From positions 1 to 5,812 of the forward strand of contig JAQUUB010000186.1 of NCBI GenBank assembly GCA_028694115.1: DNA of 5,812 bases, in the 5' to 3' direction. The notes beneath the pieces are model-generated. The model saw nothing but the letters and a program-made list of their open reading frames with translations. It had not been told where the DNA came from and made no database searches. A program made the position numbers and the translations under genes. Source of the stretch: Lachnospiraceae bacterium. GTDB lineage: Bacteria; Bacillota_A; Clostridia; Lachnospirales; Lachnospiraceae. Below are positions 1-5,812 of this stretch, piece after piece; the stretch's first letter is position 1, and every line of letters starts with the position of its first letter.

Positions 1-170
1 TCCTCAATAGTAATTCCATCTCTTTCAGTATCAGCGGAGGTTTCCACCAGATTCTGATTTGATTTCAAATTAGAGACAATCAGTATTCCAGCAGCTAACA
101 CTACTATAGTAAACATACCTATGAATGCCTTCCAATGCTTTCTTAAAAATCTCTTCATCTTCTCTTTCAT
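1..170 (-). CDS. Membrane-anchored exported protein, N-terminal part (partial)
   Basis: The first 56 codons are in the window; the gene runs off the left edge. It begins MKEKMKRFLRKHWKAF, then a hydrophobic segment FIGMFTIVVLAAGILIV (16-32), then a polar, acidic region (residues 34-56). The short basic lead and single hydrophobic segment fit a signal anchor or an uncleaved signal peptide with an extracytoplasmic body. The SD TAAGGAG is 7 bases before ATG and includes the stop of the preceding gene. A second ATG at codon 5 is less well spaced. It is the last visible gene of the pilus operon; too little is present to name a family. Confidence 0.7.
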   Translation of the reverse strand, partial: MKEKMKRFLRKHWKAFIGMFTIVVLAAGILIVSNLKSNQNLVETSADTERDGITIE

Positions 171-181
171 TTTGTGTCTCC

Positions 182-571
182 TTAACTAACTGGAACTGTA
201 TATTGTTCCATGATTACGGTTCTCTTTACAGATACCTGACCTTCTGTTCCAATTGGATGCTTATATTTCTCTATGACTTCTACTGATAAGAGTCCTTTTT
301 GATAGTCAACATCTAATACATTGACCTTTGTGCTACAGTCAGAATTGATCTGCACCAATAAGGCTTCCATAAAATCTGCAATGAACTCATCATTACTGCC
401 AGCGGAATACGTCTTACTATCAAACTGGTTCTCCACGGTATCCTGTAAGGCACTGTCTACTGCACGATTTAACTCGTTCTGTCTCATATTCGTTCCACAC
501 AGGGTCATTACAATAACAATCGATATCATCGCACAGATGGTAATTCCAAAGCCTAAAAACACATTCTTCAT
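182..571 (-). CDS. 129-aa pseudopilin-like membrane-anchored protein
   Basis: It starts MKNVFLGFGITICAMISIVI, a looser form of the MK-x-hydrophobic-F-x-x-[FY]-G pattern, with one membrane helix to about residue 25. It is followed by a helical stretch (NELNRAVDSALQDTVE, 32-47) and a mixed alpha/beta C-terminal domain (VNVLDVDYQKGLLSVEVIEKY). The layout of helix, ELNRAVDSA-type heptad region and small domain resembles TadE/TadF pseudopilins and is reminiscent of the DUF4320-like protein upstream. AGGAGG lies 8 bases before ATG, within the end of the 178-aa gene. Its TAA leads into the SD of the next gene (TAAGGAG). Function inferred from context. Confidence 0.7.
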   Translation of the reverse strand: MKNVFLGFGITICAMISIVIVMTLCGTNMRQNELNRAVDSALQDTVENQFDSKTYSAGSNDEFIADFMEALLVQINSDCSTKVNVLDVDYQKGLLSVEVIEKYKHPIGTEGQVSVKRTVIMEQYTVPVS

Positions 572-573
572 CC

Positions 574-1110
574 CTAGTTCCTCCTCTCGTCCACAGCAAT
601 CGGAATCTTCCAGACACTGGTCAGATTTTCTCTGTCCCTGATCTGGAAATAGACCACATACACCCCTGCATTAGGAAAACGGATACTTCCATCCGTAGAG
701 GAATAGGCACTCATAACACTTGTTCCATCGGCTCTTCTGATATCTAACACTTTACCAAACATGATATTTGTAAACAACTTTGCAACAATGACCTTATCCA
801 TTGGATAAATCGTTCCTTCCATATCCTTCGCATAATACCTGGAAAGAAAACTGGTACTATCCAAAGCAAAGAATCTACCATAAGATGCTGTGTATGCTGC
901 AACTGGTTTTGACCTGTTATGCCAGGTGACTACAGAATCAAAGTCATGATAAGAAGTAAAATCTATTTCTTCTTTTTCCACTGTCACCCCTGCAATCTTT
1001 AATATTCCTGTTTTGCCTGATACCGAAATTCCAAATAATACCCCAAGTATCAAGACAGCTGTAACAATAGCAATGATTGCAGTTCCAAACTCATGGAATA
1101 TTTCTTTCAT
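574..1110 (-). CDS. 178-aa membrane-anchored exported protein, probable minor pilin with beta-rich domain
   Basis: The N-terminus MKEIFHEFGTAIIAIVTAVL again carries the pilin-like motif, with a membrane helix to about residue 29. The remaining 150 residues are mostly beta-type and lack cysteines. Near the end, FPNAGVYVVYFQIRDRENLTSVWKIPIAV alternates hydrophobic and polar residues like the last strands of an Ig-like or fibronectin-like domain (cited here only as residues 145-173). It is probably a larger minor pilin, perhaps at the filament tip. It starts right at the stop of the 50-aa gene with an SD inside that gene. Near its end the codons RR (AGGAGG) serve as the SD of the next gene. No named family recognised. 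Confidence 0.72.
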   Translation of the reverse strand: MKEIFHEFGTAIIAIVTAVLILGVLFGISVSGKTGILKIAGVTVEKEEIDFTSYHDFDSVVTWHNRSKPVAAYTASYGRFFALDSTSFLSRYYAKDMEGTIYPMDKVIVAKLFTNIMFGKVLDIRRADGTSVMSAYSSTDGSIRFPNAGVYVVYFQIRDRENLTSVWKIPIAVDERRN

Positions 1111-1263
1111 CTAAGCACCACCTCCTAACACACTGGTAATGAAAAGATGAATCAGCGTTGTCATAGGCGTACCGAGAAAGAAATATGCCAATATTCCAAG
1201 AAAGAGTCCACCACTAATTGCTTCAACGACAAACTCTCCATACTCTTCAAAAATCTCCTTCAT
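1111..1263 (-). CDS. 50-aa leaderless pilin-like membrane protein
   Basis: It encodes 50 residues opening MKEIFEEYGEFVVEAISGG, then LFLGILAYFFLGT and a second hydrophobic stretch (TLIHLFITSVL), ending GGGA. The N-terminus is nearly the same as in the 56-aa pilins (MKEIFEQYG), but it has two hydrophobic segments instead of a helix plus polar tail. GAGGAGG lies 6 bases before ATG. The codons for LGG near its end form the SD (TTAGGAGGTGG) of the next gene, and its TAG directly abuts the next ATG, so the two are tightly coupled. Probably a minor pilin-like or membrane-platform peptide of the same machine; the exact role is unknown. Confidence 0.7.
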   Translation of the reverse strand: MKEIFEEYGEFVVEAISGGLFLGILAYFFLGTPMTTLIHLFITSVLGGGA

Positions 1264-1273
1264 TCAATCCTCC

Positions 1274-1378
1274 TCAACTGCTGATTACCCTTAAAAAGCC
1301 AATCAGTATGGCTGCCATTCCACTTCCAGCAATGGCATAAATAATACCACTTCCAAATTGTTCTATAATCAACTTCAT
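1274..1378 (-). CDS. 34-aa leaderless pilin-like membrane peptide
   Basis: A short frame with a strong SD (TAGGAGG, then ATTTT before ATG, with the TAG ending the DUF4320-like gene). It encodes 34 residues opening MKLIIEQFGSGIIYAIAG and then hydrophobic to near the end. The start matches the MK-x-I-x-E-Q-[FY]-G-S pattern of the 56-aa pilins, but the protein is little more than the membrane helix. It could be a minor pilin, a capping or regulatory subunit, or a stripped-down relic kept under coupling. Its TGA begins the next SD (TGAGGAGG). Spacing, motif and SD make a real gene likely. Confidence 0.68.
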   Translation of the reverse strand: MKLIIEQFGSGIIYAIAGSGMAAILIGFLRVISS

Positions 1379-1387
1379 AAAATCCTC

Positions 1388-1729
1388 CTATCTTGCAAAT
1401 GCCCGAATCTGCTGGGTGCTGATGACTCCCAAAAAGTCCACATGATAGTTGTATCTCAGAATCACTTCCATCAATGTTGGTTTTCCATCTTCATCTTTTA
1501 CAATACTGCTCTCGTCAATAAAAAGCTCATAGCCTGCATTGGCTGCCTGCGTCTTGCACGCATTGATCACACTTGGTGCAAAATTAGAATCCTCGATTTC
1601 TGCTATTACAGAAGCATGAAAGTCCCTCGCATTGTTTGCATCTATACAGGCTGACATAACTCCAGCCATCGTAAATACAGATAACAGAAGGATAAAAATT
1701 CCCACATAAGTCTTAATTGTTGTGCTCAT
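1388..1729 (-). CDS. DUF4320-like pseudopilin (TadE-like)
   Basis: A 113-aa protein with one N-terminal membrane helix (YVGIFILLLSVFTMAGVM, 8-25) and an exported C-terminal domain. Features such as SVINACKTQA, the repeated 'EVILRYNYHV' strand and the ending QQIRAFAR resemble DUF4320 proteins found beside CpaF-type ATPases in Clostridia (recognised from memory, no search). The design resembles TadE/F-type pseudopilins, minor subunits that prime or regulate filament assembly. It has no prepilin leader either, starting MSTTIKTY. GGAGGG lies 6 bases before ATG and overlaps the TAG of the platform gene. Its own TAG is built into the SD of the following 34-codon gene. Confidence 0.75.
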   Translation of the reverse strand: MSTTIKTYVGIFILLLSVFTMAGVMSACIDANNARDFHASVIAEIEDSNFAPSVINACKTQAANAGYELFIDESSIVKDEDGKPTLMEVILRYNYHVDFLGVISTQQIRAFAR

Positions 1730-1740
1730 TCTTTTCCCTC

Positions 1741-3243
1741 CTACATTCCAAACGTCAAGTTCTGAAGGAATACCACCAAAAGTAGGGCCATATCTACCAT
1801 CAACTTAAAAGAAGCAAGTAGTGACGGTAACAGAATATAGATCTTCATCCCTGCAATCTTATCTTCCTGTGTCAACTTCTCTGCCTTATCCATCATGGCA
1901 TTATTGCGGTCAATGAGTTCCTCTACCTGCTTTGTGACATCCCCTGCATTTCCACTGGATAATGCATAAAGCATTTTCATAGCGGACTGCACATCTGGGT
2001 TTCGATAATCCTTTAAAAACCTGTGATATGGTTCAATCGCATTTGGATCATCTTCTAAGTCATAAATCAACTCATCTAGTGCATGAATTAAAACATCCGG
2101 GGCACTGTCCATGGACTTACGGATTGCCATCTGTACATTATCAGTCTGTATCAGTAATGCTACCTCCATCAGCCAGTTAGGGAACTGCTTTTCAATCTCC
2201 CTTGCTACCTTTTTCTTGGCAAGATTGTGACCGACCTTATGCTGATTTAAGAAAAACAGTACCACTACAATCCCAGCTACCAGAACAGCAATGTTTTGAA
2301 AATACACAAATGCACCGATAAAAAGGATTGCTGGAATAACCGCCATCTTCTGACTGCTTTTGGCTTCCTTAGCTTCATCATAATCCCTTACCTGAAGATA
2401 TTTTCGATCCATTCCTGAACTGTCCGTTTCCTTCTCAATCCAGCTTCTACACAACTTCTTATCTGCCTTTACATAGATGAGCATACAGATACCAATCAAT
2501 ACCACCGCTGATATCTGGCATAAAGGAATCGCACTAATATCCAAATCTCCTCCTAACAGATAAAGAGGCAGAATACAAATCAACAACGTTGCTACCAATG
2601 CAATCATGATATTTCGTTTTACAATTTGAAATTCCTTTTGCAGATTGATAATTCGCTCTGCCCACATGGCTCTGTTCTTAGAAAGCAATGCAATACTGCC
2701 GCCTGCATCACCACCACGTCTCTGAGCACCCATTACAAAGGAATGAACGGCATCGACTCTTTCACAATGAAAGAACTCGCTAATCATCACCAGTGCTTCC
2801 TCCTCTGGATCTTCGCTATCAGTGGCATACTGAATATGTTCGATTGCCTGAACCAGTATCTCATGAAACTCTCCTTCATCAAAAATAGTGGCCGTCTCCG
2901 TCAATGCATTCAGTATCGTTTTGTTTCTCTTAAAGGAATACAAGAACTGTTCCATATAATTATTTGCCATAGAAAACATGGTCGTGTGATACTTCCCTTT
3001 CATGGTCTGAATCAGAACCAGTGGTGAGAACACCACCCCAATGATTCCGATTGACGCAATATAAGGTAACTGCAACTTATACAACAGTCCAAAGATAGCT
3101 GCAAGAAGCACAATCATTCCATAGGATATCATTGCTTTCTTAGGTGTAAACTCATATCCATACCTTGCAAGCTCCTGTGTCAGATTCTTATATCGCAAAA
3201 ATCTGAGAGAACTTTTTTTCTTCTTTCCACGTTCTTTCTTCAA
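1741..3243 (-). CDS. Tad pilus platform protein, TadB-TadC-like fusion (T2SSF-type)
   Basis: A 500-aa integral membrane protein that would form the inner platform on which the ATPase acts. After a very basic N-terminus (KKERGKKKK) come membrane segments at about 39-56 and 60-80, a cytoplasmic part at about 85-210 containing MEQFLYSFKRNKTILNAL, segments at 211-231 and 238-258, a charged linker, segments at 298-315 and 317-333, a second cytoplasmic part at 345-462 containing FPNWLMEVALLIQTDNVQMA, and a hydrophobic C-terminus (465-496). Two copies of a 'membrane pair, T2SSF-like domain, membrane' unit suggest that TadB and TadC, usually separate proteins of about 300 aa, are joined here. It starts with TTG overlapping the ATPase stop by 4 bases, so the two are coupled. 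Its TAG stop is part of the next SD (TAGGAGGG). The family call is solid; the fusion reading is inference. Confidence 0.82.
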   Translation of the reverse strand: MKKERGKKKKSSLRFLRYKNLTQELARYGYEFTPKKAMISYGMIVLLAAIFGLLYKLQLPYIASIGIIGVVFSPLVLIQTMKGKYHTTMFSMANNYMEQFLYSFKRNKTILNALTETATIFDEGEFHEILVQAIEHIQYATDSEDPEEEALVMISEFFHCERVDAVHSFVMGAQRRGGDAGGSIALLSKNRAMWAERIINLQKEFQIVKRNIMIALVATLLICILPLYLLGGDLDISAIPLCQISAVVLIGICMLIYVKADKKLCRSWIEKETDSSGMDRKYLQVRDYDEAKEAKSSQKMAVIPAILFIGAFVYFQNIAVLVAGIVVVLFFLNQHKVGHNLAKKKVAREIEKQFPNWLMEVALLIQTDNVQMAIRKSMDSAPDVLIHALDELIYDLEDDPNAIEPYHRFLKDYRNPDVQSAMKMLYALSSGNAGDVTKQVEELIDRNNAMMDKAEKLTQEDKIAGMKIYILLPSLLASFKLMVDMALLLVVFLQNLTFGM

Positions 3244-4289
3244 TCCTCACTTCCTCCTTCCCTTGAAAACGGTGTAATGCCCATTCGGTCAAATTTCTCA
3301 AGAACTGGTTCTGGAAGACACCTCTCTACCAGTTCTCCATTTAATACCACAGGAAACGTAATATTGCATCCGTCCTTTCGATAAAAGAAGCAAATCTGAT
3401 CAATGTATCTTCTGATTTTGCCATCTTCCATCTGTTTCTTACGGATTAAAATACCTACATCAATGAACATGAAAATATCATTCTCCATTCGATCTGCATC
3501 GGTTCGGCTTGCCAACATATTTAAAATACGATCTGGTATCTTTCTTACATCATCCGTATGAATCGTGGTGAATCCGCGAATTCCTGTAGATAAGCTCTCA
3601 AGCAGATATTTTACTTCCACAGAACGAGCTTCTGATAGCATAAGCCACTTTGGATTTTGTCTAAGACTTGTCTTAATCGCTTTTGTATAGCTGAACCCAT
3701 CCGATACCATCAATTCCACACAATCCTTCTCTGGATTGATTTCCCTGTAATGAAGCTCTGGCGTATCTTCAATGGTAATGACTCTTTCGTTTGCAGGGAT
3801 ATACTGTGAAAAGAACTTAATTCCTTCCGTCTTTCCCACACCTGGTTCCCCACAGAATACAAAGTTCATACGTGCTTTCACGCAATTTGTCAAAAGCTCT
3901 AAAATTTCTTTGGTACAATATCCATCTGCAATCATACTATCTCTTGTCATACGAACAGTCGGAAGGGTCTTTCTAATACAAACCGACCTTCCTGAAATTG
4001 CTGAGGACTCATGGACAATACTGATGCGTAGGGTATCCGTATCTGCCTCTAACAGATTCTCCACCTTGTTAAAAGGCTTACTTACGTTATTGGCAATATA
4101 ATGGCTGAACTTCTCAATAAATTCCTTCGAAACGCTATGCTCCTCCACTTTTTTTCGTTCATTTGCTGTATTGGTAATCCATAAATCCGTACCATTAAAG
4201 TCAATATCCGTGATTTCATCATCCTCTACATATGACCATAAGGGTCCAAAATGTGCGGGAACAAGCTCCCACTTTGTACTTCGTTCCAT
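3240..4289 (-). CDS. CpaF/TadA-family type II/IV secretion ATPase
   Basis: A 349-aa ATPase that would drive pilus assembly as a cytoplasmic hexamer at the membrane. Visible motifs: Walker A GEPGVGKT (147-154), Asp box IEDTPEL (173-179), a Walker B region WLMLSEARS with Glu at about 220, and the His box STGIRGFTTIHTDD (His about 244). These are in the right order and spacing for the PulE/VirB11/CpaF superfamily. The Walker B region departs from the usual GEVRG: the glycine before Glu is Ser and the final glycine is also Ser. The protein is shorter than many CpaF proteins, with only a small N-terminal domain. I start it at the ATG at 4287-4289, preceded by AAAGGAG; an upstream TTG at 4302-4304 would add five residues but overlaps that SD. 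Its TGA overlaps the next start (TTGA). VirB11 is the alternative, but TadB/C-like and pilin neighbours favour a Tad role. Confidence 0.88.
   Translation of the reverse strand: MERSTKWELVPAHFGPLWSYVEDDEITDIDFNGTDLWITNTANERKKVEEHSVSKEFIEKFSHYIANNVSKPFNKVENLLEADTDTLRISIVHESSAISGRSVCIRKTLPTVRMTRDSMIADGYCTKEILELLTNCVKARMNFVFCGEPGVGKTEGIKFFSQYIPANERVITIEDTPELHYREINPEKDCVELMVSDGFSYTKAIKTSLRQNPKWLMLSEARSVEVKYLLESLSTGIRGFTTIHTDDVRKIPDRILNMLASRTDADRMENDIFMFIDVGILIRKKQMEDGKIRRYIDQICFFYRKDGCNITFPVVLNGELVERCLPEPVLEKFDRMGITPFSREGGSED
3253..3259 (-). promoter_or_regulatory. SD that sets a TTG start for the TadB/C-like gene
   Basis: AAGGAGG on the minus strand lies 9 bases before the TTG at 3241-3243, inside the last codons of the ATPase gene. 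The first in-frame ATG comes only at codon 38, inside the first membrane segment, so TTG is the credible start. Confidence 0.65.
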
Positions 4290-4302
4290 ATAACTCCTTT
4301 CC

Positions 4303-4325
4303 AAGAGGGGAGCCTGTCCCCTCTT
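4303..4325 (-). promoter_or_regulatory. Intergenic hairpin between pilin and ATPase genes
   Basis: On the minus strand AAGAGGGGA, loop CAGGC, TCCCCTCTT is a perfect 9-bp GC-rich stem, ending 2 bases before the AAAGGAG of the ATPase gene. It has no T-run, so it is a poor intrinsic terminator. A stable hairpin here would more likely protect the 3' end of the pilin mRNA or limit ATPase translation, giving many pilins per motor. Role inferred. Confidence 0.5.
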
Positions 4326-4357
4326 TCTATCATTCTGTCTTTACCTAATCCCAACCA

Positions 4358-4528
4358 TTAACCTGTAATGGTTCCAGCTGCTCTGTTAAAGAAGCTGTCG
4401 ATTAGGTTCTTGAAGGAATTTGCTACTACACCATCTGTTGCCAAAAGCATTACAATAATTGCTACCAATGCGCTGATTGCTACTGCTGCAATAATTACTG
4501 AGCCATACTGTTCAAAAATCTCTTTCAT
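4358..4528 (-). CDS. 56-aa Flp-like leaderless major pilin, copy 2 (identical protein)
   Basis: It encodes exactly the same 56 residues as the copy at 4586-4756, but the DNA differs at 13 of 171 positions, all third codon positions and all synonymous. The 5' untranslated sequence is also related, so the duplication carried its upstream region. The SD equivalent here is GAGAT rather than GAGGT, which suggests weaker initiation than copy 1. It is followed by a strong hairpin and then the ATPase gene. Role as for copy 1: the probable structural subunit of the filament, anchored in the membrane by its N-terminal helix before assembly. Confidence 0.7.
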   Translation of the reverse strand: MKEIFEQYGSVIIAAVAISALVAIIVMLLATDGVVANSFKNLIDSFFNRAAGTITG

Positions 4529-4585
4529 TCGATTTATCTCATTCTTTCTTATAATTGTTTTTATTGGTTTCTTTACTACAAATGA

Positions 4586-4756
4586 TTAGCCTGTGATGGT
4601 ACCAGCTGCTCTGTTGAAGAAACTGTCGATCAGGTTCTTGAAGGAATTTGCTACTACTCCATCTGTTGCTAAAAGCATTACGATAATTGCTACTAATGCA
4701 CTGATTGCTACCGCTGCAATAATTACTGATCCATACTGTTCAAAAATCTCTTTCAT
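4586..4756 (-). CDS. 56-aa Flp-like leaderless major pilin, copy 1
   Basis: This 56-aa protein begins MKEIFEQYGSVIIAAVAISA, continues as one hydrophobic helix to about residue 30, and has a short polar tail (TDGVVANSFKNLIDSFFNRA) ending in AGTITG. The E-x-Y-G-x-hydrophobic-AA pattern resembles the mature N-terminus of Tad/Flp pilins (EYG-LIAA type). However, no leader or cleavage glycine precedes it, so it would be used without prepilin processing. It is first in the pilus block, has GAGGT 7 bases before ATG, and sits upstream of the secretion ATPase, all consistent with the main filament subunit. The protein is identical to that encoded by the next gene. An alternative is a small membrane peptide of a conjugation apparatus. 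Confidence 0.7.
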   Translation of the reverse strand: MKEIFEQYGSVIIAAVAISALVAIIVMLLATDGVVANSFKNLIDSFFNRAAGTITG

Positions 4757-4800
4757 TTGATTTACCTCATTCTTCTTTTATTATTTGTAATTGTTTATAT

Positions 4801-4827
4801 TAAAATAGCGGCTCCTTATAGCCGCTA
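4801..4827 (-). terminator. Rho-independent terminator-like hairpin upstream of the pilin genes
   Basis: On the minus strand TAGCGGCT, loop ATAAGG, AGCCGCTA forms a perfect 8-bp stem (4827-4820 with 4813-4806) followed directly by TTTTAATAT. It lies about 50 bases before the first pilin start. It would separate the partition and small-ORF transcript from the pilus transcript, or act as a leaky attenuator. The T-run is only four bases before an AA, so termination may be partial. I see no convincing -35/-10 pair after it. Confidence 0.6.
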
Positions 4828-4843
4828 ATACCTACCCAATCCA

Positions 4844-4882
4844 GTGGATAGGCAATACTGTTCTCCGTTACTACCTATCCAC
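4844..4882 (-). promoter_or_regulatory. Leader RNA inverted repeat with alternative pairing partner
   Basis: On the minus strand GTGGATAGG (4882-4874) pairs perfectly with CCTATCCAC (4852-4844) across a 21-base loop. The same CCTATCC can instead pair with GGGTAGG (4837-4831), seven pairs including one G-U. The two pairings exclude each other, which is the layout of an attenuator or riboregulator. The terminator-like hairpin begins 3 bases after GGGTAGG. The structure overlaps the read-on part of the 17-codon frame. That it is regulatory is inference. Confidence 0.35.
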
Positions 4883-4896
4883 ATGACTGTGTGAAA

Positions 4897-4950
4897 TTAT
4901 TCAGTTTTGTACACGGAGACAGTAGATGGTTTGTCCCGTATATAATGCAT
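4897..4950 (-). CDS. 17-aa ORF, probable leader peptide or first part of a broken 41-codon gene
   Basis: AAAGGAG lies 7 bases before an ATG that opens MHYIRDKPSTVSVYKTE and then a TAA. The codon before the ATG is TAG, so the frame truly begins here. After the TAA the same frame stays open for 23 more sense codons (FHTVMWIGSNGEQYCLSTG and so on) and stops with TAG at 4825-4827 inside the terminator-like stem. The residues after the stop look as protein-like as those before it. This suggests either a nonsense mutation in a 41-codon gene or a leader peptide that overlaps regulatory RNA structure. No family recognised. Confidence 0.4.
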   Translation of the reverse strand: MHYIRDKPSTVSVYKTE

Positions 4951-4965
4951 CTAACTCTCCTTTGC

Positions 4966-5046
4966 TTAAACTGCCATATTTCTTAATTGAAAGAAATACT
5001 TCATCAATCTACGGTTTTCTCTGTATGCTTTATATCCTGCAGCCAT
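4966..5046 (-). CDS. 26-aa small basic ORF with strong SD
   Basis: ATG is preceded by AAAGGAGG at a spacing of 8 bases, one of the best SD sequences in the window. It encodes 26 residues starting MAAGYKAYRENRRLMKYF, rich in R, K and Y and likely helical, and ends at TAA just before the next SD (AAAGGAG). No family recognised. It could be a genuine small protein, a leader peptide controlling the pilus genes, or the remnant of a longer gene. The well-placed SD is the main support; there is no conservation evidence. Confidence 0.45.
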   Translation of the reverse strand: MAAGYKAYRENRRLMKYFFQLRNMAV

Positions 5047-5061
5047 ACAATCAACCTCCTT

Positions 5062-5235
5062 TCATGGTGCTCCTACTCTTACGAACGCAAGGAATACTCT
5101 GAGAACAAGTCCAAACAATAGAAGTATTACCTTTGCTAATTCCAACAGCAATCTTAATAAATTCAATATAAACCACATGATTCCTTTTAGAAATCCAAGC
5201 ATTCCATACCCTATTGTTGAAAAAACTCTTCTCAT
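5062..5235 (-). CDS. 57-aa small hydrophobic membrane peptide
   Basis: The frame starts with an ATG that shares bases with the TGA of the ParR-like gene (ATGA), with GGAGG about 10 bases upstream inside that gene, so translational coupling is likely. The peptide begins MRRVFSTIGYGMLGFLKG and is then almost entirely hydrophobic (runs such as WFILNLLRLLLEL and VILLLFGLVLRVFLAFV) with regularly spaced R and K. This suggests one or two membrane-embedded or strongly amphipathic helices with positive charges. A competing minus-strand frame over 5051-5254 has no membrane or domain pattern, and its start lies inside the upstream gene without a good SD, so I prefer this one. No family recognised. Its place between partition and pilus genes does not settle its role. 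Confidence 0.62.
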   Translation of the reverse strand: MRRVFSTIGYGMLGFLKGIMWFILNLLRLLLELAKVILLLFGLVLRVFLAFVRVGAP

Positions 5236-5708
5236 TCCCCAATTCCTCCATCATCTTCCATCCAACTACTCGCCAGGTCAGCCAGCTGATCTATTGTTTG
5301 TTCATCTTGCATATGATTCTCTTCATCAACTCTTCTTTCCTTACCCTGCGGAACCGGATAATATCCTTTCGGTACTATCTGTTGCATTCCAGCTACAACA
5401 CCACCAAGTAATCGAATTACTTCATTCCTTGCTTCAGTAATTACACTGGCATGCAACTCCTCTTTAATCTCCTCTATATCATCTCTAGTCACATATTCAT
5501 TCGATTTCATTTTATCAAGCTCTACCAGATTGGCTTTTCCAACATTATCAACATAGAACTCTAATGCAGCTATAAAAAGCTGGTTTTGCGTTTTGTTCAT
5601 TTCCTGATTCAGATGCTTTAATATCTTATGAATTTCCAAATGTCTAGGATTCTTTAGATTAAGCCTAAGACTATAATGAACAATACTATCACGATCTGCT
5701 TTTGCCAT
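5232..5708 (-). CDS. ParR-like ribbon-helix-helix DNA-binding protein (plasmid partition adaptor)
   Basis: This 158-aa protein starts at an ATG preceded by AGAGGTGAG. Residues 9-55 fit a ribbon-helix-helix fold: a short strand (VHYSLRLNL, residues 10-18), a helix rich in K, H and L, a turn near NKTQNQ, and a second helix (LFIAALEFYV). Residues 72-112 are predicted helical (acidic, then EVIRLLGGVVAGM), and the C-terminus from about 128 is strongly acidic. In ParM-type systems, ParR binds centromere repeats through its N-terminal ribbon-helix-helix and contacts ParM filaments through its C-terminal tail; the layout here matches that. It lies directly after the ParM-like gene and its TGA overlaps the next start (ATGA). 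No centromere repeats are recognisable nearby; they would be expected upstream of parM, outside the window. An alternative is an autoregulatory repressor of the pilus operon. Moderately sure. Confidence 0.66.
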   Translation of the reverse strand: MAKADRDSIVHYSLRLNLKNPRHLEIHKILKHLNQEMNKTQNQLFIAALEFYVDNVGKANLVELDKMKSNEYVTRDDIEEIKEELHASVITEARNEVIRLLGGVVAGMQQIVPKGYYPVPQGKERRVDEENHMQDEQTIDQLADLASSWMEDDGGIGE

Positions 5709-5719
5709 TTATCTCACCT

Positions 5720-5812
5720 CTATCTTCTTTTTAGTCCAATATTTGCAAGATATTCAAATCCTTTTGCATTCGCTTTCACGTCTAAAATATAATTGATATT
5801 CTTTTGTTTAAA
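5720..5812 (-). CDS. ParM/StbA-like actin-type partition ATPase, C-terminal end (partial)
   Basis: Only the last 30 codons and a TAG stop are in the window; the gene continues past the right edge. The tail contains the stretch DVKANAKGFEYLANIGL. The ANAKGFEYLA part resembles the C-terminus of ParM/StbA-family actin-like proteins of Gram-positive plasmids (family recognition from memory, not a search). ParM proteins polymerise into filaments that push plasmid copies apart through a ParR-centromere complex. The next gene, 11 bases downstream, is a ParR-like ribbon-helix-helix protein, and the ParM-then-ParR order supports the call. The TAG stop overlaps the downstream SD (TAGAGGTGAG), so the two are probably translationally coupled. 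The catalytic core cannot be seen, so the identification rests on a short tail plus context. Confidence 0.62.
   Translation of the reverse strand, partial: FKQKNINYILDVKANAKGFEYLANIGLKRR

Follow-up and report, generated by a model that had tools for sequence, protein, structure and literature searches.

The closest described counterparts of the locus studied here are the Tad/Flp (type IVc) pili, with which it shares pilins of ~55 aa, a CpaF-type ATPase, a GspF-type platform and, in some members of the family, EYG-like residues. In contrast to Tad, which has separate TadB and TadC proteins, the present system has one platform gene and four or more subunits with a common start; it has neither a leader of the usual length nor, when aligned in the Flp register, a residue that could be cleaved. 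No TadV match was found near the present loci, and Flp_Fap matches were far under the cut-off. The pilins of MSH systems are ordinary prepilins, whereas the substrates of the present system have no normal leader. The Pf3 filamentous-phage coat protein is a leaderless short helix that is inserted into the membrane and built into a filament with no leader cut off, but this is phage assembly with neither a T2SSE ATPase nor a GspF platform, and is only an analogy with the present system. In the excerpts of Denise et al. (2019, PMC6668835), MSH loci resemble ours in having no peptidase of their own while the genome has one elsewhere. Passages of PMC10191384 describe leader removal by prepilin peptidase as required before type IV filament assembly, and state that leaders end in Gly or Ala and that Glu+5 is frequent, although not universal. 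Imam et al. (2011, PMC3244431) reported Gram-positive clostridial tad-like loci (including those of C. kluyveri, C. cellulolyticum, C. bolteae and C. sp. L2-50) in which tad genes are present but no protein shows a recognizable prepilin signal motif; our loci are similar in this respect, and leaderless subunits are not described in the excerpts of that paper. No such leaderless system was named in the open-access titles and openings of abstracts that we surveyed.

In the present study, we analyzed a 5,812-nucleotide stretch of Lachnospiraceae DNA (the window), which has the following genes, all on the minus strand.

4586..4756, minus: P1 copy 1, 56 aa, MKEIFEQYG followed by a hydrophobic helix and a short C-terminal helix, major-pilin candidate
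4358..4528, minus: P1 copy 2, 56 aa, protein identical to copy 1
3240..4304, minus: secretion ATPase of the VirB11/CpaF/FlaI type, 354 aa, with PF00437 and PDB relatives
1741..3243, minus: membrane platform, 500 aa, apparently two GspF/PilC-type cytoplasmic domains in a single chain
1388..1729, minus: P6, 113 aa, membrane-anchored, no leader, start MSTTIKTYVG
1274..1378, minus: P2, 34 aa, MKLIIEQFG and a helix only
1111..1263, minus: P3, 50 aa, MKEIFEEYG and a helix
574..1110, minus: P4, 178 aa, MKEIFHEFG, a helix and a C-terminal beta-sandwich (Ig/PKD-like)
182..571, minus: P5, 129 aa, membrane-anchored, looser start MKNVFLGFG, beyond the range 574..4756 originally given for the family
3..170, minus: beginning only of a membrane protein, ~265 aa in the close relatives L001, L002 and L006
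5062..5235, minus: hydrophobic protein, 57 aa, between the partition genes and P1, similar by eye to a 60-aa one in L007
5232..5708, minus: 158-aa protein at the position of the partner of a ParM-like actin (mobile-element partition genes), synteny by eye

The 171-base genes of the two P1 copies have 13 differences, every one at a synonymous third position. Synteny for the 158-aa protein was seen by eye with L002, L004, L006 and L007, and L006 has actin-like and ParB Pfam matches. In close relatives, a large secreted-looking protein comes after the ~265-aa membrane protein (positions 4383-5180 and then 5193-7277 in L001).

The ATPase belongs to the PilB/CpaF/VirB11 assembly family: it matched PF00437 with 67.4 bits (cut-off 24.9), and its 13 PDB matches included VirB11, CpaF, FlaI, PilT and PilB, with VirB11 (E 6.5e-15) and CpaF (1.4e-12) as the nearest solved relatives. 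A scan of viral contigs for this ATPase gave no match. Its neighbor is a platform of the GspF/PilC/TadB type that characterizes the type IV filament superfamily. We consider with moderate confidence that this single protein carries two GspF-type domains, a reading supported by a model made from the protein of the window only; a whole-model Foldseek search gave no match at E <= 0.001. The platform genes number one per locus (423-538 aa where complete), and no second one was noticed by eye in the loci examined. The filament-type machine (ATPase plus platform) of the original prediction is supported. When a TadZ-type ATPase was sought in part of the loci, a GTSANM-bearing protein was found to precede P1 in L017 and L029; that of L017 had no Pfam match at E <= 0.01. 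Relatives of P1-P6 cluster together next to an ATPase of the CpaF/VirB11 type and a GspF/PilC-like platform, first in 30 loci and then in 20 more. Of 396 genomes sampled from one family, 55 have the platform. The system is a compact, unannotated, pilus-like one carried by gut Lachnospiraceae.

P1 (both copies), P2, P3 and P4 begin with MK-x-h-h-x-(E/Q)-(Y/F)-G, directly followed by the hydrophobic helix, which confirms, at the level of sequence, the predicted leaderless-looking family with a common start motif. The reuse of one signal on five or six subunits had also been proposed; at least four (P1-P4) have it, but P5, for which a loose kinship was correctly claimed, has just M-K-x(4)-G in common. 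In the window, no in-frame ATG, GTG or TTG lies upstream of the motif Met of the P1-P5 genes, and therefore these genes start at this Met; ribosome-site-like purine-rich stretches precede the starts of P1, P2, P4 and P5. An upstream in-frame start codon was likewise absent in 75 of 111 first-batch P1-P4 genes and in 13 of 21 second-batch P1 genes, and on these grounds we rejected misplaced start codons as a general explanation for the lack of a leader. Among the best 120 of 658 database relatives of P1, 112 have the motif Met as their first residue; in the remaining eight, the sequence ahead of it looks mostly unrelated by eye. A leader-bearing, longer homologue was expected to speak against the prediction, and none that was convincing appeared among the sequences examined. 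In the divergent locus L030, the P1 candidate begins eight residues earlier, and this extension could be read as a leader.

The distinct first-batch sequences (22 P1, 22 P2, 29 P3 and 25 P4), in which residue 9 is nearly always G, A or S, were chosen partly by a motif pattern requiring Y or F and then a small residue. Five open reading frames without the pattern were dropped (L003, cut by the contig end; L013; L024; and L035 twice), and a position rule excluded others, for example P2 of L011. The second batch, 21 hand-picked P1, has Tyr at residue 8 in 14, Asn in four, and Phe, His and Glu in one each, with the Glu coming from a start that is offset; 16 of the 21 have Gly9. In a sample of 753 selected open reading frames of at least 30 aa from 43 loci, with the system's own genes included in the total, the motif was found beyond the already classed P1-P4 in 12, all within the system (nine P5, two P1 and one P6); its recurrence in the system is more than chance. 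Iterated HMMs from P1 pulled in P2, P3 and P4 but also secreted proteins, and for this reason were set aside as proof of homology.

The motif reads two ways, as the mature Flp "EYG" without a leader or as a nine-residue leader ending at Gly9. Neither register suits normal processing: Gly is rare at residue 2, Gly9 is often followed by Pro, Lys or Glu in some groups, and most sequences have no Glu+5. Read without a leader, the subunits mostly have K, Q, D, R or E as residue 2; no first-batch sequence has Gly there, and two of the 21 second-batch P1 do. The predicted likeness to mature Flp received some support as a distant relationship: PF04964 (cut-off 32.2) placed residue 7 at about the Glu+5 column, itself located within one position from L041, in four of ten tested P1, all below the cut-off (16, 15.7, 13.8 and 10.3 bits), and a fifth match, L068 (14.5 bits), was in a different register. 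PF16982 (cut-off 33.5) matched two P1 at 14.4 bits and a third, L068, at 9.5 bits in a different register. Thus, none of the ten second-batch P1 was recognized above the cut-off by PF04964 or PF16982, with five and three sub-threshold matches, and neither matched the 21 rows of alignment A1 at E <= 0.1. Eight peptidase regions were fetched from genomes with the system and six were scanned; all six contained a canonical small pilin, at a locus separate from the system, with a leader of 13-15 residues, G or A before the inferred cut, and Glu+5, and five of five scanned matched PF16982 at 63-86 bits. P1-P4 are without these features. NCBIfam gave no pilin match for six second-batch P1, but it missed four canonical pilins as well and is therefore uninformative either way. 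In the two P1 matched at 14.4 bits, PF16982 aligns Gly9 with the residue preceding the inferred cut of the same genomes' canonical pilins, as does a MAFFT alignment. Gly9 is followed by 21-22 hydrophobic residues in 18 of 22 P1; the corresponding run is 20 in four of six canonical pilins and is interrupted by Asn at +1 in the remaining two. The earlier placement of Met at the cleavage site is only one of the two registers, and these three lines fit the other.

As predicted, no prepilin peptidase match adjoined the platform in 67 genomes, many of whose platform contigs are short, and no tadV match was found in or near the locus in the same set. A peptidase is on the contig of the platform in seven of the 67, the nearest ~95 kb away. 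However, one is encoded elsewhere in 66 of the 67 (the exception, G015, from which L029 comes, is a metagenome bin), so that the claimed independence from the peptidase does not follow. Co-occurrence as proof of independence was rejected, since 50 of 50 sampled genomes without the system also have the gene, which is near-universal in the family and leaves the test powerless. The absence of a nearby tadV alone does not exclude Tad either, because, according to excerpts of PMC6668835, Tad systems may themselves keep tadV apart.

One possible, although doubtful, explanation is that a peptidase belonging to a Tad, type IV pilus or competence system of the host acts in trans and cuts after Gly9, which would make the nine residues a minimal class III leader and the locus a Tad relative with outsourced processing. 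The peptidases elsewhere, the registers and run length just described and the frequency of G, A or S at residue 9 are consistent with this, as are the variability of Glu+5 and the Gly/Ala leader ends in the passages of PMC10191384, and the MSH loci, which in the excerpts of PMC6668835 may borrow a peptidase. Nine residues mostly ending in Gly and followed by ~20 hydrophobic ones fit the class III form, but positions +1 and +5 deviate from it: Pro follows Gly9 in 20 of the best 120 of 658 database P1, a charged residue follows it in 12 of 29 P3 and 8 of 25 P4, and Glu+5 is found in 12 of 29 P3 and one of 25 P4 but is absent from P1 and P2. Furthermore, Tyr8 is present in 120 of the same best 120, unlike a discarded leader, and residue 9 is Arg in L071 and Ser in three second-batch P1.

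An alternative that we regard as improbable is a pseudopilus, in which the ATPase, platform and small subunits would be a piston or adaptor exporting or displaying the large downstream protein, with no long fiber. Large secreted-looking proteins do come after P5 in many of the loci examined, one with a divergent match to the InlB B-repeat (PF18998), and there are several subunit types of very different sizes; however, these proteins, judged by eye, seem to carry Sec signal peptides themselves, and P1 is doubled in the window, L002, L004, L006, L010, L068 and L069, as might suit a shaft subunit. It is very improbable that the VirB11-like ATPase energizes the type IV secretion system of the element itself, with P1-P6 as accessories. 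The ATPase scored 94.9 bits against the VirB11 model and 82.2 against the TadA model, both below the cut-off, and close relatives of the window sit on conjugative elements; in L044 (the stretch after L006), a relaxase, a coupling protein and a VirB4-type ATPase (PF03432, PF02534 and PF19044) and an NlpC/P60 hydrolase lie downstream, as in an integrative conjugative element, for this one relative in the clade of the window, and L046 and L050 have similar transfer-like genes by eye. On the other hand, the platform is GspF-like, and in L015 and L016 the cluster is flanked by housekeeping-like genes, and no transfer gene stood out by eye over ~21 kb. Plasmid records gave no match to the DNA of the window at megablast sensitivity.

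We favor unprocessed subunits over a nine-residue leader. A compact type IV filament machine, Tad-like in action, in which P1-P4 are unprocessed and retain the stub, has in our estimation an even chance of being correct. The broader proposal, a type IV filament family common in Lachnospiraceae and partly spread by conjugative elements, which assembles at least four subunit types without peptidase through the retained nine-residue signal, falls slightly short of that. In such a machine the VirB11/CpaF-type ATPase would drive the single platform protein, which would lift the small membrane-spanning subunits from the membrane into a fiber, with P1 as the likely shaft, P2, P3, P4, P5 and P6 as putative initiation, tip or anchoring subunits, P4 possibly displaying its beta-sandwich, and the large secreted-looking protein encoded next as a likely tip adhesin or cargo. 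P1-P4 would be inserted N-in with the first nine residues kept, and the amphipathic stub M-K-x-h-h-x-E-Y-G would stay cytoplasmic as a shared recognition signal for the platform. If nothing is removed, no new free amine would be buried in the fiber, and thus the Glu+5 partner would be unnecessary. Filament building without a processing enzyme may therefore be possible, the shared signal replacing the removable leader. On conjugative elements, the machine probably serves donor-recipient or surface contact. A common gut lineage with subunits free of an ordinary leader makes the leader-removal rule testable, and the system exposes genes of roughly 30-80 codons, annotated just as hypothetical, in gut bacteria and mobile elements.

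The suggested link of P6 to DUF4320 was unsupported: the 113-aa protein had no match, and one of 21 relatives matched at E 0.053. From profile comparison (E 1.6e-4, probability 50%), P6, with 31 members counting that of the window, is perhaps related to P5, with 28 counted in the same way.

All genes in the window lie on the minus strand, and those of the subunits start at the methionine of the common motif (M-K-x-h-h-x-E-Y-G, opening P1 to P4), with no in-frame start codon further upstream. In minus-strand order they are:

Minus strand, first: 158-aa protein, the end of a partition module (judged by synteny)
5062-5235, minus strand: 57-aa membrane protein, after the 158-aa gene and before the P1 pair
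Minus strand: P1, two copies of 56 aa each encoding identical proteins, after the 57-aa membrane protein gene
Minus strand: VirB11/CpaF-type ATPase, 354 aa, directly after the P1 pair
Minus strand: GspF/PilC-like membrane protein (the platform), 500 aa, after the ATPase
Minus strand: P6 (113 aa), P2 (34 aa), P3 (50 aa), P4 (178 aa) and P5 (129 aa), in that order, after the platform
Minus strand, last: further membrane protein, start only, after P5

A highly hydrophobic protein of 57-60 aa lies between the partition genes and P1 in the window and in the related locus L007 (9339-9521). The protein preceding P1 in L017 (9280-9816) and L029 (from 9212) carries a GTSANM stretch near its start; that of L017 had no Pfam match, and we take these proteins to be reminiscent of a degenerate TadZ/ParA-type protein.

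The original prediction of a subunit family with a common N-terminal motif proved real, and the family turned out wider and less variable than the window alone could tell. The two P1 copies differ at 13 bases, every one synonymous, and third positions also collect most changes in P1, P2 and P3 between the window and its relatives (between the P1 genes of the window and L008, 21 codons differ synonymously and 2 non-synonymously); P2 of L017 is less clear-cut (11/11 against L018 and 8/8 against L019). P6 is present in 30 of the 33 loci recruited via the ATPase, and relatives of P1 to P4 are scattered across most of them, several being contig fragments. Later, 20 more loci were read. By eye, the genes are ordered either P6-P2-P3-P4-P5, as in the window, or with P6 behind P4 (e.g., L062 and L065), L070, L071 and L076 carry a gene resembling P5 upstream of the ATPase, and no P1 was found in L063. 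The P1 candidates of L030 and L035 are without the motif, and Asn replaces Tyr8 in L068 and L069. Upstream of the ATPase, the latter two have a tandem pair of divergent P1-like genes with RENG where EYG is expected; P1 duplication thus recurs in distant lineages, with non-identical copies. In L005 of [Clostridium] fimetarium, the P1 copies (6739-6909 and 9772-9942) are about 2.9 kb apart with three other ORFs between them, as if DNA had been inserted between tandem pilin genes.

P4 is modelled as a continuous helix (residues 2-30) followed by a beta-sandwich (fairly confident model), whose best matches, none strong, are PKD, S-layer, filamin and adhesin Ig-like domains. P5 and P6 show a weak profile likeness (E 1.6e-4, at even probability). 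A divergent InlB B-repeat was matched in the 690-aa secreted-looking protein that is encoded after P5 in L006.

From genomes with the system (ATPase, platform and P1-P6 cluster), eight peptidase regions (L036-L043) were retrieved. Six of them (L036-L041) were scanned for canonical pilins, and every one encodes a small pilin whose leader has 13-15 residues, with Gly or Ala preceding the inferred cleavage site and Glu at +5. These cells therefore use the ordinary processing rule, from which the leaderless-looking subunits, judged by sequence, would depart. Their N-termini may be aligned in two registers, either being possible because the Pfam matches to the Flp-type pilin models are all below cut-off. 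In the Flp register, which PF04964 gives for four P1, Glu7-Tyr8-Gly9 correspond to Glu5-Tyr6-Gly7, Met-Lys alone precedes the expected mature start, and residue 2 is seldom Gly. In the leader register, Gly9 precedes the cut (PF16982 in two P1, MAFFT and hydropathy); against this register, Pro directly follows Gly9 in 20 of 120 database P1 (the best 120 of 658 relatives), a charged residue follows it in 12/29 P3 and 8/25 P4, and Glu at +5 is absent except in 12/29 P3 and 1/25 P4. Overall, we lean towards the view that the leaderless-looking subunits are not cleaved.

The prepilin peptidase model PF01478 matched in 19 of 20 system genomes, in 47/47 further ones, and in 50/50 family members without the system, a sample of the 341 in which no platform was matched. 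The platform and a peptidase lie on one contig in 7/67 system genomes, the closest pair about 95 kb apart (G013) and the others at least 380 kb (by eye); in the remaining 60 they are on separate contigs or the peptidase was not found (G015), some of these contigs spanning only a few kb, so that a neighbour may lie past their ends. Where a contig is shared, no PF01478 match lies nearer to the platform than about 95 kb, but PF01478 occurs elsewhere in nearly all system genomes; the proposed filament needing no prepilin peptidase is the most interesting of the possible readings, not a result. In many family genomes (at loci such as L036, L037, L039, L040 and L041), two PF01478 matches about 7-8 kb apart flank a canonical Tad-type locus, which flagellin-like genes adjoin in L036 and L037. 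The system would work like a Tad pilus; it is not filed as one, because the tests for an Flp-model match above cut-off, a TadV near the locus and separate TadB and TadC genes came out negative.

Counting the Roseburia porci genome G008 (source of L016) itself, the platform occurs in 55 of 396 genomes sampled from its family and 4 of 393 from its class. The ATPase of the window's clade is 84-96% identical in L001-L010, and the window DNA aligns with L001 across 4551 bases at 93.9% identity and with L002 across 5166 bases at 91.8%; at megablast sensitivity, no plasmid record matched it. In a 20-row platform tree, the window's clade (three rows) stands apart from the chromosomal ones with 100/99 support; it takes in Clostridium tyrobutyricum, a member of another family. 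In L. phytofermentans KNHs2131, relaxase, coupling protein, VirB4-type ATPase and NlpC/P60 hydrolase genes lie downstream, and ParB- and actin-type genes upstream. The element's left edge in L002, L006 and L010 lies just past an RNA-methyltransferase-like gene (461-479 aa, named by eye; at about 4.9-6.4 kb in each locus), which, recurring in three different genomes, looks like a common integration site. The ATPase is also found in two human-gut 'Bacteriophage sp.' records, MT837507 (L034) and MT835474 (L035); the former is probably bacterial chromosome, since its neighbours are housekeeping-like by eye and the same as in chromosomal loci L015 and L016. The [Clostridium] fimetarium genome G001 has three platform copies (L005, L007 and C23:178278-179771), of which two belong to the mobile clade that includes the window (86% and 83%), while the third has 36% identity.
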